NCBI GenBank assembly: GCA_021731045.1
Contig: JAKFYE010000002.1
Coordinates: 38,041 to 102,040 of the forward strand
DNA length: 64,000 nucleotides
Reading direction: 5' to 3'
DNA from: Bdellovibrionales bacterium
GTDB taxonomy: Bacteria > Bdellovibrionota > Bdellovibrionia > Bdellovibrionales > JAKFYE01
Shown piece after piece: positions 1 to 64,000 of the stretch. The notes under the pieces were generated by a model. The model was not told the DNA's origin. It did no database searches and was given only the letters and a program-made list of their open reading frames with translations. Position 1 is the stretch's first letter; the number at the start of each line of letters is the position of its first letter. A program made the position numbers and the translations under genes.

Positions 1-98
1 GCCGCAACATATTTTTTGATTCCACGACTATGGACATCTTCAAGCATTGACATGAATGAACCCCCTAAAATGGATTCAATCATTTGATCTATTTTCAT
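1..98 (-). CDS. Possible 5' end of a divergent gene, cut by the window edge
   Basis: An open frame on the minus strand starts with ATG at position 98 and stays open for 32 codons to the left edge. The residues (MKIDQMIESILGG and onward) look like ordinary soluble protein, with balanced charged and hydrophobic positions. No convincing ribosome binding site precedes the ATG. It would be divergent from the mre operon, with about 90 bases between them for both promoters. It is too short to assign a family and may be spurious. On the plus strand nothing in positions 1-186 resembles the end of mreB. Confidence 0.25.
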   Translation of the reverse strand, partial: MKIDQMIESILGGSFMSMLEDVHSRGIKKYVA

Positions 99-186
99 CA
101 AATGAATCAAGGAGATTTCTTGGAAATCGCTCGTGGTTTTGCTAGCGTTATAGCTGATATTTTTAATTTTCAAGAAAGGTCCCTTC

Positions 187-1062
187 GTGTTTGGCCTATT
201 TCCACTCGATTTTCGTAAAATTTTACTTATTATTTTTGTTTTTGCGCTTCCGTTGATCTCTGTTAACATTCAGCGTAAGGCCGGCGAAGCACCTTGGTAC
301 TTTATGCCATTTACTGTGGCGACTGAAGTTGTTCAGAATGGCTACTCAAAACTTGTCTACATCGTAAAAGACACCACTCGCGAATATTTAAATTTAATTG
401 ATATCAAAAAAGAAAATCGTGATCTGAAAGAGAAACTGGCGCGACTCGAGGCACAGCTCGCCATTCATGATGAAGTCGTAAACGAAAATACACGCTTACT
501 AGGACTTGTTGATTTCAAACAACGTGAGCCCATGGATCTTGTTGCCGCTAAAGTTATTGGGTTTGATCTTTTCTCTCAATATGCAACGGTACGAATCAAT
601 CGTGGCTCTGACAGTGGGATTGTTCCAGGTCAAGCCGTCGTGACTCCAGTAGGTGTTGTGGGGTCTATTCTGTCCGCAAATAATAACACGTCGCAAGTTC
701 TCGTCCTCACAGATCGTTACTCCGTTATCGATGCAATCGTTCAACGCTCGCGTGCACGTGGTGTCGTCGAAGGAAAAACACAAACCTCCGCACAACTTAA
801 ATATCTTCAGAGAACAGATGATGTTTTGGTTGGTGATCTTATCGTCACGAGCGGCTTAGACCCCGCTCTTCCTCAGGGTTTTCCAGTAGGCAAAGTGATC
901 AGTGCCGTTAAGAAAACGTACGGCATTACTCAAGCTGTTGAACTTGAGCCCATGATCGACGCGTCTCAATTAGAAGAAGTTTTTATCGTTAGAAAAATTG
1001 TCGGAAAGTCTGATGCACCAAAAAACGTGAGCAGTTTAGATTCAGAGAAGATTAAAAAATGA
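187..1062 (+). CDS. mreC: Rod shape-determining protein MreC
   Basis: Periplasmic scaffold of the cell-wall elongation machinery, linking MreB, MreD, PBP2 and RodA. The 291-residue product has one N-terminal membrane segment (about residues 11-28), then a charged coiled coil (about 70-105), then the two beta-barrel-like MreC domains to about residue 270. The length is typical for MreC. The start is GTG at 187, preceded by an AAAGG-like site in the run before it. It is the first gene of a tight operon: its stop overlaps the mreD start by 4 bases. mreB is not seen immediately upstream, so it must lie elsewhere or further left. The assignment is firm because of domain order and the mreD-mrdA-rodA neighbours. 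Confidence 0.93.
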   Translation: MFGLFPLDFRKILLIIFVFALPLISVNIQRKAGEAPWYFMPFTVATEVVQNGYSKLVYIVKDTTREYLNLIDIKKENRDLKEKLARLEAQLAIHDEVVNENTRLLGLVDFKQREPMDLVAAKVIGFDLFSQYATVRINRGSDSGIVPGQAVVTPVGVVGSILSANNNTSQVLVLTDRYSVIDAIVQRSRARGVVEGKTQTSAQLKYLQRTDDVLVGDLIVTSGLDPALPQGFPVGKVISAVKKTYGITQAVELEPMIDASQLEEVFIVRKIVGKSDAPKNVSSLDSEKIKK

Positions 1063-1589
1063 AAGATCGAAACATTTTAATTTGGAACTCGCTTGTTTTT
1101 ATACTGCTTTCAGTATTAATTGCCGGGTTTCAAACTTCTTTTTGGCCATCTATATTACGAGTTCTAAGTGGCGCGAATCTTTGGCTCTTTTTAACTGTAT
1201 ATATCTGTATCTATAGAAATTTTGATCAAGGTTTAATTTTTGTTTACTTAAATACGATGGCGGTTCACGCTTTCACCTCACTTCCAATCGGGATTCTCCT
1301 CTCGTTACAAATTATTGTTTTAATCATGTGTAATTTTCTAAGATCTCGGATTTTTTGGAATACAGCCTCTTATTATTTAATTATTAGCATCGCGAGCATT
1401 GTTTTAATGGAAGTGTCCTTTATGTTGTTGTCGTACTTTTTTGAAAACTCGCCCGCGCAGAGTTTTGCATGGAAAGAAACTTTAATTACGATTGTACTAA
1501 CACCTGCATTGGGATTTTTATTTTATTCTCTAGGTCGATTTGTAGATTCACTTTTGCCGCCACCGCAGATTGGGGCCACTAAAACATGA
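1059..1589 (+). CDS. mreD: Rod shape-determining protein MreD
   Basis: Small integral membrane protein of the elongasome, 176 residues, with about five hydrophobic segments and almost no soluble domain. MreD sequences are poorly conserved, so the call rests on size, topology and position between mreC and the PBP2 gene. Its ATG overlaps the mreC stop by 4 bases and its own stop overlaps the mrdA ATG by 4 bases, which suggests translational coupling across the operon. The C-terminus ends in a short proline-rich cytoplasmic tail. Confidence 0.88.
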   Translation: MKDRNILIWNSLVFILLSVLIAGFQTSFWPSILRVLSGANLWLFLTVYICIYRNFDQGLIFVYLNTMAVHAFTSLPIGILLSLQIIVLIMCNFLRSRIFWNTASYYLIISIASIVLMEVSFMLLSYFFENSPAQSFAWKETLITIVLTPALGFLFYSLGRFVDSLLPPPQIGATKT

Positions 1590-3559
1590 GTGATTATCTA
1601 AATGACCCCGAAGCCGTCAAAGATTTTTATCCGCGCTATCGTCTTCTTTACTTAGCTGTCGGAGTGACCTTTGCAATTTTCTTTTTAAGACTTTGGTTTT
1701 TACAAGTGATTCAGGGAAGCGAGTTACGCGAGTTCTCAGAGAGAAACCGACTTAAACACGAAAAAATTGTCGCTCCTCGTGGAATCATGTTTGATCGCAA
1801 TGGCGAAATCCTCGTGGATAATCTACCCGGCTTTGATGTGACCGTCACACCTCAGTATGTAACAAATTTAGATTCACTAACAGAGGACTTATCTAAAATT
1901 TTTAAACTCAATCCGAAAAATATCGTAAATGACATTAAAAAAAGTCGTTTTCAAAATGGTACTTTCAGACCCGTTCGTATCGTCGACAATATTTCTCGTG
2001 ATGATGTTATAAAAGTTGAAAAACTACGACTCATTCATCCTGGACTTGAGGTAAAAGTTTCTGTTAAACGCAGCTATCTTGATGGCCAAATCGGAGCACA
2101 GCTTTTTGGGTATGTGGGTGAGATATCAAAAGAGGAACTACCACGATTAAATGCAAATCGAAAAATCGATGACCGTTTTGAACAAGGCGATCTCGTAGGT
2201 AAGAGTGGTTTAGAACAGGTCTATGACGACAAAGCTCGCGGAACCGACGGCGCAAGTTTTGTGCAGGTAGATGCACACGGGCGTGAAATCGCCACTCAAG
2301 CTTCGAGCATTTTAAGCGGATTTACCCGCACGCAAGAACCAGCTCCCGGAAATAGCATGATGCTCACTATTGATAAAGATGTGCAAGAAGCAGCATGGAA
2401 TGCGCTAGCAGGGACCGGTCGAATCGGGGCTGTTGTTGCACTTGATCCTCACAACGGCGAAGTTTTAGCTTGGGTCGTGGCGCCCTCTTACGATCCAGGA
2501 GAATTCTCAACGGGTATTTCATCAAAACTCTGGTCAAAACTGATCAACGACCCATATAAACCTTTGCGAAATAAAGTGGTGCAAGATCACAATGCTCCTG
2601 GCTCAACTTTCAAGGCCATCGTAGCCTTAGCAGCGTTGCAAGAAAAAATAGTGACCACTCAAACAACTCATTTTTGCCCTGGCTTTATTAAATTTGGTCG
2701 CAAGGTTTACCATTGTCATTTAAAGCAGGGACACGGCTCGGTGAATATTACGATGGCGCTCGAGCGTTCTTGCAATGTATTCTTTTATAAAATGGGCATG
2801 GCTCTTGGTATTGATCGAATTTCCAAATACGCTAAAGCTTTAGGCTTAGGTGCGCGCACGGACGTCACCGTACCGAATGAAGTGCCAGGCTTAGTTCCAA
2901 ACTCTGAATGGAAATTAAAAGCCTTGGGTGAAGAATGGCAACCTGGCGAAAATTTAAGTAATGCCATTGGGCAAGGCTTCGTGTTGACCACTCCGATTCA
3001 AATGGCGATGGCTTATTCCGGTATCGCTATGGGTGGCCCCGTGTATCAACCTCACGTGCTTAGAAAAATCGTAGATGTTTCCGGCAATATCATTCAAGAA
3101 ATTGAACCTAAACTTAAATTTGATCCGTCCGTGGGATTTAATACGAATAACGTAGTCATCGATAAAAAAAATTATGAGATTGTACGCGAAGGCTTGCGTC
3201 TAGTTTCAAACGGCGCAGCGGGAACTGCCCGTGGACAAAAAATTGCCGGCATCGAAATTGCCGGCAAATCTGGCACAAGCCAACTTTTTAATCTTAATAC
3301 CGATCAAGTTTATGCAAAATGTGCGAACCGTCCTTTAGATCAACGGCATCATGGTTGGTTCGTGGGCTATGCTCCAGCAAACAATCCACAAATTGCCGTA
3401 GCCGTGTTAGCCGAGCATTCGTGTTCTGGATCTGGAGGCGCTGCACCCGTCGTAAAAGATGTGATTAAAACCTATATGGTAAAATATCATCCGGAACTCA
3501 TTAAAGACAAAGATGACCTAAAAGATATTAAACTTCCGGCTCCCGAAGTAGAGGACTAA
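1586..3559 (+). CDS. mrdA: Penicillin-binding protein 2 (peptidoglycan transpeptidase)
   Basis: Class B penicillin-binding protein that cross-links peptidoglycan during rod elongation with RodA. It has 657 residues: a short cytoplasmic tail, one membrane anchor (about 20-42), a non-catalytic pedestal domain and a C-terminal transpeptidase domain. The three active-site motifs are visible: S340-T-F-K343 (SxxK, within APGSTFK), S395-C-N397 (SxN) and K561-S-G-T564 (KTG-type box). Overlap with mreD and a 4-base gap to rodA support the elongation-specific assignment over the divisional PBP3. The acidic C-terminal tail after about residue 640 is slightly longer than usual. All catalytic residues are intact. 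Confidence 0.95.
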   Translation: MSDYLNDPEAVKDFYPRYRLLYLAVGVTFAIFFLRLWFLQVIQGSELREFSERNRLKHEKIVAPRGIMFDRNGEILVDNLPGFDVTVTPQYVTNLDSLTEDLSKIFKLNPKNIVNDIKKSRFQNGTFRPVRIVDNISRDDVIKVEKLRLIHPGLEVKVSVKRSYLDGQIGAQLFGYVGEISKEELPRLNANRKIDDRFEQGDLVGKSGLEQVYDDKARGTDGASFVQVDAHGREIATQASSILSGFTRTQEPAPGNSMMLTIDKDVQEAAWNALAGTGRIGAVVALDPHNGEVLAWVVAPSYDPGEFSTGISSKLWSKLINDPYKPLRNKVVQDHNAPGSTFKAIVALAALQEKIVTTQTTHFCPGFIKFGRKVYHCHLKQGHGSVNITMALERSCNVFFYKMGMALGIDRISKYAKALGLGARTDVTVPNEVPGLVPNSEWKLKALGEEWQPGENLSNAIGQGFVLTTPIQMAMAYSGIAMGGPVYQPHVLRKIVDVSGNIIQEIEPKLKFDPSVGFNTNNVVIDKKNYEIVREGLRLVSNGAAGTARGQKIAGIEIAGKSGTSQLFNLNTDQVYAKCANRPLDQRHHGWFVGYAPANNPQIAVAVLAEHSCSGSGGAAPVVKDVIKTYMVKYHPELIKDKDDLKDIKLPAPEVED

Positions 3560-3563
3560 ATAG

Positions 3564-4679
3564 ATGCAGTTGCAAGTTGAACATCGATCCCGCTTACGAA
3601 AATTTGATTTTAATTTTGCACTCGTCATTTTGGCATTAAATGTGATTGGCTTAATCAATCTTTACAGTGCCACTCATGGTGCTAATAGCACCGAGATGAA
3701 TCGACTTTTTATTTCACAACTATTTTGGTTGGGGGGAGGATGGTCCTGCTATATTATTAGTACGTTTATCGACTATAAATTTTTTATTCGCGTGGCGTTT
3801 ATTATTTACGGCATCAACTTACTTTTACTTATCGCGGTAAAATTTTTTGGAAAGGTCGCCCTAGGAGCTCAACGTTGGCTAGACCTTGGATTCTTCTTTT
3901 TTCAACCTTCAGAAACCATGAAAGTGGCATTGGTGTTAATCCTAACTCCCATTTTGGCACGGCATTCATCATCTCGCGGGCTTGGCCTTAAAGAGTTGCT
4001 ACTTCCGATTCTTATTCTATCTGTGCCGTTTGTTTTGACGGTTAAACAACCGGATTTGGGAACCGCGCTCACTTTAGGTGCCATTGCGAGCTCTATGATT
4101 TTATTTGTCGGTGTTCGCCGTAATATTTTGATTCCGGTGATCGTGGCGATGAGCTTGCTGATTCCAATAGCGTGGAACTACTCCCTGAAAGATTATCAAC
4201 GAGAACGTATCCATACGTTTTTAGATCCAGGTCGTGACCCGAAAGGATCTGGATATAATAGCATTCAATCTAAAATTGCCGTCGGAAGCGGAAAAATTTT
4301 AGGTAAAGGCTTTAGAAAAGGAACTCAATCACAACTTGAATTTTTACCTGAACGTCACACCGATTTTATTTTTTCAGTTTTAAGTGAGGAACATGGTTTT
4401 GTGGGTAGCATCACCACGCTTGGACTCTTTTGCATGTTGCTACTCTTAGGTGTACGAATTGCCTCTCAAGCGCGTGACAAAGCCGGAGCCCTTTTGACCG
4501 TCGGCATTCTTTCAATTTTATTTTGTCATATGTTTGTTAATATCGGTATGGTGATTGGGCTCTTGCCTATTGTGGGTATTCCGCTACCGCTCGTCTCATA
4601 TGGTGGTTCGAGTTTACTTACCACGCTCTTCGGCCTTGGACTTATTTCCAGCGTCAGCCTTAGAAAATTCTTATTTTAA
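3564..4679 (+). CDS. rodA: Rod shape-determining protein RodA (SEDS glycosyltransferase)
   Basis: SEDS-family peptidoglycan polymerase working with PBP2. It has 371 residues and about ten membrane segments. Family signatures include the region around RWLDLG, the TDFIFSVLSEEHGFVG segment in the conserved extracytoplasmic loop, and GLLPIVGIPLPLVSYGGSS near the C-terminus. The gene is last in the mreC-mreD-mrdA-rodA operon, 4 bases after mrdA, and a hairpin follows its stop. RodA is preferred over FtsW because of the operon context. Confidence 0.95.
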   Translation: MQLQVEHRSRLRKFDFNFALVILALNVIGLINLYSATHGANSTEMNRLFISQLFWLGGGWSCYIISTFIDYKFFIRVAFIIYGINLLLLIAVKFFGKVALGAQRWLDLGFFFFQPSETMKVALVLILTPILARHSSSRGLGLKELLLPILILSVPFVLTVKQPDLGTALTLGAIASSMILFVGVRRNILIPVIVAMSLLIPIAWNYSLKDYQRERIHTFLDPGRDPKGSGYNSIQSKIAVGSGKILGKGFRKGTQSQLEFLPERHTDFIFSVLSEEHGFVGSITTLGLFCMLLLLGVRIASQARDKAGALLTVGILSILFCHMFVNIGMVIGLLPIVGIPLPLVSYGGSSLLTTLFGLGLISSVSLRKFLF

Positions 4680-4697
4680 TTATTGTTTTTTGGAAGC

Positions 4698-4721
4698 GAA
4701 GGTCCCCGTGTAGAGACCTTC
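4698..4721. terminator. Hairpin between convergent rodA and trxA
   Basis: A 7-bp inverted repeat (GAAGGTC/GACCTTC, 10-nt loop) lies between two convergent genes. On the plus strand it is followed by AAAGATTTTT, so it can plausibly end rodA transcription. The stem is short and the T run is interrupted, so efficiency is uncertain. Confidence 0.5.
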
Positions 4722-4729
4722 AAAGATTT

Positions 4730-5056
4730 TTAGATGTGTTTATTAAGCATCGCGAGAATATTTTCTTTAGGATGGTTTCCTGTGATTTGGTCAACTTGCT
4801 TTCCATTTTTAAATAAAATTAAAGTTGGAATTCCACGAATTCCAAATTGTGGAGGAATACCAGGATTTTCATCAACATTCAGCTTCGCAATGGTAATTTT
4901 GGCTCCCAATTCACCCGCAATTTCTTCTAACTTTGGTGCTAGTGCACGACAAGGGCCACACCATTCCGCCCAAAAATCTACCAGCACCGGAGTGCCTGAT
5001 TTTAAAACATCCGCATCAAAACTTCCATCAGTGACCGGTCTAATATTTTGTGACAT
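4730..5056 (-). CDS. trxA: Thioredoxin
   Basis: Small cytoplasmic disulfide reductase, 108 residues from the chosen start. The WCGPC active site lies at residues 32-36 with the redox cysteines C33 and C36, and the conserved cis-proline is in GIRGIPT. The frame is open further upstream to 5095, but the ATG at 5056 is preferred. It is preceded by GAGGAG at good spacing, and the protein then has the standard thioredoxin length starting MSQNI. It faces rodA convergently and is probably a single-gene unit. Confidence 0.95.
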   Translation of the reverse strand: MSQNIRPVTDGSFDADVLKSGTPVLVDFWAEWCGPCRALAPKLEEIAGELGAKITIAKLNVDENPGIPPQFGIRGIPTLILFKNGKQVDQITGNHPKENILAMLNKHI

Positions 5057-5108
5057 TTCGTACGACTCCTCGTTAATTTGCCTTATAAAGATCATGTTTT
5101 TTCCTCAA

Positions 5109-5164
5109 TGGTCAACCCCCCAAAAGATTCAGTAGGTGAAATTGTTCTTTTGGTCAGTTGACCA
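5109..5164. promoter_or_regulatory. TGGTCAAC/GTTGACCA inverted repeats upstream of trxA
   Basis: The trxA upstream region holds TGGTCAAC at 5109-5116 and its exact reverse complement at 5157-5164. The second copy overlaps a compact palindrome, TGGTCA-GT-TGACCA (5151-5164). Spaced palindromic half-sites in a region shared by two divergent genes are typical of an operator, but no regulator is identified. Confidence 0.3.
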
Positions 5165-5287
5165 ACCGCACAACCCTAGTTAAGTCGTTTATAAATCACA
5201 TTTCGTAGTGCAACGGAATGAAATACTCCACTCAACTATCGTCGAGCCATTCCGGTATTTATCCTTAAATAGTGCTATTATTTAAGT

Positions 5288-7222
5288 GTGGAAAAGGGTG
5301 ATCTTAAAGTTCTTATTGTCGAAGACGATCAAACACTCGGTAAGGGTTTGGTTGAAGCTTTCAAAAAAGCGGGCTTCGGCGCGCTCCTCGCGAGCAAACC
5401 TGACGAAGCTTTAGCATTAACACAAATGCAGGTTTTTAATGCCTATGTTATTGACTGCCTTCTGCCTAAAATTTCAGGCTTAGATCTTATTAAAAAACTT
5501 CGCGAACAAATAGGGGCCGGCACGGCGGTCATACTCACGAGCGGAATTTACAAAGATAAAAACTTTGTTAAAGATGCCCTCGCACAAACTGGAGCTATTG
5601 CTTTTTTTGAAAAACCATTTAACCTTCCCGCGCTTATCGAAAGCGTTGAAAAATCTCTTAAAGATTTAATTGATGACCCTGTCGAACCTTTTCAAGAAAT
5701 ACTTTATAAAACAAGCAGCACTCCTGGAGAAAAAACAAAAGCCATTTCAAAAACTAAAAGCCTACACGGCTTTGATGTTATGCGCGCAATCTCTTATCTT
5801 ATGGGTCCTTCAATTTCAGGAACCTTAACACTCAAAGACCGCGCTGACGGCAATGAGTCTTCGATTAGCTTTTCTGAAGGAAAAATTGTGAAAGCTATCG
5901 TTAAAGATCCACTTTCCTTTTTTGGGGCGCTGTTAGTAGAAAAAAACTTTATTTCAGCTGAAGAACTCGAGATGGCTTTAGCCACGCCTAATCCCAAAAA
6001 AGTCGGCGAACGTCTTGTCGACGCCAACGTGATTAGTCCGCATGTGATTTTTATCGTACAAGCAGAGCAAATGGCCATCCGTCTTTCTTTGCTTATCAAA
6101 GATACTTCTTACGAAATTTCTTGGAAAGACGAACTTATTCCACCCGGTGACTCAAGTATCGATCACGCATTATTTTATTCTTTTTGCAGCGCCTGGATTA
6201 CGTCAAAATTAAATTTACAATGGTTAAAAGTTTTTTATCTTCCCTTGATGGAAAACAAAATTTTGCGCAATCCTGGCTTTAATGAAACCCATCTTATTAC
6301 CCGATTAGCTCCACTATCGAACATGCAAGGTTTCTCGAACCGTGCTGTTTCGGGCGTCAATTTACAACAGTTGGTGAGCGATCACCCTCAAGAGGAAGAA
6401 CGAATTTTAAGTGCTATTCATCTTATGGTCGTAACCGCACAAATTAGCTTTGATAAAACTACAAAAGTTGTCGATATCGTATCTCAGATCGCGCGATTTA
6501 AACGCATTCGACATGACTTAGAAAATAAAAACTTTTTCGATATTTTAGGTGTCAGCACAAAGTCAAAAGCAAATGAAATTAAAAGAGCCTACCATGAGTT
6601 AGCCAAAGTCTTTCATCCGGATAAACTGAGTGCGACGACACCTGAAGAATTAAGGTCTTTAACCCGAGATATTTTTTCAAAAATGACCGTAGCTTATGAA
6701 ACACTGAGTAACGAAACGTCTCGTGCGAATTATTTGAAGGAGCTCGAACAAGGACGGGCCGAAACAATTCTTCAATCAGAGGCTTTGTTTGAAGAGGCCA
6801 AAGCCTTTATTAAAGCCAGCCAAGCCACTAAGGCTTTAGAAAAAATTCGCGCGGCCATGGCCATACGACGACCGACCTCTGATCTTATTCTGCATTATCT
6901 ATGGGCCCGTCTAATGACTCTCAGTGCGCATCAAGATCAACAACGTGAACTCTTGGACATCGAAGCCGGCCTAGGTAAAATTCCACCAGAGGATCGTCAC
7001 AGCGCTATATATTATTTTGTGAAAGGCTTATTCCAGAAATACTTAGGTGATTTTGATATGGCCAAGCGCAACCTGCAACACGCCCTTTCTCTAATGCCTA
7101 ATTTTATTGAAGCCCAAAGAGAATTAAACGTTATGAAATCCAGTGAAAAAAACAAGCCCGTCGATATCTTCAAAGACGATCTCAGTTCTGTCGTTTCCTC
7201 ACTATTTAAAAAGAAAAAATGA
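5288..7222 (+). CDS. Receiver - DUF4388 - DnaJ - TPR fusion protein
   Basis: A 644-residue cytoplasmic protein with an unusual domain order. Residues 7-120 are a response-regulator receiver domain with an acidic pair (D13, D14), phospho-acceptor D56 (YVID), T84 and K109 (FFEKPF), so it looks phosphorylatable. Residues about 165-300 match a DUF4388/PATAN-like domain (ISGTLTL, then FSEGKIVKA). About 413-487 is a J-domain with the HPD motif near residue 444 that stimulates Hsp70 ATPase. The C-terminal 150 residues form TPR-like helices. The start is GTG at 5288. It is monocistronic, with a terminator downstream. Inference: a phosphorylation-controlled co-chaperone or adaptor; the actual partner is unknown. 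Confidence 0.8.
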   Translation: MEKGDLKVLIVEDDQTLGKGLVEAFKKAGFGALLASKPDEALALTQMQVFNAYVIDCLLPKISGLDLIKKLREQIGAGTAVILTSGIYKDKNFVKDALAQTGAIAFFEKPFNLPALIESVEKSLKDLIDDPVEPFQEILYKTSSTPGEKTKAISKTKSLHGFDVMRAISYLMGPSISGTLTLKDRADGNESSISFSEGKIVKAIVKDPLSFFGALLVEKNFISAEELEMALATPNPKKVGERLVDANVISPHVIFIVQAEQMAIRLSLLIKDTSYEISWKDELIPPGDSSIDHALFYSFCSAWITSKLNLQWLKVFYLPLMENKILRNPGFNETHLITRLAPLSNMQGFSNRAVSGVNLQQLVSDHPQEEERILSAIHLMVVTAQISFDKTTKVVDIVSQIARFKRIRHDLENKNFFDILGVSTKSKANEIKRAYHELAKVFHPDKLSATTPEELRSLTRDIFSKMTVAYETLSNETSRANYLKELEQGRAETILQSEALFEEAKAFIKASQATKALEKIRAAMAIRRPTSDLILHYLWARLMTLSAHQDQQRELLDIEAGLGKIPPEDRHSAIYYFVKGLFQKYLGDFDMAKRNLQHALSLMPNFIEAQRELNVMKSSEKNKPVDIFKDDLSSVVSSLFKKKK

Positions 7223-7242
7223 TTGAGTAGAAAAACTTGAAA

Positions 7243-7273
7243 AGTCCCCGATCATTAAAAGCAATCGAGGACT
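7243..7273. terminator. Bidirectional intrinsic terminator
   Basis: AGTCCCCGAT at 7243-7252 pairs with ATCGAGGACT at 7264-7273 (10 bp with one mismatch). It is followed by CATTTTTC on the plus strand and preceded by an A-rich run, so it can act in both directions between two convergent genes. Confidence 0.7.
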
Positions 7274-7285
7274 CATTTTTCAGAA

Positions 7286-7654
7286 TTAACGACAGATATA
7301 GCTGCCTAGATCTTTTCCGTTTACCTCTAAGCTAGATTCGTTGAGTTCATCAAGAAAAATACCAAAAGTAACCTTTAGATCATTCGACGAAAAATCAAAT
7401 GAAACATCTTCTGTATTTACGACGCCATCAACCTCGAATTCTGCAGTTACATTTGCACCTTCAAAAAGTTCAAGACGATAAGATGCCGGCACACCCTCTA
7501 TGACTTCACCCTGAATGAGAGGTGATAATACGACTGTTTTTTGACCTAATTTTTGAGTCGTACGGTTGTACTCTGTGCAAACAAATTTTTCGGCGGCCAA
7601 AGCAGGAACCGTCATCGCACAAAAGATCGCAACATAAATTAAATTCACTTTCAT
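7286..7654 (-). CDS. Small secreted protein of unknown function
   Basis: A 122-residue protein with a clear signal peptide (basic MKVN, hydrophobic core, cleavage after ALAA near residue 21). The mature part, about 100 residues, is acidic, rich in beta-type residues and ends YICR. It holds two cysteines, one near the mature N-terminus and one near the C-terminus, which could form a disulfide. The ATG is preceded by an AGGAGAA-type site. It stands alone between two terminators or gaps. I do not recognise a family; exported periplasmic protein is all the sequence supports. Confidence 0.7.
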   Translation of the reverse strand: MKVNLIYVAIFCAMTVPALAAEKFVCTEYNRTTQKLGQKTVVLSPLIQGEVIEGVPASYRLELFEGANVTAEFEVDGVVNTEDVSFDFSSNDLKVTFGIFLDELNESSLEVNGKDLGSYICR

Positions 7655-7841
7655 AATAATTTTCTCCTATTATTTTTATTTGAGTTGCGTGGGTCTACCA
7701 TAAGTTCTCAATACGTCAGTCCAAAAATAAAATTGTGTAAAAGAATCACGGTAGACGGTTTTATCTCTTCGTAAAGGATGGAGGTCGTGATGCTGTTTTA
7801 TAGGAAGACTGTAGAGATATTATGAGAGCGTATTAAGAGAA

Positions 7842-8939
7842 TTAATCCCAAACGCGTTTGACGCTCCAAACGCTGATACCGAGAAATGTAATGGCGACGC
7901 CCCAGATACTCAGCCAAGGGGCAACCGTGCCTTGACGCGCTAGACTCTCACTTAAAACATAGAAAGCCCAATAAAGTACGATAATGCCAATACATAAAAC
8001 CAAACCGCTCGATTTGACTGCTCGTCGGTTAGTCACCGTGCCGAGTCCTACGCCGATCAAAGAAAATGTGAGACATGTGAGTGACAACGCCCAACGTTTG
8101 TGAAACTCCGTTTTTAACAGACGTAGACGTTCGGGCGTCAGATTGGTTTGTTTAAGACCATCTTGAATATCTTGATATGTTAATGATTGCGGAGATTTTT
8201 CTCGCGTAAAATCTGTAGTGGGAGACGTCATCCGAATGTCGTATCCCACAAAATCCACCTTTGTATAATTGTCGGTCAGATTTCGGTGAATGTTACCATC
8301 TTTAAGATGTAATGTGGTTTTACCTTCAAAATCACTAGCGACTTGAACAAGCTGTCCTTCTTTGGCGATAATCGTTACTGGCATTTTTTCATCGCGTTCA
8401 TTATAAATAAAAACTTTATTCATGTGGCCCGTTTTAGAATCAATCTGATCGGCATAAACGACCAAATCAAAAAAGCCTTCAGAAAATGTACCCTCTCGTA
8501 ACGTCGCCGTCACTTTTGAATTCGCAAGTTTAGAAATCAGCAGTTCAAATTGCCGATTGCCCCAGGGCCCTACTTGAAATGACGTATGTGCCGAAACCAG
8601 CGCTAACATAGTTCCTAAAATGACCGCCGGTAATGTGAGCGTCGACATACTAAGCCCTACCGATCGCATGGCGATAATTTCTGAGTCTGAGCTTAAGCGT
8701 CCGTACGTCATTAAGACCGCAAACAATAAGCTCATTGGCAAAATGGCGGGTAAAAAACTGATGGACATAAACCCCATCATTTCCACAATAGTTTTAATAC
8801 TTAAACCATGAACTAAAACAAACTCTGTTAAACGTAACGCTTGAAACATGAGAAGAATAAAAATAAAAACCATAACTCCCAGAATTAAACCCGGAAGCAT
8901 CTCAATAAAAATATATCGAGCGGCTTGTCGTCCTCTCAT
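7842..8939 (-). CDS. LptF/LptG family LPS export permease
   Basis: A 365-residue membrane protein of the YjgP/YjgQ family, the permease half of the Lpt complex that extracts LPS from the inner membrane. Three membrane helices occupy the first 115 residues or so (including the GRLSSDSEIIAMRSVG coupling region after the second). A periplasmic beta-jellyroll-like domain fills about 120-270, and three helices follow at the end. LptF and LptG cannot be separated by eye and only one copy is present here. Its ATG lies 2 bases after the kdsA stop, so the minus-strand order is kdsA then permease, both in the LPS pathway. Confidence 0.88.
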   Translation of the reverse strand: MRGRQAARYIFIEMLPGLILGVMVFIFILLMFQALRLTEFVLVHGLSIKTIVEMMGFMSISFLPAILPMSLLFAVLMTYGRLSSDSEIIAMRSVGLSMSTLTLPAVILGTMLALVSAHTSFQVGPWGNRQFELLISKLANSKVTATLREGTFSEGFFDLVVYADQIDSKTGHMNKVFIYNERDEKMPVTIIAKEGQLVQVASDFEGKTTLHLKDGNIHRNLTDNYTKVDFVGYDIRMTSPTTDFTREKSPQSLTYQDIQDGLKQTNLTPERLRLLKTEFHKRWALSLTCLTFSLIGVGLGTVTNRRAVKSSGLVLCIGIIVLYWAFYVLSESLARQGTVAPWLSIWGVAITFLGISVWSVKRVWD

Positions 8940-8941
8940 GA

Positions 8942-9844
8942 TTATTGAACTGGAGACATCATACCCACATTTTCGGGCGTACCAACGGCCTTTCTTACGG
9001 CGATGGCCATCTTCATTAGATTTTCAAAATTTGAAAGCGCAAGTTGAGAGGCTGCATCGCACTTAGCCGACATCGGATCAGGATGAGTCTCTAAGAAGAG
9101 CGCATCGGCGCCTGCCGCGACGGCCGCGAGAGTTAGGTGTGGTACAAAACGTGGCTCACCACCGGCAGGATCAGCACTTGAAATTCCGTATAAACGAACG
9201 ACGTGAGTCGCATCAAAAACAACCGGAGCTCCCAGCTGTTGCATGACCGGAATCGAACGCATATCCGCGACGAGGCGATTGTAACCAAAACACGCGCCGC
9301 GCTCGGTAAGCAAAACATTTTTATTTCCAACTGATGACAACTTACTGACAGCGCTATCCATGTTTTCAGGAGCTAAGAACTGTCCTTTTTTTACGTTCAC
9401 AGTTTTGCCCGTTTGTCCGCACGCGAGTACGAGTGATGTTTGTTGGCACATGTACGCAGGAATTTGCAACACATCTAAGTACTCGGCAGCTTTGTTTACA
9501 TCTTCCGTACGATGAATATCGCTTAGTACAGGAATCCCAAACTCTTTACGAACTTTTGCTAAAATTTTAAGTCCTTCTTCGGCCATAGGACCACGCCAAT
9601 TTTTTTCGCTTCCACGATTGTCTTTTTCGTACGAGCTTTTAAAAATTAAACCTACACCTAATCGTTGCGTAATTTCTGTTAACGCGCGCGCCGTTCGCAT
9701 AATAAGATCTTCGCTATCGATTACACACGGACCCGCAATGACTGAAAGTCCTTCGCCCGAGCCAATACGAATCTCACCACGTGCTGTTTTAATAACGCAT
9801 TTTCTTTGCGGAAGTTCGACCGTTTCAATTCTTTTCTTTTCCAT
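8942..9844 (-). CDS. kdsA: KDO-8-phosphate synthase
   Basis: Condenses phosphoenolpyruvate with arabinose 5-phosphate to KDO-8-phosphate, the first committed step of the LPS inner-core sugar. The 300-residue product is an aldolase-type TIM barrel. It carries the family motifs IAGPC (C40), FKSSYEKDNRGS, SDIH, ERGACFGYN, FDATH, and ETHPDP near the end. The cysteine in GPC is the mark of the metal-dependent KDO8P synthases; the E. coli-type metal-independent enzymes have asparagine there. The N-terminus carries about 20 extra residues compared with short forms. It is followed directly by the LPS permease gene. Confidence 0.94.
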   Translation of the reverse strand: MEKKRIETVELPQRKCVIKTARGEIRIGSGEGLSVIAGPCVIDSEDLIMRTARALTEITQRLGVGLIFKSSYEKDNRGSEKNWRGPMAEEGLKILAKVRKEFGIPVLSDIHRTEDVNKAAEYLDVLQIPAYMCQQTSLVLACGQTGKTVNVKKGQFLAPENMDSAVSKLSSVGNKNVLLTERGACFGYNRLVADMRSIPVMQQLGAPVVFDATHVVRLYGISSADPAGGEPRFVPHLTLAAVAAGADALFLETHPDPMSAKCDAASQLALSNFENLMKMAIAVRKAVGTPENVGMMSPVQ

Positions 9845-9870
9845 GAATTCTCCTGCCCAGGCTTTTCGCC

Positions 9871-10734
9871 TTACTTTAATAGCCGATAATTTTTGTATTC
9901 GCCTATACGAAACTTAAAGACTCGTTCAAAAACATCACTGGCGAAATAATTTAAATTCGTGAGGTTCCAATCATTTAAACTCATTTTATGTGAGAACGTC
10001 CAACCTTGTTTGATAATTCGCGTGGCCATAACTTGAGGATGTGCACCTTTGAATTTCCTCAAGCCGTATGATTTTTTAAATTCAAAGTTTTTATTCTCTT
10101 CATCCTTCTTAGTGCCATGCCACCAACGATCCAAAAGTTTTTTCTTCGTGCGCATGTTTTCTGGAGGTTTGACCCATCCATAGTGGAATACCCGAGCACC
10201 GGAATCGCGCACGTACGCTTTTTGAGCGTTCACGCGAAAACCTTGCGCGTCACCTACACTCTGAATGCCCGTATGCTTTTTTATAGCACGTATTTCAGAA
10301 CGATACCAATTTCTAGATGTCGCGATCACTTCGTAACTGCCGTAAAAATGAAGATATTTAAAAAGCAAACCCTGAACCTGTTTGTCGTTCTCATATTTGA
10401 TTAAATTTTGGCGCAAGCTATTTAAATCTGCTTCATGAAGGACTTCATCGCCTTGCAAATACACACACCAGTCATTGGCGCAATGCGCTAGCGCCTCGTT
10501 GGTTTTTTCGCTCAAAATAAGGCCACCTTGGGTCTTATTCGTGTCCCAATAAGAATCAAAGATTTTTATTTTAGAATCACCGATAGACGCGATTAACTCA
10601 CGCGTCCCGTCCTCGGATTGTCCTACGCCCACGATCATTTCGTCTACAAGTGGTAATAAACTCTTGATGGACTCTACCACAGGGTAATCCATAATTACGG
10701 CGTTTCTTATGATGGTAAAACCGCTTACTTTCAC
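9871..10734 (-). CDS. Glycosyltransferase, family 2-like
   Basis: A 287-residue cytoplasmic protein. The N-terminus (GFTIIRNAVIMDYPVVESI) and the acidic YLQGDEVLHEAD segment near residue 95 match GT-A fold, family 2-type glycosyltransferases, where the acidic residues bind the metal and nucleotide sugar. The C-terminal part is basic and aromatic. It lies 26 bases upstream of kdsA on the same strand, so it probably adds a sugar to LPS core or another surface glycan. The substrate cannot be told. Confidence 0.78.
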   Translation of the reverse strand: MKVSGFTIIRNAVIMDYPVVESIKSLLPLVDEMIVGVGQSEDGTRELIASIGDSKIKIFDSYWDTNKTQGGLILSEKTNEALAHCANDWCVYLQGDEVLHEADLNSLRQNLIKYENDKQVQGLLFKYLHFYGSYEVIATSRNWYRSEIRAIKKHTGIQSVGDAQGFRVNAQKAYVRDSGARVFHYGWVKPPENMRTKKKLLDRWWHGTKKDEENKNFEFKKSYGLRKFKGAHPQVMATRIIKQGWTFSHKMSLNDWNLTNLNYFASDVFERVFKFRIGEYKNYRLLK

Positions 10735-10827
10735 TCACAAAACAGATACCTCTAGACCCAGGTCGAGTCAAAAAGAATGGCGAAATGCGACTGGCGTAAA
10801 CGAAAAGATTTTTAGTATTATATAAGA

Positions 10828-11505
10828 ATGAAGAAGATCATGTTTGTGATCGAAGATTACAATGAAATGTTATTCGTCGAGACGGTTCTTAAGAAAATCG
10901 GGTTTGATTGTCTAGGTGTGCAAAATGACATGGGCATTGGAGACAAAGTCTTAAGTTTTTCACCCGCCATGATTCTCGTGGATGGATACGGAAGAAAAAT
11001 TAATGGCCTTCAACTTTCGCAAAAGCTGAATCGTCCAAAAGGCGAACCCAAAATTGTATTGATTATGACTCCCCCAGAAACTGTCAGCGATCAGCTTCTA
11101 GCAAAACATAAAATCAGCGGACTCATCAATCGTCCCATTCATCCGGTTCAACTTATTGAAGAGTTAGCAAGAGTCTTAGAGCTCGACATTAAAGTACTTC
11201 GTGCGAAATTAGATCGACTCGGTCTTTTTCAAGATGGCCTTAAAGAAAAACTACAAATTGTAAAAGAAAGAAACAAAAAAGGAGCCGAAGAAGCGGCACC
11301 GGTCGACAATAAACTAAATATAGAAGATCGTATTAAAAGTTATCAAAAACATTTAGATGAACTTCCCCCTCCTGAGGTTGATGGAGTCGCCCATAACAAA
11401 GTGGTCGATCAAGTTCGAGATTTTCGAGCACGTGAAAACGATCCTGAGCTCCGTCAAATAGACGAAGAACGTTCAGAATTTGTAAAAGCTTTATTTAAAA
11501 GATAA
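10828..11505 (+). CDS. Receiver-domain protein with degenerate lysine
   Basis: A 225-residue protein. Residues 1-120 form a CheY-like receiver with acidic pair E9/D10, candidate phospho-acceptor D52 (ILVDGYG) and T81 (IMTPP). The usually invariant lysine is replaced by arginine (INRPIHP), which often accompanies weak or absent phosphotransfer. The remaining 100 residues are highly charged and probably helical, with no output domain I recognise. It is transcribed alone, divergent from the glycosyltransferase gene, with an AT-rich TATTATATAA stretch just upstream of the ATG. It could be a scaffold or a stand-alone pseudo-receiver. Confidence 0.75.
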   Translation: MKKIMFVIEDYNEMLFVETVLKKIGFDCLGVQNDMGIGDKVLSFSPAMILVDGYGRKINGLQLSQKLNRPKGEPKIVLIMTPPETVSDQLLAKHKISGLINRPIHPVQLIEELARVLELDIKVLRAKLDRLGLFQDGLKEKLQIVKERNKKGAEEAAPVDNKLNIEDRIKSYQKHLDELPPPEVDGVAHNKVVDQVRDFRARENDPELRQIDEERSEFVKALFKR

Positions 11506-11572
11506 TTATCTAACCGCATTTACTTACGACCACCTAAAAGTATTTACTAAAATTTAAACATTAAGCTCTTGC

Positions 11573-12481
11573 TTACTCAAGATTTAGCTTACGCTGAACC
11601 CCTAAGCTTTTAATTTCGCCTGCGAGTTCGAGCTCTATAAGTGTCGCAAGGTCATCCGCATTGCGAATCATTTGTGCTCCATCAAAGAGCAATTGATTCG
11701 TTCCTAAAGCTTTAGGCTCCAAAGGATGCCAAGGTACGGCGGCCACAGGCTTACCCGATTGTAAAGCGTAACGCGCTGTTAGCAATGAACCACTTTTTAT
11801 TTTAGCTTGAACTACAAGAAGCAAACGGCCCAAAGAGGCAATCAAACGATTGCGTTCGTGAAAATGATGTTTTTGAATGACCGCACTTGGCAAATATTCA
11901 CTCATCACAGCTCCTCCACAAGCCACTATGTCAGGAATGTAAGAAGAAAAATCTTTAGGATAAATATATTTTAATCCTGTTGGTAAAAAGGCAATGGTCT
12001 TTTGTTGATTTTGAATGCAAATCCGATGTGCAACTTGATCGATTCCACGTGCAGCTCCACTAATCAAACCAAAACCAGATTTTAACAGCGACGCTAATTC
12101 GTTCTCCATCCATTCGACTGCGTCGTAAGTTGGCTCTCGACTCCCAACTATTGAAATAAAATTATGAGTATTCCAATCGGCCGCGCCCATGTAACTTAAA
12201 AAAATTGGAGGCCATGGAAGATGCAAAAACTCGTCTGGATAGTAAACATCGCCCGGATACGTGACTTTCCAACCTTTTTTATGCAAATACTCCAATTCGT
12301 CTTCAAGATAATCCAAAGTTCTCTGAATATCGACCCGATCAAGAGCTGCTAACCGAGGATGAAATAAAAAGTGTTCGCGAACGTCTTTTAAGTCGCGTAA
12401 ATGTGTTTGTGATTCAATAAACTCAAAATCAACTGGCCATTTATAATGACGATAGATCGCAGATAAAAAATAATTTTTCAT
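11573..12481 (-). CDS. dprA: DNA processing protein DprA/Smf
   Basis: Loads RecA on incoming single-stranded DNA during natural transformation. The Rossmann-type DprA core is clear: SIVGSREPT, ISGAARGIDQVAHR, a FLPTGLKYIYP segment, and FHERNRLIASL followed by VVQAKIKSGSLLTARYA and the GTNQLLFDGA end. The N-terminal about 85 residues are helical, as in many DprA proteins. A TTG start at 12511 is possible, but the ATG at 12481 has an AGG upstream and is preferred, giving 302 residues. It lies about 2.9 kb from the split comEC genes, which fits a transformation apparatus, though the two loci are not co-transcribed. Confidence 0.9.
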   Translation of the reverse strand: MKNYFLSAIYRHYKWPVDFEFIESQTHLRDLKDVREHFLFHPRLAALDRVDIQRTLDYLEDELEYLHKKGWKVTYPGDVYYPDEFLHLPWPPIFLSYMGAADWNTHNFISIVGSREPTYDAVEWMENELASLLKSGFGLISGAARGIDQVAHRICIQNQQKTIAFLPTGLKYIYPKDFSSYIPDIVACGGAVMSEYLPSAVIQKHHFHERNRLIASLGRLLLVVQAKIKSGSLLTARYALQSGKPVAAVPWHPLEPKALGTNQLLFDGAQMIRNADDLATLIELELAGEIKSLGVQRKLNLE

Positions 12482-12566
12482 AGTGCCTGACACGGTTGCA
12501 ATCTGCGCCAAAACACGAAACGATATTGAATTCTTTTTTAATTAATAAAATCCGATGACCGATTTT

Positions 12567-14381
12567 CTATTCGGCCTCAAGTTCATCTTCAGTCACATCA
12601 GATGTTTCACCAGAAACATCATTCGACAACTCATCAGAGGTTGCGCCGCTGTCTATAGAATCCTCGCCAGAATCGTAATAGATAAGTTCTCGGGAATTAC
12701 CATCAGATGCCAACAAGCCAACGTTGTCGCCCGGCACAATTTCATCTGAAGATTGAAGTACAATTGCGGTTGCAAAGCTTGGCGTGACTTTAGCAATTTT
12801 AATTGAACCAATTTTTTTGGCATTCATTGTCACTAAGCTCTTCGAATTTCTAGCTTTATCATTCCGTATAACCGCCATCACATCGCCAACCGAAATTCCG
12901 GCATTCGCACCCACATCCAAATAAAGGACTGAGCTATCCGCCATTAGTTTTTGCTTAGGATCATAAACACCACCAATAACTTCACCGTGCGTGCTATTTT
13001 CTTTACCATCCTTACTAAATGAAACTTTAGGAATGGCTTCACGAGTGAGCTTAGCCCCTACCGACACTTGTCCGATCGAAGACATAACGATAGCTTTGTA
13101 AAGCGGCTCGACATCACTTGCTTGTTCCGTGATTTTTATGGTTCCCAGATACTCAATTTGATGGCCTTCATTTTTTTTAAAATCAGATTTTTTTCCAATT
13201 CCAATGACTGTGTAGACTTCTCCAACTTGAGCATTGGGTACTTTTGCATACACGTATTGATATGTAGAAGCCGTTTTCGCGTCCGTTTGCTCCATACTCA
13301 TAATTTCGCCGTCAGAGTCTGGAACATACTCTGATAAATATCCCGTCAACGGAACAACTGGGGTACTAATTTGAGCTTTCTGTTTTGAAATAGAAAAACC
13401 TTCTTTATCATACGCGTCTTCATCTAAAGAAATGATGAACGGCAAACTCGGAGGAAGGTTCTTTAATACCGGACGTGATTTAGGACCAGGTGGAATTTCG
13501 GGAACTTCTTCCGCTAGGACTGGAGGAGCCGCTCCAATTTGGGCAACCGTCTGTTCAGAAGGCGGTTCAGTCTCACCATCGGTGACATTGATTCGTGGGG
13601 CTTGTTCAAGAGTGCCCGGCGTGAAACGAATGACTTTTCCCGGACTGATATTATGGGGATTCGTAATGTCTTCGTTGAGCTGCCAAATTTTTGGCCAAAA
13701 GTAGCCCGTACCAAAGAATGTAACGCTAATGTCCCAAAGCGTATCGCCGTTTTGTACGGTGTAGTTCTCCGTCGCACGCTCACCCGCGCCTTGAACTTTC
13801 TGCAACCACTCATCATCAGAGGTTTTCTCTCTCATAAATTTTTCATAAATACGATTCAAGCGCGCCTCAAGTCTCGCATTAGGCTCGTCTTCTAATTGTG
13901 GCACCATTGATTGTTCGGCCACTTGCTCTTGCGGAGCAGGAGCTTCTTCGGCTACGTTTTCTTCTGTCGGAGGTGGAGTTGGACTCTCCTCTGGTGGAGG
14001 AACGCTCTCAGCTTGTTCCTGAGGTGTAGTGAGAGGAGGAGGTGGTTCTGGTTGTGTTACTTTTTGTTCAGGCTCTTCGATTTCTAATTCTTTATTTAAA
14101 TCAACCGTCTCTGAGCCTGACTTCGGACTTTCCATTTCTTCTAATTCTTTATCAAAAGTATCGAGCTCACTTTGAGTTGTGGCATCATCTTTTTTAGGCT
14201 CGGCATTAAGGTCAAACTCTTCGCCATCTTTGACCGAGTTATCGCTACCAAACTCTTCTTTTTCAACTTGATCAAGTTCAGAAAAATCCAAATCATCTTG
14301 GTTCTGAGCAAATACACTTTGCTGATTGACTAAAATCAAAAGCAGCGCAAGGGCCAGCGCACGAGAGCCTGTGATCTTCAC
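12567..14381 (-). CDS. Secreted LysM-domain protein
   Basis: A 604-residue exported protein. A signal peptide ends near VFAQ (residue 26). Residues 27-170 are a disordered acidic and then proline/glutamate-rich region. A short helical segment leads into one LysM peptidoglycan-binding domain at about 207-255 (YTVQNGDTLWDIS, PGKVIRF). The C-terminal 330 residues are beta-rich with FlgT-like or barrel-sandwich character (repeated GE/GDV turns), and the tail is again acidic and Ser/Asp/Glu rich. The gene overlaps the upstream lipoprotein gene by 4 bases, so the pair is probably co-translated. Likely role: an envelope protein bound to peptidoglycan; no enzyme motif is visible. Confidence 0.82.
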   Translation of the reverse strand: MKITGSRALALALLLILVNQQSVFAQNQDDLDFSELDQVEKEEFGSDNSVKDGEEFDLNAEPKKDDATTQSELDTFDKELEEMESPKSGSETVDLNKELEIEEPEQKVTQPEPPPPLTTPQEQAESVPPPEESPTPPPTEENVAEEAPAPQEQVAEQSMVPQLEDEPNARLEARLNRIYEKFMREKTSDDEWLQKVQGAGERATENYTVQNGDTLWDISVTFFGTGYFWPKIWQLNEDITNPHNISPGKVIRFTPGTLEQAPRINVTDGETEPPSEQTVAQIGAAPPVLAEEVPEIPPGPKSRPVLKNLPPSLPFIISLDEDAYDKEGFSISKQKAQISTPVVPLTGYLSEYVPDSDGEIMSMEQTDAKTASTYQYVYAKVPNAQVGEVYTVIGIGKKSDFKKNEGHQIEYLGTIKITEQASDVEPLYKAIVMSSIGQVSVGAKLTREAIPKVSFSKDGKENSTHGEVIGGVYDPKQKLMADSSVLYLDVGANAGISVGDVMAVIRNDKARNSKSLVTMNAKKIGSIKIAKVTPSFATAIVLQSSDEIVPGDNVGLLASDGNSRELIYYDSGEDSIDSGATSDELSNDVSGETSDVTEDELEAE

Positions 14382-15052
14382 TTCACAGTCCTTTTCGAAG
14401 ACGTCGCTTTACTAATTTTAGGCATTACAATACTTGCAGATTTTTTTTCGGTGATTTGCAAAGCGGCTTGGCGTGCCTCTGTACTACCGGGATATTGTTT
14501 AACGATACGTTTATAAATTTCATTCGATTGTTCGGCTAAATTGAGACGTGAGTAAATAGTCGCCTTCATTAATTCAGCAGAAACAACTTTATTCGAATGA
14601 GGATAGCTTTTTACGATACGGTCAAGCGTCTGCAAGCTCTCGCCTAAAGCTCCATTATTATAGAGTAACGATGCCTGTAAGAAGAGGGAGTTATCTGCAT
14701 GCACACTTTTAGGAAACGTTTTTAGTAGCATGCTATTCAGTCTTTTTAACTTTTCAATATCGCGAATCCAATAGGCCTCTAGCGCCGCAGTATAAAGAGA
14801 GTGTTCACTGCTGGTTTCTTTGGGACTTAGGACCACTGTTGAAGTCTCAGCCGCCTTAGGTTTTTTAAGTGCCGTCTTTAATACTGTGTTTTGAGTTGCA
14901 AGATCTCGAACTTCTTTTTCTAGTTTACTGACATGCTCTATATATTTAGAGTTCGTCGCAGGCTTCTTTTTACCAAAATTAGCACAGCCTAAAGTAGAAA
15001 GAAGAATGGCAATCGCAATCGGAAATGTGAGTTTAAAAACTTTTTCTGACAT
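14378..15052 (-). CDS. TPR lipoprotein
   Basis: A 224-residue lipoprotein. The ATG at 15052 has AAGGA upstream and begins a lipoprotein signal peptide with the lipobox LSTLGC; the frame is open to 15130 but that extension would bury the signal. After the acylated cysteine comes a coiled coil (about 35-65) and then TPR-like repeats (about 90-200) of the YbgF/CpoB or BamD type (SLFLQASLLYNNG, PGSTEARQAAL). It overlaps the LysM gene by 4 bases. Inference: an outer-membrane lipoprotein working with the LysM protein on the cell wall. CpoB is the nearest analogue, but there is no tol-pal cluster here. Confidence 0.8.
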   Translation of the reverse strand: MSEKVFKLTFPIAIAILLSTLGCANFGKKKPATNSKYIEHVSKLEKEVRDLATQNTVLKTALKKPKAAETSTVVLSPKETSSEHSLYTAALEAYWIRDIEKLKRLNSMLLKTFPKSVHADNSLFLQASLLYNNGALGESLQTLDRIVKSYPHSNKVVSAELMKATIYSRLNLAEQSNEIYKRIVKQYPGSTEARQAALQITEKKSASIVMPKISKATSSKRTVK

Positions 15053-15433
15053 GAAGATCACATCCTTGTTACCTTCTGCGTTAATAATATTACCTAAAGA
15101 TAGGGTATCTAAACATACGGGATCGAGCAAGATATCTGGGCAATTAAATTCAGATTTAATTTAGCAAAAACAGTGAGTTCCTCCACATATCCACAATATA
15201 TGTGGAACTTGTCAGGAACTGGACCTTAGAAAGTTGAGTTGACAAGGGTTTCAGCGGATTGCTCGCTTTTTAATCAGGATTTAATTTATTGAAATTACTT
15301 AACAAAGTACTGTTTTACTCAGTTTTACTTTTAGTTTTTTCGGTATTCTTAAATCCGGTATAGGGAATATGTCGACTTCTTGCCTGCTTAATGTGCATTT
15401 TAAATAGGATTTCTGTTTGCATAAGGTCAAAAC
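15053..15433. other. Divergent intergenic region with an inverted repeat
   Basis: About 380 bases separate the minus-strand lipoprotein gene and the plus-strand comEC gene, so both promoters should lie here. A 9-bp inverted repeat, TCCACATAT/ATATGTGGA with a 7-nt spacer, lies at 15182-15206 and could be an operator. The rest is AT-rich; a TTGACA hexamer occurs at 15238-15243 but no good -10 element is placed. No open frame with a ribosome site was seen. Confidence 0.35.
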
Positions 15434-16327
15434 ATGAAATCAGTTTCATTATGTTTTATTAGCTTCTTAATCCTTTTCAACGTAGGGCTGCCCAATAATC
15501 TTGCAAATTTAAGTGTCTTTTTAAGAAATCGGTGTGAGAAATCTCTACCCACCACTTTATATCACGATTTAAATTCGGCTCTTATTTGTGGAACCCATCT
15601 TGAAAACCCACATACTAAAGGGATTTTTCAATCTACAGGACTAATTCACTTAATTGTAGTCTCCGGAAGCCACCTGCTATTTCTTCAATCCATGATTGCT
15701 ATTTTTTTAAGCAAACTGTTTAAGCAGCAACCTCCATTTGTGCTTGTAGCCGGGATTTTATTCTTTTTTACAATAATGACGGGGCTTCAAGCACCATGCG
15801 TACGCGCACTTATTCAACTTCTACTTACAAGACTGAGTACAAATCGAAAACTTTTTTGGCGTCCTTGGCAGGTAGCTTTGTTTTCAGGCATTATTTGCCT
15901 CGCGCTATTTCCAGAATGGCTAAGTTCTTTATCTCTATTAATGAGCTGGGCATGCGCTTTGGCGCTCTCATTAACTGAATTCTCAAATTCAAAATTAAAA
16001 CAACATACCCTCATTTACTTTGTACTTTTGCCTATCATATCATCATTAGCGATTCCTCATCCCCTTACCATTTTCATTAACTTTGTTTTTGTTCCCGTCT
16101 TTGGAGTTCTCGTATTTCCAATGTCTTTGCTTGTGCTGTTTTTGCCATTTCTTGCATTTATGACCGACAGACTGTGGGAGTTTTTGATTGAGGTTTTAAG
16201 TCGGCTCGAAAGTTTTACTCCTAGCCTCGGGACTTTTAAGATTTTCATTTTCTATCAATGGCTATTTCTTTTGCTCTCGCACCTCTTCGTTCATATATAT
16301 TTTGTTAGAAGATCCCAACGTGTCTAA
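15434..16327 (+). CDS. ComEC membrane channel part (split ComEC)
   Basis: A 297-residue membrane protein matching the Competence domain of ComEC/Rec2, the inner-membrane channel for single-stranded DNA uptake. Signatures are the FQSTGLIHLIVVSGSHLLFL segment (in ComEC usually SGLSHLLAISGLH) and the TGLQAPCVRALIQLLL helix. About seven membrane helices follow. The N-terminal OB-like DUF4131 domain is reduced to a short stretch, and the C-terminal metallo-beta-lactamase domain is missing from this frame. That domain is encoded by the next gene, whose GTG start overlaps this stop by 8 bases. So comEC function is split over two coupled genes rather than one long gene. Confidence 0.82.
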   Translation: MKSVSLCFISFLILFNVGLPNNLANLSVFLRNRCEKSLPTTLYHDLNSALICGTHLENPHTKGIFQSTGLIHLIVVSGSHLLFLQSMIAIFLSKLFKQQPPFVLVAGILFFFTIMTGLQAPCVRALIQLLLTRLSTNRKLFWRPWQVALFSGIICLALFPEWLSSLSLLMSWACALALSLTEFSNSKLKQHTLIYFVLLPIISSLAIPHPLTIFINFVFVPVFGVLVFPMSLLVLFLPFLAFMTDRLWEFLIEVLSRLESFTPSLGTFKIFIFYQWLFLLLSHLFVHIYFVRRSQRV

Positions 16328-17054
16328 ATTTTTATTTTTTATTATTTTTATTTTAAGCCCAACGTTGAATGAAGGTCGGCTAAATCGTTTTGTTGTATGG
16401 AACGTAGGACAAGGACTCACGACGACTTTGGTGACTTCGAGTGCCTGCTTACATTTTGACATGGGTGGAGAAATCTCTCCGCTGATAAACATTTATACTG
16501 TTTGTCGTCACTTAAAAAATCGTGTGTATTTTAGTCATTGGGATTGGGATCATATTGGATTTTCAAAAATGGCGTTTCAAAAACTCCCATCGCTTTGCGT
16601 GGCGAAATTACCCGGTGGTCTGCCCAGTCGATCTAAAGAGGCTTTAATGTCACGATTTCCACTCTGTACGGGCGCAGATCTTAACTTAATCCAGGAGCTG
16701 ACAAATCCAAAACTTTTGGCAACCGCCAAGAACTCAAATAATGCGAGTCGGGTATTGACCGCTTTTAGTAAAATTATTCTTCCAGGAGATTCCACAAACT
16801 CTCAAGAAAAAATATGGAGTGCGCGATTGCCCCTTTATATGACATCCGCAGTTTTAGTTTTAGGTCATCACGGGAGCAAAACGAGTACATCTGAAACTTT
16901 ATTGAATCGTCTTCATCATGTGCGCATGGCCATCGCAAGTGCGCGAAAAAACCGGTACGGACATCCTCATCAAGAAACTTTATTACGTCTGAAACTTCAC
17001 AAGGTCCCGACCCTTTCAACTGAAAACTGGGGATCAATTTCATTAGAGTTATAA
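16320..17054 (+). CDS. ComEC metallo-beta-lactamase part (split ComEC)
   Basis: A 244-residue protein equal to the C-terminal nuclease-like domain of ComEC. It has a short hydrophobic N-terminus and then VVWNVGQG (FxxVGQGxx in ComEC). The metal-binding motif HWDWDHIG follows near residue 75, then ILPGDS, and then VLVLGHHGSKTSTSE. A TTG at 16302 is in frame, but the GTG at 16320 is preferred because it lies inside the stop region of the channel gene. The metal ligands appear intact, so it could be an active nuclease. A strong terminator follows. Confidence 0.82.
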   Translation: MSKFLFFIIFILSPTLNEGRLNRFVVWNVGQGLTTTLVTSSACLHFDMGGEISPLINIYTVCRHLKNRVYFSHWDWDHIGFSKMAFQKLPSLCVAKLPGGLPSRSKEALMSRFPLCTGADLNLIQELTNPKLLATAKNSNNASRVLTAFSKIILPGDSTNSQEKIWSARLPLYMTSAVLVLGHHGSKTSTSETLLNRLHHVRMAIASARKNRYGHPHQETLLRLKLHKVPTLSTENWGSISLEL

Positions 17055-17055
17055 T

Positions 17056-17087
17056 AAAAAGGGGGGACGACAACGTCCCCCCTTTTT
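17056..17087. terminator. Strong bidirectional intrinsic terminator
   Basis: A perfect 14-bp stem (AAAAAGGGGGGACG / CGTCCCCCCTTTTT) with a 4-nt loop lies between the convergent comEC-type gene and ald. A and T runs on both sides make it functional in both directions. Confidence 0.95.
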
Positions 17088-17106
17088 ATTTAAATTTTAG
17101 ATAGAT

Positions 17107-18216
17107 TTAAGACAAACGGAAAGGTTTGTATTCCATTCCGAGATCACGCGCGACGGGCTCGTAGCAAACGTATCCGCCGTACACGTTCAAACCTTTTAGC
17201 AATGCTGGGTAACGACTTACGGCTTCTTCTACTCCGAGAGCTGCCAAAATTGAAGCATACTTAAAGGTCACATTCGTTAAGGCGTAAGTTGAAGTTCTCG
17301 AAACCACACCCGGCATATTTGGTACGCAATAATGAATCACGCCATCAATTTCATATACTGGATTCACGTGTGAAGTTGGGCGGCAAGTTTCAATACAACC
17401 CCCTTGATCCACCGCTACGTCCACAACAACGGAACCTTTAGACATCGTCGAAATCATTGAACGGGTGACCAAACATGGAGCTTTTGCACCTGTAACTAAG
17501 ACACCACCAATCAAAAGGTCCGACTTGGCGACGCATTCCTCGATATTTTTGACGTTAGAATAAAGAGTTGAAACACGCCCTTGAAAAATATCATCCAAAT
17601 ATTCTAGTCGTGACGTATTCACATCGAGAATCGTAACTTCGGCCCCTAGACCAATCGCCATCTTTGCTGCATTTGTTCCAACGACACCGCCGCCAATAAT
17701 CGTGACTTTAGCGCGATGAACTCCAGTTACGCCTCCAAGCAAAATGCCTTTTCCACCATTATTTTTTTGTAAGTAAAATGCACCGACTTGGGTTGCCATT
17801 CTACCCGCAACCTCACTCATCGGGACTAACAAAGGCAAAGAACGATCTGGATTTTCTATGGTTTCGTAGCCAATTGCTTTAACTTTACGTTCACACAAAA
17901 CTTTTGTGAGTTTTGGTTCTGCCGCTAAATGAAGGTATGTGTATAAAATTTGATTAGAACGTAAAAGTTCATATTCGTCTGGCAATGGTTCTTTTACTTT
18001 TACAATCATATCGGCGCGATCATAAACCTCTTTTTTAGTTTCTATGACTTTAGCTCCGACCGATGTGTATGTATCGTTAGAAATGCCGCTGCCTAGTCCG
18101 GCATCTTTCTCGACCAAAACGGTGTGTCCTTCTAGGACGAGTTGACGAACCCCGCTTTCTGTCATCCCGACACGGTTCTCACTGATCTTAATTTCCTTTG
18201 GCACACCGATTATCAT
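17107..18216 (-). CDS. ald: Alanine dehydrogenase
   Basis: NAD-dependent interconversion of L-alanine with pyruvate and ammonia. The 369 residues are full length. The N-terminus MIIGVPKEIK and the VEKDAGLGSGISN segment are typical, with YLHLAA following. The catalytic region AIGYETIE and the MSEVAGRMA motif follow. The Rossmann NAD-binding GGGVVGTNAA with a downstream aspartate (LDVN) and DQGGCIETCRPTSH come next, and a conserved end NVYGGYVC closes the protein. A GGAG-type site precedes the ATG. It stands alone between terminators, likely serving amino-acid catabolism or redox balance. Confidence 0.95.
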   Translation of the reverse strand: MIIGVPKEIKISENRVGMTESGVRQLVLEGHTVLVEKDAGLGSGISNDTYTSVGAKVIETKKEVYDRADMIVKVKEPLPDEYELLRSNQILYTYLHLAAEPKLTKVLCERKVKAIGYETIENPDRSLPLLVPMSEVAGRMATQVGAFYLQKNNGGKGILLGGVTGVHRAKVTIIGGGVVGTNAAKMAIGLGAEVTILDVNTSRLEYLDDIFQGRVSTLYSNVKNIEECVAKSDLLIGGVLVTGAKAPCLVTRSMISTMSKGSVVVDVAVDQGGCIETCRPTSHVNPVYEIDGVIHYCVPNMPGVVSRTSTYALTNVTFKYASILAALGVEEAVSRYPALLKGLNVYGGYVCYEPVARDLGMEYKPFRLS

Positions 18217-18298
18217 TTGGAAGTCTCCTCTTTTTTTGGAATACTAATTAAGTTTTAAGATGAAGTTTTGTTCTATCCCAGCGGTAGTAGGGCGTCAA

Positions 18299-19072
18299 AT
18301 GAGAGCTCCTTACATTCGAATCGTGACGTCTTTCTTCCTAGCCCTCTCGATGCCTTGCGTTGTGTTGGCAAATCCCCCAGAGGGTTTGGATAACTTTGCG
18401 ATCCACAATAAAGGTAAAACGAGCTCTTCGCTCTCTCCATTAGTGTCGTATGCAAAGTCGGCATGGATTTCTCCTTACTCGACACTCGAGGCCGTCGCGT
18501 CGACTCCTCTCGCGAAGAATTTATTAACTTACGGTGCAAAAGTAAATGTGGGCGGCGCGTACGGAGATCGCAGTTCTTATTTATTACGATACGATTGGAT
18601 TTTTACTCCAACGTCTTCTTTGAGTCTTAAATGGTCTCACGAAGATTGGAAATATATTTCAACTGCAAAAGATTCTTATGGAGTCGAATACAATTATTTT
18701 ATAGCCGTAGGAGACCGCAGCGGTTTATACGGATCAATTGGTGGCTATTATCGTTTTTTAAAACAAAGATGGAACAAGCCGTGGTGGTCTCCATTTAATT
18801 TTAATACCAAAGATCAAGAATATTATTTTACGGGAGCCCTGGGCTGGAAAGGCTCTTTAAGCGAAACAAGTTATTTCACGTTTGATATGAACGTACGAGA
18901 CACTTGGAGCTATTATAATTTTGATAACGTCGCTTTTGATTTTAATTTTTATCTCGGGACCGGAAAAAACTTTGTTTGGAGAATCAATGGTGGTGTTAGG
19001 ACTTCTGCAATATGGTCGGGTACAATGTACCCGTCTCAATACTATGGCGGATTGGGTTTCGTCGTATTTTAA
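18299..19072 (+). CDS. Outer-membrane beta-barrel-like protein
   Basis: A 257-residue exported protein of unknown family. From the ATG at 18299 (AGGG upstream) there is a good signal peptide ending near VLAN; a start at 18260 would add 13 residues that disrupt it. The mature protein is very rich in Tyr, Trp, Phe, Ser and Gly with alternating hydrophobic strands (SSYLLRYDWIF, SSLSLKWSHEDW, GLGFVVF), and ends with an aromatic residue, as outer-membrane barrels do. No transporter or enzyme signature is visible. It faces the next gene convergently with a 7-base gap. Confidence 0.65.
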   Translation: MRAPYIRIVTSFFLALSMPCVVLANPPEGLDNFAIHNKGKTSSSLSPLVSYAKSAWISPYSTLEAVASTPLAKNLLTYGAKVNVGGAYGDRSSYLLRYDWIFTPTSSLSLKWSHEDWKYISTAKDSYGVEYNYFIAVGDRSGLYGSIGGYYRFLKQRWNKPWWSPFNFNTKDQEYYFTGALGWKGSLSETSYFTFDMNVRDTWSYYNFDNVAFDFNFYLGTGKNFVWRINGGVRTSAIWSGTMYPSQYYGGLGFVVF

Positions 19073-19079
19073 TGAGTGA

Positions 19080-19910
19080 TTACGGAAATGCGACTTTTCG
19101 CGTGTCGAGAGAATTTCCATTTACGGTGACTTCGACGTAGTTTTGATGGTTCCCAGGATCAATCAAATCATTGGCTCCACCTGTTACAATATATTTTACG
19201 CCACCCAATTCTATTTCGTTATACCCATGATAATGACCGGCAAACATAATGTTGACGGAGTAACGACTGAGCATATCCTTAACTATAGCGGCTTCCTCTT
19301 CACTCGCAAGCTTGAAGACACTAGTGAAGTTTCCGTTCCAAATAGGATAGTGAGTCAGCACAATCTTATGGGTTTGGGTTGCCGCCTTTAAATCCTCTTC
19401 GAGCCAACTCAATTGTTTTTCACCAAACACACCATTTGCTGAATCTAAAACAGTAATATGCACGTTATCGGCATTGAACGAATACATGCTGCGACCTAAA
19501 AACTTTTTAAAATTCTTCCAGCCTTCAAAAAAAATATCATGGTTCCCGATCGCAGAGCGATACGCCATATTAAATTTTCCGAATAAAGCTTGGTAGGCTA
19601 AGTACTGTCCTTCTTCTCCGTTATCGGTATTGTCTCCGCAAGAAATTACGAATGCGTCGCCATTTGATTGAATGCGAGCAAGCATCGACTCCAAAACATT
19701 TCCGCCGGGACTTCCCATATGCGTATCCGAAAGCACTACAAATTTAAAATTATTTGTTCCCACCGGATCGATGTCTGCTACAGGCGCAATTTCCCCAGAA
19801 AAATTATCGTTAAATCGACCCGTCACTGGATCGGTTTCGAAGGTCGTGCAAGAAAGTAAAAAACCAACGCTAAAAAAAAGCAGAATGGTCGCAACTAATA
19901 CGTATCGCAT
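19080..19910 (-). CDS. Metallophosphoesterase lipoprotein
   Basis: A 276-residue calcineurin-like phosphoesterase anchored as a lipoprotein (lipobox LLSC near residue 20). All family motifs are present: SDTHMG (DxH), SCGDNTDNG (GDxxD-like), GNHD, VLTHYPIW, and AGHYHG (GHxH). These bind a dinuclear metal centre that cleaves phosphoesters. AAGGAC lies before the ATG. The substrate cannot be told; an extracytoplasmic phosphodiesterase or phosphatase is the likely role. It is monocistronic, convergent with the barrel protein gene. Confidence 0.88.
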   Translation of the reverse strand: MRYVLVATILLFFSVGFLLSCTTFETDPVTGRFNDNFSGEIAPVADIDPVGTNNFKFVVLSDTHMGSPGGNVLESMLARIQSNGDAFVISCGDNTDNGEEGQYLAYQALFGKFNMAYRSAIGNHDIFFEGWKNFKKFLGRSMYSFNADNVHITVLDSANGVFGEKQLSWLEEDLKAATQTHKIVLTHYPIWNGNFTSVFKLASEEEAAIVKDMLSRYSVNIMFAGHYHGYNEIELGGVKYIVTGGANDLIDPGNHQNYVEVTVNGNSLDTRKVAFP

Positions 19911-20183
19911 GAAAGTCCTTTTTTCGCAGATAAAGACAACTCACATTTACTAAAGTCGTATCAGGTTATTATATATTTGCAGCTTTTCAATAAACGTTGC
20001 GCTTCTGCTGAGCTTCCCCCTGCTTTCGTCCAGGCTCGCGTGAATGCGAGTCAAATTGAACACTCCTGCAGTTTTTTCGCTACACTTGAGAGAACTTTGA
20101 GCTCTTAGTCCTTCGTATATTGGATATGGATTGTGTTTACATATGGTCCATTCATTGCTTTAAATGAAGGCACGAGGTCCACA

Positions 20184-21092
20184 ATGTTTTTACAAAGAAC
20201 GATTCGCAATCGAACCCAAGTTCACGGTGTTGGCCTTCATACGGGAAAACCTGCAAGTTTAACGTTTTGCCCAGCCCCCCCCTCTTCGGGAATTCACTTT
20301 GTTCGCCACGATTTGCCTCAGAGTCCGTCTTTATACGTACATGTGAAAAATGTGACTTCGACAAACAATGCCACAACTTTAGGAAACTCGGCTTTTTCGA
20401 TTTCGACCGTTGAGCATTGTCTCTCTGCTATGTCGGCACTGCGAATCGACAATTTATCTATCGAATTAGATGGACCCGAAATTCCGATCGTAGATGGGAG
20501 CGCAAAGCCCTACCTCGAAGCTTTGTTAAAAGTCGGGTTAGCCGATCAAGATGAGCCGCGAAAGTATGCTTACGTCACTAAGCCTATTTATTTTGGAGAC
20601 GATGATAAGTACGCGTTCGTACAACCTTACAATGGGCTTCGCATCACCTGCACCATTGAGTTTCCGCATGCTAAAATTGGCCGACAAACTATGGACGTTG
20701 ATGTCAATATGCACACATTTAAAAATGATATTTCAGGTGCACGCACGTTTGGATTTCTTAAGGATGTTGAATTTTTGCATTCTAAAGGTTTAGCACTTGG
20801 AGGAAGTTTGCAGAACGCGATTGTTCTCGATCATGATAATGTCATGAACCCTGAAGGCTTACGTTTTGCCGATGAGTTTGTTCGACATAAAGTATTAGAT
20901 GCACTCGGAGATTTAACAACTTTAGGTGTTCCACTACTTGGCCATTTAACTTTATTTCGACCAGGGCATGACATTATGAACAAACTTATAAATAAAATTT
21001 TAGACACGCCCAACTCGTGTCGCATAATGGAGCTCGCCGCTCCGATCGATGAGTCAGACCCTCGCAACGATTTTCGCTGGATGACCGAATAA
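20184..21092 (+). CDS. lpxC: UDP-3-O-acyl-N-acetylglucosamine deacetylase
   Basis: Zinc-dependent deacetylase catalysing the committed step of lipid A synthesis. The ATG at 20184 is preceded by GAGG and gives 302 residues beginning MFLQRTIRNR; the frame is open to 20133, but the family starts at the QRTI segment. Zinc and catalytic signatures include VHGVGLHTG, TVEHCLSA (H78), the second-domain ARTFGF, and HKVLDALGDL near the end. With kdsA and the Lpt permease in the same window it confirms an LPS-bearing outer membrane. Confidence 0.95.
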   Translation: MFLQRTIRNRTQVHGVGLHTGKPASLTFCPAPPSSGIHFVRHDLPQSPSLYVHVKNVTSTNNATTLGNSAFSISTVEHCLSAMSALRIDNLSIELDGPEIPIVDGSAKPYLEALLKVGLADQDEPRKYAYVTKPIYFGDDDKYAFVQPYNGLRITCTIEFPHAKIGRQTMDVDVNMHTFKNDISGARTFGFLKDVEFLHSKGLALGGSLQNAIVLDHDNVMNPEGLRFADEFVRHKVLDALGDLTTLGVPLLGHLTLFRPGHDIMNKLINKILDTPNSCRIMELAAPIDESDPRNDFRWMTE

Positions 21093-21165
21093 ATATATTC
21101 TGTTGGCGACAGGCCTTTTGTCGGGAATTGCTTGTGTCTGTCTCAAAATATACCGAAACATAGTC

Positions 21166-21447
21166 GTGCGCCTTTATCCGATTTATAAAATTCTAATTTT
21201 TACTTTTTTGGTCAGTCTTGTATCGGCTTGCGCCTCAACGAGCGATCGCGACCCAAGCAGTGATTCGGGCGAATACTCTTCAAACGCTCATCCGTCTGCC
21301 TACGGAATGGACGGATTTTTTCTTAAAAAGCAAAGCCCCGAACATGAAACCTCAGGACAAGCTCTCGATTTTTTCTATAAACATTGCAACGGAAGCTCGA
21401 ATCGCGCCTGGTATTCAAAAACCGCTTATGAGTGTGAAGGTCGGTAA
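21166..21447 (+). CDS. Small lipoprotein of unknown function
   Basis: A 93-residue lipoprotein from GTG at 21166: a basic start, a hydrophobic core and the lipobox VSAC, then a Ser/Asp-rich linker. A C-terminal part (QALDFFYKHCNGSSNRAWYSKTAYEC) holds two cysteines that could be disulfide-bonded. An upstream TTG at 21103 is in frame but would add 21 residues before the signal. The gene starts 73 bases after lpxC and may be read from it. I do not recognise a family. Confidence 0.6.
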   Translation: MRLYPIYKILIFTFLVSLVSACASTSDRDPSSDSGEYSSNAHPSAYGMDGFFLKKQSPEHETSGQALDFFYKHCNGSSNRAWYSKTAYECEGR

Positions 21448-21528
21448 AGCTCCGTCCCTATTTTCATATTCACTCTAGCGAAAACGCCATCTTTAAAGTT
21501 CAAGAACATGATGGTTGGAGAAGAGGCT

Positions 21529-22929
21529 TTAAAGTGTAATGGCACTAAAGTAAGTTTTTATTTCCATTAAAAGAGATTTTAAAGTTAAACCATCTTTCAC
21601 ATTCTGCCAGGTAATGGAGTCGTCATTTAAGAGTTTAGCAATGTCGGATGGTTTAATCGCACACCATTGCGGATTTAAAATGTTGTGGTCCATAAGTGCG
21701 GCTTGCAGGGCTCCTATCCCTTTGCATAAATCTTGAACAGACGCGTGGGCCGACATATTCCCTCCCGTTTTGAAGGTACAGGATAAATTATTAATGCGGG
21801 TTGCGAAGATGGTGGCGTCGATTTCAATTTGTTTTGGATCAGGCGTTCCGATCAAGGTTACCGGCTCTCCCCAAATAGTTATAAAAACCAAAGCTTGCGC
21901 TAAGGAATTGGCCTCAATTTCCCGCCATTGATAGTTTTGGACACCGTAAGTTTTTAGACGATAGCCGATGACATTCAGAGATGATGAAGGATTTATTTTT
22001 AAGGTTTTTTCGAAACTATCAAACAATCCGTCAGAGTCTTTGTAGCGAACGGTTTGGTTTTTTATATTTGATGAATATGAAATTTCAAAGCTCGTCATGC
22101 GCTGTTGAACCGAATCCATCGCGGCACTAAGGATTAAATGTCCTGTTCCTACAACTTCATTGACCTTCGCGTTCGAGGATGCAAACTCTTCAAAATTCCA
22201 TAAATCTGATTGGCCTCCAGCAAGAACCTCTTCAATAACGTTTTTGATTTCAACACCGGGCACGACAATCGTGTAATCACCATTGAGAATTGTCCCTGGG
22301 CTGATTTCATCTATTTTATCCTGACCGGGCTTATAAATTTGGTAGGAGAGCAATCCTAAAAGCTTCGCGCCCGAGGGCAAGTCTTCAAAGACCGGACCTC
22401 CGCTCATACCAAACTCTGCTAACGTATTTTTAGACATGAGGTAACTGCTATACCCAAATGAAATAAGAGTACTCATCGTGATCTGCATCCACGTTCCCAC
22501 GTTAGATTCTTGAAGGGACTGAGAATTAGCAGGGTAACCTATCAAGACATACTTACTAGAACCGTTGTAGGGTGTGATAAGGTTTTGAAGGTCAGAAATA
22601 CGAAGATCATTCAAAGTTTGAATCGGTACGTTTTTGAGTTTAAGAATAGCAAATCGACGTGCCCAGTCCGACATAATGTAGTCAGCAGCAAATAATCCAC
22701 CGTCAAATTTTACGGCATGCTTAGACATTTTAGAGTTGTCACGAATCAAAACATGATCAGAGGTCAAAACATAGAGTTCGTTATTAAATCGAAAAATAAT
22801 TCCGGAGCCAAACATGGAGGGCGGAGCCGACGCAATTCCTGAGGATATCTTCGCTACCGGGTAACTGTCGATGGATCCCCAACATATTGAACAAACTAGA
22901 AAGAAGAGGACGAAGATTAAACTTTTCAT
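21529..22929 (-). CDS. Secreted trypsin-like protein, possibly inactive
   Basis: A 466-residue exported protein. After a signal peptide, residues about 30-240 look like an S1-type serine protease fold. A histidine lies in LTSDHVLI and the serine in GMSGGPVF (GxSGGP). The catalytic aspartate, usually in a D-L-A-x-L-K context, falls at RRFAILKL, where it is replaced; another aspartate lies four residues earlier. The C-terminal 220 residues are unassigned and contain two or three cysteines. AGGAG precedes the ATG. The gene borders an accessory region. It could be an active but divergent protease or a pseudo-enzyme. Confidence 0.7.
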   Translation of the reverse strand: MKSLIFVLFFLVCSICWGSIDSYPVAKISSGIASAPPSMFGSGIIFRFNNELYVLTSDHVLIRDNSKMSKHAVKFDGGLFAADYIMSDWARRFAILKLKNVPIQTLNDLRISDLQNLITPYNGSSKYVLIGYPANSQSLQESNVGTWMQITMSTLISFGYSSYLMSKNTLAEFGMSGGPVFEDLPSGAKLLGLLSYQIYKPGQDKIDEISPGTILNGDYTIVVPGVEIKNVIEEVLAGGQSDLWNFEEFASSNAKVNEVVGTGHLILSAAMDSVQQRMTSFEISYSSNIKNQTVRYKDSDGLFDSFEKTLKINPSSSLNVIGYRLKTYGVQNYQWREIEANSLAQALVFITIWGEPVTLIGTPDPKQIEIDATIFATRINNLSCTFKTGGNMSAHASVQDLCKGIGALQAALMDHNILNPQWCAIKPSDIAKLLNDDSITWQNVKDGLTLKSLLMEIKTYFSAITL

Positions 22930-22946
22930 ATTGTATTAACTCCTAG

Positions 22947-23150
22947 AGCCACGGAGCCGATTTTTCAAATGCTTTTACAGCTCTTGCCGCAGATAACCTA
23001 AACGAAGCTGGGCATTTTGAACTTTGGTCTATAAACGAGAGAGGGGAACGTCAATGCTCTCTTGTGATTAAACTTATTTTTGAAAAGTACTTGGGTGCAA
23101 AAGGTACGGACATCTTTTTTGCGACCGAACGTGTCGACAGAATTGGGTAA
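22947..23150 (+). pseudogene. Possible type IV pilin-like gene remnant
   Basis: An open frame without start codon runs from a stop at 22944 to TAA at 23148. Its translation has the look of a pilin C-terminal region: FTALAADNL, then an FELWSINE segment, comparable to the 'TA.A.GNLD.D...D.W.I.' pattern in type IV pilins, followed by a cysteine. There is no ATG or ribosome site, and the upstream coding part is absent, so this would be a decayed fragment. The assignment is by eye and weak. Confidence 0.3.
23097..23122 (+). repeat. GCAAAAGGTACGG hairpin element, copy 1
   Basis: The 13-mer GCAAAAGGTACGG starts at 23097 and is followed by an imperfect matching arm ending TTTTTTGC at 23122, giving a hairpin with a T run. 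The same 13-mer or a close variant occurs at 47094, 48854, 49820 (reverse) and 51570. It may act as a transcription terminator. Confidence 0.5.
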
Positions 23151-23188
23151 CTCGCGCTTGAATCTTTGTGTTTGTTTGAAGATTAAAA

Positions 23189-23560
23189 AGTTCTAGTGCT
23201 GGGAAAACATGTGTAGTTTTTAGTTAGTTTTTTATCAAAGGCGGCATTCTCCTTTTCGCCACGAAATACATCTGCGGAATATCGTTTGGTTTTTCTATGT
23301 GAGAGATTAGACGAACTGGCGTGACCCTTTAATGGGTCTTTTAGCCAGTTCTGTGCCTGATGTTTGAAATTTATCTGTCGTAGTTATACTAGAGTTTTCT
23401 ATTACGGCCGACGTTAAGCGGGAAAAATATTTTACATTGAATTTGGCGTGGCGTCTTCAAGGGGGCGTTGGAGCCCCAACAGACGCTGCTGGGATTTTAC
23501 GGTAAAATATTTATTCGATGAGTATGCGTGTTTGGTGACGGAGGGTTAGAGAAGTGGGTT
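23189..23560 (+). ncRNA. Structured HNH-associated repeat element, copy A
   Basis: This non-coding stretch recurs at 63648-63900. Three paired features are visible. Stem 1: GAACTGGC (23313-23320) with GCCAGTTC (23344-23351), enclosing GACCC (23323-23327) with GGGTC (23334-23338). Stem 2: an 11-bp AT helix, 23425-23435 with 23502-23512. Nested inside it, GCGTC (23451-23455) pairs with GACGC (23482-23486). The 27 bases at 23456-23482 at the tip are identical in both copies, while the flanking stems vary in a paired manner. That pattern indicates a conserved fold. Orientation is taken from the HNH gene downstream. No known RNA family is claimed. Confidence 0.65.
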
Positions 23561-23622
23561 GTGTTTTTATTTTTGAGATTTAAAGTTTTTAGTAAATCGA
23601 GGCAAGAGACTTTCGTAGAATT

Positions 23623-23640
23623 AGTTCCAGCGCTGGAACT
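23623..23640. repeat. Perfect 18-bp palindrome AGTTCCAGCGCTGGAACT
   Basis: An exact palindrome in the HNH leader. The identical 18-mer occurs at 49858-49875. The shorter core GTTCCAGCGCTGG also lies inside the HNH gene at 24641, and degenerate forms occur at 23190 and 63649. It could be a protein-binding or insertion site of this repeat family. Confidence 0.6.
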
Positions 23641-23919
23641 TTTTTGATATTCTGAGATTTGAGAAATTTGATTGGTTGAAATAATATTTTTATTTTCTTA
23701 GTAATTATTTGTTGACAGGCTTTTTCAATTTTTCAGAGAAGAATCTTGGTTTTCTTGCGAATGTCGTTAAAGTGTTTTTGTTGCTTCATAAATGGGTTAC
23801 GTTTGGTTTATTTTTACTATTTAAGATGCGTCTTTCATTCAATGTTTATTCTTTGTGGGGTTTATATTAGCACTTAATTTTTTGATTTTTAAACATGGTG
23901 TAGAGTCTTTTTGTTTTAG

Positions 23920-23948
23920 AAAGCTTAGGTGTCTTCTGAGCTTTTTTT
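23920..23948 (+). terminator. Intrinsic terminator immediately upstream of the HNH gene
   Basis: AAAGCTTAG (23920-23928) pairs with CTGAGCTTT (23936-23944), a 9-bp stem with one G-U pair and a 7-nt loop, followed by an unbroken T run ending at 23948. It stands only 6 bases before the AAGGAG ribosome site of the HNH gene. It can therefore end an upstream transcript (the structured element) or act as an attenuator controlling HNH expression. Confidence 0.8.
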
Positions 23949-23968
23949 GACTTTAAGGAGAATATTTC

Positions 23969-24922
23969 ATGAAAGATCAAACTGAGATTTTACGACTTAA
24001 GGAACTTTGTAATACCGAATTGTTTAAAGAAGCTAAAGATTCTGTTCAAGCTGAGACCAACGCCACACTTAGAGTTTTATATATTCTTAAAGAAATTGAA
24101 CGACGTAGGGCTTTTGCGGAGAAGAATTATCCAAGTCTTTATGAGTTTTGCATAGAGTACTTAGGTTACAAAAAGGGTGCTGCTTATCGACGTATCGCAG
24201 CGCTTAAAGCCCTAAAGGATCTTCCTGAGATTGAAGACAAGATTAAATCTGGCCGTCTTGATCTTATGACCTTAACTCAGGCGCAAAGTTATTTTTCGCA
24301 AAAACAAAGACATCATGAACCTTTAGCAAAAGAGCAGAAGCTTGAGATTTTAAATACTTTAGAAAATAAGTCCTCTCGTGAGAGTGAAGAGTTCTTTTTA
24401 AAACTTTCGCCTCAAGAGATTCCTCAAGAAAAATTAAGACCCATTAATTCGGAGACCTTTGAACTTAGGATTGCTCTTCCTAAAGTTGTTCAACAAAAGA
24501 TTGAAAAACTTAAAATGCTAATGGGCGCTAACAAATCTCATCTTGAAACTATTGACGCTCTAAACGAGGCATTAGATATCGCCATTCAAAGCTATGAGAA
24601 AAAATATAAAGCTTCCGAGTTAAAAGTATCGGCCACAAAAGTTCCAGCGCTGGGAAAAATATTAAAAACTCATTCTCAATATATTTCTGTTCATACTAAA
24701 CGGCGGATTTGGAGGAGAGATCAAGGGCAATGCTCATTTATTGATCCTTTAAATAATCACCAGTGTGGCTCTCGATTTAGGCTTGAGATTGACCACATTA
24801 CGCCCAAAGCTTTGGGTGGGACTAATGATTTCACAAATTTACGACTTGTCTGTCGCGCGCACAATCAATTTGCCGCCATCAAAGAGTTTGGGATGCAGAA
24901 AATGGAGAGGTTTATCAATTAA
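23969..24922 (+). CDS. HNH endonuclease family protein
   Basis: A 317-residue protein. The N-terminal 120 residues are helical, with the segment GYKKGAAYRRIAALKAL typical of a widespread HNH-endonuclease family found in delta-type proteobacteria. A charged linker follows, and the C-terminal HNH domain (about 245-310) has RRIWRRDQGQC, a second cysteine at HQCG, the DH pair in LEIDHITP, and NLRLVCRAHN. AAGGAG lies before the ATG. The domain looks intact, so a DNA-nicking or cutting activity is likely; the target is unknown. About 820 bases upstream are non-coding and structured, ending in a terminator. No split RuvC domain is present, so it is not IscB/HEARO type. Confidence 0.85.
   Translation: MKDQTEILRLKELCNTELFKEAKDSVQAETNATLRVLYILKEIERRRAFAEKNYPSLYEFCIEYLGYKKGAAYRRIAALKALKDLPEIEDKIKSGRLDLMTLTQAQSYFSQKQRHHEPLAKEQKLEILNTLENKSSRESEEFFLKLSPQEIPQEKLRPINSETFELRIALPKVVQQKIEKLKMLMGANKSHLETIDALNEALDIAIQSYEKKYKASELKVSATKVPALGKILKTHSQYISVHTKRRIWRRDQGQCSFIDPLNNHQCGSRFRLEIDHITPKALGGTNDFTNLRLVCRAHNQFAAIKEFGMQKMERFIN
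24640..24655 (+). repeat. TTCCAGCGCTGG motif inside the HNH coding sequence
   Basis: Positions 24641-24655 (GTTCCAGCGCTGGGA) repeat the core of the dispersed palindrome at 23623 and 49858, and most closely the degenerate forms at 23190 and 63649 (TTCTAGYGYTGGGAAA). It is read in frame as KVPALGK in the linker before the HNH domain. Confidence 0.5.
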
Positions 24923-25023
24923 CATGATTACAAAAAATGTAAATTTATAAACTCAATTTTTTATCAATGAGCGAATCATGAACTCAGTGGGATTCGTGAC
25001 ACATAATGAATAAGAAATTAGTG

Positions 25024-25395
25024 TTATTGTTCAATCTTGAAGTTTGGATTTTCAATTATACCTAAGATACTTCCAAATGGATCACGGACCGTCGCGACTT
25101 TAATATCCCCACCAACATTTTGAATATCAGAATTTATTGAAGCTTCGAGTTTTAAGCAATTTTGTAAGGCAGCTTTAATGTCTGAAACTCCCCAATAAGC
25201 TTGAACGTTTGTTCCCAAAATAAATTTCTCTTCCGATGGATTGAGCCCAAATTCAAAACCACCAACATTGAAACCCACATAAAACGACTCGTCGAAATAT
25301 GGCTCTTTATTAAACAATTTTGAATACCATTGTTTCGCACTATTAAGGTCTTTAGGATTGACCAAATAAATAACGGTTCTTAAGCCTTGAAACAT
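25024..25395 (-). CDS. VOC (glyoxalase/bleomycin-resistance fold) protein
   Basis: A 123-residue protein with the vicinal-oxygen-chelate fold. The starting strand RTVIYLVNPKDLNSAKQWYSKLF and the closing TVRDPFGSILGIIENP are standard for this superfamily. Members can be glyoxalases, dioxygenases or antibiotic-binding proteins; metal ligands are not obvious enough to choose. It directly follows the HhH protein gene with no gap (stop at 25396, start at 25395), so the two are co-transcribed. Confidence 0.8.
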   Translation of the reverse strand: MFQGLRTVIYLVNPKDLNSAKQWYSKLFNKEPYFDESFYVGFNVGGFEFGLNPSEEKFILGTNVQAYWGVSDIKAALQNCLKLEASINSDIQNVGGDIKVATVRDPFGSILGIIENPNFKIEQ

Positions 25396-25671
25396 TCAAA
25401 TCTCCCCTTGCTTTCGAAGTTGACTCCAATACCACCATTGTCTCTTTTTAGGGGGAAGCTTGGGATTTTTGGCCTGGGCAACTGCTGCTGAGAAAACATC
25501 CAGAGCACAAATGTCGTGTTGTCTGTTTGTCCTTTTGCAAAGTTGATCATACAGTTCTTGTGGCTTGCATCCGGCAAGTTGCCTCACTGTCTTAATCCCA
25601 AGTACTTCAAAATCTTTTAATGTTGCTAGGCCAACCCCCGTTAAATCTGACAGGTCTCTTGTATCTTTCAT
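25396..25671 (-). CDS. Helix-hairpin-helix (Cdd1-like 'pathogenicity locus') protein
   Basis: A 91-residue protein. The LTGVGLATLKDFEVLGIKTV segment is a helix-hairpin-helix motif, and the remainder (ELYDQLCKRTNRQHDICALDVF, then WWYWSQLRKQ) matches the small Cdd1 family sometimes annotated as 'pathogenicity locus'. The HhH motif suggests non-specific DNA binding; the cellular role is not known. It is first of a two-gene unit with the VOC protein. Confidence 0.78.
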   Translation of the reverse strand: MKDTRDLSDLTGVGLATLKDFEVLGIKTVRQLAGCKPQELYDQLCKRTNRQHDICALDVFSAAVAQAKNPKLPPKKRQWWYWSQLRKQGEI

Positions 25672-25818
25672 ATCAATTGGATTACTTTGATTCTCATAGT
25701 TTGTCTATTTGAGTAATATTATTAATCCAAATATTGATCTAAAAGGTCCAACTTTATGATCAATCTATATTATAACTCGAGTTTCGGAAGTTTAATTTTT
25801 TAGATGGGCTCTGTCGGT

Positions 25819-25824
25819 TATAAT
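25819..25824 (+). promoter_or_regulatory. TATAAT -10 box upstream of the 43-residue ORF
   Basis: A consensus TATAAT is placed about 80 bases upstream of the small ORF at 25903. No clear -35 hexamer is seen at standard spacing (the region is T-rich), so this is a tentative promoter. Confidence 0.3.
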
Positions 25825-25840
25825 CTCGGCCTCTAACTTG

Positions 25841-25868
25841 AAAAGAAAAAGGCCGCGGTTACGCGGCC
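25841..25868 (-). terminator. GC hairpin with U run on the minus strand
   Basis: GGCCGCG/CGCGGCC (25851-25857 and 25862-25868, 4-nt loop) is followed on the minus strand by TTTTTCTTTT. This is a good intrinsic terminator for leftward transcription. It could end read-through from ruvB or a transcript antisense to the small ORF at 25903. Confidence 0.6.
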
Positions 25869-25882
25869 CGAAGCTTTAGTCC

Positions 25883-25898
25883 CCTCCTGAGAAGGAGG
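25883..25898 (+). promoter_or_regulatory. Hairpin sequestering a Shine-Dalgarno sequence
   Basis: CCTCCT (25883-25888) pairs exactly with AGGAGG (25893-25898) across a GAGA tetraloop. The AGGAGG is the ribosome binding site of the ORF that starts at 25903, so translation would be blocked when the hairpin forms. Confidence 0.5.
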
Positions 25899-25902
25899 TT
25901 TT

Positions 25903-26034
25903 ATGTCTAGTCGACATAAGAAATATCGGTTCCGATTGCGGCAAACTTTAGAGGAGATTGGTCTGTGGTCTTTGATTCTAAAGAATTTGTTGGGATTGGT
26001 CGAAATTGCGATGAAACTTTATAAGCTTTTATAG
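25903..26034 (+). CDS. Possible 43-residue amphipathic small protein
   Basis: ATG at 25903 follows a near-consensus AAGGAGGT. The 43-residue product has a basic N-terminus (MSSRHKKYRFRLRQ) and a hydrophobic/amphipathic helix over the last 23 residues. This shape is found in small membrane-active peptides and in type I toxins. Its ribosome site is in a hairpin and a leftward terminator sits just upstream. No family is recognised. It may be a chance ORF; the strong Shine-Dalgarno is the main support. Confidence 0.42.
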   Translation: MSSRHKKYRFRLRQTLEEIGLWSLILKNLLGLVEIAMKLYKLL

Positions 26035-26038
26035 TTAT

Positions 26039-26202
26039 CTAAGCGGGTTCGCAAAAAACATTTCCTCTTTAGCTTGGTCTTTTGGTCCATCCCTATGTTG
26101 CTTCTCCTCAATTTAGACGCTGCTAAATCTTCGTCGTCGCGCCTTGGTCTGGACCAAAATCCGCGGCGCTAAAGAGGAAATGTTTTTTGCGAATCCGCTT
26201 AG
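26039..26202. mobile_element. 164-bp inverted-repeat element (MITE-like)
   Basis: Two 35-base arms, 26039-26073 and 26168-26202, are reverse complements with a single mismatch. Inside, TTTTGGTCCA (26080-26089) pairs exactly with TGGACCAAAA (26150-26159). The centre contains no gene. Such a long near-perfect hairpin in an intergenic region looks like a non-autonomous transposable element or a very stable RNA hairpin. No target-site duplication is obvious by eye. Confidence 0.55.
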
Positions 26203-26294
26203 CCCCATCTTGGCTTCAATTCAGCAGTCCTGTTTTGAAACATTGAGGGGATAAGTGGAAGGCCAACCGCACTTTTCTCTAATCTACTCTTAAC

Positions 26295-27347
26295 TCACAG
26301 ATCCGGAGAAAATACCTGTTGCTCGTTTAGTGGCGTTGGGATTTTTAATCCTAAATGTTCGTAGGCTAAGCGTGAAGCGACTCGGCCGCGAGGAGTTTTT
26401 TGAATGAAGCCCTCTTGAATTAAAAAAGGTTCGTAGACGTCTTCGATGGTTTCTTTTTCTTCGCTAAGAGATGTCGCGATGGTTTCGATTCCGACGGGGC
26501 CGCCGTTAAATCTTTCGACGATCAAAGATAAAATTTTGCGATCCATTTCATCTAAACCTAATTGATCAACCTCAAGTTGATCGAGAGCGTAAGACGCGAT
26601 TTGTGCTGTGATGGTTCCGTCACCTTTGACTTGTGCGTAATCACGCACGCGCTTAAGCAACCGAATCGCGATGCGAGGCGTACCGCGCGAACGACGGGCG
26701 ATTTCTTCGGCGCCTTTTACATCGAGCTTCACTTTCATAATGGGAGCATCACGTTTTAAAATTTTTCCGAGATCTTCTTTGTTATAAAAATTCAAACGCT
26801 CGACAATTCCGAACCGATCACGAAAAGGTGCATTTAATAATCCTGCACGTGTGGTCGCGCCAACGAGAGTAAAGGGCACTAACGAAAACTTCATTGTGCG
26901 CGCGCCCAGTCCCTCACCCGTAATAATATCAATGTAAAAATCTTCCATCGCACTGTACAAATACTCTTCAATCACCGTACTCAGACGATGAATCTCATCG
27001 ATAAACAAAATTGAATTCGGAGTAAGCGACGTGAGAATCGCAGCTAAATCGCCTTTTTTATCAAGCGCAGGCCCAGAAGTTGTACGAATATCGACGCCCA
27101 AAGAGTGCGCCAAAATTCCGGCCAACGTGGTTTTGCCTAATCCGGGAGGACCAGAAAAAAGCGTGTGATCGAGGGGTTCGCCTCGCTTTTTTGCAGCTTG
27201 AACGAAGACTTTTAATTTTTCTTTAACGTTATCTTGTCCTGGAAATTCATCAAACGACATTGGGCGAAGCTGGGCCTCAAGAGGATCTTCTCCGAATTCC
27301 TCACCCGCGATAACTTCTGCATTGAGATCACGAATTAAATTTGTCAT
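26295..27347 (-). CDS. ruvB: Holliday junction helicase RuvB
   Basis: Hexameric AAA+ motor that drives branch migration with RuvA. 350 residues. Motifs: [19 protein letters not shown], Walker [12 protein letters not shown], Walker [10 protein letters not shown], sensor region [10 protein letters not shown] with arginine finger FRDRFG, and a C-terminal winged-helix domain ending [12 protein letters not shown]. It lies 21 bases after ruvA at the end of the ruvC-ruvA-ruvB operon. Confidence 0.97.
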
Positions 27348-27368
27348 CGTTTCTCCTTTTACCCAAAA

Positions 27369-27977
27369 CTACAGTCGCGACAGCGCTTGTAATCCTCGAC
27401 GAACACCGTCTTCGACTTCAATATTCGAATCGAATTCGTCCACCACTTTTTCGACATCTTGAAGACGAAAACCTAAGTTGACTAACGCCGAGAACACTTC
27501 AGTTCGAGGACCACCATAAGTTTTTTTAGCCGTCGGACTGCTCGCACTACCGTCCACTTGTTTTGGCAACTTGCCTTTTAAACTTAAAATTAATTGTTCG
27601 GCCGTTTTCTTTCCGACTTTTGGTAATTGCGTAAGTGATTTCACGTCCTCGGTTTCAATCATATGAAAAATACGATCAACCGAAGCGCCCGACAAAATAG
27701 AAATTGCAAGCTTTGGCCCGACACCGTTGACTTTAAGCAAAGTCAAAAACAAATGCTTTTCTGCGGCCGTACGAAACCCAAACAGAATCATCGCATCTTC
27801 ACGCACATGCGTGTGGATAAATAATTCCACGTCGGTTAAAGTTTCTATTTGCGTGCGAGTGATCTGTGAACACGTGACTTCATAACCCACTCCCATCACA
27901 TCGATAGTGACGCTTTCTGGATCTTCAAATATTTTTTTTCCTTTTAAGAAACTAATCATAGATTCAGAGAGCTTCAC
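27369..27977 (-). CDS. ruvA: Holliday junction DNA-binding subunit RuvA
   Basis: Binds four-way junctions and recruits RuvB. 202 residues: N-terminal OB domain (MISFLKGKK after an eight-residue extension), a HhH pair around LLKVNGVGPKLAISILSG and LPKVGKKTAEQLILSLKGK, and the C-terminal domain III that touches RuvB (VFSALVNLGF). The ATG overlaps the end of ruvC by 14 bases. A shorter start at the internal methionine at codon 7 or 8 would match the usual family N-terminus. Confidence 0.95.
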   Translation of the reverse strand: MKLSESMISFLKGKKIFEDPESVTIDVMGVGYEVTCSQITRTQIETLTDVELFIHTHVREDAMILFGFRTAAEKHLFLTLLKVNGVGPKLAISILSGASVDRIFHMIETEDVKSLTQLPKVGKKTAEQLILSLKGKLPKQVDGSASSPTAKKTYGGPRTEVFSALVNLGFRLQDVEKVVDEFDSNIEVEDGVRRGLQALSRL

Positions 27978-28494
27978 CTAGATCAGCGGGAGGGTCAATT
28001 TTTAATCTTACGAATTGAGCACGCGCATCTTTCATTCGTGAATGATGTACGGCCATTGAAAGTGCATCGGTTGCGTCAAGCGCTTGATCGCTCGTAATAC
28101 CTAATAGTGCCAAAACAAGGAGCCGAACTTGATCTTTGGTTGCCGCACCATTACCCGTAATCCCTTTTTTGACAACGCGGGCTTCATATTCATACACAGG
28201 GATTGCGCGTCGTGCTGCTTCATACAAACAAACGCCTCGCGCATGTCCGAGTTTAAAAGCACTATCGACATTTTTACCCATAAAGATTTTTTCTAAAACC
28301 AAGAACTCAGGATTGTAGCGATCTAAAATAAATCCGAGTTCCTGACCAATAAGTTTTATTCGGGTCGAAAAAAGAGTTTGCTTACTAACATCTACGACCC
28401 CGTGATCAATGTGATGAAGCTTCCCGGTTCCCTCCGAAATAACTCCAAAGCCTAAAACTCGACTTCCTGGATCGATTCCAATAATAACGGCCAA
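27964..28494 (-). CDS. ruvC: Holliday junction resolvase RuvC
   Basis: Endonuclease that resolves Holliday junctions. 176 residues with the RNase H-like catalytic acidic residues visible in IGIDPGSRVLGFGV (first Asp), LVLEKIFMG (Glu) and the C-terminal DATDALSMAVHH (Asp pair). First gene of ruvCAB, with its stop inside the start of ruvA. Its ATG is 82 bases from the divergent TPR gene. Confidence 0.95.
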   Translation of the reverse strand: MAVIIGIDPGSRVLGFGVISEGTGKLHHIDHGVVDVSKQTLFSTRIKLIGQELGFILDRYNPEFLVLEKIFMGKNVDSAFKLGHARGVCLYEAARRAIPVYEYEARVVKKGITGNGAATKDQVRLLVLALLGITSDQALDATDALSMAVHHSRMKDARAQFVRLKIDPPADLGEAL

Positions 28495-28576
28495 GCATCC
28501 CCTCCAAATTTATGTTCATACATATTTCTTTGTTAAGTCTATTGAAAGTTACATAAAAAAATGTAAACGTTGACGC

Positions 28577-29413
28577 ATGAACTCAGATCTCAACCCCGAA
28601 TTTGTTGAGCGCTATCAAATTTTATTAAGCCAAGATCCAAAATCAAGGGTTTTCGCACCCTTAGCAGAAGCCTACCGTAAAATGAATTGGATCGATCACG
28701 CCGAAAAAATTTGTCGTGAGGGCGTTAAATATCATCCTCATTTTGCGAGTGGACGCGTGGTTCTTGCCAAAATTTTGATTGATAAACGTAATTTGCAAGA
28801 GGCTGCTAGTGAACTGCAATTGGCCTGCGATTTATCACCCGAAAACATTCTCGCGTACCGTTTACTTTCACAAACTCTTTTAGAACTTAAAAGACCCAAG
28901 GAGGCACTGAAGGCTTTCAAAATGGTTCTCTTGTTAAATCCGAATGATGTGAACGCGATTAAAACGGTGTCTCGTCTCGAAAGTTTAACTGCTGACGAAT
29001 ACGATGATGAGCTTTTTCAAATGAGACCTCTCGATTACACCTTACGAATGATCGAGCAAAATCGCGCAAAAAAAACGGAAGCACCAGATTCAGAAGCTCC
29101 CGCTCCGACTCCGCCGCAAGTGGCTCTTCAACGAACTCTTGAACGGGCGCTCTCGCTTTCTGATGCCTTTGTGGCGCGCAATGATTTTGATAAATCCATC
29201 GAAATTTTGGATCAAACCGAGGAGCAAATCGGGATTCATCCCGAGATTACCAAGCGCCGACGTTTTCTCACTTCGCGCAATCAAAATCTACAGTCCGAAC
29301 ACGCCCATTCGATTCGCCCGCTCATGCAAGATATGCGGGCTAAAAAGAATCAAAAGCTCACTTCTCTAAAAGGCTTATTGCAACGCGTAAGTGATCGTCG
29401 AATCGAGTCGTGA
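28577..29413 (+). CDS. TPR protein
   Basis: A 278-residue cytoplasmic protein without signal peptide. About three to four TPR helices occupy residues 15-135 (VFAPLAEAYRKMNW, FASGRVVLAKILIDK, ILAYRLLSQTLLELKRPKEAL). A proline-rich linker follows (about 170-185), then another helical repeat. TPRs mediate protein-protein contacts; no partner is evident. It is divergent from ruvC and precedes efp by 56 bases, so it may be co-transcribed with efp. Confidence 0.75.
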   Translation: MNSDLNPEFVERYQILLSQDPKSRVFAPLAEAYRKMNWIDHAEKICREGVKYHPHFASGRVVLAKILIDKRNLQEAASELQLACDLSPENILAYRLLSQTLLELKRPKEALKAFKMVLLLNPNDVNAIKTVSRLESLTADEYDDELFQMRPLDYTLRMIEQNRAKKTEAPDSEAPAPTPPQVALQRTLERALSLSDAFVARNDFDKSIEILDQTEEQIGIHPEITKRRRFLTSRNQNLQSEHAHSIRPLMQDMRAKKNQKLTSLKGLLQRVSDRRIES

Positions 29414-29469
29414 CAAGGTCGCCTGGCTTTGCTTAAATGGCGCCTTCACTTTAGCGAAGGAAGAGGCCC

Positions 29470-30033
29470 ATGGTCGAGACTTCAGATTTTCACAAAAACC
29501 TTAAGATCATGGTCGAGGGGCAGCCCTATGTGATCACAGATTTTCAACACGTTAAGCCAGGTAAGGGCAACCAATTTACGCGCACAAAAATGCGCAATCT
29601 TATTACCGGCTCAAACTTAGAACGTACGTTTAAATCTGGAGAAAGATTTGAAGAGCCTGATGTGATGAATCGTGAAGCCCAGTACCTCTACAAAAGTGAG
29701 AGCGGATATAATTTCATGGACCAAACCAGCTATGAAGAAGTCTGCCTTTCAGCTGAAGAGTGTGGCGAAGCTAAAAATTATTTAATTGAAAACTTAGAAG
29801 TAACATTGCTCTTTTACAATAATCGGGTGATCAGCGTAGATGTTCCAAATGCCGTCAACATCAAAGTCGCGAAAACAGATCCCGGAGTTAAAGGAGATCG
29901 CGTCACCGGCGCGACTAAGCCCGCAACTTTAGAAACCGGCATGGTAGTAAACGTACCGCTTCACATTGCAGAAAATGATCTGCTCCGAATTGACACCCGG
30001 ACTGGACTCTATGTGGAGCGCGTCAATAAGTAG
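29470..30033 (+). CDS. efp: Elongation factor P
   Basis: Relieves ribosome stalling at polyproline. 187 residues in three beta-barrel domains. The N-terminal KOW-like domain carries the loop HVKPGKGNQF with K32 at the position modified in E. coli EF-P (beta-lysylation), and the C-terminal domain ends with the conserved RIDTRTGLYVERV. GAAGGAAGAGG precedes the ATG. No modification genes (epmA/epmB) are in this window. Confidence 0.95.
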   Translation: MVETSDFHKNLKIMVEGQPYVITDFQHVKPGKGNQFTRTKMRNLITGSNLERTFKSGERFEEPDVMNREAQYLYKSESGYNFMDQTSYEEVCLSAEECGEAKNYLIENLEVTLLFYNNRVISVDVPNAVNIKVAKTDPGVKGDRVTGATKPATLETGMVVNVPLHIAENDLLRIDTRTGLYVERVNK

Positions 30034-30090
30034 TTTTTTTACGTCTCTGGCCTCGAGAAAAACTGAGTTTTCCTAGATACTTAGAGATGA

Positions 30091-31143
30091 TTGACATCAG
30101 AAATTGAACTTGAAATTCAAAAGCTCCTAAAGACCATTAATGACCCCGCATTAGTTGCGGATGAATTGCTCAAAAAATGGCATCGCAATGAACTCACTAC
30201 AGAAGATTCAGATCGCGTGGCGCACTTTCTTTTGACCTTCGGATTTTACAACGCCCTTATCGAAAACATCGCGCGAAAAGTAAAAGAAAATTCTTTGCTC
30301 CCATGGGGGGCCATTGCCCGAATCTTAGTTTCGAATATTGAGGAACCTCCAAAAGAAGTACTTGATAGCATTTTAATTGGCGCCTCCGAACAAGAAGGCC
30401 TCGATGTCCTCGCGCGTGATCCCGATTTAGACAAGGTCGATATGCGTTTTGAAAAAATACGCCGCGAAATGGTTGAGGAACGTACGGTGGGTCTTGCTAA
30501 GTTGCGCGCCGATTATTTGGATCAAGCTGAAATCTACCGCAACGATCGTCTTTTTGGTAAAGAAGCCGATATCTTGAATCGCCTTTTGGCTTATTTTCCA
30601 AACGATCAAGTGGTTAAAAATTATTTTTCTGAACTCAATGCGAATCAGGCCAGCGAGAGAATTAGTCGCCGGGGTACACGCATCGATGAAGAAGAATTTC
30701 TTTATCGTAAAGAGCAAGAGATCCCCTCTGAATTAAAAAAAGTAGCAGCTGATATTGCAAAAAAACTTTTGAAGAAGGTCAATCAGAACCCTGACATGGC
30801 ATACAATATCGCGCTGGGGTTGTACCAAATGGGGCATATCGAAGCTGCAATTGAAACTTTAGAAAAAGCCGAACCTAACGAAAGCAAAGATTGGTTTAAA
30901 ATAGAATTATATTTGGAATCCCATCGATACCTTGATGTTTTGTCTGAGCTTGATGCTTTAGAAAAAAAATATGCGGCCGATCCTGAAATTATATTTTCAT
31001 CTCTGTATCTTCGCGCTCGCGCTTTATGGGGATTGCATCAGCATACCTCGGCTGTTGAAATTCTTGAAAGCTTGATTCGCGTTCGTCCAGATTATCGCTC
31101 GGCACAGTCTTTGTTAACCCAGTGGCGCGAGGTTCTCTTGTGA
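30091..31143 (+). CDS. TPR-containing protein upstream of tamB
   Basis: A 350-residue soluble protein with a helical, charged N-terminal half and TPR-type repeats in the second half (NIALGLYQMGHIEAAIETLEKA, SLYLRARALWGLHQHTSAVE). The start is TTG at 30091, weakly supported. No signal peptide. Its stop overlaps the GTG of tamB (TTGTGA), implying translational coupling and a role linked to the tamB-Omp85 pair, but no specific family is recognised. Confidence 0.72.
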   Translation: MTSEIELEIQKLLKTINDPALVADELLKKWHRNELTTEDSDRVAHFLLTFGFYNALIENIARKVKENSLLPWGAIARILVSNIEEPPKEVLDSILIGASEQEGLDVLARDPDLDKVDMRFEKIRREMVEERTVGLAKLRADYLDQAEIYRNDRLFGKEADILNRLLAYFPNDQVVKNYFSELNANQASERISRRGTRIDEEEFLYRKEQEIPSELKKVAADIAKKLLKKVNQNPDMAYNIALGLYQMGHIEAAIETLEKAEPNESKDWFKIELYLESHRYLDVLSELDALEKKYAADPEIIFSSLYLRARALWGLHQHTSAVEILESLIRVRPDYRSAQSLLTQWREVLL

Positions 31144-34100
31144 GAATTATTCTACGCTACGCTCTCATTGCCGGGTTATTTTTTATGTTGGGGTTTTCTT
31201 ACGAATATCACCTACCTAAACTTAAAGTTTGGATGCTCGTTAAAATTGAAGATCTTTCTAATCAGCATTTACCGGTCCGCATCTTCCCGCAAGACTTGGA
31301 CGTGACACTGTGGCCGCCAGGATTGTCCATTTCAAACATTCGCATTTTACCGAAAGGCGCCTTAGCTCGGAAGCTTGCGCCTATTCATATTGAAACATTT
31401 AGTTTGCGCTTACGACCTCAAAGTTTACTCTCCGGAGACTTTCGTCTTTCTGAAATCGTAATTACTAAGCCTGAAGTGACCATTATCGCCAATGCCGAAG
31501 CTAAAGCCGTTTCAAAGCAGAATCTACGAGTGAACCTCAAAGATATTCTCGCGATTCCTATTCAAGATGTGATGATCGAAGATGGTTTGATTCAAGTGCG
31601 AAGTGATCAAGCTGAAATTCTTACGCGCGTAGAACATTTAAACGTCAATATCGAAAGCCGCAATGAATCCTTGTACGTGAATGTCGACACGCCTTTAATA
31701 TCAATGAAACGAAGCTCGTTAAAATCAAGTATTGCAGAAATCAGTCTTAACGGGGCCGTACTAATCGGTGAAGATGAAATTTCTATTCGCGGTATTAAAA
31801 TTAAGGAAACTGAATCTTTTCTTATCGCATCGGGATCTCTGGGTGGAAAAATCAATGATGGGCGGATCGACACAGTCAAAATTAAATCGCGCTCACACAT
31901 AGAGATACCGTCTTTTATCGACACGATTTCCTCGTTTGTAAAAATAGAAAACTTACCAGAAATCAACGGTAATGTTGACCTTGAGCTGCAATATCAACGG
32001 GGAGACGATGGTACTGATGCCGCAGCGGCGATTCTAAGTGCCAAAGATCTTTCGGTTCGTGAATTCAAAATTGGCTCCGTTTCGGGTGACATTCTCTATC
32101 AAGACCGTCACGTAAAATCAAAAGAGCTCAACATTAAAAACGATTCTGGGCGTATTAAATTTCGTAGTCTTGATTTTGATCTTGATCGAAATCAGGAATT
32201 CTCTACTCATGTAGTTCTTGAAAACTTGGAACTTCGAAAGTTTTTATTGCAAATGGACGTAGGCGATACTCCCTTGTTTATGCTCTTAAATGCCGACGTA
32301 CCTTGCCAAGGGCAAATTCTTCCTGAGCCGACAGCCACGTGTACTGGCAAAGTTATGGGCTCCGAATTTAGAGTTCATGCAAAAGATCCCAAGAAGACTA
32401 TTGTAGCTTTAAACAATTTTATGATCGATGGAACAGGCACTGTTGACACTAAAGGAGTTACCACTAAAGCCAAGCTCAGCATCGGCGATTCTGTGGGAGA
32501 AGGAAGTGGGTTCATTAGCTTCGATAAAGGCTTTGATATTAAGTACTCGACTGACAATATAGATTTTAAAAATGTTGCCAGCGTTGCAGACTTAAAACTT
32601 GAGGGCAAAGCGTCCATCGTGGGCTCTACGTCCGGCAATAGTAAGGCCGCAAAATTTCAATTCAAGCTTAAAGGTAACGAGGCCTGGTTCGAAGATTATG
32701 GTCTTGGGGTATTCTCTGCGGATGTTTCGTATGTGAGTGGTATGATGTACTTTAAAAATTTTGAAGGCCGCTATAATACGACTCATTACTTTGCTAACCT
32801 TGATTTGGATCTCGTTAATGACCAAGTTAAAGCCGAAGGCAAATTGGGATATGCGGAAGCTCGTGATATTCAAGCCATGTTCAGCCACAAAGTCGTGCTT
32901 CCTTTTGAGTTATTTGGAAGTGCCGTTGCTAAGTTATCAGTTTCGGGACCTTTAGAATTCACCAAACTTTCGTATAATCTAGATGCTTCTATATTTAGAG
33001 GTTCAGTAGGCCCCGAAGTTTTTGATGAAGCAAAATTTCACGTCATTGCAAACAAGGGCGAAGTGAAATCTCAAAATATCTATTTACGTAAAGGTCTTGG
33101 TTTAGCCACGATGACGGGCGAAGGACACCCCGATGGTTTAATCGACACCGAAATTAAAGCCCGCAATTTCAGAATCGAAGACTTAAGTTTGTTTAATAAA
33201 AACGAAAGCCCCGTTCAAGGTAGTCTTAATTTTGATATGACTTTAAAAGGGCCGGTATTATCACCGGAAGCTAAAATAAAAGGTTATGCCAACGAAACAT
33301 TTATTAGCAAAGAAGCTTTACCGAATTCTAAATTTGAATTGGGACTTAGTCGTAAATCTATTAACGGTGAAGCAAACTTTCTTGATGATCGACTTACACT
33401 TGATTTTGCATTTCCACTTGATCCGAATGCTCCCTTTAAATTTAAAGCTAAAACTGATAAATGGAATTTTACGCCACTTTTCGGTTTAGTATCAAAAGAA
33501 TCTGTAAGTAAAGAGTTTGATACTGAGCTGACCACCGATATTTCTTTGGAATCAAAAACAGGAGGCTTCTGGAATGCGAGCGGAAATATTTTTGTTAACT
33601 CTCTTAAAATTCGTCGTGGAAATTTAGAACTTTATAATCCGGCACCAGGACAAATCTATTTTGAGAACGGAAAAATGTCGATTAAGAATTTTCTGCTTCA
33701 AGGAGACAACACATATTTAAAAATTGATGCTCAAAATTCAACGAAAAACGATTTTAACGTGTCGCTAAACGGAAAAATAGAAATGTCCTTGCTAGCGTTC
33801 CTCACGCCGTTCTTCTCAGACTTACGTGGGATCCTTTCAATCGCGGGCCAATTGGATGGCGACACAGAAACTCCGAAATTAATTGGATCGGCTTTCATTG
33901 ACAAGGGCTACGCTAAACTTAAAGAGTTGCCGCACGCGTTTGAAAACATAAAAGCCGATATTCTTTTCAGTCAGCAGAAGATTTTAGTCAACAGTTTGCA
34001 AACTCAATTTGCAGGCGGCACTGCCTTTGCTGAAGGCACCATTGAGATAAAAGCATTAAAACACTTTCCGACATCACTACATGGAAGATTTGAAAAAGTG

Positions 34101-35087
34101 AATCTTTGGGTACCAAAAGATTTTAATACACACGGCTCAGGCGATTTCAAAATTACCGGAGAATGGTTTCCATTTTTATTTTCAGGAAATTACGATATTG
34201 GCAGTGGAACTATCTCGCGCACGTTTGGCGATGAGCAGACTTTAACTGAAGGCGTCAAACGAAGCGTCTTTTTACCAGGTGTTTTGCTAGAAAAGGATTT
34301 TGAACCTCTTAAATTTGATTTACAGGCAAACTTTCCTGCCAATCTCATGCTAAAAAACAATATGATAGAAACTGAAATTCGAGGCTCCCTCAAAATCTTA
34401 GGTACTACCACGAATCCCACCATGCTCGGAGAAGTCACTGCCCCACCTGGCGGACGTCTTATGTTTCGCGATGTTCCTTTTGAGATTAACGGTGCCAGTG
34501 TTAAGTTTAATACTCCAAATAAAATTAACCCGACGCTTTATGCGCAAGCTTCTACACGCATTAAAGATTACGACGTAAACTTACTCCTTCAAGGAACAAA
34601 AGAAAATTATCAAATTATTTTACGAAGTACGCCCCAACTTGCCGAACAAGAAATTATCTCGCTCTTAGCACTTGGATATACAACAGAACAACTTGAAAAA
34701 GTACAATCGAACCAACAGATCGATCAGCAAACTTATGAAGTCGGCTCCGCTATTATATCAAACAATCCTTTCGGAAACGAAATTCGCAATAAGTACGGCG
34801 TCAACGTACGATTTGGTTCGGCCGTGGATGATGCCAGCAACGTAGCACCTAAAATTATATTAAGTAAACAATGGACTCCTAGAATCAACACGAGCGCAAG
34901 TCGCACAATCGGAAATTCCGTCAGTCAAGACGTTAAACTTGAATACCAATTGAACCAAAATGTTTCTGTGATCGGAAGCTGGGAAGGCAAAGAGTTTACC
35001 GAAGAACAAAAATCTTCAACCAATGTTGAAAGCCAAAACCAAGATATTTTTGGTCTTGATCTCCAATATAAAAAGGAGTTCAAGTGA
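31140..35087 (+). CDS. tamB: TamB-like envelope biogenesis protein
   Basis: A 1315-residue protein of the TamB/DUF490 type: a single N-terminal membrane helix, a very long repetitive beta-rich periplasmic body (AsmA-like at the start), and the conserved C-terminal DUF490 domain. The latter includes the LRSTPQLAEQEIISLLALG region near residue 1160 and ends in an aromatic-rich barrel-like tail. Such proteins span the periplasm and carry phospholipids or assist barrel assembly. The GTG at 31140 overlaps the preceding stop; a GTG at 31122 is also in frame. The stop overlaps the downstream Omp85 gene (GTGA), as in TamA-TamB pairs. Confidence 0.88.
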   Translation: MRIILRYALIAGLFFMLGFSYEYHLPKLKVWMLVKIEDLSNQHLPVRIFPQDLDVTLWPPGLSISNIRILPKGALARKLAPIHIETFSLRLRPQSLLSGDFRLSEIVITKPEVTIIANAEAKAVSKQNLRVNLKDILAIPIQDVMIEDGLIQVRSDQAEILTRVEHLNVNIESRNESLYVNVDTPLISMKRSSLKSSIAEISLNGAVLIGEDEISIRGIKIKETESFLIASGSLGGKINDGRIDTVKIKSRSHIEIPSFIDTISSFVKIENLPEINGNVDLELQYQRGDDGTDAAAAILSAKDLSVREFKIGSVSGDILYQDRHVKSKELNIKNDSGRIKFRSLDFDLDRNQEFSTHVVLENLELRKFLLQMDVGDTPLFMLLNADVPCQGQILPEPTATCTGKVMGSEFRVHAKDPKKTIVALNNFMIDGTGTVDTKGVTTKAKLSIGDSVGEGSGFISFDKGFDIKYSTDNIDFKNVASVADLKLEGKASIVGSTSGNSKAAKFQFKLKGNEAWFEDYGLGVFSADVSYVSGMMYFKNFEGRYNTTHYFANLDLDLVNDQVKAEGKLGYAEARDIQAMFSHKVVLPFELFGSAVAKLSVSGPLEFTKLSYNLDASIFRGSVGPEVFDEAKFHVIANKGEVKSQNIYLRKGLGLATMTGEGHPDGLIDTEIKARNFRIEDLSLFNKNESPVQGSLNFDMTLKGPVLSPEAKIKGYANETFISKEALPNSKFELGLSRKSINGEANFLDDRLTLDFAFPLDPNAPFKFKAKTDKWNFTPLFGLVSKESVSKEFDTELTTDISLESKTGGFWNASGNIFVNSLKIRRGNLELYNPAPGQIYFENGKMSIKNFLLQGDNTYLKIDAQNSTKNDFNVSLNGKIEMSLLAFLTPFFSDLRGILSIAGQLDGDTETPKLIGSAFIDKGYAKLKELPHAFENIKADILFSQQKILVNSLQTQFAGGTAFAEGTIEIKALKHFPTSLHGRFEKVNLWVPKDFNTHGSGDFKITGEWFPFLFSGNYDIGSGTISRTFGDEQTLTEGVKRSVFLPGVLLEKDFEPLKFDLQANFPANLMLKNNMIETEIRGSLKILGTTTNPTMLGEVTAPPGGRLMFRDVPFEINGASVKFNTPNKINPTLYAQASTRIKDYDVNLLLQGTKENYQIILRSTPQLAEQEIISLLALGYTTEQLEKVQSNQQIDQQTYEVGSAIISNNPFGNEIRNKYGVNVRFGSAVDDASNVAPKIILSKQWTPRINTSASRTIGNSVSQDVKLEYQLNQNVSVIGSWEGKEFTEEQKSSTNVESQNQDIFGLDLQYKKEFK

Positions 35088-37900
35088 TTTTGAGATATAT
35101 TTTAATATTTATTTTTCTTTGGCCAATGAGCTTGGCAGCCAAACCTGTCGACTTTAAAAGCGTAAATCCTGATCTCTTAAAAACACTACGCAAACAGGTT
35201 CCCGAAGCCTTTAGTCAAAACCCTTCGTTATCGACTTTAGACGAAGCCCTCCGAGTTTTATTTCTGAGTCGCGAATATGAAACCATAAAGCTTATCGAAA
35301 AAGAAAGTGGTGAGTACGCCATCGCCGTTGCGGCGGTAAAACGTATTAAAAGCATAAAAATTGAAGGCAATTCTCAAATTTCGGATTCTGAAATTAAAAG
35401 TTTGGTTGGCATACAAACAGAAGATCGTTTTGACCGCTTAAAGCTCGAGGATGGCGCGAATAAACTTAAAGAACGCTACGGACAAATGGGCTATCTAAAT
35501 GCGATTGTGGAAGTGTCCTTTTTAAATACGTCAGAAGGCAACATCACGATTAATATAAAAATGACGGAGAATCAAAGCTGTCGATTGAAAAATATTAATT
35601 TTATCACCAATAATGTCGATCTGCAAAATGAGCTCAAAGCCATATCCAAAAAATATTTAAAAAAGGCCGTCGAACAAGATCTTGTAAATGAATTATCACA
35701 AACCTTACAAAGTTACCTTGCAGACAATCGGTATTTGGTTACCACCTTATCTCAGCCAGATATTCAATATAACACCGAGAAAACCTCCGCCGAAATGACG
35801 TACGCGATTGAGCGACCTTTTAAGTTTGTACTTTTATTTGATGGCATTTCCTTTTTCAACTCATCCGAAATTTTAAAGTCGATTGCAGTCAATTCAGCTA
35901 ATCCAACTGGAGCTAACCCTGCTGCTGAATTAGCAGAGAGAATCAAAGCTCTCTATCAGTCAAAAGGATTTGCTAATGTCGAAATCAATTTTGACGAGCA
36001 AGTTTTTGCCCAAAACTTTGTCCGTCGAGTCGTATTTAAAATTAAAGAGAATCCGCGAGTACGAATTAAAAAAATAGAAGTCGTAGGTTCGCTTTCTCAT
36101 AAACAATCGTTCTATATCGATTTTCTTGAAGACAACAGCTCATCCCTCATTAGCCAGGGATATTACAATCGTGAAGGTTTACAAAAAGGCATGGAGAACC
36201 TCATCTTTGAATTGCAAAATTTAGGATATCTTAAGTCACGCATTCAAAGCACACGCGTGGATTATTCTAAAAATCGTGAATTCGTGACGATTCAGGTTTT
36301 GTTAGATGAAGGCCCACTCACTATTATCGAATCGGTGGTTTTTAAAGGCAATACTCAGTATTCGGCTGAACAACTTCAGAATGCTATCAATCTCCGACCG
36401 ACGAGTCCACTTTCGCTTAAGCAGCTAGAAGATAGTTTACGTCTTCTTCAAGAGTATTACACAAGTCATGGGTACCTAGATATGACGGTAGTCACTCCGA
36501 ACGCAGACCTAGTAACCTATAGTAACGACAATACGAAGGCGAGTATCAGCTACGAAGTTTACGAAGGCCCTCAAGTTAAAGTCGCCTCTATTACCGTAGA
36601 TGGAAATGAAAAAACTCAAGAGAGTGTGATTCTTCACGAAATTGAATTTCAGGCGGGAGATGTTCTCACCCCTCAGCTTATTAATGATAGTATTTATCGC
36701 ATTCAAAGAACCGGGCTTTTTTCTGAAGTTTCAATTTCGACACTAGAGAAAGGAACACAGATTTCGGAGAGAACGATCATCGTGCACGTGTCGGAAAGAA
36801 ATCCGGGGATTTTTACCTCAGGCATCGGGGTAAATACGGAATTTGACCTCACCGTTCGTGGATACCTCGGCGTCGGTTATCGAAACTTAGGTGGCACCGC
36901 CCGCGCGCTGACCGGCCGTGTGGAATTAAAACGTGTGGCAGATTTAGATTTTATGGATCATAAAATTACATCTGGTTTTTTAGAACCCTATCTTTTTAAT
37001 TCGCGAACACGAGGACGAATTAATCTGACCCGTTCGTATAATATTAAAAAACGAGTCGCCGTTTTAAACCAAGTTATTGCGGCTGAAGGGAACGAGCTTG
37101 AATTATTGCTTGAACGTGAATTTTTCAGACATCTAAAGGTTACCTGGAATCTTTGGACAATCGCTTACGAAAGAGAATTCGAAGTCTATGATGTCGGCTG
37201 GCGTCCAAAGCTTGAAGAGACGAGCCAAATTATCGCGACCATTGGGCCCACAGTTGAGCTCGATTACCGCGACAATCCATTTAATCCTACGATGGGTACA
37301 TTCACGCGTTTGAATTCAGAATATAGCAATCCCGCGTTTGGCAGTACCGATTACATTCACTACATGCGCACTAACGGCGCCTTTACGCATTATCAACGAT
37401 TGGGCTCGCCGCGGTTTATTTGGGCCAATTCAGTTCGCGGCGGCTATATTAAAAATCTAGATGAAGACACGTCTGGAAAGCGTGGCGTGCCAGAATCCCG
37501 TTTGTTTTTCTTAGGAGGTCGCTCCACGATTCGTGGTTTTGATCAGTCTGAAATTCCTCTTCATACCTCACTCTCACCTGCAGACGAATCTTTTCACTTG
37601 AAAACAGAATCCAATTTTTATCTCGTAAAATCAGAGATTCGCTTTCCAATATACGGCGATTTCGGTGGAGTTTTATTCTACGATGGTGGTGCCGTGAATG
37701 TTTTAGGCAAGATCATTAAATCACGTACGCCTTTTATTGAAGAAGAATTTGACTCCGAATATCGAGATGCTGTCGGCATCGGGATTCGATACAATACACC
37801 CGTTGGGCCTGTGAGTGCGGAATATGGTTATAAACTTCATCGCCATCGTGATCTTGGCGAGAGCGAAGGACGCTTCCATCTTTCGATAGGAACTTTTTAA
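35084..37900 (+). CDS. Omp85 family outer-membrane assembly protein (TamA/BamA-like)
   Basis: A 938-residue outer-membrane protein. A signal peptide ends at LAAK (about residue 20). Several POTRA repeats follow (visible as repeated IKSIKIEGNSQIS, RIKKIEVVGS, ESVVFKGNTQYS, VASITVDGNEKTQ starts). The C-terminal beta-barrel (about 570-938) contains the D15/Omp85 signature FLGGRSTIRGF and ends in phenylalanine (LSIGTF). AAAAAGGAG lies ahead of the GTG start. Pairing with tamB argues for a TamA-type role, but the POTRA count exceeds TamA's three, so the exact member is uncertain. Confidence 0.9.
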   Translation: MILRYILIFIFLWPMSLAAKPVDFKSVNPDLLKTLRKQVPEAFSQNPSLSTLDEALRVLFLSREYETIKLIEKESGEYAIAVAAVKRIKSIKIEGNSQISDSEIKSLVGIQTEDRFDRLKLEDGANKLKERYGQMGYLNAIVEVSFLNTSEGNITINIKMTENQSCRLKNINFITNNVDLQNELKAISKKYLKKAVEQDLVNELSQTLQSYLADNRYLVTTLSQPDIQYNTEKTSAEMTYAIERPFKFVLLFDGISFFNSSEILKSIAVNSANPTGANPAAELAERIKALYQSKGFANVEINFDEQVFAQNFVRRVVFKIKENPRVRIKKIEVVGSLSHKQSFYIDFLEDNSSSLISQGYYNREGLQKGMENLIFELQNLGYLKSRIQSTRVDYSKNREFVTIQVLLDEGPLTIIESVVFKGNTQYSAEQLQNAINLRPTSPLSLKQLEDSLRLLQEYYTSHGYLDMTVVTPNADLVTYSNDNTKASISYEVYEGPQVKVASITVDGNEKTQESVILHEIEFQAGDVLTPQLINDSIYRIQRTGLFSEVSISTLEKGTQISERTIIVHVSERNPGIFTSGIGVNTEFDLTVRGYLGVGYRNLGGTARALTGRVELKRVADLDFMDHKITSGFLEPYLFNSRTRGRINLTRSYNIKKRVAVLNQVIAAEGNELELLLEREFFRHLKVTWNLWTIAYEREFEVYDVGWRPKLEETSQIIATIGPTVELDYRDNPFNPTMGTFTRLNSEYSNPAFGSTDYIHYMRTNGAFTHYQRLGSPRFIWANSVRGGYIKNLDEDTSGKRGVPESRLFFLGGRSTIRGFDQSEIPLHTSLSPADESFHLKTESNFYLVKSEIRFPIYGDFGGVLFYDGGAVNVLGKIIKSRTPFIEEEFDSEYRDAVGIGIRYNTPVGPVSAEYGYKLHRHRDLGESEGRFHLSIGTF

Positions 37901-38214
37901 TGAGCGATAAAAAAATAAATCCTGAGCACGGCGTTGTTGTCGAAGAGCGAATCAAAGTCAAAAAGCCCTCTCTCTATAAGGTCCTACTTTTAAATGATGA
38001 CTACACGCCTATGGATTTTGTGGTGCACATCCTAAAAGTGTATTTTCAAAAAGACGAAGTCGCGGCGCATGAGATTATGATTCAAGTCCACACTCAAGGT
38101 CGAGGTATCGCCGGTGTCTACTCATATGATGTGGCTGAGTCAAAAGTGGTACAGGTTATCGAGTACGCAAAAAAAAATGATTACCCTTTAAAAGCAGTTT
38201 TAGAGAAAGAATAG
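37900..38214 (+). CDS. clpS: ATP-dependent protease adaptor ClpS
   Basis: N-end-rule adaptor that delivers substrates to ClpAP. 104 residues; an unstructured N-terminus is followed by the core YKVLLLNDDYTPMDFVV, which holds the substrate pocket residues, then the HTQGRGIAGVY segment. The ATG shares one base with the Omp85 stop (TAATG). clpA follows after 111 bases, the usual pairing. Confidence 0.96.
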   Translation: MSDKKINPEHGVVVEERIKVKKPSLYKVLLLNDDYTPMDFVVHILKVYFQKDEVAAHEIMIQVHTQGRGIAGVYSYDVAESKVVQVIEYAKKNDYPLKAVLEKE

Positions 38215-38325
38215 GATTAAAATCAAACTAAATACAGGCCGCTCGTTATGACAACATCGGCTACGTTCTTGCATCTTGACAGTTGGGATCTCGTTATCAT
38301 GATTAACTTCAGATAGGAGTCTATA

Positions 38326-40668
38326 ATGCTAAGCAAAAATGTTGAAAGCACCTTAAATGTTGCAATCGCGGATGCTCACAACCGACGAAACGAATTCGTC
38401 ACGTCTGAACATTTGCTTTCAGCGCTTATAAAAAACGAAGAAGGCAAAAAAGTTTTAGAAGCGTGTGGTGTTAGCATTGCCTCTTTAGAAAAAGATCTGA
38501 CAGCATATTTAGATCAATTGGCTCATCAGGTCTTAGATAAGGTGACGGTGCCGCAGGCTACGATCAGTCTACAAAGAGTGATTCAGCGCGCGATTATTCA
38601 GGTGCAAAATGCAGGTCGAAATCAAGTTAGCATTGGCCACATTCTGGTCGCTCTTTTAGATGAAAGCGAATCGATGGCCGTTTTCTTTTTACAAAGTCAA
38701 AACCTTACACGCTACTCTTTGCTTTCGTATTTGTCGCATGGACAAAGCGATGCGGCCACCGGAGTGACTGACGAAGGCGAAACCACAAATCCGCAAGCCC
38801 CTTCGCCAAAATCCGCCTTAGATAATTACACTCTGTTTTTAAATAAACGCGCGGTTGATGGTAAGATTGACCCGCTTGTCGGCCGAGAAGATATTATAGA
38901 GCGCGTAATTCAAATTCTTTGTCGACGTACAAAAAACAATCCTATTTTGGTGGGCGATCCTGGCGTCGGAAAAACGGCCATTGCTGAAGGGCTTGCCCTT
39001 CGTATTGTGGAAGGTCGCGTACCCGATGCAATCAAGGATGCCGAAATTTATTCGCTAGATTTAGGTTTATTATTAGCCGGAACAAAATTTCGTGGTGATT
39101 TTGAAGAGCGAGTGAAGGCCGTGATAAAAGAAATTGAATCCATCGACAATGCCGTTTTATTTATCGATGAAATTCATTCTTTAATCGGCGCAGGCGGAGC
39201 CACGGCTGGTGCAATGGATGCTTCGAATATGCTAAAGCCTTCATTGGCCAGAGGAAGCCTGAGCTGCATTGGCTCAACCACGCATAAGGACTATAGACAA
39301 ATTTTTGAAAAAGACAGTGCTCTTTCAAGACGATTTCAAAAAATCGACATCCATGAACCATCTAAAGATGAGGCCATTGAAATTTTAAAAGGCCTTAAGT
39401 CAAAATACGAAGAGCATCACAACGTTGAATATACGAATGAAGCCTTACGTGCCGCTGTCGAATTAAGTCAGAAGTATGTCACCAATAGATTTTTGCCAGA
39501 TAAAGCTATTGATGTCATCGATGAAGCTGGAGCGCGAGCGCGTTTATCCATACGTGCCGCTGTAAAAAACGATTCGCAAGTTGCAAACAAAGGCTCTAAA
39601 GTCAAAGTCGCCGCAAATGGCGCACATGTTGAAGAACATACTTTTACTTCGGTCCCGCGAATTGTCATTACCGAAAAAGAAATCGAAAACGTAGTTTCAC
39701 AAATCGCCAAAGTACCTGTCCACTCGGTCACATCCAATGATAAAGAACGATTAAAAAATTTAGATCGTGATTTAAAACTTCTTATTTTTGGACAAGATGC
39801 CGCGATCAATAGCCTGGCGACATCTATTAAATTAGCTCGTAGTGGTTTAGGGCGAATCAACAAGCCAATGGGTTCGTTTTTATTTGCAGGACCTACCGGT
39901 GTAGGTAAAACCGAAGTTGCGAAACAATTGGCCGCACGTATGGGCGTGCAGTTTTTAAGATTCGATATGAGTGAATACATGGAGAAACACACCGTCTCTC
40001 GACTTGTCGGAGCGCCTCCGGGATACGTCGGATACGATGAAGGCGGCTTACTTACCGAATCCATCACCAAAAATCCCTATTGTGTTCTTTTGCTAGACGA
40101 AATTGAAAAGGCACATCCCGATCTTATGAATATTCTCTTACAGGTTATGGACAATGCCGTATTAACAGATGCTAATGGGCGAGTAGCAAATTTTCAAAAT
40201 GTCACGTTGATTATGACAACCAATGCGGGGGCACGCGATAATACAAAGTCTGAACTTGGTATTATTCCTTCGGCAAAAGATACGCGATCCGTCGAAGCGA
40301 TTAAAAATCAATTTGCACCAGAATTTTTGAATCGCCTTGATGCCATCATTCAATTTGGAAGTCTAAATGAAACCATTTTACTGCAAGTGATTGGTAAATT
40401 TATTGTTGAGTTAGAAGAACAGCTTCGCCCAAAAAATGTGACGATAAAAGTTTCTGAAGAGGCTCGCAAATGGATTTTAAAATCCTCGTATGACCCTGCA
40501 TATGGAGCGCGCCCTATGGCCCGAGCGATCGATCAGCACATCAAAAAACCACTCGTCGACGAGTTGCTCTTTGGTAAACTTGAAAACGGGGGTGTGGTTG
40601 CAATTGATCTGGATCAAAAGAAAACGGCCTTAAAATTTGAGATTAAACCCGCCACTAAAAAGGCTTAA
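38326..40668 (+). CDS. clpA: ATP-dependent Clp protease ATPase subunit ClpA
   Basis: Hsp100 unfoldase that feeds ClpP. 780 residues: N-terminal double Clp repeat (1-145), first AAA+ domain with Walker [14 protein letters not shown] and Walker [15 protein letters not shown], and second AAA+ domain with [13 protein letters not shown] and [12 protein letters not shown]. The lack of the ClpB coiled-coil insertion between them fits ClpA. AGGAG lies ahead of the ATG. No clpP is in the window. Confidence 0.96.
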
Positions 40669-40669
40669 A

Positions 40670-40699
40670 AAATCTCCCGTTCTAATAAATGGGAGATTT
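40670..40699. terminator. Bidirectional intrinsic terminator
   Basis: AAATCTCCC (40670-40678) and GGGAGATTT (40691-40699) form a 9-bp perfect stem with a 12-nt loop between convergent clpA and the peroxiredoxin gene, with A-rich and T-rich flanks. Confidence 0.85.
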
Positions 40700-40705
40700 A
40701 TAAAA

Positions 40706-41401
40706 TTATTTCGTTTTTACTGTTTCTAAAACTTCCTGAGCATGTCCATCGACTTTCACTCGACGCCACTCATGTTTTAAAATTCCATTCGCATCGATCA
40801 AGAATGTCGAGCGTTCGATGCCCATGTACTTCTTGCCGTAATTGTTTTTTTCTTTCCAAACACCAAAGGCTTCTGAAAGCTCACCTTTTTCGTCAGAAAG
40901 TAGATCAAAACAATAACCCTCTTTAGACTTAAACTTTTCATGAGAGCTCAAATCGTCTCGCGAAATGCCAAAAACCTCTGTGTTTTCTTTTGCAAATTCA
41001 GGATAAAGTTTAGTGAATTCATGTCCTTCAATCGTGCAGCCAGGAGTTGCATCTTTAGGATAAAAATAAAGAACGACATTCTTACCTTTTAAACTCTCAA
41101 GCGACACGCGCTTTCCACCTGTGGCGGGAATTTCGAAATTAGGAACGTGCGCGCCTAACGGAATTGACGGCGTCTGCGGAGACACGATGATTTTTTCTTT
41201 AACCGCCTTAACTTTCGCGATCACTTTTTTCGCAACTGTTTTTGCCGCTTTTTTAAGAGTCGACTTTTTGGATTTAGCTGTTTTAGCCTTACCCATTTTC
41301 GCCATACCCTTTTTTATGTTTTTCTTAGTCGTCTGAGTGGTCTTACCAATTTTACTAATTGTCTTTTTCAACGTATTTTTAGCTTTCGTCTTTTTAGCCA
41401 T
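40706..41401 (-). CDS. bcp: Peroxiredoxin (Bcp type) with lysine-rich histone-like N-terminal tail
   Basis: Residues about 78-231 are a complete Bcp/PrxQ-type thiol peroxidase: VPNFEIPATGG, FYPKDATPGCTIEGHEF with peroxidatic C122, and FLIDANGIL. The N-terminal 70 residues are not part of that family. They contain 27 lysines plus Ala, Thr and Ser, like the tails of histone H1-type (KAP/AAK-rich) bacterial DNA-binding proteins. The full frame starts at ATG 41401 with an AGGAG-type site, so the tail is probably translated. Inference: the peroxidase may be held on the nucleoid to protect DNA from peroxides. The usual resolving cysteine five residues after C122 is absent; another cysteine lies in GYCFDLL. 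Confidence 0.85.
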   Translation of the reverse strand: MAKKTKAKNTLKKTISKIGKTTQTTKKNIKKGMAKMGKAKTAKSKKSTLKKAAKTVAKKVIAKVKAVKEKIIVSPQTPSIPLGAHVPNFEIPATGGKRVSLESLKGKNVVLYFYPKDATPGCTIEGHEFTKLYPEFAKENTEVFGISRDDLSSHEKFKSKEGYCFDLLSDEKGELSEAFGVWKEKNNYGKKYMGIERSTFLIDANGILKHEWRRVKVDGHAQEVLETVKTK

Positions 41402-41473
41402 AACTCTCCTTAGTGTTTATTAGATCGAAATTATCATCCTCTCAACCGCCCGTTTTACAAGTAAAAACCCGTC

Positions 41474-41503
41474 TTGACAAAGGGACGTTCGGCAACATGT
41501 TAT
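41474..41503 (+). promoter_or_regulatory. Candidate promoter of htpX
   Basis: TTGACA at 41474-41479 and TGTTAT at 41498-41503 are 18 bases apart, about 25 bases upstream of the htpX ATG. This is a fair sigma-70-type match; no heat-shock consensus is evident. Confidence 0.4.
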
Positions 41504-41529
41504 AGAGATTATCTACCGCTGGAGGTTAG

Positions 41530-42438
41530 ATGGGTTTTCTTAAGAGAATCTTTGTTTTTCTGACGATTAACATTTTAGTGATTTCGACCATTAGTTTGGT
41601 GATGTATGTGACAGGACTTGATCGTTACATGTACAGCTATGGTGTTGGTTATGATGGTCTGCTTCTGACATGTTTTGTTTGGGGTATGGCGGGTGCCTTT
41701 ATTTCGCTTCTTATGTCACGCTTCATCGCGAAAATAGCAATGCGAATTCAAATTATCCAACCCAATACATCATCAATAGATCATCGAGAACTTCTTCAGA
41801 CCGTTTACACGCTTGCTCAACGCGCCGGCATTAAAAAAATGCCCGAAGTGGGAATTTATCAAAGTAACGAAATAAACGCCTTTGCTACCGGGCCTACGCG
41901 TAATCGTGCCCTCGTAGCAGTTTCTAGCGGATTAGTTTCAAGAATGAACAAAAGCCAAATTGAGGGTGTCTTAGGTCACGAAATAGCCCACGTTGCAAAT
42001 GGAGATATGGTCACCATGACTTTGGTTCAAGGTATCGTAAACTCATTTGTGCTTTTTGCTTCGCATATTATTGTACGCATTCTTGACCAAGTCTTAAGAG
42101 ATCGCGAAGGCCGCGGCGGTCTTTCTGGATTTTCCCATTACTTTGCTTTTCAATTAGTTTCGGGAGTCCTCAGTTTCTTGGCGTATCCAGTCATTGCTTT
42201 CGTCTCGAGGTATAGAGAGTATCGAGCCGATGCGGGCGGCGCTCGACTTGCCGGTTTTGATAAAATGGTCGGAGCTTTAAAAGCACTAAAAGGCACTGAA
42301 GATTATGTGGATATAACTCATGCTTCTGTTTCGACTCTCAAAATTTCTGGAAAAAAAAGCAAATTCATGCAACTCATGTCGACGCACCCAGATCTCGAGG
42401 ATCGTATTCGCCGACTAGAAATGGGACGCAATTTTTAA
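41530..42438 (+). CDS. htpX: Membrane protease HtpX
   Basis: Zinc metalloprotease (M48) of the inner membrane that removes damaged membrane proteins. 302 residues. Two N-terminal membrane helices, then VLGHEIAHVANGDM with the HExxH zinc site, two more hydrophobic stretches, and the third ligand region YREYRADAGGARLAG. The C-terminal THPDLEDRIRRL is typical. GGAGG precedes the ATG closely. Confidence 0.95.
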   Translation: MGFLKRIFVFLTINILVISTISLVMYVTGLDRYMYSYGVGYDGLLLTCFVWGMAGAFISLLMSRFIAKIAMRIQIIQPNTSSIDHRELLQTVYTLAQRAGIKKMPEVGIYQSNEINAFATGPTRNRALVAVSSGLVSRMNKSQIEGVLGHEIAHVANGDMVTMTLVQGIVNSFVLFASHIIVRILDQVLRDREGRGGLSGFSHYFAFQLVSGVLSFLAYPVIAFVSRYREYRADAGGARLAGFDKMVGALKALKGTEDYVDITHASVSTLKISGKKSKFMQLMSTHPDLEDRIRRLEMGRNF

Positions 42439-42466
42439 ATCACGCAACTCATGAGGAGGAACACAT

Positions 42467-43798
42467 ATGGACTCTTTTGATCTTGTTATCAAAGGAGGGC
42501 TCTGTGTTTTGCCCAGTGGCATTCAACAAACAGATTTAGGAATTCGCTTTCAATCAGGACGCGGTACAATTACTAAAATCGGAGATATTTCTAATGCTCA
42601 AGGCGCAAAAATTCTTGATGCAAAAGGTTTGCACGTACTTCCAGGCGTGATTGACACTCAAGTTCATTTTCGAGAACCCGGATTAGAACATAAAGAAAAT
42701 ATGGAGACCGGTTCTCGCTCTGCAGTTTTAGGTGGCGTCACAGGTTTTCTTGAAATGCCTAATACAAAACCTCCGACTGCAAGCCCCGAAGCCATTGCTG
42801 ACAAATTGGCTCGTGCCGAAGATCACTCGTGGTGCAACTATGGTTTTTTTGTTGGCGCTACGGCCGAAAATGCGGCCCATCTTCATGAGTTAGAAAAACT
42901 TCCTGGAGTTCCTGGTATCAAGATTTTTATGGGAAGTTCTACGGGCGATCTTTTAGTCGATCAAGAGGCAACTCTTCATACGATTCTCTCGAAAGGCGCA
43001 AAACGTATTGCGATTCATGCCGAAGACGAACAACGTCTGGTTGAGCGTAAGCGTCTGATTCCTAAAAATGCCACGGCCAGTTTTCATCCAGAATGGCGCG
43101 ACGAAGAGGTCGCTTTTTTAGCCACGCAAAAAATTGTCAGCATCGCGCGAAAATACAATCGTCGGTTACACTTGCTTCATATCTCTTCAAAAAAAGAAAT
43201 TCAGTTTTTAAAAGATCATAAAGACCTTGTGACCGTTGAGTGCTTGCCGCAATTTTTAATGTTCCATGCTCCTGACATTTACGAAAAAATTGGACCCTTA
43301 GCGCAAATGAATCCCCCTATTCGAAGCGCCGAACATCAAGCCGCGCTATGGAAAGGCCTGCAAGACGGTACCATTGATATCATCGGTACGGATCATGCTC
43401 CCCATACTCGTGAAGAAAAATCGAAACCTTATCCAGAAACACCTTCGGGCATGCCGGGGGTCCAAACTCTTGTGCCCGTGATGCTCAATTTTGTAAATGA
43501 AGGTCGCTTGAGCCTCGAGCATCTCTGCAATTTGATCTCAAAAAATCCCGCAAAGACTTACGGGATCAAACGCAATGGGGAAATCAGCTTAGGTTTTGAT
43601 GCCAACCTCACGATCGTCGACCTTAAACGGACCGAAGAAGTGAAGGAATCTTGGCTGGCTTCAAAATGCGGATGGAGTCCTTATACGGGGTTAAAGCTTA
43701 AAGGATGGCCTGTAGGAACGATTGTAAACGGCCAAACTGTTATGTGGCAGGGCCAAATCTTCAATAAACCGAATACCCAACGATTTGAATTTGCATAA
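42467..43798 (+). CDS. pyrC: Dihydroorotase
   Basis: Zinc amidohydrolase of pyrimidine synthesis, 443 residues, class I form. Signatures: PGVIDTQVHFREPG, the carbamylated-lysine region GIKIFMGSSTG, LLHISS, and IIGTDHAPHT with the catalytic aspartate. The first histidine of the HxH pair is a glutamine (TQVHF). That variant is known in Bacteroidetes-type dihydroorotases, so it need not mean loss of activity. GAGGAGG lies ahead of the ATG. It is followed after 9 bases by a QueD-like gene, and no other pyr gene is adjacent. An allantoinase or hydantoinase function is less likely but not excluded by eye. Confidence 0.88.
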   Translation: MDSFDLVIKGGLCVLPSGIQQTDLGIRFQSGRGTITKIGDISNAQGAKILDAKGLHVLPGVIDTQVHFREPGLEHKENMETGSRSAVLGGVTGFLEMPNTKPPTASPEAIADKLARAEDHSWCNYGFFVGATAENAAHLHELEKLPGVPGIKIFMGSSTGDLLVDQEATLHTILSKGAKRIAIHAEDEQRLVERKRLIPKNATASFHPEWRDEEVAFLATQKIVSIARKYNRRLHLLHISSKKEIQFLKDHKDLVTVECLPQFLMFHAPDIYEKIGPLAQMNPPIRSAEHQAALWKGLQDGTIDIIGTDHAPHTREEKSKPYPETPSGMPGVQTLVPVMLNFVNEGRLSLEHLCNLISKNPAKTYGIKRNGEISLGFDANLTIVDLKRTEEVKESWLASKCGWSPYTGLKLKGWPVGTIVNGQTVMWQGQIFNKPNTQRFEFA

Positions 43799-43807
43799 TT
43801 CGTAATT

Positions 43808-44383
43808 TTGAGCGAAAACCCGATCATGTTTGAAATGGTTTTCACTCGTAAATGGGAATCCGCCCATCGTTTTATTGAAGGCGAAAACGCCAATACTTTG
43901 TGCTCCCAACCTCATGGACACACATGGAATGTCGAAGTCCGTTTGACGACACAAACTCCGGTAAGCCTTAATACAGAAACCAATACGATCGTACTTTTTG
44001 GTAAAGTAAAAAAACGCTGGCATGAATTTATCGACACGTGTGTGGATCATAGTTTTATGTTTAATCATCGCGATCCCCTTTTAGAGTTTATGAAAAAAGA
44101 AAATCCGCTAGGTCGCCACTTTGTTTTTCCAGGAGATCCAACAACCGAAATTATTGCGGTCACATTTAAAGCTAAGATCGAAGCTCTTCTACAAGACGAA
44201 GGCTTACCTCTGAATTGTGCGTCAATTCGCGTTCAAGAAACACAAACGAATGCCGTCATTTTTTCAGGAAATCCAGCTGAAGTTTTAAATCTTCCTGGCC
44301 CTAAGTCACAGTATTGGTGGCACCGCGCAGATATGAGTTTTAATGACCTTGAAACTTGTCTTGCCGGCTATAAGCTACGGTAA
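43808..44383 (+). CDS. 6-pyruvoyl-tetrahydropterin synthase / QueD family protein
   Basis: A 191-residue protein of the QueD/PTPS family. The zinc-binding histidines are in ESAHRF and PHGHTW, the catalytic cysteine in TLCSQPHGH, and the conserved DHSFMFN segment follows. The length exceeds the usual 120-140 residues because of an insert and a C-terminal extension (LNLPGPKSQYWWHRADM), so the exact reaction (queuosine precursor synthesis or another pterin step) is uncertain. The start is TTG at 43808; an ATG at 43826 is an alternative. It lies directly after pyrC. Confidence 0.8.
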   Translation: MSENPIMFEMVFTRKWESAHRFIEGENANTLCSQPHGHTWNVEVRLTTQTPVSLNTETNTIVLFGKVKKRWHEFIDTCVDHSFMFNHRDPLLEFMKKENPLGRHFVFPGDPTTEIIAVTFKAKIEALLQDEGLPLNCASIRVQETQTNAVIFSGNPAEVLNLPGPKSQYWWHRADMSFNDLETCLAGYKLR

Positions 44384-44448
44384 CTCCCTCTCAAAATATT
44401 TAATTTATATCACTAGATTTTTGCAGCTATGCGCCTCAGCAAAATACC

Positions 44449-44468
44449 AGGGGAGTTTGCACTCCCCT
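44449..44468. other. Intergenic hairpin before the M3 peptidase
   Basis: AGGGGAG (44449-44455) and CTCCCCT (44462-44468) make a 7-bp hairpin with a 6-nt loop between the QueD-like gene and the peptidase. No T run follows, so it may be a regulatory or weak terminator structure. Confidence 0.35.
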
Positions 44469-44578
44469 CCATGACTGCTACACTAGTTGTCGGTGTCTGG
44501 GCTCAGAAAAGATCATGTAGGTTATCGAGATATCGCTGACTCAGGATACGTCACTTACTATTAAATAAAGGATTTTCA

Positions 44579-46606
44579 ATGAACCCTCTTTTAGAAGCCC
44601 CCTCTATAAAATACGGCGCTATTCCCTTTGATCAAATTAAACCCGAACATTTTATTCCGGCGATTAAAAGCGGAATTGAAGAAGCAAAACAGAATATTGA
44701 AAAAATAAAATCTAATTCAGCAAAACCTGATTTTACCAATACGATCGTTGCCCTAGAAACGTCATCCGAGCATTTAGATATTGCGATCGGAACCTACTTT
44801 GTTTTATTTAGTGCCGAAGCGCCTCAGGAACTTCAAGCTTTGGCCGCTGAAATATCGCAACTGCACTCCGCATTTGCCAGCGATATCAGCTTAGACGAAA
44901 CGCTTTTTAATCGCGTAAAAACTGTATACGAAACTATCGACAAAAAAGCACTTACGCCCGAACAATTTCAATTGCTCGATAAATCTTATAAATCTTTTGC
45001 TCGCAACGGCGCTCTCTTAAAAGGACAAGACAAAGAAGCGCTTCGACAAATCGATCAAGAACTCGCCACCTTAACACCTAAATTTTCTGAAAATGTTTTG
45101 GCCGCGACGAATGCCTTCGAACTTTTGATTGATAAAGAAAGCCAATTAAAAGGTTTGCCCGAAGATGCTAAGCAGGCCGCCGCCGAGTTGGCCGAAAAAA
45201 AAGGTCATCCTGGTAAATGGATGTTCTCGCTCCAAGCGCCGAGTTACATTCCAGCCGTGACATATATAGATGACTCTCAAATTCGCAAACAGATTACCGA
45301 AGCCATGGCTTTCAAAAATTTTAAAGATAAATTTGATAATTCTGAAGTGGTGATGAATCTTATTAAGCTTAAACATAAACGTGCAAATCTTTTAGGCTAT
45401 AAAACTCACGCCGATTACGTACTCGAGGAGCGCATGGCCCACACGCCGATCAAGGTGAATACCTTTCTTGAAAGGCTTTTAAAGTTTAGCAAACCGGCAG
45501 CACTTAAAGATCTTTCTGAGCTCGAAGCTATTAAAAAATCGACTGGCTCCAAAGAGCCCCTTCAGCGCTGGGACTTAAGTTACTATACAGAAAAATTGAA
45601 AATGCAGAAGTACGACTTTGATGAAGAAGAACTTCGTCCTTATTTTGAATTAGAAAAAGTGTATCAAGGTGCCTTTAAGCTTGTGGGGAAATTATACGGA
45701 CTTTCGTTTTCTAAAGTGCCCGATGTGCCGGTCTATCATAATGAAGTCGAAGTTTTTGAAGTCAAAGATAAACAGGGCGAGCATGTGGGCTTGTTTTACA
45801 TGGACTTCTTTCCGCGCGAAACAAAACGCGGAGGGGCCTGGATGACGGATTTTATGGCGCAAGGTCTTTTTAAAGGAAAGATCATTCGACCTCATATCGG
45901 AATCGTTATGAACTTTACTCGTCCAACAAAAACAAAACCCTCACTGCTCAACTTCGATGAAGTTTCGACATTCTTTCATGAATTTGGTCACGCGCTTCAC
46001 GGTTTACTATCAAAATGTACGTACCGGTCGGTCGCGGGCACAAACGTCTATTGGGATTTTGTAGAATTGCCTTCGCAATTTATGGAGAACTGGGTTCTCG
46101 AAAAAGAAGTGTTAGATCTTTTTGCGGTTCATTACCAAACAGGCGCAAAACTTCCAGATGATCTTTATAAAAAATTAAAAGCTAGCAGCAAATTTATGGC
46201 GGGATATAACAGCATTCGCCAATTGAATTTTTCAATCCTCGATATGAAGTGGCACTCGACCGATCCAAGCACGATAAAAGATGTAGAGAGTTTTGAAATC
46301 GCATCGACTCAAGAGACGCAAATTATGCCGCGGATTCCAGGGTCTAATGCATCGGTTTCGTTCTCCCATATTTTTGGGGGCGGATATTCCGCAGGATATT
46401 ACTCGTACAAATGGGCGGAAGTCCTCGACGCAGATGCCTTTGAATATTTTAAAGAGAACGGTCTCTTTAGCGAAGCGGTCGCAAAAAAATTTAAAGAAAA
46501 TATTTTAGAGCGTGGCGGGACCGAACACCCGATGGAGCTTTATAAGAAATTTCGCGGACGTGAACCTGATCCCGACTCACTCTTAAGACGTGATGGCTTG
46601 ATATGA
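44579..46606 (+). CDS. M3 family metallopeptidase (oligopeptidase A / Dcp-like)
   Basis: A 675-residue cytoplasmic zinc peptidase of the thimet oligopeptidase family. The zinc site HEFGH is at residues 467-471 (FHEFGHALHG), with the downstream Glu ligand in the DFVELPSQFMENW segment. The conserved FSHIFGGGYSAGYYSYKWAEVLDADAF region is near the C-terminus. Length matches oligopeptidase A and Dcp; the AGTNVYW-DFVELP region mixes features of both, so no gene symbol is given. It degrades short peptides. Its stop overlaps the next ATG by 4 bases. Confidence 0.92.
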   Translation: MNPLLEAPSIKYGAIPFDQIKPEHFIPAIKSGIEEAKQNIEKIKSNSAKPDFTNTIVALETSSEHLDIAIGTYFVLFSAEAPQELQALAAEISQLHSAFASDISLDETLFNRVKTVYETIDKKALTPEQFQLLDKSYKSFARNGALLKGQDKEALRQIDQELATLTPKFSENVLAATNAFELLIDKESQLKGLPEDAKQAAAELAEKKGHPGKWMFSLQAPSYIPAVTYIDDSQIRKQITEAMAFKNFKDKFDNSEVVMNLIKLKHKRANLLGYKTHADYVLEERMAHTPIKVNTFLERLLKFSKPAALKDLSELEAIKKSTGSKEPLQRWDLSYYTEKLKMQKYDFDEEELRPYFELEKVYQGAFKLVGKLYGLSFSKVPDVPVYHNEVEVFEVKDKQGEHVGLFYMDFFPRETKRGGAWMTDFMAQGLFKGKIIRPHIGIVMNFTRPTKTKPSLLNFDEVSTFFHEFGHALHGLLSKCTYRSVAGTNVYWDFVELPSQFMENWVLEKEVLDLFAVHYQTGAKLPDDLYKKLKASSKFMAGYNSIRQLNFSILDMKWHSTDPSTIKDVESFEIASTQETQIMPRIPGSNASVSFSHIFGGGYSAGYYSYKWAEVLDADAFEYFKENGLFSEAVAKKFKENILERGGTEHPMELYKKFRGREPDPDSLLRRDGLI

Positions 46607-46908
46607 AGTCTGCAGAATCCCCGATTACCCTTCATGTTTTTGTTTGCACCAATCAAAAGCCGCCGGGCAAAGCGTGCTGTGCGCTCAGTGGCGGCAAAGA
46701 ACTTCGCGACGAACTTAAAGACCGCATGGCGAAAAAGCATCCCGAGCTCAAATCGAAAGTTCGTATCAATGCTTCGGGCTGTTTAGACAAATGCACCGAG
46801 GGCGTTGCGTGCGTGATTTATCCTCAAGGCGAATGGATCACGCATGCCTCACTGAAGGATCTCGATCAATTGGAAGAAAAGATTTTGGCCTTAGTTAAAA
46901 ATATATAA
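46603..46908 (+). CDS. Thioredoxin-like [2Fe-2S] ferredoxin
   Basis: A 101-residue protein with the pattern of thioredoxin-fold 2Fe-2S proteins: C15 (FVCTN), C25/C26 (KACCA), then C60 and C64 (SGCLDKCTEG). The final EGVACVIYPQGEW strand is typical. Such proteins transfer single electrons; the partner is not known. The ATG overlaps the M3 peptidase stop and the CPXCG gene follows after 3 bases, so the three form a unit. Confidence 0.88.
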   Translation: MKSAESPITLHVFVCTNQKPPGKACCALSGGKELRDELKDRMAKKHPELKSKVRINASGCLDKCTEGVACVIYPQGEWITHASLKDLDQLEEKILALVKNI

Positions 46909-46911
46909 TCT

Positions 46912-47091
46912 ATGCAAGAAGAAGCCGAAATCGAATGCCCATTTTGTGGAGAACTCATCAGCATTTTGGTCGACACCTCGATGCCCCATCAGTCCTACAT
47001 AGAAGATTGTTCCGTCTGCTGTCGCCCCATTCAGTTGAGCATTTACTGCGAAAATCAAACTGTCAGACACATCGACGTCGACCGCACCTAA
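46912..47091 (+). CDS. CPXCG-motif cysteine-rich small protein
   Basis: A 59-residue protein starting 4 bases after the ferredoxin stop. It contains CPFCG (C9, C12) and a second pair C33, C36/C37, plus C46, the pattern of the conserved 'CPXCG motif' family, probably a zinc ribbon. The function is unknown. Its stop is followed at once by a strong hairpin (47094-47122). Confidence 0.85.
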   Translation: MQEEAEIECPFCGELISILVDTSMPHQSYIEDCSVCCRPIQLSIYCENQTVRHIDVDRT

Positions 47092-47093
47092 TG

Positions 47094-47122
47094 GCAAAAG
47101 GTACGGGCTCCGTACCTTTTGC
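47094..47122. terminator. GCAAAAGGTACGG perfect hairpin, bidirectional terminator
   Basis: GCAAAAGGTACGG (47094-47106) and its exact complement (47110-47122) with a 3-nt loop form a 13-bp hairpin with A and T runs built into the stem. It lies between the convergent CPXCG gene and the 372-residue gene, whose stop it touches. This is the most perfect of five copies of this motif. Confidence 0.8.
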
Positions 47123-48240
47123 TATTGGCAGTTAAAGCCCCAGTTATTCGAAGTGTTCGGAATACAATTGTGCACCCAAATCTCTGTGCAAACCGTCGAC
47201 TCGTATGGGTTTAAATACCAGTGAAAATTTCCGTTTTGACTGATCAGAACTTCGTCCGTTTGAAGCCATGTGGCCGTTATAGACTCAGTAAAGCCAAATG
47301 CAGATTCAGAAAATGAATGCGTCCGGCCTGTCGCGACCGGAAGTGCTAAGTTTTCAAGATTGTTCAAAACTGTTTCGGCCGCGTCACCGATCAAATGCCA
47401 ACCGGCCCCACTCGGAACTCCGGTCGAATTCTCTAGTGCTATATTGCGCGCTTCAAAGCACGTGTAGAGATTTTTGAACGGACCGAAGTTCTTATCGACA
47501 ATTCCCCAAGTCAGAACACCACCAAGGGCTGTCTTCGCCCCATTGGCATCAGGAAATACTCCATGCACACTATCGGCATACCACGAAGTAGAATTGTAGC
47601 CCTCACCAAGATTCTTAAATCCTTCGGCTCCGGTTGCTTTTGCAATCTTTGCGATATTGGGCGCAATTCGGTTTTTCGAAAACGTTCTATACGTCTCTGG
47701 GATTGCCTTTATAAATTCATTTAAACTCAGTGTCGATGTTTCGAAAGAGAAGTAAAAATAGTCCTTCCAACCTTTTGGTTGAACTTTGTACCAACCGTCC
47801 TTCACTTGTATTTCTTGGTACTCTTTAATGTTGAGACTCGGATGAAAGATATACTTGCGAACTGATTTTCCGGAAACTGTTTCTTGGACTCCTACAACTG
47901 GAAAATCTTTTTCCTTCCACAACAAACCAAGGTTTAGTTTTGCGTTACTTTGGCCATCACCGAAAGGGTGGTAGGAACTTTTTTGAATAACTGTTGGAAT
48001 ACTGAGGACAACAAACTTTGCGTTGTTTGCGAGAAGCAAATTACCGAGCTTCGATTCTAGTGAAAGCAACGTCGCAGACTCAGCAAATTTTGGAATCGCA
48101 TTCGCCGGCTTACGTTTATTATGTGAAAGAAATTTTTTGATCTGGTGTTTTGTACTGAGCTTTGTTGAGTCAGTCATACAAGCAAAGGAGATCGATCCTG
48201 CAACGAAAAAAAATAAGGGGGTCATTCTAAGCAAAGTCAT
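47122..48240 (-). CDS. Secreted protein of unknown function (372 residues)
   Basis: An exported protein with a signal peptide ending around FACM (a possible lipobox ISFAC). The mature part has a lysine-rich N-terminal segment and a globular body with many aromatic residues and five or so cysteines near the C-terminus (FEARN preceded by YTCF, then STVCTEIWVHNC and NCQ). I recognise no catalytic motif. It is a single gene facing the CPXCG gene and begins the accessory stretch that runs to about 53 kb. Confidence 0.65.
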   Translation of the reverse strand: MTLLRMTPLFFFVAGSISFACMTDSTKLSTKHQIKKFLSHNKRKPANAIPKFAESATLLSLESKLGNLLLANNAKFVVLSIPTVIQKSSYHPFGDGQSNAKLNLGLLWKEKDFPVVGVQETVSGKSVRKYIFHPSLNIKEYQEIQVKDGWYKVQPKGWKDYFYFSFETSTLSLNEFIKAIPETYRTFSKNRIAPNIAKIAKATGAEGFKNLGEGYNSTSWYADSVHGVFPDANGAKTALGGVLTWGIVDKNFGPFKNLYTCFEARNIALENSTGVPSGAGWHLIGDAAETVLNNLENLALPVATGRTHSFSESAFGFTESITATWLQTDEVLISQNGNFHWYLNPYESTVCTEIWVHNCIPNTSNNWGFNCQ

Positions 48241-48325
48241 ATCTTTTCCTATATTAAGTTGATTTTGTTAACATCCAACTGATCGAGTGACTTATGATCG
48301 CGTCTTAAATCACAAATCAGAATGA

Positions 48326-48580
48326 TTATCGGCCAATACAACAAAAAGTGTGCTGAGGTCGGAAATTGTTGAGTACGGCTGAAATTGAAAATTGCTTTGT
48401 CGTATCACAATATTGATTCATAAATGCTTCCAGAGCCTCGACTCCCTCAAGTGAAGTTCTGCAAAAAAAAGCGCCCTTTTCAGCCGGGCGACGATCCACT
48501 TTGGTGGTTTTTTCTGCAGCGCCTACATTCCCGAAGTATAAGAAGCATGTTGCGAGATAAAATATTGAAAGCTTAGACAT
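48326..48580 (-). CDS. Small secreted cysteine-containing protein
   Basis: An 84-residue protein from the ATG at 48580, which has AGAGG upstream; a GTG two codons earlier is also in frame. The signal peptide ends near VGAAE. The mature part, about 60 residues, has four cysteines (FFCRTS, QYCDTT, TFCCIGR), suggesting disulfides. No family recognised. Confidence 0.55.
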   Translation of the reverse strand: MSKLSIFYLATCFLYFGNVGAAEKTTKVDRRPAEKGAFFCRTSLEGVEALEAFMNQYCDTTKQFSISAVLNNFRPQHTFCCIGR

Positions 48581-48655
48581 AGGCACCTCTCACACTATTA
48601 TAATTTAGAATTAGATTTTTACTACTGGATGAAAGTCTGCAATCCGCTAATCTTG

Positions 48656-48696
48656 TATGGGCGTCACTCTACTTTTTGTTCCGAAATGCGTCTGAA
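48656..48696. repeat. 41-bp repeat, copy 1
   Basis: This stretch is 36 of 41 identical to 51521-51561. In the reverse direction it reads as the end of an open frame (FRRISEQKVE then stop), and the other copy reads FRCTSERKVE then stop. The shared frame and stop codon suggest both are 3' ends of a common gene, now remnants. Confidence 0.55.
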
Positions 48697-48882
48697 CGTT
48701 GGCTTGATAGCATGATAGTTTGTTCGATAATAGGCAGGTGGTGTCACTGGAGTTTTAGGTTTGTTGTGGTGTTTGACATAAATGAGATGATAAAATATCG
48801 AGAGGGTAAGTTCCAGCCGCTGAGAGTTTTTTTGCCACTTGGGATTTAAATAAGCAAAAGGTACGGGCAGGGCTAAGGACAC
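48664..48882 (-). pseudogene. Open frame ending in a repeated 3' segment, probable remnant
   Basis: A 72-residue frame from GTG at 48882 overlaps the end of the HEISH gene by 10 bases. It contains the GCAAAAGGTACGG motif in its 5' part and a 3' end repeated at 51521-51561. The low-complexity basic composition and repeated segments suggest a fragment of a mobile or multicopy gene rather than a working protein. Confidence 0.3.
48854..48866 (+). repeat. GCAAAAGGTACGG motif, copy 3
   Basis: An exact copy of the 13-mer. A short matching arm (ACCTT, 48881-48885) gives a weak hairpin just downstream of the HEISH gene's stop on the minus strand. Confidence 0.4.
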
Positions 48883-49712
48883 CTTATATTTAATGTGTTC
48901 TTGAATGAGTTTATCCGGGTGTAGGCAATTCCACCAACAGCATTTTCGACATCGTTAGGAAAAGACGTCCAACTCCTGAGCCACGTGATAACGTCACATT
49001 GATTTTCGACCATTAAATTATCCAAAATAACTTTTGCTATACTATCAATCTCAGCGTGTCTCGATGTTTCTTCTAGAATGGATTCCCGCAAAAGTTTATT
49101 TTTATCAGCTCCTTCCGTAAGACTAAACAGTGATTGAACAAACGCCTCATTATGCAGGCGAACAAGAAAGTAACTTTTTTGTTCATTAGGACTAAGGTGT
49201 CTAGTGGAATTTATGATTTCAGATTCATAAACGTAGTGTGAAATTTCATGCGCTAATACAAACTCTATGAGCGAAATTGGATTTCTGTAATGGGCATCTT
49301 TCAAAATCGAGTGGATCCATTTGGGATCGATAAAAACACTAAGATTTCCTACTTCAATATTTGGCTCGCACCCATCACAGGATAACAACTTTAAAACGTC
49401 TGGCTTTCCAAAAACGAACCTTTGAATTCTTTCAAACTTCGATTTAATAAAAGCGGGAACAGGCGTTTGTGAGAGGCGATTGTTTGAAGAATAAACATTG
49501 CCGTCTGGAAAGAGTGAAGGAAAGGACCGCTGACTCCTTAATCGTGCTAAAGACTTCTCGATCTTTTGAACATCAAAACTAATCTCTGTTGTGTACAGAT
49601 CGTCCCGGTGAGTGACATTTTTTGTTATCTGCGCCTCTGCCGGCAGAGACAAAACGCTCCCTAGAGCAAATAAAACACAGCCCAACACACACGTAAAGCT
49701 GAAGGTTTTCAT
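48873..49712 (-). CDS. Secreted putative M48-like metalloprotease
   Basis: A 279-residue exported protein from the ATG at 49712 (GAGGAACC upstream; seven extra codons are open before it). The signal peptide ends near AEAQ. FVLAHEISHYVYE (HExxH) about residue 165 is a zinc-binding site. About 60 residues later SRHAEIDSIAK resembles the ExxxD third-ligand region of M48 peptidases. A pair of cysteines in LLSCDGC and a C-terminal NIRCP are present. The overall fold is unassigned, so the protease call is tentative. Confidence 0.6.
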   Translation of the reverse strand: MKTFSFTCVLGCVLFALGSVLSLPAEAQITKNVTHRDDLYTTEISFDVQKIEKSLARLRSQRSFPSLFPDGNVYSSNNRLSQTPVPAFIKSKFERIQRFVFGKPDVLKLLSCDGCEPNIEVGNLSVFIDPKWIHSILKDAHYRNPISLIEFVLAHEISHYVYESEIINSTRHLSPNEQKSYFLVRLHNEAFVQSLFSLTEGADKNKLLRESILEETSRHAEIDSIAKVILDNLMVENQCDVITWLRSWTSFPNDVENAVGGIAYTRINSFKNTLNIRCP

Positions 49713-49819
49713 TGGTTCCTCATATCTAGTCATCTCAGAAATTTAAAGCAATATTCAGACCCCAGCCCCACCTCGCGCTCGCAATCCAAGATTGGGCCGC
49801 AAAATCAGTAAGGATATCA

Positions 49820-49830
49820 GTACCTTTTGC
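49820..49830 (-). repeat. GCAAAAGGTAC motif, reverse copy
   Basis: The reverse complement of GCAAAAGGTAC lies downstream of the minus-strand acetyltransferase gene. It is a partial copy of the dispersed hairpin element, 30 bases from the TTCCAGCGCTGGAA palindrome. Confidence 0.35.
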
Positions 49831-49857
49831 TCCTCGCGTCCCAATTTGATTTTTTAA

Positions 49858-49875
49858 AGTTCCAGCGCTGGAACT
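49858..49875. repeat. Perfect 18-bp palindrome AGTTCCAGCGCTGGAACT, second copy
   Basis: Identical to 23623-23640 in the HNH leader, 26 kb away. It lies 22 bases beyond the acetyltransferase stop. No HNH gene is nearby, so this is a solitary copy. Confidence 0.6.
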
Positions 49876-49897
49876 TCTTTGGGGAATCAAAGTATCC

Positions 49898-50410
49898 TCA
49901 AATTCTCATTTCAAACAATAGGAATGTCATTTGCCACGGAGAATAAAACGATTCTCCGATACAATCAAAGCCACAACTTTGGTAAAAATTTGGTAAAAAT
50001 GGATTTGTCTTATCACAGCATAACCGAAGCACGGTTGCGCCTTTTTGCTGAGCATATTCTTTTGCCCAGCTTATAATTTTCGATCCCAAATTTCGTCCAG
50101 AATACTCTCTTGAAATCGCCAACCGATTAAGATGAATTGCAGTTTGCTTGTCATCTGGCCATATTTCGCTTTTTGCGTGAGACAAAGAAATTGTACCAAT
50201 GATTTTTTGAGAATTATCGAGGATAACGAAAAGCTCGCCATCGGATACTTCGGCTTGCAATCTGGAGAGTGGAAAGTTCTCGCTCCATTGTTTTATGCCT
50301 TTTGTTTTTAACCACTGTGCTGTTTCGCGAATAATGTTAGCGGCCTGATCTAGCTGGTCGGCATTGGCTAGTTGAAGTTTCAGAGGACAAGGGATATCGC
50401 TATTTTTCAT
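49898..50410 (-). CDS. GNAT family N-acetyltransferase
   Basis: A 170-residue protein from the ATG at 50410 (a TTG start at 50440 would add ten residues). The GNAT core is visible: an N-terminal helix pair, a beta hairpin (FVILDNSQKIIGTISL), the acetyl-CoA pyrophosphate loop in SREYSGRNLGSKIISWA (R/QxxGxG/A-like), and LRLCCDKTNPFLPNFYQSCGF. The substrate is unknown. Monocistronic. Confidence 0.85.
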   Translation of the reverse strand: MKNSDIPCPLKLQLANADQLDQAANIIRETAQWLKTKGIKQWSENFPLSRLQAEVSDGELFVILDNSQKIIGTISLSHAKSEIWPDDKQTAIHLNRLAISREYSGRNLGSKIISWAKEYAQQKGATVLRLCCDKTNPFLPNFYQSCGFDCIGESFYSPWQMTFLLFEMRI

Positions 50411-50512
50411 AACTCGCAAATAGCACTTGAAAGAAACCAAGTCAGCTTATTTTGCATTCTTGGGATATGGACTTTTTTTTAAAAAATTATTACTGTAGCT
50501 CGGGGGCGCGAC

Positions 50513-51016
50513 ATGGAAATGAAATTGAATGGCATCATCTACGCGATGACCGGCGGAAATGGCTCCGGGAAAACAACTTACGCTCTAAAAATCTCAAAAG
50601 AGAAAGGCGCTTTATTTTTGTCCCTCGATAAAACTATTAAGGAATTTGATCAGCCAATTCAAAATTATGAAGATTATATGAGTCAATTTCGACGAGCTTT
50701 AGACTTGATGTCTTCCAAAGCAATACCGTTATTGAAAAGTGGAGGTTGTGTTGTGTTTGATTTTGGTGGTGGGATATCCAGCCGACAATGGCTTAAGCAT
50801 ATTGCTGAATCAAGTGGTGCTGAAATCACCATTTTTCACTTGGAGGTCCCACTCGAAGAGAGAAAGCGTCGAATTCAACAAAGAAATATAGATAAGCACC
50901 AAGATGTCTATTTTTTTCAAATGAGCAATGAAGAGTTTGATAGACACAATAAGCAAGATCCGCCACCTCCACCAATTGAGGAAGGAATCAAAGTTATCAG
51001 AGTGAAAAATGGGTAG
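50513..51016 (+). CDS. P-loop kinase-like protein
   Basis: A 167-residue protein. GGNGSGKTT (residues 14-22) is a Walker A motif near the N-terminus, and VVFDFGGG fits Walker B. EVPLEERKRRIQQRN fits the arginine-bearing lid of small kinases such as the chloramphenicol-phosphotransferase/zeta-toxin group. The C-terminus is proline-rich (DPPPPPIEE). Its substrate, nucleotide or small molecule, cannot be told, and no antitoxin-like gene is adjacent. Confidence 0.7.
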   Translation: MEMKLNGIIYAMTGGNGSGKTTYALKISKEKGALFLSLDKTIKEFDQPIQNYEDYMSQFRRALDLMSSKAIPLLKSGGCVVFDFGGGISSRQWLKHIAESSGAEITIFHLEVPLEERKRRIQQRNIDKHQDVYFFQMSNEEFDRHNKQDPPPPPIEEGIKVIRVKNG

Positions 51017-51122
51017 TCCTTTTGGATTTTTAGTGAGAAAATGTAAAACTTTTCTTTTTAAGATTAGCTGGTTGACTGTGTGAGTTGGTCCGCGTAATCC
51101 TTTAGAAATCTCGGAGGTATTT

Positions 51123-51509
51123 ATGAATATCACTCGGTTGTTTTACTTTATTTTTGTGATTCTTTGCGCGAGTCCTTTTAACAGTTCTTTCGCAACACCT
51201 AAAATAGATAAGCTGGTTGCCGAATGCATCGATAGCGACTTAAATTTGGGGTATAGAGTGTTTCAAACAGATGACAGCGGTTTGTTATTCAGAGCTGAAG
51301 AAATTAACTCCAAGGTAAAAATCAAAAAAGTAGATCTACTTATTTTTGATCACAGTAAGATTCTGTGGGCAGCTGATGTTTCGTCGAAGTACACCTTCCA
51401 ACTCCTGGTAAACCGTAACAATGTGAACGATGAGGGCACAGATGCATTGCTGACAACGCACAACTTTCAAGGCCATATTCGTTGTCAAAAGTTATTTCCT
51501 ACCAATTGA
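51123..51509 (+). CDS. Small secreted protein of unknown function
   Basis: A 128-residue exported protein with a clear signal peptide (cleavage near SFAT, residue 25) and a strong GGAGG before the ATG. The mature part holds two cysteines, one near its start (AECID) and one near the end (IRCQK), which may be paired. No family recognised. It converges on the next gene across a GGTACGG-type hairpin. Confidence 0.6.
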   Translation: MNITRLFYFIFVILCASPFNSSFATPKIDKLVAECIDSDLNLGYRVFQTDDSGLLFRAEEINSKVKIKKVDLLIFDHSKILWAADVSSKYTFQLLVNRNNVNDEGTDALLTTHNFQGHIRCQKLFPTN

Positions 51510-51520
51510 TTAGAACCGAA

Positions 51521-51561
51521 TATGGACGTCACTCTACTTTTCGTTCCGAAGTGCATCTGAA
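51521..51561. repeat. 41-bp repeat, copy 2
   Basis: Second copy of the segment at 48656-48696, five differences. As in copy 1, the reverse frame reads into KVE and a stop. A GGTACGG hairpin follows 9 bases downstream here, while at copy 1 the same motif is about 160 bases away. Confidence 0.55.
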
Positions 51562-51569
51562 TGGAATAA

Positions 51570-51596
51570 ACAAAAGGTACGGACACATCCTTTTGT
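51570..51596. terminator. CAAAAGGTACGG hairpin between convergent genes
   Basis: ACAAAAGG (51570-51577) and CCTTTTGT (51589-51596) form an 8-bp stem with an 11-nt loop that includes the TACGG of the dispersed motif. It lies between two convergent stops, so a terminator role is likely. Confidence 0.6.
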
Positions 51597-51604
51597 TACT
51601 CTGA

Positions 51605-52105
51605 TCAATCGCTTGTTGGAATTTCTTTAAACTTTTTAGATATTTCATCCCAATAAAAAAGCGCATTGGCACTTTCGCAAAACATTAGGTCAATCCCATC
51701 ATTTTTGAGATTTACTTTAGAAACTTCATCACCCTTGCATTGCCAGTAACCCTTACCACAAGCCGTTTTATAACTACCAGGCTTCAATAATGAAATGCCG
51801 ATATCATGTTTCCCGTCTTCAGATTCAGTTTCTTTTATCAAGATTGGTTGATCTTCTTTTGATAGCCATACCCACAACCCAATACCCTTACCTGTCGCTT
51901 TCGCAAGAAGCTTTGCTCTATCAGGCTTACCATCACCATTAAAATCTCCTTCGGCCGTGAGTAAGTCCGTCTTACTCCTATCACAACCGCTGTCTTTAAT
52001 TGGTTTTGTTGGTTTCCATCCTTTTGGTAAATCTATTTTTTTAGTTGAGGCTGCAAAAGAAAAGGAGCCTACGATAATCAAAGACAATACGAGTGCTAAT
52101 TTCAC
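51605..52105 (-). CDS. Secreted protein with an FG-GAP/EF-hand-like repeat
   Basis: A 166-residue exported protein starting at GTG 52105, preceded by GGAGG. After the signal peptide (ending SFAAS) the DFNGDGKPDRAKLL segment matches a calcium-binding DxDxDG loop of FG-GAP repeats, here predicted once. The C-terminal half carries four cysteines. The role is unknown; such proteins often bind calcium or surfaces. Confidence 0.6.
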   Translation of the reverse strand: MKLALVLSLIIVGSFSFAASTKKIDLPKGWKPTKPIKDSGCDRSKTDLLTAEGDFNGDGKPDRAKLLAKATGKGIGLWVWLSKEDQPILIKETESEDGKHDIGISLLKPGSYKTACGKGYWQCKGDEVSKVNLKNDGIDLMFCESANALFYWDEISKKFKEIPTSD

Positions 52106-52181
52106 TGTGAGCCTCCATTAACTCAAAAGTTCAAGGTACAGACCAATTTCGTCTCCAAAATTTGTCCGTATTTTTTAATTA

Positions 52182-52470
52182 TTACCCGCCACATGCTTGC
52201 GTGAGTTTTTTGTTCCACTTAATTTCATCTGCCTCTTCTGAACAGAATGAACCGCCAAGAACTGCACAGAGGCCGCCAGCAGTTGTTTTGATACTATCGC
52301 AGAAGGATCCTCCACCAGCTTTACAAATTCCTTTACCATCATTCTTCATGTCCCTGCAGAAGGACTTATTCCGCCGAAGGTTGCCGAGCTGAATTATTTT
52401 TTGATTGTGAAGATAGGTGTTCACAACCTATTAAAGTTAGTAGAAGGAATGTCGCAAAAAAGCATTTCAT
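52182..52470 (-). pseudogene. Lipoprotein with Cys repeats, apparent frameshift
   Basis: GGAGATAAA precedes ATG 52470, which opens a lipoprotein signal peptide (LLTLIGC lipobox) and ends at a TAA at 52366 after 34 residues. One base further a second frame (open from 52424 to 52182) continues with three similar units, SFC followed about eight residues later by G-x-C, ending TQACGG. Skipping one base near 52366 would join the two frames into one protein of about 95 residues. So this is either a frameshifted gene, a sequencing error, or two overlapping ORFs. Confidence 0.5.
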
Positions 52471-52495
52471 TTTATCTCCGATAATTTTAGTCAAA

Positions 52496-52888
52496 TCAGC
52501 CCAAGTTTTTAAGAATTTTCTCTTGCATGGACTTCATTTCATCGGCGGGGTAGCGCTTGGCTTTGGAAAAATCTAGGTCAGCGGCGCTCCACATGGGGAT
52601 GAGATGCAAGTGAAAATGTGGGACTTCTAGGCCGATGACGGCTTGGCCGACGCGTTTACATCCTGTGGATTTTTGGATGGCTTTGGCTAAACGTTGTGCG
52701 TTTTTATAAACGCGGGAGTATTCAGGTTCAGGAACATCGGCAAAATAATCGGTTTCTTTTTTAGGGATCACAATTGTGTGACCTAAATTTATTCCATCTA
52801 ACGTCAAGATCGCAAAAGTCAGGTCATCTTCTAGCAGAAAATAACCTGGTAATTCTTTATTTAATATTTTGGTGAAGATCGAAGACAT
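52496..52888 (-). CDS. HIT family hydrolase
   Basis: A 130-residue histidine-triad protein, with the signature HFHLHLIPMW (H-x-H-x-H-x-x) near residue 103. HIT proteins hydrolyse dinucleoside polyphosphates or nucleoside phosphoramidates. The ATG is one base after the upstream lipoprotein stop (both minus strand), implying co-transcription. Confidence 0.92.
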   Translation of the reverse strand: MSSIFTKILNKELPGYFLLEDDLTFAILTLDGINLGHTIVIPKKETDYFADVPEPEYSRVYKNAQRLAKAIQKSTGCKRVGQAVIGLEVPHFHLHLIPMWSAADLDFSKAKRYPADEMKSMQEKILKNLG

Positions 52889-52889
52889 T

Positions 52890-53486
52890 TTACATTCCGT
52901 CGTCAGTTGATGGTTCGATTTCTTTTTGTACGTGTAGGCGTGTCTTTATTTCGGCCTTACAAATATCTGTCTTCTCTTGGTACTCATCTTCACGCTTCAT
53001 CAGCGTTTGCTTGTATCCGCGAAACCTGGCAATGCGATCTTTTATGTACTCTTCTGAAACCGCGACGAGATTGTTCTCCTCATCAATTCCGATTTTGTAT
53101 TCGTCTTCTTTATCGGTGATACGCTCTGAAGGTTCCAACCATTTCAATTTACCATCGCCACCGTTCTTTTTATCGGCAAGTTGAGTTCGACAGTCTTTTA
53201 AAACTCCATAAAGCCCTTTAGAGCCAAATTTGCGATTGCCGTATACTCGATCTTCTAATTCGTAAACCTCGTACTGAAGTCGTCGCAATTCTTCAGACAT
53301 TAAGGTTTTCTTTTGTACAACCATGTTGCCGTCTTTTACGCCAACACTTTCGTCTTTAACCTTTCCTTTATTATCGATAGCGGTTTCGATTTTTTCGGCT
53401 TTGTTTGGATTTGACGAACATCCCGTAAATATTCCTGTGATCACTAGCGCCGAAGTGACGATGAAAACCTGAAAAAATAATTTCAT
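52890..53486 (-). CDS. Lipoprotein of unknown function
   Basis: A 198-residue lipoprotein (lipobox FTGC at residue 23), AGGAGAA before the ATG. The mature part is highly charged and predicted helical, with the segment SEELRRLQYEVYELEDRVYG suggesting a coiled coil. Two cysteines follow (DCRTQ, DICKAE). No family recognised. It is first of a two-gene unit with the HIT protein. Confidence 0.65.
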   Translation of the reverse strand: MKLFFQVFIVTSALVITGIFTGCSSNPNKAEKIETAIDNKGKVKDESVGVKDGNMVVQKKTLMSEELRRLQYEVYELEDRVYGNRKFGSKGLYGVLKDCRTQLADKKNGGDGKLKWLEPSERITDKEDEYKIGIDEENNLVAVSEEYIKDRIARFRGYKQTLMKREDEYQEKTDICKAEIKTRLHVQKEIEPSTDDGM

Positions 53487-53579
53487 AAATCATTCTCCTG
53501 TAAGGATTTGTTTAAAATAATAGTCAGTTTTAAAAAACTTGTCCTTCTCTTTAGGTGTAGGAGACCTCAATGGAACTAC

Positions 53580-53702
53580 GCGCCGTATGCTGTTTTGCTC
53601 CAAGAGTTTTAGCAGCTCGTGTCAATATGTTCGCAAACGTTTACGAAGCTAATGATGATGTTAAGATGTTAGAGCGAAATCCTAGATTATGATAAACTGT
53701 AG
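53580..53702 (+). CDS. Possible 40-residue small protein before tolC
   Basis: ATG at 53580 follows TAGGAGACCT and the frame runs 40 codons to TGA at 53702, 18 bases before the TolC-family ATG. The product has a CCF pair near the start and no clear signal. Support is only the ribosome site and position; it may be a leader peptide or chance. Confidence 0.3.
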
Positions 53703-53720
53703 CGTTACAAGGAAGCCATC

Positions 53721-55016
53721 ATGTCCAAATACATCTTCGTGCTCTCAGCTTTATTTTTGAATTCTTCCGCCACTTGGGCCCGTGAATTTTCGTATAAAGA
53801 AATCGTTCAAAAATATATGGCAAATTCTCCAGAAATTAAGGCCGCAAAGTCGACTTACATGGTCTCATATTACGACAAGAAAAAAGCGATTTCTAAATTT
53901 TTTCCTACAATCAGTTTGAATGGTTCGGAGACGGAGTTTGAAAACCCCGCAATTAGCTCAATTGGTTCTCGCACGGGAAAAAAGTATGTGGGCAGCCTTG
54001 ATCTCGTCCAACCCATATTTGCAGGCGGCGCAATCTGGAATGGCTTAGAGTACGCAAATTTAAATCGTTCTCTCCAAGAGCAAAACTATTTACTAACAAA
54101 GCAAGAATCACTAGCGAATATTCTCTTAGCAGCGATGCAAATTGGTGCTCTCAAAGAACAAATTAAAGTGCTAGAGGATTCGCAAAAATATCAAGAGCGC
54201 TTTTATAAACTCACACAAAGTAAATTTCAAAGAGGGGCAGCCAGAAACTACGAATTGTCACAAGCACACGCGGGCTTTCTTGCTTATGGATCACGCATAT
54301 CGAATCTAAAGTTTCTATATGAAGATGCTCAAAATAAATTACGTCTTAACCTGGGTCTTGAAAAAACAGAATCCGTAGAGTTCACTTTGCCAGGTCCTTC
54401 TAAGGTTGAGCAAATGGATTACGATAAACTTTTAGAGCAGGCGAATCAAAATCGACCTAAACTTAAATCAGCAGAGATCGGTGTTGAAATTGCCAAGAAA
54501 TCTAAGTGGCTCGCCCTCGCGGATGAACTCCCGTCTGCAAATATTGTCGGTTCGGTTGGATATCAAAGTCCTACTGAAGAGAATTTTGGTGAAGATAGCA
54601 CGAAGTATCACGCCATTGGCGTCACGTTAAAAATCCCATTATTTTCTGGTTTATCCTCAGTACACAAGTATCAATCTGCAAGCGAAAGCATTCGCGTAGC
54701 AGAGGAAAATTTAAGTTCCGCTCGTAACACTATGACTCAAGAGGTCCGATCCTCACTAGAGGGTTTAAATTTAGCTCAAGAACTCGTAACATCGACTAAT
54801 GAGTGGGCAACACAAGCACGCAAAGCTTTGGACTCTTCAACCGAAAGCTATAAAAACGGAGTTATTCCAAGTGTACAAGTTGTGCAGACTCAGACGGGAT
54901 GGGAGTCGGCTGAAATTTCTTTAATTAATGCGAAGCAAAGCTTTCAAGCCGCAATCTTAAATTTAAGAAAATCAATCGGAGTTGATCTTGAAAAAGTTTA
55001 TACCGAATCAAATTAA
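53721..55016 (+). CDS. TolC family outer-membrane efflux protein
   Basis: A 431-residue protein with a signal peptide (cleavage at TWA, residue 20). The repeated long helical pattern of TolC-type channels is visible: two similar halves, each with YKEIVQKYMAN- or LLEQANQNRPKLKSAE-type heptads, and conserved ALxNSP-like features. It forms an outer-membrane tunnel in a tripartite export system, but no adaptor or inner-membrane pump lies next to it. The stop region overlaps the next gene by 35 bases. Confidence 0.87.
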   Translation: MSKYIFVLSALFLNSSATWAREFSYKEIVQKYMANSPEIKAAKSTYMVSYYDKKKAISKFFPTISLNGSETEFENPAISSIGSRTGKKYVGSLDLVQPIFAGGAIWNGLEYANLNRSLQEQNYLLTKQESLANILLAAMQIGALKEQIKVLEDSQKYQERFYKLTQSKFQRGAARNYELSQAHAGFLAYGSRISNLKFLYEDAQNKLRLNLGLEKTESVEFTLPGPSKVEQMDYDKLLEQANQNRPKLKSAEIGVEIAKKSKWLALADELPSANIVGSVGYQSPTEENFGEDSTKYHAIGVTLKIPLFSGLSSVHKYQSASESIRVAEENLSSARNTMTQEVRSSLEGLNLAQELVTSTNEWATQARKALDSSTESYKNGVIPSVQVVQTQTGWESAEISLINAKQSFQAAILNLRKSIGVDLEKVYTESN

Positions 55017-55617
55017 AATTGCAGCTTTGATTGTTTTGCTCTCTATAGCACCAATTCAATCTCAGGCTCAAAAAATGTCCTTACCTTTAGAAAATAAAAC
55101 TTCAGTGAAAATGGAGGCGCGTGGTCTACAACCACCACGCTTTCGTTCACTTGATATGATGAGAATTATGGTGGGCGCCCCAATGGCCGCAAAAGCTTTC
55201 GGACCAACTGCTGCAGTGGAATGGTCGACGCGAATATCACATCAAAATCCTTTATTTGCAGCCGGAGGCATTAGTTATTTGCTTGAGACCAAACAAAATA
55301 ACGAAGGCGAAATTCGAGATTTCTATCAAGTTCCGATTTATCTTAATATTGGATTCGCTTCTAAAATTACAAAAAATTGGAAGGCGTCTTTAGCAGCGGG
55401 TCCCGTTTTGCGCCAGATTTTTGAAAGTGGCGAAAGCCGTTCTTATGCTTACGGAGATTTAGTTGCCTCCGCAGGACTTGACTACGAATGGATAAACCCT
55501 CTCACGGGAATCGGCCAATCGATCGGGCTTCGAGGCACACGCATGTTTGGTCTTGCGAATGTTCGCGCGTCTGCACCTATCGATTCTATCTATGCAGGTT
55601 TTGCTTTTGACTTGTAA
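54982..55617 (+). CDS. Outer-membrane protein of unknown family
   Basis: A 211-residue exported protein. The start is TTG at 54982 inside the end of the TolC gene (a TTG two codons later is an alternative), with a signal peptide cleaved near SQAQ. The mature part alternates hydrophobic strands with glycines and aromatics (NPLFAAGGISYLLET, FYQVPIYLNIGF, SIYAGFAFDL) and ends in a hydrophobic strand, which suggests an 8-10 stranded barrel. Coupled to TolC and followed by the FecR gene, it is probably part of the same surface unit. Confidence 0.65.
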   Translation: MILKKFIPNQIKIAALIVLLSIAPIQSQAQKMSLPLENKTSVKMEARGLQPPRFRSLDMMRIMVGAPMAAKAFGPTAAVEWSTRISHQNPLFAAGGISYLLETKQNNEGEIRDFYQVPIYLNIGFASKITKNWKASLAAGPVLRQIFESGESRSYAYGDLVASAGLDYEWINPLTGIGQSIGLRGTRMFGLANVRASAPIDSIYAGFAFDL

Positions 55618-55707
55618 CCAACTTTAGTCTGGTGATTTTGTCTCTTACTTCTGTCGAGTTCGAACTCAAAAATTTCACCATATCATGAGTAATTCCGAAG
55701 AGATAAT

Positions 55708-57987
55708 GTGGACCGCTATTTAGCCGGAATAGTACTTTTTGTACTCACATTATGTTCGCTGTTTTTGCTCGATGATTTAAAAATCATTTCGCTCCCCTTT
55801 ACTCTAAATTCAAAACAGGAGCGTCGTGAACTTGTAGGTCGTGTTTCATTTTTGCACAATCGGGTCAAACGACGTTCAGCTGATGAATTTTTATGGACGA
55901 GTACGCAAACTAATGAGGACGTTTATTTTTATGACTCTATTTTGACGCTTTCAGAAAGTAAGGTGACTCTCGACCTTCAAGGAAAATCAAAAATAGATTT
56001 ATCCGAGAATACTTTAATTGTCATCGAACCCTCTCAGAACAATAAATCAAACGAACTTCGTTTAAAATTTAAACGCGGCTCTCTGAATACACATGATCTA
56101 GGAGAACCCACTCAAATTCAAGCTGGCAATTGGGAGCTCAAACTCGAAGAAGGTACAGATTTTCTTTTACGCTCAAGTAATAACGAAACGTTTGAGCTCG
56201 AAGTTCAAAAAGGAAGTGCTCAAATTACTTCGAGTGGAACTGAAAATGTATTAGAGAAAACCATTACTTCTAAAGAAATCATTATTTTGAAACCCACGTC
56301 TGCAGAAAAAATTGAGATCAGTAAAAATTTAGATTGGGAGAACCCGGCTTTTAGACGTATTTACACTCGCGAAGATAAGACGCCAGTTCCGTTGAATTGG
56401 AACGGACGGGCAAGCACGTTGTTACATACTCAAAAGTCAAACACCGAATCGGCGTTTGAGCTTACAGATATGCAGCGGTCACAAAAATTGGATCTCGAAC
56501 CCGGGACGCATTTTTTTAGATTAAAAGATGAGGACGTCACTTCAAAGTTATCAATAGTCGAAGTCAATCGCGCCCCTACAATACACTTGTACGCACCTCT
56601 TCCTCGAGATCGCACAGATCAGAGCAAATCTTTTATTTTTTCATGGAAACCTATTTCACAACTTGCTCGTTATCGATTGGAAATTGCAAAAGATCCCGAG
56701 TTTAAAAGCATTTATAAACATTTTGAAACCACGCACAATTATTTAGAATATAAAGCAGAAGATATTGGCCGGTACTATTGGCACGTGGTTGGAATCGATA
56801 AAGATGGTTTTGAAGTTACCCCTACCTATTCTAACGAAATTATTTTCGTTAAAGATCCGCTATCAGCACCTGAAATTGAAAGTCCTATCCGCGAACCCGC
56901 TGAAGAAAATAATGATGAAGAGACCGCGTACCTTCTACCTAAAAGCTTTTTTCTTTATTCGTTTATAAATTTATTTCTTTCGGTAGCATACGCAGAAGAC
57001 GCGGTTATTTTATTTGAATGGAAGCCCGTTTCTGGTGCCGCCAACTATAGCCTCGAAATCGATGATGACCCTTACTTTCAATCTCCCGAAGTTATCACTA
57101 CAACGAAAAATGTTTTTTATCAGTGGACTCGATCTGCAAAAGGAATTTATTTTTGGCGTGTGGCAGGAAATTCTGGCCAAGGGCATTACGGACTATTTAG
57201 CTCCGTACAAAAAACTGATCTGAGCAAAATAAAAAGTCAAAAAAAACGCGGCAAGGATTTTGAAGTCTACATTAAAAACTTAGAAGCAGAAAAATCTGGA
57301 GACATACCCCCGAGCGCATCGCAGGTCTCCGAAGCCGTTTCAGAGAATCACTCAGGAATTATAAACGCCACTCCACCTGTCACGAACTATACTGGCTACT
57401 TTGCATATGGCGCAGGGTATGGTCATTATTTAATGAAAACCGATGAACTTGAACAGGTCACCGTTGCCGGCCCCGAAGCCGCTCGGTTTACTTTTGATAT
57501 GAATTTTCATTATCAACGTTACAGTATAAAATTTAAAGGTGATGGCTCTTTTAATACGTGGAAAGATCCAGATCGAAAATATCCATTTCAAGAAGAACAG
57601 CAAACATTTACCGGCTCCGCATCGGTTCTGTATACCCCTCACGCACGTGAACTCTGGACAGGACTTCGCGTAGCACAAATATTCGCACCCTACAGACTAG
57701 GACTAGAATCTTTTGAGTTGCGATCGGTTTATTTATTAGGGCCCACATTGCAGTGGGATACTCATTTGGGAACACTATGGCTGAATCAGCTTTCAACTTC
57801 CTTGCTTTTTGGTGAAGGCGCTCGCGTTCTGGAAGTCGGCAACACCGTACGAAGAAATTTTTCACTAAGCGACAATACATCACTTTCTTTAGGCTTGGCT
57901 TCGAATTTAAATTTTTCTTCTTTAGAAGAATCAAAAAGTCTCAGTTACGCTGCTCAGGTTCTTTTACTCATAGGTTTTGAATGGTAA
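55708..57987 (+). CDS. FecR-domain envelope protein
   Basis: A 759-residue protein starting at GTG 55708. An N-terminal membrane segment (about 5-28) is followed by a FecR-type beta domain (about 40-200; LQGKSKIDLSENTLIVI, FKRGSLN). A linker with fibronectin-like strands follows, including FSWKPISQLARYRLEIAKDPEF and a second FEWKPVSGAANYSLEIDDDP. The C-terminal 200 residues look beta-barrel-like and end in FEW. An internal SFFLYSFINLFLSVAYAED segment (about residue 412) looks like a signal peptide. FecR domains sense or modulate envelope status; here no sigma factor gene is adjacent. The 3' end overlaps the convergent gene by 34 bases. Confidence 0.78.
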   Translation: MDRYLAGIVLFVLTLCSLFLLDDLKIISLPFTLNSKQERRELVGRVSFLHNRVKRRSADEFLWTSTQTNEDVYFYDSILTLSESKVTLDLQGKSKIDLSENTLIVIEPSQNNKSNELRLKFKRGSLNTHDLGEPTQIQAGNWELKLEEGTDFLLRSSNNETFELEVQKGSAQITSSGTENVLEKTITSKEIIILKPTSAEKIEISKNLDWENPAFRRIYTREDKTPVPLNWNGRASTLLHTQKSNTESAFELTDMQRSQKLDLEPGTHFFRLKDEDVTSKLSIVEVNRAPTIHLYAPLPRDRTDQSKSFIFSWKPISQLARYRLEIAKDPEFKSIYKHFETTHNYLEYKAEDIGRYYWHVVGIDKDGFEVTPTYSNEIIFVKDPLSAPEIESPIREPAEENNDEETAYLLPKSFFLYSFINLFLSVAYAEDAVILFEWKPVSGAANYSLEIDDDPYFQSPEVITTTKNVFYQWTRSAKGIYFWRVAGNSGQGHYGLFSSVQKTDLSKIKSQKKRGKDFEVYIKNLEAEKSGDIPPSASQVSEAVSENHSGIINATPPVTNYTGYFAYGAGYGHYLMKTDELEQVTVAGPEAARFTFDMNFHYQRYSIKFKGDGSFNTWKDPDRKYPFQEEQQTFTGSASVLYTPHARELWTGLRVAQIFAPYRLGLESFELRSVYLLGPTLQWDTHLGTLWLNQLSTSLLFGEGARVLEVGNTVRRNFSLSDNTSLSLGLASNLNFSSLEESKSLSYAAQVLLLIGFEW

Positions 57988-59543
57988 AGTCGCATAAAGA
58001 TATAGAAAGATATAATTAAAATACTAAAAGTTAAAAAGTGAGTTGGTGAATTTCCAATTCTTCCGCATGCGCCGACCATATCAAATTGATTTTGTTGAAA
58101 ACCTGTATACGTCATAGTGAGACTGTCAACGTAAGAGTAATTATATGTGGAATTGTTTGTTAGGTTGATGCGAAATTGTAAATAACGATATCCATCTAAC
58201 GAAGTAATCTGCGACGAAGACAGCCAAGATGTAAACGTGGCCGCATCGTGACTCCCACGAACTTCGACCGTAGCAGTACTTGACGATGGCAACGAACTTT
58301 CAAGATTTAAAGTAAGAGGAGTAGGTTTTGTGTTTCCTAAATCAATAATATAAGACGTCAGCGTTTGAGGTGTCGTGAGGAATTTTACTTTTCCTATTGG
58401 AAACAAATTGCTCTGCGGATCATCAATACCACCATTAGGAAATCCATCTGTACCCGCATCATTGGCATCAACACTCCAACTTCGTCCTGTGCCACCGTCA
58501 CCCGTAGTTCCGCCGACATCTGGCGTGACTCCTTTGTGAGCCGTAATTCTATAAGGAGCTCCGGCACCGTAGAAATCAATAATGTTACCAGCAAACATAA
58601 GAATAGAACCTCCGGCTCCACCGCCGCCACTTCCTCCGTTACCAGAAGAAGGTCCTCGTCCGTTTCCCCCATCGGCGCGAATTTCACCGGTGGCATCTAC
58701 AAGAATACTACGAACAGCGTAAATATAAATTGCACCGCCGCCACCGCCGCCACCACCACCTTTTGATGTTGTTCCGGCGCCACCGCCGCCGCCACCTGAG
58801 CCGCCACCGACGTTTGAAAATGTATCATTAGGAGCATGTGTTCCGTGCGGAGTTCCACCAGCTCCATCTTCAGCAATCGAAGGCGCGACCGCTAAAGAAT
58901 ATCCTCCTCCGCCGCCACCACTGTCTCCTGCACCCGCTGAGGTATTAGCTCCAACACCGCCGCTAATACCTGTGCCACCCGAAACTCCGGTGCCGGCTTG
59001 AATATTTACCGTGGCAGAACCGGCGCCACCAGCACCACCACCGCATCTTCCTGTTCCACCACTTCCCGCTTCGGTTACAGTTGCGACGCCGCCTTCGCCA
59101 CCATTACAGTCAATGATGCCAGAAATTTGTACGTCTTTAAGACTGCGAATAATCAGCGGTTGAGAGCCGATAGGTCGTAGCGTGTACCCACTATTCAAAA
59201 TAAAATTTGTCACGCGAAGTTCTGTTTTTATATCTGTATTAATTGTGATGGTAGTTCCTGAAACCGTTCCAAATTCTGAATAGCGTTCGAGTTTAAATTC
59301 ACCATCACGTCCATCGCCAACAGAAAACGCTGTGGATGAACTCCCAGAACCGTTGTTCCATCCGTCAACTTGTAAAGACGAGTGCACACGCTCTAAGCTT
59401 TTATTGAGTACCAATGTTGAATTTGAAAGATCCCAACGTGTTGAAGACGAAAACGTTTCGCTCCATTCAAAACCATAGGTGTTGATTGAAAACAAACTAA
59501 GAATGAGAGCCGCGCTTAGGCTGCGTCTGCGTCTTCTGACCAC
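57954..59543 (-). CDS. Glycine-rich secreted protein with C-terminal membrane anchor
   Basis: A 529-residue protein. GTG 59543 begins a basic signal peptide (MVRRRRRSLSAALILSL) cleaved near NTYG. A beta-type N-terminal region is followed by a long Gly/Ser/Ala-rich section (about 150-330) with many GGGGGG blocks, then a beta-sandwich-like part (about 370-480). At the end a short ACGRIG motif, a 20-residue hydrophobic helix and a basic tail resemble a C-terminal sorting or anchoring signal. The gene is last in the operon with two kinases and a regulator. No adhesin domain is recognised; a fibrous surface protein is the likely role. Confidence 0.72.
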   Translation of the reverse strand: MVRRRRRSLSAALILSLFSINTYGFEWSETFSSSTRWDLSNSTLVLNKSLERVHSSLQVDGWNNGSGSSSTAFSVGDGRDGEFKLERYSEFGTVSGTTITINTDIKTELRVTNFILNSGYTLRPIGSQPLIIRSLKDVQISGIIDCNGGEGGVATVTEAGSGGTGRCGGGAGGAGSATVNIQAGTGVSGGTGISGGVGANTSAGAGDSGGGGGGYSLAVAPSIAEDGAGGTPHGTHAPNDTFSNVGGGSGGGGGGAGTTSKGGGGGGGGGAIYIYAVRSILVDATGEIRADGGNGRGPSSGNGGSGGGGAGGSILMFAGNIIDFYGAGAPYRITAHKGVTPDVGGTTGDGGTGRSWSVDANDAGTDGFPNGGIDDPQSNLFPIGKVKFLTTPQTLTSYIIDLGNTKPTPLTLNLESSLPSSSTATVEVRGSHDAATFTSWLSSSQITSLDGYRYLQFRINLTNNSTYNYSYVDSLTMTYTGFQQNQFDMVGACGRIGNSPTHFLTFSILIISFYIFMRLYHSKPMSKRT

Positions 59544-59953
59544 CCCAGTACCTCATAGAGTTTAGCTTTTAAAAGGTCTCCTCGAAAGGGCTTTACCAAA
59601 TAGGCATCCACGCGAGACTTGGCCGCTCGGCTAATTTTGAAACGTTCTTGTGAACCTTGGCTCGTGACCATTATAAATTTGGCCTCAGAGAGTGTCAGAC
59701 TATTGCGAATCGCCTTGAGCAACACGAGGCCATCGACCTTTGGCATTTCCCAATCAGAAATAATCACGTGATATATTTTCTTATCATACTGAATCATACG
59801 CATAGCTTGACGACCATTCTTAGCTTCATCGATCAGTTTAAAACCAAAACTACGAAGATATTCGACAAGAATCGTCCGCACCATAGCATCGTCATCCACC
59901 ACTAAAATACTCACCGACTCTTTAATTTCTTTGGACGGAGTATATTTGGTCAT
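59516..59953 (-). CDS. CheY-like response regulator
   Basis: A 145-residue single-domain receiver: D20-D22 acidic cluster (VVDDDAM), phospho-acceptor D67 (IISDWEMPKVDG), T in VTSQG and K in YLVKPF. No output domain, so it works by protein contact or by accepting phosphate from the receiver-kinase encoded upstream, which overlaps it by 4 bases. Its own 3' end overlaps the start of the glycine-rich gene by 28 bases. Confidence 0.9.
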   Translation of the reverse strand: MTKYTPSKEIKESVSILVVDDDAMVRTILVEYLRSFGFKLIDEAKNGRQAMRMIQYDKKIYHVIISDWEMPKVDGLVLLKAIRNSLTLSEAKFIMVTSQGSQERFKISRAAKSRVDAYLVKPFRGDLLKAKLYEVLGWSEDADAA

Positions 59954-61230
59954 GAATTCTCCGGCTTATTGATCGGCAATTCGATAACAAATTCCGCTCC
60001 TTTGCTCACATGGTTATTAGCTGTGATACGTCCCGCATGTTCGATTTCAATAATTTCACGACATATCGCGAGACCTACGCCTGTACCTTTTTCGCCTTTA
60101 GTTGTGAAGAAAGGATCGAAAATCTTATCCATCACATCTTTAGGAATTCCCGGGCCGTAATCATGTATACGCAATTGCACCGTTTGCCCAAGAACTGCTA
60201 TTGAAACATCAATTTGTCCACCCCTCGGCATCACATGAGTCGCATTGATAAGAATATTTACCAAAACTTGCACGATCGATGTTCGACTGATCATAAGTTT
60301 GACTTTATCATTTTTAATTAAACAAAATCGAATGCCAGAAGTTTCGAACTGATGCTCCATCAGCTGATAAGCTTCATCGACCACATCATTTAAAACCAAA
60401 TATTCTTTGTGAGACTGTGCGTCTGCAGGAAGACTTAGATCTTTAAATTTTTCAAGAATTTGGCTAGCCGTATCTGAAGCCGAGAGTATCGTTTTTAAGG
60501 CCTTCTTCATTTTGTCTTCGGAGGCATTTTGATTGAGTTCAGCCGTACCTGAAATTTGCAACAAAATATTACCGAATTCGTGTCCTACGCTACGTGCGAC
60601 AGTGGCGACCGCAGAAACTCGATCACTCGACATCAAGCGTTTTGTAGCCTCGATGAGCTGTTGATTTTTCTGCTCGCGATCTTGCTTAAGATTCCAAACA
60701 CTCACAAGATTGCGTGCTTTTTGCAAAATTTCGCCTTCAGAAAACGGTTTATTAAGATAATCCCAACGTTCTGAATTATGTAAGCCTAAAATATCATTAA
60801 TCGCATCAACGGTGCGGTCTTGATATGCCGTTACAAAAACCGCGAGCATTTGCTGATCGATTTCAAATATTTGTCGCACTAACTCTATACCATCAATCGT
60901 GCTGTTTAATAACACATCGAAAAAACCCATTGCGAAGGGTTTGTTTTTTTGAATCGAATCCTTAACGATCGCCAAAGCTTCATCTGGAGTACGGCAAACT
61001 GTAATAATAAATGGCGGCGTGTTCGTTGACGGATTTTTAGATGTCGAAAAGCGCGAGGATTTAATCTGTGAAGTGGAATTATGATTTTGCTCTCCAAGTA
61101 TGTCCACGTAAGTCTGAGCAATCTGTCGTTCATCTTCGACAACCAAAATTCGTCGGTTTTCTGATGTCAGGTTTTTTATACCACCCTCTATCACTTCGAG
61201 CGTTGCCAACGTTTTTTTTGCGGTGTTCAT
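59950..61230 (-). CDS. Receiver-histidine kinase
   Basis: A 426-residue cytoplasmic protein. An N-terminal receiver domain (about 27-172) with D105 (FFDVLLN) and an inserted Ser/Thr/Asn-rich loop (50-72), is followed by a HisKA domain with the phospho-histidine in SVGHEFGNILLQ (about 222). The HATPase domain then shows the N box (LVNILINATHVMP), G1 (DYGPGIP), and the GTGVGLAICREI G2 box. The receiver could be fed by the upstream membrane kinase. Overlaps both neighbours by 4 bases, so the three form one coupled unit. Confidence 0.88.
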   Translation of the reverse strand: MNTAKKTLATLEVIEGGIKNLTSENRRILVVEDERQIAQTYVDILGEQNHNSTSQIKSSRFSTSKNPSTNTPPFIITVCRTPDEALAIVKDSIQKNKPFAMGFFDVLLNSTIDGIELVRQIFEIDQQMLAVFVTAYQDRTVDAINDILGLHNSERWDYLNKPFSEGEILQKARNLVSVWNLKQDREQKNQQLIEATKRLMSSDRVSAVATVARSVGHEFGNILLQISGTAELNQNASEDKMKKALKTILSASDTASQILEKFKDLSLPADAQSHKEYLVLNDVVDEAYQLMEHQFETSGIRFCLIKNDKVKLMISRTSIVQVLVNILINATHVMPRGGQIDVSIAVLGQTVQLRIHDYGPGIPKDVMDKIFDPFFTTKGEKGTGVGLAICREIIEIEHAGRITANNHVSKGAEFVIELPINKPENS

Positions 61231-63326
61231 GTTCCGTACCCCTTTGATTCTTGAATTGTTTCCAGCGGTAATACGACGCCAAAAACCGTATTCGTATGTA
61301 GCTGAGAGCGTACAAGAGATAGCTCCCCTCCAAATCCTCGAATAAAACGACGACTGATACTAAGGCCAAGCCCTGTTCCTTCAGAAGGATCTTTCGTAGA
61401 AAAATGTGATGTGAACAATTTATTTTGATCAGCGACTTGAATGCCAGTTCCATTGTCTTCAATTTCTATAAAAATTTGATTGTTTTCATTACGCGTACGT
61501 ATAGTAATTTGCCCCGACACTCGTCCTTCTTCACGTATAGAATGTATGGAGTTTCGCAAAAGATTTGTTATGGACTGCATAAACTCATCTTTATTTAATT
61601 TTACGAAATCAAGCTTCGCCTGATACTCCTTAGAAACTTTTATTTTATCTTGATCAAACAAATCAGACATAACATTCACACACTCGCCCAATATTTCGTG
61701 TACCGATTCTGTTTTCTTTTCGCGTTTAATATGACTCAGGGAACGCATTTGGTTAACAATACGGTTAATGCGCTGACCTTCACTCGATAAAAATTTTGCG
61801 TCTTCTAAAAGATTTTCGATATTGACGTTGATTCCACTAAAAATTCCACTCATGACGCTCATGTCTTCTTGCCAAACAGACTGATCTGGATTCAACGTCG
61901 ACTTAGCTTTCCAAACTTCAACGAGTTTATTGAATCCGCCGGTGACGTAGTCCGACTCCCAGCTTGTGCGGAGCTGCGTGAGCAATTGAAGTTCCGCTTT
62001 AATACCGTCTTGTAAACGTCTTTGCACTTTATCGAGGCGAGTTAGAATTCCCGTTAACGGATTCAAAACTTCGTGCGCGGCTCGACCCGCGATTTCGCCC
62101 ACAGAGGCTAATCGTGTTGTGCGGATCAAAGCCTCTTGTGCTTCTTTTACTGCACGATTTTGCTCTTCTAACTTTCGTGTACGATCAGTCACTTTCTTTT
62201 CGAGATCACGGTTAATGTTTTCTAGTTGTAAACGCGAAATGCGGAGCTCTTTAGTCATTTTATTAAACGATCGTGACAAAAGAGAGATTTCATCATTCGA
62301 TTTAATATTTACGTTATGATCAAGATCTCCAGCAGAAACCTTTTCCATACCGGCAATGAGCATATCCAAAGGAGAAGTAATCGATCGCGATACGAGTAAA
62401 ATTAGTAAAAATGCACAGCAAATCACAATCACTCCAAATAATGTCGATCGTTTAATGAGTTGTCCAACGACAGCAAAGACAACATCGCCGTTGGTTTTTG
62501 CAGCCACAACAATTCCATGTCCTTTTGCAAATGCCCCGAGCATATCCTGACCGTTCTCCTGATAGCTCAAAACTGTGGTGTCGACTTGCGAATGTAATAT
62601 ACGGTTTAAAATTTCGGCTTGAGGTTGCGCTCCCTGCGCAGAGAAAATTTTAGTTCCTTTTGAATTGAAAATCGTGATTTCTGAATTGCGAGCACTTTGA
62701 ATTGATTTTGCAATTCCATCAAGGCTCATAACACCAATCACCGAGTATTGAGAGACGCGACGACCCTTTGAGTCCTCTTCAACCACATGTTTTGATAATC
62801 CAATTAGTGGTACGTTTTGGTTTATACTTAGTGGCCAAATTTTTTGTTCGAGCTCAGCTTCGTGTAGAGCACTTTGTTCTTTCAACATCTGCTGAATTGA
62901 GGCTTGGATGTCGTCTTCAGAAATACCGTACGTCTCACCAAAACTATGATTGCGGTATAAAGACTTTAAAGTTCCATCTGGGTTTTGTGTGGCCACAAAT
63001 ACTAGGTCTTCATCTTGACTCAAGATTTCATCGCCAACATAGGTGTCAATTTTTTCGCTAAATTTTTTGGAGCGTTCGGCGCGTCCTTGCGAACTTAAGA
63101 CGGCTAAAGCCATTCTACCAAAATTTGACTCAATTTTATTTCCAAGTTCATTTTTAAGATTCGTTACAAGACTGCGATTAAGGTCGTAGATTAATTCTGT
63201 TTTATCTTGTTTAAAAATTTGCGTGGCTAGCCATAGATGTACCAATACACTCAGCACCAACAGCGTGCTGGTGAGCACCAAAAACTTATAGCGAATAGAA
63301 AACCGAATTTTATTTTGTATAGGCAA
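61227..63326 (-). CDS. Membrane histidine kinase with periplasmic sensor and HAMP
   Basis: A 699-residue sensor kinase from TTG 63326, chosen because GGAGG lies 8 bases upstream; an ATG six codons earlier (63344) is also in frame. Domains: TM1 (about 13-38), a periplasmic sensor (about 40-295), TM2 (about 296-318), HAMP (about 320-375), coiled coil, HisKA with phospho-histidine in GRAAHEVLNPL (about 415), and a C-terminal HATPase (LLRNSIHSIREE, EDNGTGI, GTGLGLSISRRF). Long insertions lie in the dimerisation region. First gene of the sensor operon. The signal is unknown. Confidence 0.9.
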   Translation of the reverse strand: MPIQNKIRFSIRYKFLVLTSTLLVLSVLVHLWLATQIFKQDKTELIYDLNRSLVTNLKNELGNKIESNFGRMALAVLSSQGRAERSKKFSEKIDTYVGDEILSQDEDLVFVATQNPDGTLKSLYRNHSFGETYGISEDDIQASIQQMLKEQSALHEAELEQKIWPLSINQNVPLIGLSKHVVEEDSKGRRVSQYSVIGVMSLDGIAKSIQSARNSEITIFNSKGTKIFSAQGAQPQAEILNRILHSQVDTTVLSYQENGQDMLGAFAKGHGIVVAAKTNGDVVFAVVGQLIKRSTLFGVIVICCAFLLILLVSRSITSPLDMLIAGMEKVSAGDLDHNVNIKSNDEISLLSRSFNKMTKELRISRLQLENINRDLEKKVTDRTRKLEEQNRAVKEAQEALIRTTRLASVGEIAGRAAHEVLNPLTGILTRLDKVQRRLQDGIKAELQLLTQLRTSWESDYVTGGFNKLVEVWKAKSTLNPDQSVWQEDMSVMSGIFSGINVNIENLLEDAKFLSSEGQRINRIVNQMRSLSHIKREKKTESVHEILGECVNVMSDLFDQDKIKVSKEYQAKLDFVKLNKDEFMQSITNLLRNSIHSIREEGRVSGQITIRTRNENNQIFIEIEDNGTGIQVADQNKLFTSHFSTKDPSEGTGLGLSISRRFIRGFGGELSLVRSQLHTNTVFGVVLPLETIQESKGYGT

Positions 63327-63344
63327 AACGCAAACCTCCAACAT

Positions 63345-63610
63345 CCGTTTCGGCCTTTTTTTAAAATGATTTTATATATTTATAAAAATTCAGGACCCGT
63401 TCCAAGATCTTCACAAATCCCCTCATCGCGAACCTAAAATCACTAGTTCTTCCCTACCAATGTCGAGCTTTCGGTAAATTTTATATCTAGAAATAGCGCG
63501 TGAATTATGAACAGTGTCACAGCAAAAAAAAGAACTGAGCGGCCCCCCTGTTACTAAGTCCACATTTCACGAGAAACTTTGGGAGCATAAGATTGGGTTT
63601 AATGAGATAT
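63345..63610. other. Intergenic region left of the repeat copies
   Basis: No open frame with a ribosome site was seen here. It holds the promoter region of the minus-strand sensor kinase and an AT-rich stretch, then leads into the repeated element. Confidence 0.4.
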
Positions 63611-63613
63611 CTA

Positions 63614-63629
63614 CCTGTCGCGCGACAGG
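63614..63629. repeat. CCTGTCGCGCGACAGG palindrome, first of two
   Basis: A perfect 16-bp palindrome. Its inner 14 bases recur exactly at 63944-63957, 329 bases on. The related ATCTGTCG sequence is in the HNH-side element at 23373. It may be part of the repeat family's structure or a protein-binding site. Confidence 0.5.
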
Positions 63630-63647
63630 TGGATTTTAGCTTGGGAA

Positions 63648-63900
63648 GTTCTAGCGTTGGGAAAGTTTTTTTGTCGAGAGTTTCTATGTGAAAAATTGGC
63701 GGACGGGCGTGGCCCTTAAATGGGCCCTTGAGACCGTTCCGTTTGGGCCGAATTTGATGTGGGGAAAAATATTTTAATTAGGTTGGTCGGGGCGGCTTCA
63801 AGGGGGCGTTGGAGCCCCAACAGCCGCCGCTGGGTTTTTAGGTAAAATATTTTTTGGGTCAGTTGTTTCGTGTTTTTGGTGACGATGGGTTAGAGAGAGG
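63648..63900 (+). ncRNA. Structured HNH-associated repeat element, copy B
   Basis: Corresponds to copy A at 23189-23560. Stem 1 inner pair GGCCC (63711-63715) with GGGCC (63722-63726), the counterpart of GACCC/GGGTC in copy A. Stem 2: the 12-bp AT helix 63765-63776 with 63843-63854. Inner stem: GGCGGC (63791-63796) with GCCGCC (63823-63828), where copy A has GCGTC/GACGC. The 27-base tip 63797-63823 is identical to copy A, and both are followed by GTGACGRxGGGTTAGAGA. No HNH gene lies to the right within the window. Confidence 0.65.
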
Positions 63901-63943
63901 AATTGGATGAGATATAAAGATCGGTGTTGGAAAGGATATTTAT

Positions 63944-64000
63944 CTGTCGCGCGACAGGAGAATTTTTAAGTGGAAGATTGGCGGACGGGCGTGGCCCTTA
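63944..64000 (+). repeat. Start of a third repeat copy, cut by the window edge
   Basis: The 14-bp palindrome core is followed by a segment at 63977-64000 identical to 63695-63718 (24 bases), 282 bases later. So another copy of the element begins here in tandem and continues past the edge. Confidence 0.6.

Follow-up and report, generated by a model that had tools for sequence, protein, structure and literature searches.

The non-coding repeat described here is a real folded unit with compensatory base changes, is present in many copies in its genome, and is linked to HNH genes. We lean towards the view that it serves as terminal substrate in a mobile element whose HNH protein, with a predicted ParB/Noc-type DNA-binding part, would read the palindromes that bound the unit and cut the DNA, with repair copying the unit. 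More tentatively, it may represent a new class of self-spreading elements, which would combine a ParB/Noc-type reader fused to an HNH domain, a parS-like site found both in the flanks and in the gene between the two domains, a site and a recognition helix that change together by family, and hairpin units as mobile ends.

A folded repeat with many copies in one genome

The window, that is, the whole stretch of 64,000 nucleotides that was analyzed (positions 38041 to 102040 of contig C8 in genome G000, an assembly of 2.58 Mb in 47 contigs), holds two copies of the unit, A and B (Table 1). They share an 87-nt direct repeat with 78% identity and an identical core, which the preliminary description had given as 27 bases and which we measured as a 28-mer (23455-23482 in copy A and 63796-63823 in copy B). 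A BLAST search of the same genome with 161 nt of copy A returned 48 matches at an E value of ≤10, and the 37 of these with E ≤ 2.1e-10 rule out chance. Both copies of the original two-copy picture are real, but the repeat is in fact multicopy, with 37 places in the genome, and copy B marks a contig end: C8 stops with the window, so that the sequence beyond copy B is unassembled. An element lies within 2 kb of 19 of the 94 contig ends. Repeats at 48656 and 51521 were rejected as extra copies, as they have only 41 nt in common with the unit and no match to our covariance model of it, R1. They belong to a separate 41-nt repeat family (48656-48696, 51521-51561, and 23236-23276, the last inside copy A), whose members are 66-90% identical.

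Table 1. Repeat units, palindromes, and associated features in the window
Feature	Position	Strand	Basis or remark
Core of copy A: AT helix, GCGTC/GACGC stem, GGGGC/GCCCC stem-loop, 3' hairpin	23414..23552	+	R1, 117.5 bits, E 2e-20; copy A is part of the model
Core of copy B	63756..63896	+	R1, 155.9 bits, E 1e-27; copy B is part of the model
First hairpin of copy A: ACTGGC/GCCAGT outside GACCC/GGGTC	23315..23349	+	Folding and pair counts
First hairpin of copy B: GGCCC/GGGCC	63704..63735	+	Sequence and pair counts
Start of a further unit, truncated by the window and contig end	63958..64000	+	Direct repeat D3, 88%
Outer palindrome TTCTAGTGCTGGGA, at the unit start in copy A	23191..23204	+	Count of pattern TTCYAGYGCTRGRA
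Inner palindrome TTCCAGCGCTGGAA, between unit and HNH gene	23625..23638	.	Repeat and pattern count
In-gene palindrome TTCCAGCGCTGGGA, codon 225	24642..24655	+	Within low-confidence linker 223-234, ahead of the HNH domain (RDQGQC at 250)
Palindrome CTGTCGCGCGACAG, starts unit B	63615..63628	.	Set of 63 genome sites; reversed-pattern control, 0
Palindrome CTGTCGCGCGACAG, ends unit B	63944..63957	.	Same 63-site set; control, 0
TTGACA promoter-like motif, likely -35, between unit and gene	23712..23717	+	Sequence; position of TTGACG conserved in relatives
317-aa HNH gene	23969..24922	+	Predicted ParB/Noc-type DNA-binding domain (~residues 27-149), low-confidence linker, HNH domain

The paired changes that had first drawn attention to the repeat hold up in the sequence. 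The stem closing the core reads GCGTC/GACGC in copy A (stem-loop at 23451-23486) and GCGGC/GCCGC in copy B (63792-63827), the surrounding AT helix is kept, as had been described, and a second paired change, GACCC/GGGTC against GGCCC/GGGCC, is located in the first hairpin. Folding z-scores were -4.24 for positions 23189-23560 and -5.32 for the full unit on contig C11. For the alignment, 38 units were extracted and 35 aligned after exclusion of three partial ones; across 34 distinct copies, 98.6% of the cells in the core and AT helix are paired. Four of these pairs are altered on both sides (zero to one in controls with slid partners), a count inflated by kinship among the copies, and 9 of the 11 AT-helix pairs are uninformative, being invariant or deviating only by an unpaired cell. 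The first hairpin was followed in 25 units (20 distinct), chosen by pattern and by eye from 83 pattern hits, the others being mostly the core hairpin, or either hairpin on the opposite strand. It is 91% paired in the distinct copies, compared with 11-54.5% in slid controls. Five of its pairs carry changes on both sides (zero to two when slid), which 52 of 500 shuffles also reach, whereas none of the 500 matches its 26 double-changed cells or its covariation score. The double changes reflect few events, mainly two hairpin types, in related copies.

Outside its own genome, the unit is hardly found. Rfam gave no match at the gathering threshold in the window, the matches at E ≤ 5 in the element regions of C11 and the window looked like chance, and the HEARO covariance model matched neither at these settings; the earlier statement that the core belongs to no described family is thus borne out in the Rfam comparison. 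The covariance-model search that the preliminary description had proposed yielded no homologues: at E ≤ 0.01, R1 matched none of the class's 142 other genomes, leaving its own genome as the sole match among 143. Run at E ≤ 0.1 over the order (140 genomes), it found the own genome and one 80-nt stretch (in G109, E 0.016) that lacks the core stem-loop; in both scans, stricter filters were used, at the cost of some weak matches. BLAST over 98 genomes recovered the own genome and matches of 21-28 nt in four others. A pattern scan of GTDB contigs returned two stretches, with about two expected by chance and neither matched by R1, the same scan of viral contigs returned none, and plasmids and phages gave no match, although these collections may leave out records of the own genome. 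We therefore rejected the idea of a widespread RNA, R1 being restricted to its own genome apart from the weak stretch in G109. One homologue of the window's HNH protein, P0122, with 81% identity, is encoded on a 285-kb NCBI contig.

Units and palindromes around the HNH genes

The proposed link between the element and HNH genes was borne out, except that the unit accompanies two HNH families rather than one. Besides the 317-aa protein of the window, the genome encodes a 273-aa family, found full-length at 6 places and in part at another 5; its reference copy and the window's protein share 23% identity. Around the 273-aa genes the arrangement is symmetric: in C11, C29, and C16, where both sides are assembled, the units, and with them the hairpins, stand in tandem and point the same way as the gene on its upstream side and are reversed on its downstream side, and the downstream units are inverted in all 10 HNH places whose downstream side is visible. 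Copy A precedes the 317-aa gene, on whose far side there is no inverted counterpart, and inverted flanks were not upheld as a general rule of the HNH family. Looser analogues exist in relatives, namely, conserved hairpin blocks upstream of the HNH copies of G076 (nine aligned) and hairpin repeats, both inverted and in tandem, that surround three HNH copies in G020. An unsystematic look at the C11 and C29 sequences revealed neither a target-site duplication nor an empty site.

Two further kinds of repeat lie apart from the unit. Three AAAAGGTGCC..CACCTTTTG hairpins stand in tandem beside the C11 element (L043:5790-5865); they are REP-like and separate from the unit, with related forms elsewhere, including the window near 51570-51600. 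A 35-nt inverted repeat occupies 26039-26073 and 26168-26202, between the ORFs at 25396-25671 and 26295-27347; its arms are 97% complementary and 94 nt apart.

In the 273-aa elements, the palindrome CTGTCGYRCGACAG stands at the borders of the units. It has 63 genomic sites (0 for the reversed pattern used as a control), none farther than 400 nt from a unit or an HNH match. It also lies inside the 273-aa gene, directly ahead of the HNH motif, in all 10 copies in which this stretch is covered. For the window's HNH gene, the corresponding pattern TTCYAGYGCTRGRA has five forward sites in the genome, three of them in or beside the element, a count that is weak alone given the control (two forward and one reverse). 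A solo perfect palindrome TTCCAGCGCTGGAA, the site of the window's HNH, is found at 49860-49873, between the ORFs at 48873-49733 and 49898-50440.

The C16 copy bears a trace of rearrangement at these sites. It equals C11 up to and through the in-gene palindrome and resumes at the second downstream palindrome, so that 362 bp of C11 are missing from it, HNH domain included, with the palindrome as the junction. Breaks or recombination have thus happened at the palindromes; the deletion does not identify the protein responsible.

Different HNH families have different palindromes: in relatives, the sequences shared by gene and flank are of three types in G076 and of one type each in G084, G057, G082, G038, and G086. 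An in-gene palindrome matching the gene's own flanks was found at 22 of 68 distinct loci (8 genomes; 16 of the 22 loci come from two genomes, 10 from G076 and 6 from the own genome), compared with 4 of 680 pairings with flanks of other genomes. For exact matches of perfect palindromes the counts were 11 of 68 and 0 of 680, and none of 142 other long ORFs from the fetched DNA and the window shared a palindrome with its flanks, in a comparison that located the HNH motif by a pattern including two loose variants. The remaining 46 loci have no gene-flank match; some, such as G086 L169 and G047 L110, have related palindromes around the gene, just past its aligned end and upstream. The match at L134, at gene nucleotide 275, is outside the linker and may be due to chance. 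Over 52 loci, with related copies counted, perfect 12-bp palindromes are most frequent 70-80% of the way along the gene (14) and at 200-300 nt upstream of it (12). Four G076 copies (L137, L138, L139, and L141) contain a second in-gene palindrome near nucleotide 451, after the ParB-like domain, where it encodes ALRAQK.

The HNH proteins and the systems they resemble

Both HNH proteins are predicted to contain the DNA-binding fold of ParB/Noc, a helix-turn-helix domain recognized in the predicted structures by an aligner that carries a warning on helical domains. The palindromes supply candidate sites for this predicted domain, and these two leads, the palindromes and the ParB-like domain, lay outside the stretch covered by the preliminary description. 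The alignment begins at residue 22 or 27 of the HNH proteins, corresponding to ParB/Noc residues from about 116-141 on, and the N-terminal CTPase fold is absent from both proteins, with no such domain in Pfam either. The likeness to ParB-parS and Noc-NBS extends from the predicted fold to palindromic sites of 14-16 bp clustered around the gene and to recognition residues that vary with the site (PMC7383237). In contrast to these systems, the HNH proteins leave no room for a CTPase domain before the DNA-binding domain, carry a C-terminal HNH nuclease domain, and belong to a multicopy element.

Fusions of ParB-type proteins with HNH have been reported in a survey, whose relevant part describes the CTPase fold as the fused portion (PMC12704722), whereas here it is the helix-turn-helix part that is fused, together with site palindromes and folded repeats. 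Our literature search returned no account of ParB-type helix-turn-helix-HNH fusions with cognate palindromes, which is weak evidence of novelty in a search that mostly did not cover subscription journals. The REP13E12 or DUF222-HNH repeats likewise comprise repeated HNH genes, and two distant homologues of the window's HNH protein, P0209 and P0202, match DUF222 above the cut-off; at E ≤ 0.1, Pfam finds no DUF222 in the window's HNH or the 273-aa HNH, and the part of PMC10589994 considered here mentions neither folded units nor cognate palindromes.

Explanations for the repeat

If the repeat is a terminal substrate, the HNH protein would use its predicted ParB/Noc-type domain to bind the 14-bp palindromes that surround the unit and would nick or cut there, with the hairpins serving as single-strand or cruciform DNA where the cut falls; repair after cutting would copy the unit and so produce the tandem arrays.

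Among the alternatives, the palindromes could be operators through which a ParB-like HNH protein, bound upstream of and within its own gene, loops the DNA and represses that gene, the units being passive terminal repeats spread by ordinary recombination. The palindromes are indeed paired, one in the gene and one upstream (at ~230-480 nt in most listed loci), and flank the promoter-like motif. Yet many of the 63 sites in the genome bound non-coding units rather than promoters, and the HNH domain would be superfluous, which makes this explanation rather unlikely.

We regard as slightly less probable still that the unit is a structured RNA, transcribed from the + strand to guide or regulate the HNH protein in the manner of the HEARO/omega RNA upstream of IscB. 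Strong folding of the + strand, the compensatory stems, and the location upstream of an HNH gene fit such an RNA; a folded non-coding element ahead of an HNH gene is also a feature of HEARO and IscB OMEGA systems in the accounts considered. Wobble counts (G.T versus A.C) favor the + strand at 28:2 in the core, where the structure was itself picked on that strand and the count is thus biased, whereas the first hairpin shows no bias (7:6). IscB HNH domains are among the best sequence matches of the HNH domain, but the resemblance is confined to this C-terminal part (27.3 and 29.3 bits with model NF040563, against a cut-off of 175), for which reason a guide-RNA reading of the protein was rejected, and the predicted N-terminal domain resembles readers of DNA palindromes. 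The absence of an Rfam match and of a full-length IscB match and the inverted downstream copies further separate the element from those systems. Moreover, the folded units sit upstream of the promoter-like motif, whose counterpart in relatives, TTGACG, occurs at 36 of 61 loci in the 420 nt before the aligned start, often near -215, and in 3 of 59 distal stretches. Inverted downstream copies and a unit upstream of the promoter-like motif favor DNA ends over a leader RNA, and the leader or guide role suggested in the preliminary description is not supported. The unit may have an RNA role, although we hold the DNA-end reading to be likelier.

Least probable is that the units are REP/BIME-like repeats mobilized by an unrelated transposase with the HNH genes as passengers: the hairpins are paired (one being weakly like the reverse strand of the other; R1 hit, E 0.27) and the arrays tandem and inverted, but an HNH gene is present in each internal array (C11, C29, and C16) and at copy A, leaving aside contig-end arrays and a 36-nt fragment on C35, and the palindrome type tracks the HNH family. 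REP/BIME with RAYT, as far as the accounts considered go, share with the element the paired hairpins in opposite orientation on either side of a nuclease-type gene, and differ in having units of 20-40 bp and a tyrosine transposase instead of units of ~330-380 nt and an HNH protein; Pfam detects no Y1 transposase domain in the array gene, which matches HNH families.

Should the terminal-substrate reading be correct, a DNA reader from chromosome segregation would have been recruited to direct a mobile nuclease to its targets, and every family would show in its own gene the site that it recognizes. This would provide a natural, sequence-readable set of ParB-type domain/site pairs in which switches of DNA-binding specificity are directly testable. 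It would also offer a candidate function for HNH genes that homologue listings give only generic names and that are common in the order (69 of 138 genomes at E ≤ 1e-5).

In G011, four HNH elements of ~1.2 kb (L172-L175) are 87-90% identical and have unlike flanks, suggesting that the HNH family is mobile in relatives too.
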